Source: an uncultured Clostridia bacterium (lineage in GTDB: Bacteria; Bacillota_A; Clostridia; Christensenellales; Aristaeellaceae). From it: DNA of 6,650 bases. Made by a program: the position numbers and the translations under genes. The stretch spans positions 1-6,650 of the forward strand of contig CAMBWJ010000106.1 in assembly GCA_945871545.1 (NCBI GenBank). Reading direction: 5' to 3'. Below are positions 1-6,650 of this stretch, one piece after another; positions within the stretch are counted from its first letter, which is position 1; the number at the start of each line of letters is the position of its first letter. The notes below the pieces were generated by a model. That model did not search any database. It worked only from the letters and a program-made list of their open reading frames with translations, and was not told where the DNA came from.

Positions 1-1956
1 GCTGGCCTCCTTGCCGGCGGTGGAGATCTGCTCGGAGACCTCGGCGGCGGGCATGAGCACCTCCGCCTGGGACACGCAGTAGTTCTCCAGGAACACCACG
101 TTGATCATCTTGGACGCGCGGGGATGCTTGCGCACCAGATCCGCGATGGAGTTGATCAGCTTGATGGTCAGCTTCGCGCGCTGATAGCCCGGGGCCGCCT
201 TCGCGCCGAAGATATAGGTCTTGGGCGGAATCTCGAAGGAGGGATCCTCGTCGATCTTATTGTAGAGCATCAGGATGCCCAGCGCGTTCATCAGCTGGCG
301 CTTGTACTCGTGCAGGCGCTTGGCCTGGGCGTCGAACATGCTCTCGGGATTGACCTCGATGCCCTGCATGCGGCGCAGACGGTCGGAGAAGCGCAGCTTA
401 TTGTAGTACTTGACCTCGGCGAACTTCTGGCGGAAGGCCGGATCGTTGGCGAAGGGCTTGAGGTCGGCGATGTAGTTCATGTCCTTGCGCCACTTGTCGC
501 CGATGGCGGAGTCGATCAGGTCGGACAGGCCCGGGTTGGACTGGATCAGCCAGCGGCGATGGGTGATGCCGTTGGTGATGGACACGAACTTCTCCGGCTC
601 CATGACGTAGTAGTCGTGGAAGGTCTGCTTCTTGAGGATGTCGGTGTGGATGCCGGACACGCCGTTGACGGAGTGGGTACAGGCAACGCACAGGTTGGCC
701 ATGTGCACCTGGTTGTAGGCGATGATGGCCATGTGGCCGATGCGCTCCCACTGGCCGGGATAAGCGTCCCACAGGCGGTCGCACAGGCGGCGGTTCATCT
801 CGCAGAGAATCTGGTAGACGCGCGGCAGGGTCTGGGCGAAGAGGTTCTCCGGCCACTTCTCCAGCGCCTCCTGCAGCACGGTGTGGTTGGTGTAGGCGAA
901 GGTGCGGCGGCAGATGTCCTCCGCGTCCTCCCAGCTCAGATAGTGCTCGTCCATCAGGATGCGCATCAGCTCGGGGATGGCCACCGCCGGATGGGTGTCG
1001 TTGATGTGGATGGCGACCTTGTCCGGGAAGATGGCCCACTGGGGTCCGTAGACCGACAGGAAGTCGCGGACGATGTACTGCACGGAGGCGGAGGAGAAGA
1101 AGTACTGCTGCTTCAGGCGCAGCTCCTTGCCCTGCCAGGAGTCATCGTTGGGATAGAGCACCTTGGAGATGACCTCGGCGAGCTCGCGCTCCTCCATGGC
1201 CTTGACGTACTGGCCGCGGTTGAAGGAGGGCATGTCGATGCGCTTGGGGGAGCGTGCGGACCAGACGCGCAGCATGTTGACCATGTTGGAATCGTAGCCC
1301 ACGGTGGGGATGTCATAGGGCACGGCCTGCACCATCACGGAATCCACCGTGCGGAAGCACAGACGGCCATTCTCCTCATACTGCTCCACGCGGCCGCCGA
1401 AGTGCACCTCGACGGTCTCCGCCGGGCGCGGAATCTCCCAGATGTTGCCGCCGTCCAGCCAGTTGTCCGGCACCTCGACCTGATAGCCGTCCACCAGCTT
1501 CTGGCGGAACAGGCCGTATTCGTAGCGGATGGTGCAGCCCATGGCAGGCAGCTCCAGCGAGGACAGCGCGTCCAGGAAGCAGGCCGCCAGACGGCCCAGA
1601 CCGCCGTTGCCAAGGCCCGGCTCCGGCTCGCGCTCGGAGATCATGGTCCTGTCGATGCCCAGCTCCTCAAGCGCCTGGGCGTAGTTCTTCTCGTTCACCA
1701 GATTGACCATGTTGGAAAACAGCGAACGTCCCACCAGGAACTCCGCGCTGAGATAGTAGACCTTCTTGGATCCGGTGCCCTTGCGCACGCCGCGGGATTC
1801 GGTTCTGCGCTCCATGATCTCGTCGCGCACGGTCAGCGCGACCGCCTTGTAGAGCTGCTCCTCCGTTGCATCGGTAATTTCACAGCCAAAGTTGCTCCTC
1901 AGCTTCTCGATCAGGTTCTGCTTAATCTGTTCTACTGTCATCCTCTTGAATTCCAT
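1..1956 (-). CDS. glgP: Glycogen/alpha-glucan phosphorylase, 3' end beyond window
   Basis: This is a family GT35 phosphorylase, a cytosolic PLP enzyme that releases glucose 1-phosphate from the non-reducing ends of glycogen or maltodextrin. The window holds 652 codons, open to base 1; the family is usually about 800 residues. Visible hallmarks are YYLSAEFLVGR (67-77), GNGGLGRLAACFLDAL (116-131), the substrate-region motif HINDTHP (317-323), NGITHRRWL (462-470) and RLHEYKRQ near 548-555. The last residues, EQISTAGKEAS, directly precede the family's GTGNMK motif, so the PLP lysine lies just outside the window. The ATG at 1956 is chosen because GGAGG sits 12 nt upstream; a second ATG six codons in is less well placed. 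The gene has its own promoter and is divergent from the aminotransferase, with no other glycogen gene in view. Family is certain; glycogen versus maltodextrin preference cannot be read. Confidence 0.97.
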   Translation of the reverse strand, partial: MEFKRMTVEQIKQNLIEKLRSNFGCEITDATEEQLYKAVALTVRDEIMERRTESRGVRKGTGSKKVYYLSAEFLVGRSLFSNMVNLVNEKNYAQALEELGIDRTMISEREPEPGLGNGGLGRLAACFLDALSSLELPAMGCTIRYEYGLFRQKLVDGYQVEVPDNWLDGGNIWEIPRPAETVEVHFGGRVEQYEENGRLCFRTVDSVMVQAVPYDIPTVGYDSNMVNMLRVWSARSPKRIDMPSFNRGQYVKAMEERELAEVISKVLYPNDDSWQGKELRLKQQYFFSSASVQYIVRDFLSVYGPQWAIFPDKVAIHINDTHPAVAIPELMRILMDEHYLSWEDAEDICRRTFAYTNHTVLQEALEKWPENLFAQTLPRVYQILCEMNRRLCDRLWDAYPGQWERIGHMAIIAYNQVHMANLCVACTHSVNGVSGIHTDILKKQTFHDYYVMEPEKFVSITNGITHRRWLIQSNPGLSDLIDSAIGDKWRKDMNYIADLKPFANDPAFRQKFAEVKYYNKLRFSDRLRRMQGIEVNPESMFDAQAKRLHEYKRQLMNALGILMLYNKIDEDPSFEIPPKTYIFGAKAAPGYQRAKLTIKLINSIADLVRKHPRASKMINVVFLENYCVSQAEVLMPAAEVSEQISTAGKEAS

Positions 1957-1989
1957 GTAACTGATGCACCTCCGGAAAATTGCGTACTA

Positions 1990-2011
1990 TCGCGCCTGAC
2001 TCTGGGCGCGA
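1990..2011 (-). repeat. Perfect 7-bp hairpin in glgP leader
   Basis: TCGCGCC and GGCGCGA form a perfect inverted repeat with an 8-nt loop, 34 to 55 nt upstream of the glgP ATG and inside its predicted leader. No U-run follows on the minus strand, so it is not a standard terminator. It could influence RNA stability or be incidental in GC-rich DNA. Confidence 0.5.
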
Positions 2012-2099
2012 GAGCTTCGAGGCCTGCGGTTCTGGAAACCGTTTTTGCAGCATTCCATATTCTTTCCAGAAAATACCTCTTTATGATAAGCCATTTTTT

Positions 2100-2128
2100 A
2101 GTATAGCACGTTTTAAGCGAATCTGCAA
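2100..2128 (-). promoter_or_regulatory. glgP promoter (-35 TTGCAG, 17 bp, -10 TATACT)
   Basis: Read on the minus strand, TTGCAG (2128-2123) and TATACT (2105-2100) are separated by exactly 17 bp, a good sigma-A type promoter. The predicted transcription start is near 2093, giving a long leader of about 137 nt before the glgP ATG. This spacing and the near-consensus -10 make it the best promoter in the gap. Confidence 0.75.
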
Positions 2129-2264
2129 TTGACTTTGCAGGGGCAAAAATTTATTCCCGTTCAAAATCCTGCATTTCACGCTCTATCGTGGCCTATTTTC
2201 CTTCAGATTTGCAATTTTATTTTCAACAAAATTCAGATTTAACAGACAATTCACCAAAATTTGC

Positions 2265-2294
2265 AGGACAGACGGCTCCTGGGACGAATAAAAT
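2265..2294 (+). promoter_or_regulatory. Candidate aminotransferase promoter
   Basis: AGGACA (2265-2270) and TAAAAT (2289-2294) are 18 bp apart, matching 4/6 and 5/6 of the sigma-A consensus. The predicted start is near 2301, about 32 nt before the ATG. A nearby TTGCAG (2261-2266) is a better -35 but is 22 bp from this -10. This is the best available candidate and is not strong. Confidence 0.4.
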
Positions 2295-2332
2295 AGGGTG
2301 TATTCAAGATTTGCCGAAAGGAACTGAAACTT

Positions 2333-3532
<1,200 letters not shown>

Positions 3533-3550
3533 AGCCGGAAAGCATGAAAT

Positions 3551-3594
3551 ACCCGCGCGAGGGGGATCAAGCCCTCCCCGCGCGGGTGTTTTTT
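3551..3594 (+). terminator. Rho-independent terminator after the aminotransferase
   Basis: ACCCGCGCG (3551-3559) pairs perfectly with CGCGCGGGT (3579-3587). After a bulged A, the stem continues with GGGG-type pairs around a short loop. A T-run at 3589-3594 follows on the plus strand. It begins 18 nt after the aminotransferase stop codon. In the opposite direction only a weak T-rich stretch follows, so it may also partly stop transcripts from the convergent cstA gene. Confidence 0.93.
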
Positions 3595-3604
3595 CTGTGT
3601 TCCG

Positions 3605-3619
3605 CAGCAGATTCTGCTG
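3605..3619. repeat. Short palindrome CAGCAGA-T-TCTGCTG
   Basis: A perfect 7-bp inverted repeat with a single central base lies between the convergent aminotransferase and cstA genes. It is not followed by a T-run on either strand. It may be part of the shared 3' region or be incidental. Confidence 0.35.
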
Positions 3620-3634
3620 GATGGTGCGCGCCGC

Positions 3635-3670
3635 GAACGGACCGTCGCAGCCTGCGGTGCGCAGCCGTTC
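3635..3670 (-). repeat. Imperfect hairpin overlapping the cstA stop codon
   Basis: On the minus strand GAACGG (3670-3665) pairs with CCGTTC (3640-3635), and an inner ACCG/CGGT pair follows a one-sided bulge. The structure starts within the cstA stop codon. It lacks a U-tract, so it could act as a 3' end stabiliser or partial terminator; the call is weak. Confidence 0.3.
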
Positions 3671-5087
3671 AGATGCGGTTTTCGCTCCGCTTCGTCGCCT
3701 TGACGGCGTAGAGCGCGGCGCAGGCCAGCGCAAAGACCCCGCCCACGGGATAGGCGACGCCTGCGGAGAGCCGGAGCCCCTCCTCCGCCATCAGGATGTA
3801 GGTGCAGGACACGCCGGACATGAAGGTCGCCGGAAGTGCGCACAGCAGCGAATGCCAGCGCTTCTCCCCGTGCCGCACCAGATACATGGCTGCCGCCCAG
3901 AGCGTGATCATGGCCAGGGTCTGGTTGCTCCAGGAGAAGTAGCGCCAGACCACGTTGAAATCCACCTGCGTCAGCAGCGCGCCCGCCGCCAGCAGCGGGA
4001 TCGTGACCGCGAGCCGCTTCTTGAAATCGGACTGATCGATGTGGAACCAGTCGGCGATGATGAGCCGGGCGCTGCGGAAGGCCGTGTCGCCGGAGGAAAC
4101 CGGACAGACCACCACGCCGATGACCGCCAGCGCGCCGCCGAACACGCCCAGCAGCGTCACGGAGATCTCATAGACCACGCCGGACTGTCCCAGCTGCGCA
4201 AGCGCCGCCTGCAGTCCGCCGGTCGCGCCGTAGAAGGCCACGCCCGCCGCCGCCCACACCAGGGCGATCACGCTCTCGGAAATCATCGCGCCGTAGAACA
4301 CCCTGCGGCCATCCTTCTCCGTTCTAAGGCAGCGCGCCATCATGGGCGACTGGGTTCCATGGAAGCCGGAAATCGCGCCGCAGGCCACGGTGATGAACAT
4401 GAAGGGCCACACCGGCCTGCCGTCGGGATGCAGGTTCGCAAGCGTAAGCTCCGGCAGCCGGTAGCCGCCGGCGAGCAGGCCCACCATGATGCCCAGCGCC
4501 ATCAGCAGCAGCACGCCGCCGAAGATGGGGTACAGCTTGCCGATGATCTTGTCGATGGGCAGCAGGGTCGCCAGCACGTAGTAGATGAGGATGACCACGA
4601 TCCAGAAGCCCACGCTCATCCATGCGGGGGTCAGCCGGGCGATCAGCGCGGCGGGACTGGTGGTGAACACCGCGCCCAGCAGCACCAGCAGAATCAGCGA
4701 AAAGATGCGCATCGCCTGCCGCGCCACCGGCCCCAGATACCTTCCCACGATCTCGGAGACCGAAGCGCCGTCCATCCGCAGGGAGATCATGCCGCTCATG
4801 TAGTCGTGCACTGCGCCGCCCAGAATCGAGCCGAACACGATCCACAGAAAGACCACCGGCCCGAACACCGCGCCCATCAGCGCGCCGAAGATCGGCCCCG
4901 TGCCCGCAATGTTCAGCAGCTGCACCAGAAAGACCCGCCAGGTCTTCATCGGCACGTAGTCCACGCCGTCCGGATGCGCCGCCGCAGGGGTCGGCCTGTC
5001 GTCGGGCCGGAACACGCGCTCCACCAGCCGTCCATACAGGAAATATCCCGCAATCAGAAGAACAATCGCACACAGAAACGTAAGCAT
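3669..5087 (-). CDS. cstA: CstA-family peptide/pyruvate transporter (carbon starvation protein A), short type
   Basis: This is an integral membrane transporter of the carbon starvation protein A family; characterised members (E. coli CstA, BtsT) import peptides or pyruvate. At 472 residues it is much shorter than those about 700-residue proteins and matches the short form seen in Firmicutes and other anaerobes. Conserved blocks are LLNIAGTGPIFGAL (57-70), VHDYMSGMISLR (93-104), SGFHGTQSPMMARC (240-253), PVSSGDTAFRSARL (329-342) and WRYFSWSNQTLA (381-392). Roughly a dozen hydrophobic segments run from residue 2 to about 462, ending in a short basic tail. The ATG at 5087 is set by GGAGGA seven bases upstream. 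It is single, with its own promoter, convergent with the aminotransferase. It is not preceded by lytS/lytR-type sensor genes, and no small cstA partner gene follows. Substrate (peptides versus pyruvate) is inferred from the family only. Confidence 0.95.
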   Translation of the reverse strand: MLTFLCAIVLLIAGYFLYGRLVERVFRPDDRPTPAAAHPDGVDYVPMKTWRVFLVQLLNIAGTGPIFGALMGAVFGPVVFLWIVFGSILGGAVHDYMSGMISLRMDGASVSEIVGRYLGPVARQAMRIFSLILLVLLGAVFTTSPAALIARLTPAWMSVGFWIVVILIYYVLATLLPIDKIIGKLYPIFGGVLLLMALGIMVGLLAGGYRLPELTLANLHPDGRPVWPFMFITVACGAISGFHGTQSPMMARCLRTEKDGRRVFYGAMISESVIALVWAAAGVAFYGATGGLQAALAQLGQSGVVYEISVTLLGVFGGALAVIGVVVCPVSSGDTAFRSARLIIADWFHIDQSDFKKRLAVTIPLLAAGALLTQVDFNVVWRYFSWSNQTLAMITLWAAAMYLVRHGEKRWHSLLCALPATFMSGVSCTYILMAEEGLRLSAGVAYPVGGVFALACAALYAVKATKRSENRI

Positions 5088-5122
5088 GGATGCTTCCTCC
5101 CCTTCACTGATCTTCCATTCCT

Positions 5123-5128
5123 ATTATA
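5123..5128 (-). promoter_or_regulatory. cstA promoter, extended -10 (TGTTATAAT)
   Basis: On the minus strand a perfect TATAAT is preceded by TG and one base, an extended -10 element. No good -35 is present; the nearest candidates (such as CTGACC with a 19-bp spacer) are poor, which extended -10 promoters tolerate. The predicted start is near 5116, giving a leader of about 28 nt that contains the ribosome binding site. Confidence 0.7.
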
Positions 5129-5196
5129 ACATAGGCGCAGCTGTCTTGGTCAGATCTGCCGGAAATTTTACGAAATGGTTGCGCATCGCACGACGA

Positions 5197-5220
5197 GGGC
5201 GGCGTCCGCAGACGCCGCCC
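5197..5220 (-). terminator. Perfect 10-bp stem with 4-nt loop downstream of the holin-like gene
   Basis: GGGCGGCGTC and GACGCCGCCC flank the 4-nt loop CGCA (TGCG on the minus strand). It lies 42 nt past the stop of the holin-like gene and before the cstA promoter, the right place to end the terS/holin-like transcript. No U-run follows on either strand, so it is a terminator candidate or 3' stabilising hairpin, not a textbook intrinsic terminator. Confidence 0.5.
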
Positions 5221-5262
5221 TGTCTCCGATCTTCTCCTTCTCTGTGCAGCCGCAGTTCCCCC

Positions 5263-5568
5263 TCAGCCCTGCCCATCCTCCTCCGGGCGCTTCAGCCCGC
5301 TGCGGATGCGCTCCACCGCCGCGTAGCCGCCGTTGGCCGTCAGCGACACCAGCGCCGCGTTGAACAGCGCCAGCACCGCGCCCGAGGCGCTGAAGCCCGG
5401 CCCGAACAGCATCGCCAGCAGCAGCGTGACCAGCGCCAGTATGTAGCTCCACAGCTGCGTGGGAACCTTCACGATCCCCGGGATCTCCTTGGTGATCTGG
5501 GTCAGCACCGCCACGGCCATCGCCGCGCCCGCGTTGGTTCCCAGCAGACTCCAGTCAAACAGCTCCAT
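5263..5568 (-). CDS. Small holin-like phage membrane protein
   Basis: The product is 101 residues from the ATG at 5568, which has an AGGAGG 5 bases upstream; an in-frame TTG at 5628 would add 20 residues but lacks a binding site. The protein has hydrophobic segments at about 8-25, 38-56 and 61-80, the last with several small residues, and a charged tail (KRPEEDGQG). The central portion (TKEIPGIVKVPTQLWSYILALV) resembles small membrane proteins that I recall from clostridial prophages and that are often called holins. Holins make the membrane pores that time lysis. It lies 90 bp downstream of terS with no promoter seen between, so it is probably co-transcribed. No endolysin follows; the next gene is host-like cstA. 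Membrane location is well supported; holin function is an inference from size, topology and neighbour. Confidence 0.75.
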   Translation of the reverse strand: MELFDWSLLGTNAGAAMAVAVLTQITKEIPGIVKVPTQLWSYILALVTLLLAMLFGPGFSASGAVLALFNAALVSLTANGGYAAVERIRSGLKRPEEDGQG

Positions 5569-5605
5569 TTCGCCCTCCTCCTCGCGTTCCACCTCACTGC
5601 ATATT

Positions 5606-5660
5606 GAATTCGCCCGGGCGGCGCGCAATTCCCGGCGCGGAGAAATTCCCCGCCGCGCTC
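5606..5660. repeat. Imperfect AATTC-led repeats in the terS/holin-like gap
   Basis: On the plus strand AATTC followed by a GC-rich stretch occurs three times, at 5607, 5627 and 5644 (spacings 20 and 17), rich in CCCGG, GGCGCG and GCCGCG elements. It fills the gap between terS and the holin-like gene. It may be decayed sequence, folded mRNA between the two genes, or an incidental composition effect. Confidence 0.35.
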
Positions 5661-6066
5661 AGGAGACCGCGTCCACGGCCGGAATGTCGTCCGCGATCTC
5701 CGGCAGCTCGTGCTCCCCGCGCAGCACGCTGCTCACGTCGGTGAACACGCCCAGCCGCCTGCCCAGCAGCTCCGCCGCCTTCATCCGGGGCGAGGAATTC
5801 TTCTCCGGGCGCTCGCCGTCGATCTCGCCGCGCATCACCTCGGTCAAAAACTCCAGCACCTCGTCCGCCGAGGCGATGTGCCGCTGCCGCGCGTCCTGCA
5901 GCCGCTCCTGCATGTAGGCCTGCACCGCAGGCTGCCGCTTGGCTCCCTGGGCGTAGCTGCGCTTGAAGCCCGCCTGCTCCGCCGCCTCCGAGGCATTTCC
6001 CAGCTCCAGATACAAATCCGCAAAGCGCCGCTGACGCTCCGTAAGCTTACCCACTCGTTTTTCCAT
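5659..6066 (-). CDS. terS: Phage terminase small subunit (Terminase_2 type)
   Basis: This 135-residue protein is a small terminase subunit, the DNA-recognition part of the phage packaging motor, which normally works with the large subunit ATPase/nuclease. The N-terminus has the helix-turn-helix pattern of the family: LTERQRRFADLYLELGNASEAAEQAGF (8-34), then the helix with PAVQAYMQERL (46-56). The middle has IASADEVLEFLTEVMRGEID (64-83), and the C-terminal part has RMKAAELLGRRLGVF (94-108), all in family order. The ATG at 6066 has AGGAGG seven bases upstream; an in-frame ATG at 6084 would put that binding site inside the protein. It is the first gene of the unit under a very strong promoter carrying repressor-type operators. 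There is no large subunit gene downstream in the window, which is unusual for a complete prophage. An alternative is that it now acts only as a DNA-binding protein. Confidence 0.9.
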   Translation of the reverse strand: MEKRVGKLTERQRRFADLYLELGNASEAAEQAGFKRSYAQGAKRQPAVQAYMQERLQDARQRHIASADEVLEFLTEVMRGEIDGERPEKNSSPRMKAAELLGRRLGVFTDVSSVLRGEHELPEIADDIPAVDAVS

Positions 6067-6073
6067 GTTTCTA

Positions 6074-6079
6074 CCTCCT
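6074..6079 (-). promoter_or_regulatory. terS ribosome binding site AGGAGG
   Basis: A perfect AGGAGG on the minus strand ends 7 bases before the ATG at 6066. It decides that start over the upstream in-frame ATG at 6084, which would read through the site. Confidence 0.85.
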
Positions 6080-6094
6080 GTCATTCACACGAAT

Positions 6095-6110
6095 TAACCG
6101 TGCTCGGTTA
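6095..6110. promoter_or_regulatory. Operator-like site 1, TAACCG-TGCT-CGGTTA
   Basis: A perfect 6-bp inverted repeat with a 4-bp spacer, core CCG-N4-CGG. It covers the predicted first transcribed bases of the terS unit, where a bound repressor would block initiation. It is one of four copies around this control region, presumably bound by the divergently encoded repressor; binding is inferred. Confidence 0.8.
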
Positions 6111-6117
6111 TGTATGC

Positions 6118-6146
6118 AGTATACTCCCGGAAACGGGTATTGTCAA
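6118..6146 (-). promoter_or_regulatory. terS promoter: TTGACA, 17 bp, TATACT
   Basis: On the minus strand a perfect -35 (6146-6141) and a 5/6 -10 (6123-6118) are separated by exactly 17 bp. The predicted start is near 6111, giving a 45-nt leader to terS. One operator-like inverted repeat fills the spacer and a second covers positions +2 to +17, so bound repressor would block polymerase completely. A promoter this close to consensus would be very active when unrepressed. Confidence 0.9.
6124..6139. promoter_or_regulatory. Operator-like site 2, core CCCG-GAAA-CGGG
   Basis: The CCG-N4-CGG core with extended flanks (CTCCCG / CGGGTA) occupies 16 of the 17 bases between the -35 and -10 of the terS promoter. 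Its centre is 29 bp from that of site 1. A repressor here would directly exclude RNA polymerase. Confidence 0.8.
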
Positions 6147-6164
6147 TAGATTCTTTTGATATTT

Positions 6165-6180
6165 TTCCCGTTTACGGTTA
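6165..6180. promoter_or_regulatory. Operator-like site 3, TTCCCG-TTTA-CGGTTA
   Basis: Third copy of CCG-N4-CGG, centred 41 bp from site 2 and just upstream of the -35 of the repressor promoter, near position -51 of that promoter and upstream of the terS -35. The position fits self-regulation of the repressor, or cooperative binding with sites 1 and 2. Confidence 0.7.
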
Positions 6181-6188
6181 TTTTTTGC

Positions 6189-6217
6189 TTGCAAAATGGA
6201 GAGAAATCCCGTATAAT
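6189..6217 (+). promoter_or_regulatory. Repressor promoter: TTGCAA, 17 bp, TATAAT
   Basis: TTGCAA (6189-6194) and a perfect TATAAT (6212-6217) are 17 bp apart. The predicted start is near 6224, a 26-nt leader with GGAGG at 6237-6241. None of the four operator-like repeats overlaps this core promoter, so the repressor could be made while the terS promoter is off. Confidence 0.85.
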
Positions 6218-6249
6218 GTTCTCAGAAACAAAATACGGAGGCTGATTTT

Positions 6250-6650
6250 ATGGATCTGCGCGATGTTCTGGCAAAGTTGAAAACCGAAAACGGTTTGACC
6301 ACCGACCAGCTCTCACAAATCTCCGGCGTGCCGAAGGGGACGCTGAACAAGCTGCTCAACGGCGAGACCCGCAACCCCACCGGCAGCACGCTGAAGAAGA
6401 TTGCGGACGCGCTGAACTGCCCGGTGGAGCTGCTGTACCCGCGCGACGGGCAGGCGGCGCATACCCTGCGCAACGCCGGAGACGTGCTGAGCGTCCACCG
6501 CAGGGCGATTCCGCTGCTGGGGGAGATCGCCGCCGGGGCGCCCATCTACGCCGACGAGGAGACCGAGCTGATCTTCTGCGACGATTCCCTGAAGTGCGAC
6601 TTTGCGCTGCGGGTGCGGGGCGACAGCAGGATCGGCGCGCGCATCCACGA
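6250..6650 (+). CDS. XRE-family S24 (CI/LexA-like) self-cleaving repressor, 3' end beyond window
   Basis: The visible 133 codons encode an N-terminal helix-turn-helix of the phage CI/Cro type (about residues 5-58; TTDQLSQISGVPKGTLNKLL is the core, 17-36) and the start of an S24 peptidase domain. The segment PLLGEIAAGAPI (88-99) supplies a likely Ala95-Gly96 cleavage site. FALRVRGDS (118-126) supplies the likely catalytic serine S126, 31 residues later, close to the LexA/UmuD spacing. The catalytic lysine should follow beyond the window. Such repressors are inactivated by RecA-stimulated self-cleavage during DNA damage. The usual Met after GDS is Arg here. The ATG at 6250 has GGAGG eight bases upstream. 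The gene is divergent from terS and is the obvious binder of the four CCG-N4-CGG sites, one of which lies in its own codons 11-16. Confidence 0.94.
   Translation, partial: MDLRDVLAKLKTENGLTTDQLSQISGVPKGTLNKLLNGETRNPTGSTLKKIADALNCPVELLYPRDGQAAHTLRNAGDVLSVHRRAIPLLGEIAAGAPIYADEETELIFCDDSLKCDFALRVRGDSRIGARIH
6281..6296. promoter_or_regulatory. Operator-like site 4 inside the repressor gene, AAACCG-AAAA-CGGTTT
   Basis: A perfect 6-bp inverted repeat with the same 4-bp spacing and CCG/CGG core as sites 1-3. It falls about 65 bp past the predicted repressor transcription start, where it could act as a roadblock or looping site for autoregulation. It is inside a coding region, so it could partly reflect codon choice; the perfect arms argue otherwise. 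Confidence 0.6.

Follow-up and report, generated by a model that had tools for sequence, protein, structure and literature searches.

In the lambdoid phages lambda, 434 and P22, the CI repressor acts on an operator region in which three intergenic operators lie over divergent promoters. The defective prophage PBSX, which carries an Xre repressor, places a DNA-damage-induced operon for a phage-like particle opposite the repressor gene, and a literature search at the title and abstract level found no description of the Xre operators. Three-operator switches are also described for other phages. The CI/Cro switch of Staphylococcus phage phi11 is reported to have three 15-bp operators between divergent genes, of which O1 and O2 are contacted by CI alone and O3 by Cro alone (PMC3991615). 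The CI-MOR switch of phage 13/TP901-1 is summarized as having three palindromic operators with the half-site AGTTCAYR and a partner gene, MOR (PMC8516035). Finally, the C.Kpn2I controller is described as carrying its own binding site inside its own coding sequence, where it acts as an elongation roadblock (PMC6237814).

Here we describe a switch region from the end of a 6,650-nucleotide stretch of DNA (the window) of a gut-type bacterium that carries four copies of the inverted repeat CCG-N4-CGG. The adjacent HTH+S24 repressor very probably uses these four sites as operators, in the manner proposed below. The sites themselves, their conservation, the link to the recognition helix, genome-wide specificity, the codon constraint at the fourth site, a LexA-type box and shared flanks were all computed in this study.

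The switch region and its four sites

The window ends with a divergent pair, in which terS runs leftward and the HTH repressor gene runs rightward from 6250 (Table 1). A small holin-like gene follows terS, and all remaining genes of the window are host genes, which code for a carbohydrate phosphorylase, an aminotransferase and CstA. The terS start was set at 6066 from the ribosome binding site AGGAGG and from homologue length, which is 130-135 aa in most homologues listed. The 101-aa membrane protein encoded next to terS has no Pfam match, and we read it as holin-like from its size, position and sequence; a homologue that is 81% identical (P0252) is labelled Aristaeellaceae bacterium. In the window, cstA (3669-5262) lies between the holin-like gene and the aminotransferase gene, and in a near-identical locus from a Clostridia MAG (L001, genome G001) the aminotransferase gene follows the holin-like gene directly (6800-6900).

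The window copy of the repressor stops at residue 133, and a full-length homologue (P0123, 89% identical) matches Peptidase_S24 at 8.6e-28. The protein has the N-terminal HTH and S24 domain of CI/LexA-like repressors, as judged from HTH_3 in the window and S24 in P0123. Its C-terminal part resembles LexA chains (E 3e-15) and, by profile comparison, lambda repressor (3bdn, 2.8e-5).

Table 1. Coordinates of the genes, promoters and repeat sites of the switch region in the window
Feature	Position	Strand	Remarks
Small membrane holin-like protein, 101 aa	5263..5568	-	only phrog_18218, unknown function, 1.1e-5
terS, terminase small subunit, 135 aa	5659..6066	-	Terminase_2 1.6e-18
S1, AACCGTGCTCGGTT, AACCG-TGCT-CGGTT	6096..6109	.	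just downstream of the expected terS start
terS promoter, TTGACA-17-TATACT	6118..6146 (-35 6146-6141, -10 6123-6118)	-	11/12 consensus bases
S2, TCCCGGAAACGGGT, TCCCG-GAAA-CGGGT	6125..6138	.	within the 17-bp -35/-10 spacer of the terS promoter
S3, TCCCGTTTACGGTT, TCCCG-TTTA-CGGTT	6166..6179	.	ends 9 bp before the repressor -35
Repressor promoter, TTGCAA-17-TATAAT	6189..6217 (-35 6189-6194, -10 6212-6217)	+	10/12 consensus bases
HTH_3 + S24 (LexA/CI-like) repressor	6250..6650	+	truncated by window end; HTH_3 3.8e-12 (Pfam, window part)
S4, AACCGAAAACGGTT, AACCG-AAAA-CGGTT	6282..6295	.	inside repressor codons 11-16, K-T-E-N-G-L

The initial annotation of this DNA had reported four such repeats, with the first at the terS start, the second in the spacer of the terS promoter and the third upstream of the repressor -35. 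All four are present, and the three placements agree with ours. Other details require revision. Sites 1 and 4 were called perfect 16-bp palindromes, which holds for their 6-bp arms and fails for the four central bases; the arms of S2 and S3 are imperfect, and the arms vary among sites. The core was said to be missing from the other intergenic regions scanned, yet one copy, lacking A/T arms, occurs at 3631-3640 between two convergent genes. The fourth site is not intergenic and falls within the repressor coding sequence.

A chance origin of the array was rejected, since none of 5000 shuffles of the region 6060-6300 reached the four cores seen there (shuffle mean 0.042). The bare core carries little weight by itself. 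Across the whole window it has 10 matches where 4.8 are expected (at least 10 in 4/200 shuffles), which is weak evidence, and 4 of 48 control loci also have one; the bare core was therefore rejected as evidence.

Conservation of the sites and their geometry

Beyond the window, a scan of genome contigs gave four loci, one of them a close relative, and the genus search took in three genomes, the other two of which gave weak matches only. All records matched in the phage and plasmid searches were below 60% identity. The comparison set consists of the 308 genomes of the family of G001, searched with a repressor profile. At E <= 1e-20 the profile matched in 104 of the 308, and 22 genomes have a strong orthologue at E <= 1e-69. 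Wherever the start of a strong orthologue was readable (21/21), between one and five cores lie ahead of the gene or in its first part.

Conservation extends to the arrangement of the sites. S2 and S3 are 41-42 bp apart in 18 of the 19 loci where the distance could be measured, and 44 bp apart in the remaining one; the range is partly imposed because pairs were selected within 40-44 bp. S1 and S2 are 26-29 bp apart in 13 loci. For promoter geometry, site calling demanded CG at positions 4-5 and 10-11, such that these columns are partly imposed. With sites called in this way, 17 of 22 loci have the centre of S3 at 15-16 bp ahead of the repressor -35. In 15 of the 19 loci with a called S2, the centre of S2 falls between the -35 and -10 elements of the divergent promoter that scores best. 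That promoter does not enclose S2 in L063, L064, L065 and L068, and it is weak in several others.

The window and L001 differ at 6 of 183 intergenic positions. Two of these fall in the free centre of S2, so that two of the four central bases are changed and the CCG/CGG parts are kept. A few loci depart from the common pattern. No S2-S3 pair of the usual spacing was found in L069, L070 or L074. A single strong site is present in each of L067, L069 and L070, which 14, 25 and 26 of 1000 shuffles reach, respectively, and the lone core of L070 is reached by 176/1000. The initial annotation had held that operators should not be lost from relatives that keep the promoters. In agreement with this expectation, the sites and their spacing are conserved in relatives, with promoter overlap in most loci.

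A genome scan of 24 genomes with AACCGNNNNCGGTTA yielded 29 matches in 18 genomes. The repressor locus accounts for 25 of these (20 distinct sites in 17 genomes), and the idea that the motif is spread over the genome was rejected, as only 4/29 matches lie elsewhere. Six of the 24 genomes gave no match: in five of them the known sites deviate by at least one base, and in the sixth (G081) no repressor was seen on the contig that carries the element.

The motif follows the recognition helix

The prediction that the repeats reflect a specificity of this repressor was examined among 71 repressor loci. Seventy were classified, and L080, whose HTH reads N, is in neither group. The rule for a strong site was fixed after the first loci had been seen, with an upstream limit of 260 bp, and the test left out partial or contig-edge matches (G072:C8, G028:C150, G290:C63 and G165:C201) and matches weaker than about 4e-33. 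Within these terms, at least one strong site lies within 260 bp upstream in 22 of 22 loci with the helix SG[VI]P[KR]GT[LI]NK. In contrast, loci with other helices have a strong site in 0 of 48 cases and a bare core in four (L143, L159, L161 and L170). The motif tracks the recognition helix and not overall similarity.

Mere relatedness was considered as a reason for sharing the motif and was rejected, since the 48 other S24 repressors lack a strong site and L102 (the same locus as L008) has S1-S3 and the same helix despite a diverged C-terminal part and only 36% overall identity. Another possibility is that the sites belong to a different regulator common to these loci, and that the S24 protein binds elsewhere. 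This is most improbable, since the motif follows the recognition helix through 70 classified repressors whose neighbouring genes differ, and follows it further into viral contigs and a Subdoligranulum record.

In the viral contigs L054, L055 and L057, whose helix reads SGVPKGTLNK, pairs of cores lie at about -147/-73; L054 and L055 are near-copies. The Subdoligranulum record (SGVATGTLNK) has TTAACCGTTTGCGGTTAA. In L225 (SGVPISTLSK) cores are found at -151, -118 and -78, and in L224 (SGVPIGTLSK) palindromes of the form ATTCCA-N4-TGGAAT are found at -156 and -82. These last two viral repressors have altered helices, and their half-sites are altered as well (TTCCA in L224, TTCCG in L225) while the layout is similar, which hints that a code between helix and operator could be read.

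Some neighbours lack the core. The repressor L232 of a C. difficile plasmid reads SGVPKGTLDK, a near-identical helix, but lacks an exact core, and none was found upstream of L056/L226, where a different HTH gene precedes the repressor and is fused to it. The neighbours in Marinitoga, Brevibacillus and Streptococcus, and one from a fecal phage, differ in their helices and lack the core. Among 20 viral-contig loci with related capsids, a motif scan found no S24 repressor and no site cluster. The predicted protein-DNA code, in which SG[VI]P[KR]GT[LI]NK specifies CCG-N4-CGG, could help to find such switches among uncultured Clostridia and the phages that infect them.

A site held within repressor codons

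The fourth site is a DNA-level element within the coding sequence of the repressor. It is carried by six loci (L059, L060, L066, L069, L071 and L074). When positions with the same residue are paired across these genomes, codons 11-16 are identical in 85 of 85 pairs, compared with 1181 of 1956 elsewhere in the repressor gene, which places this stretch at the top of 162 six-codon windows. Two of its codons are rare synonyms: in these genomes 2-5% of Gly codons are GGT, and 2-6% of Leu codons are TTG (28% in L066). The ACC and AAC codons are common ones, and L069 has TCC in place of ACC.

It could be argued that S4 is no operator, and that the repeat is a by-product of the conserved K-T-E-N-G-L peptide in the HTH. 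The peptide is certainly constrained, with E-N-G invariant in 15 aligned homologues and the preceding residue either T or S. However, peptide conservation does not account for the identity of the codons or for the rare GGT and TTG. With ORFs taken from a crude in-house procedure, the probability of meeting all of these codons together by chance is 3e-6 to 4e-4 per genome. Furthermore, relatives that lack S4 and read KSENGL or KAENGL use GGC or GGA and CTG. We consider the by-product explanation improbable.

Fourteen loci that we assign to the remnants lack S4 with its arms, as do L070 and L008; L064 retains a bare core at that place. Because of these absences, S4 is not essential. Where present, it appears to offer a clear case of dual coding, in which an operator is held in the codons of its own repressor by rare synonyms across diverged genomes.

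Repressor cleavage residues and a LexA-type box

The IAAG cleavage site, the GDSM serine and the TLKRV lysine motif occur in 21 of 21 orthologues. The window repressor has IAAG and the serine, and the lysine position lies beyond the window. Its S24 motif at 6625-6630 reads GDSR (AGG), a single-base difference from the GDSM of the 21 orthologues that is either a variant or a sequence error. The L008 repressor lacks the S24 cleavage and catalytic residues, and so self-cleavage cannot be general. In this genome (G048; L008/L102), the helix and S1-S3 are kept and the S24 residues are gone, which suggests a switch that is no longer released by self-cleavage.

Gram-positive LexA binds CGAAC-N4-GTTCG. 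In one clade (L075-L079, SH-aLRT 99), CGAAC-N4-GTT takes the place of S1, at a constant 32 bp from S2; the box is an exact GAAC-N4-GTTC in four of these loci and has one mismatch in L078. No exact LexA-type box was found in the other loci. One-mismatch boxes occur in the S2 slot of L069 and L074 and over S3 in L064, L065, L068 and L073. For comparison, the lexA genes of nine related genomes have an upstream box that is one base off, GAAC-N4-GTTT (once GTTA), in eight cases, and the start of the ninth gene was not found. Genome-wide, LexA-box matches are not commoner than in a reversed control. The clade looks as if the host SOS repressor had taken over one operator, and the exchange of a phage operator for a LexA-type box points to a route by which a host might take over a prophage switch.

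Genes facing the repressor

In G287, the repressor lies opposite a phage structural operon of about 19 kb, which comprises, among the genes scanned, a phrog_36 regulator, terS, terL, portal, scaffold, capsid, connectors, major tail protein, Dit, tail protein, tail fibre, endolysin and holin. Similar operons, or parts of them, are present in G280, G018, G081, G129, G021, G109 and G048. A divergent cro-like gene was found neither in the window, where the opposite gene is terS, nor in the relatives scanned, where it is a phrog_36 regulator or a tail-chaperone-like gene.

Other loci are remnants, a class defined from 12-20-kb contexts for 11 loci and, for L067, L076, L077 and L079, only from the lack of a terS match in about 3.7 kb. 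The first 11 loci (L090-L093, L098-L100 and L104-L107) keep a tail-chaperone-like gene near the repressor (phrog_2115; PF11836 below its cut-off), and other structural genes were not seen; in L099, L100 and L105 the contig breaks off no more than about 1 kb from this gene, and more may follow. A phrog_36-type gene is also kept in L098, L100 and L106, and in L098 an endolysin (ELLD 1.3e-52) and a holin (PF05105 1.7e-32) lie behind the regulator and the tail chaperone.

Remnant and structural loci have flanks in common. On one side these are c11-c12, as in G287 (in G081 c12 matches weakly), and on the other YbaK with a lysozyme-domain gene, as in G280. By this comparison, the element has a fixed chromosomal position with host flanks, a feature of domesticated particle elements of the PBSX or GTA kind. 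A second common position, beside a MgsA/RarA-type gene, is seen in G018 and G129, and the window species has the element at a third. The conserved flank gene located two places downstream of the repressor (L104 10273-11466 and homologues) carries the phage-tail-lysozyme domain PF18013.

The term phage-style switch in the initial annotation fits insofar as there is a divergent repressor switch. There is no whole phage here, only the repressor, terS and the holin-like gene. Moreover, G001, which is near-identical to the window, has no capsid of this family at E <= 1e-40, and its single terL match contains two in-frame stops. The array belongs to a wider kind of locus that is SOS-linked and apparently domesticated.

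We regard as evenly poised the larger proposal that this is a lineage-wide domesticated SOS switch. An ancestral locus for a phage-like particle would have become fixed in a Clostridia family (tentatively Aristaeellaceae), its operon eroding independently to small sets: terS with the holin-like gene, the tail chaperone, or the tail chaperone with endolysin and holin. The repressor and operator array would have been kept by selection, with one operator lodged in repressor codons and one exchanged for a host LexA box in one clade. If so, regulation would outlive the virus; relatives preserve the repressor and its sites accurately even after the loss of most virus genes.

An ordinary decaying prophage, whose retained genes are functionless and whose switch is conserved only because the prophages are recent, is a reading that we find possible without favouring it. 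The structural genes are, after all, phage genes, and 15 of 20 viral-contig loci have relatives of the capsid (51-72% identity). The capsid family is found in 33 of the 308 genomes; because 25 of these lack this repressor or such a locus, genes of this family also occur in other prophages, and a second terL is present in G018 and G280. On the other hand, recent prophages in decay would not readily account for the flanks that structural and remnant loci have in common, or for a repressor and operators that persist where most structural genes are lost. Likewise, no match to a tyrosine integrase (PF00589) or resolvase (PF00239) was found on the contig of the element in six genomes, including G001; the contig of G287 is 118 kb and several others are short. 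Finally, both terS and the tail chaperone show lower dN than dS in the pairs measured, which are few and short. Between the window and L001, dN/dS is 0.017/0.096 for terS, 0.040/0.121 for the repressor and 0.081/0.177 for the holin-like gene, and the closest tail-chaperone pairs give 0.035/0.228, 0.015/0.132 and 0.004/0.065, with 0.214/0.241 for a distant pair.

The terS ratio also bears on a further reading, in which the retained genes form an SOS-triggered module for lysis or DNA release, made up of terS and the holin-like gene in the window and of tail chaperone, endolysin and holin in L098. That L098 keeps both lysis genes behind the regulator and tail chaperone is consistent with such a role, and homologues of terS, the repressor and the holin-like protein agree in the length of their longest contig (34829). 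However, the window gene has no family match as a holin, most of the 11 remnants have no endolysin or holin beside the tail chaperone, and G001 has the capsid and terL deficits given above. We consider such a module, too, possible without favouring it.

Proposed working of the switch

Binding, cooperativity, the roadblock, cleavage and induction are inferred from the arrangement of sites and residues. A repressor dimer at S2, seated between the -35 and -10 elements, would shut the divergent terS promoter, and occupancy of S1 would block the terS start region. The third site, located about four helical turns from S2, might assist through cooperative binding, and a dimer there is predicted to leave the repressor promoter free or to activate it mildly. 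S4 may limit synthesis of the repressor; the simplest mechanism would be a roadblock that elongation meets some 65 bp into the expected transcript. Upon DNA damage, the repressor would cut itself (IAAG site, GDSM serine and TLKR lysine) and release the promoter. In the window, release would turn on terS and the holin-like gene, the putative remnant of the phage-like-particle operon of relatives. We read the region as a phage switch that is SOS-linked and apparently domesticated.

Comparison with known systems

As in the lambdoid switch, the sequence places three operator-like sites over two divergent promoters, and the two systems are alike in having an HTH repressor with a LexA-like C-terminal domain and three intergenic operators. 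Here, however, the half-site is CCG with N4, the spacings are 26-29 and 41-42 bp, no cro-like gene lies opposite and a fourth site occupies repressor codons at some loci. The initial annotation had called the specificity new. This can be upheld as far as a text search goes, in which the listings showed no published description of a CCG-N4-CGG operator family and the titles listed for the motif all concern papillomavirus, with most subscription papers outside its scope. The papillomavirus E2 site, ACCG-N4-CGGT, has the same core, but the viruses and proteins are unrelated, and the match is apparently a coincidence or convergence.

Compared by description rather than base by base, the phi11 region is similar in having three operators in a divergent switch of a phage with a Gram-positive host. 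The switch of phage 13/TP901-1 likewise has three palindromic operators in a divergent arrangement, whereas, as summarized, the half-site AGTTCAYR and the MOR partner are its own. With C.Kpn2I, described as a restriction-modification controller (PMC6237814), the present repressor shares a site within the gene of the regulator itself. The coding site described here differs in standing beside three promoter sites and in being held by rare synonymous codons, and its role as a roadblock is a predicted one. In overall plan, again by description, the locus resembles PBSX, since both have a particle operon opposite a repressor, but here the repressor gene is accompanied by CCG-N4-CGG sites and the operon is eroded in several genomes.
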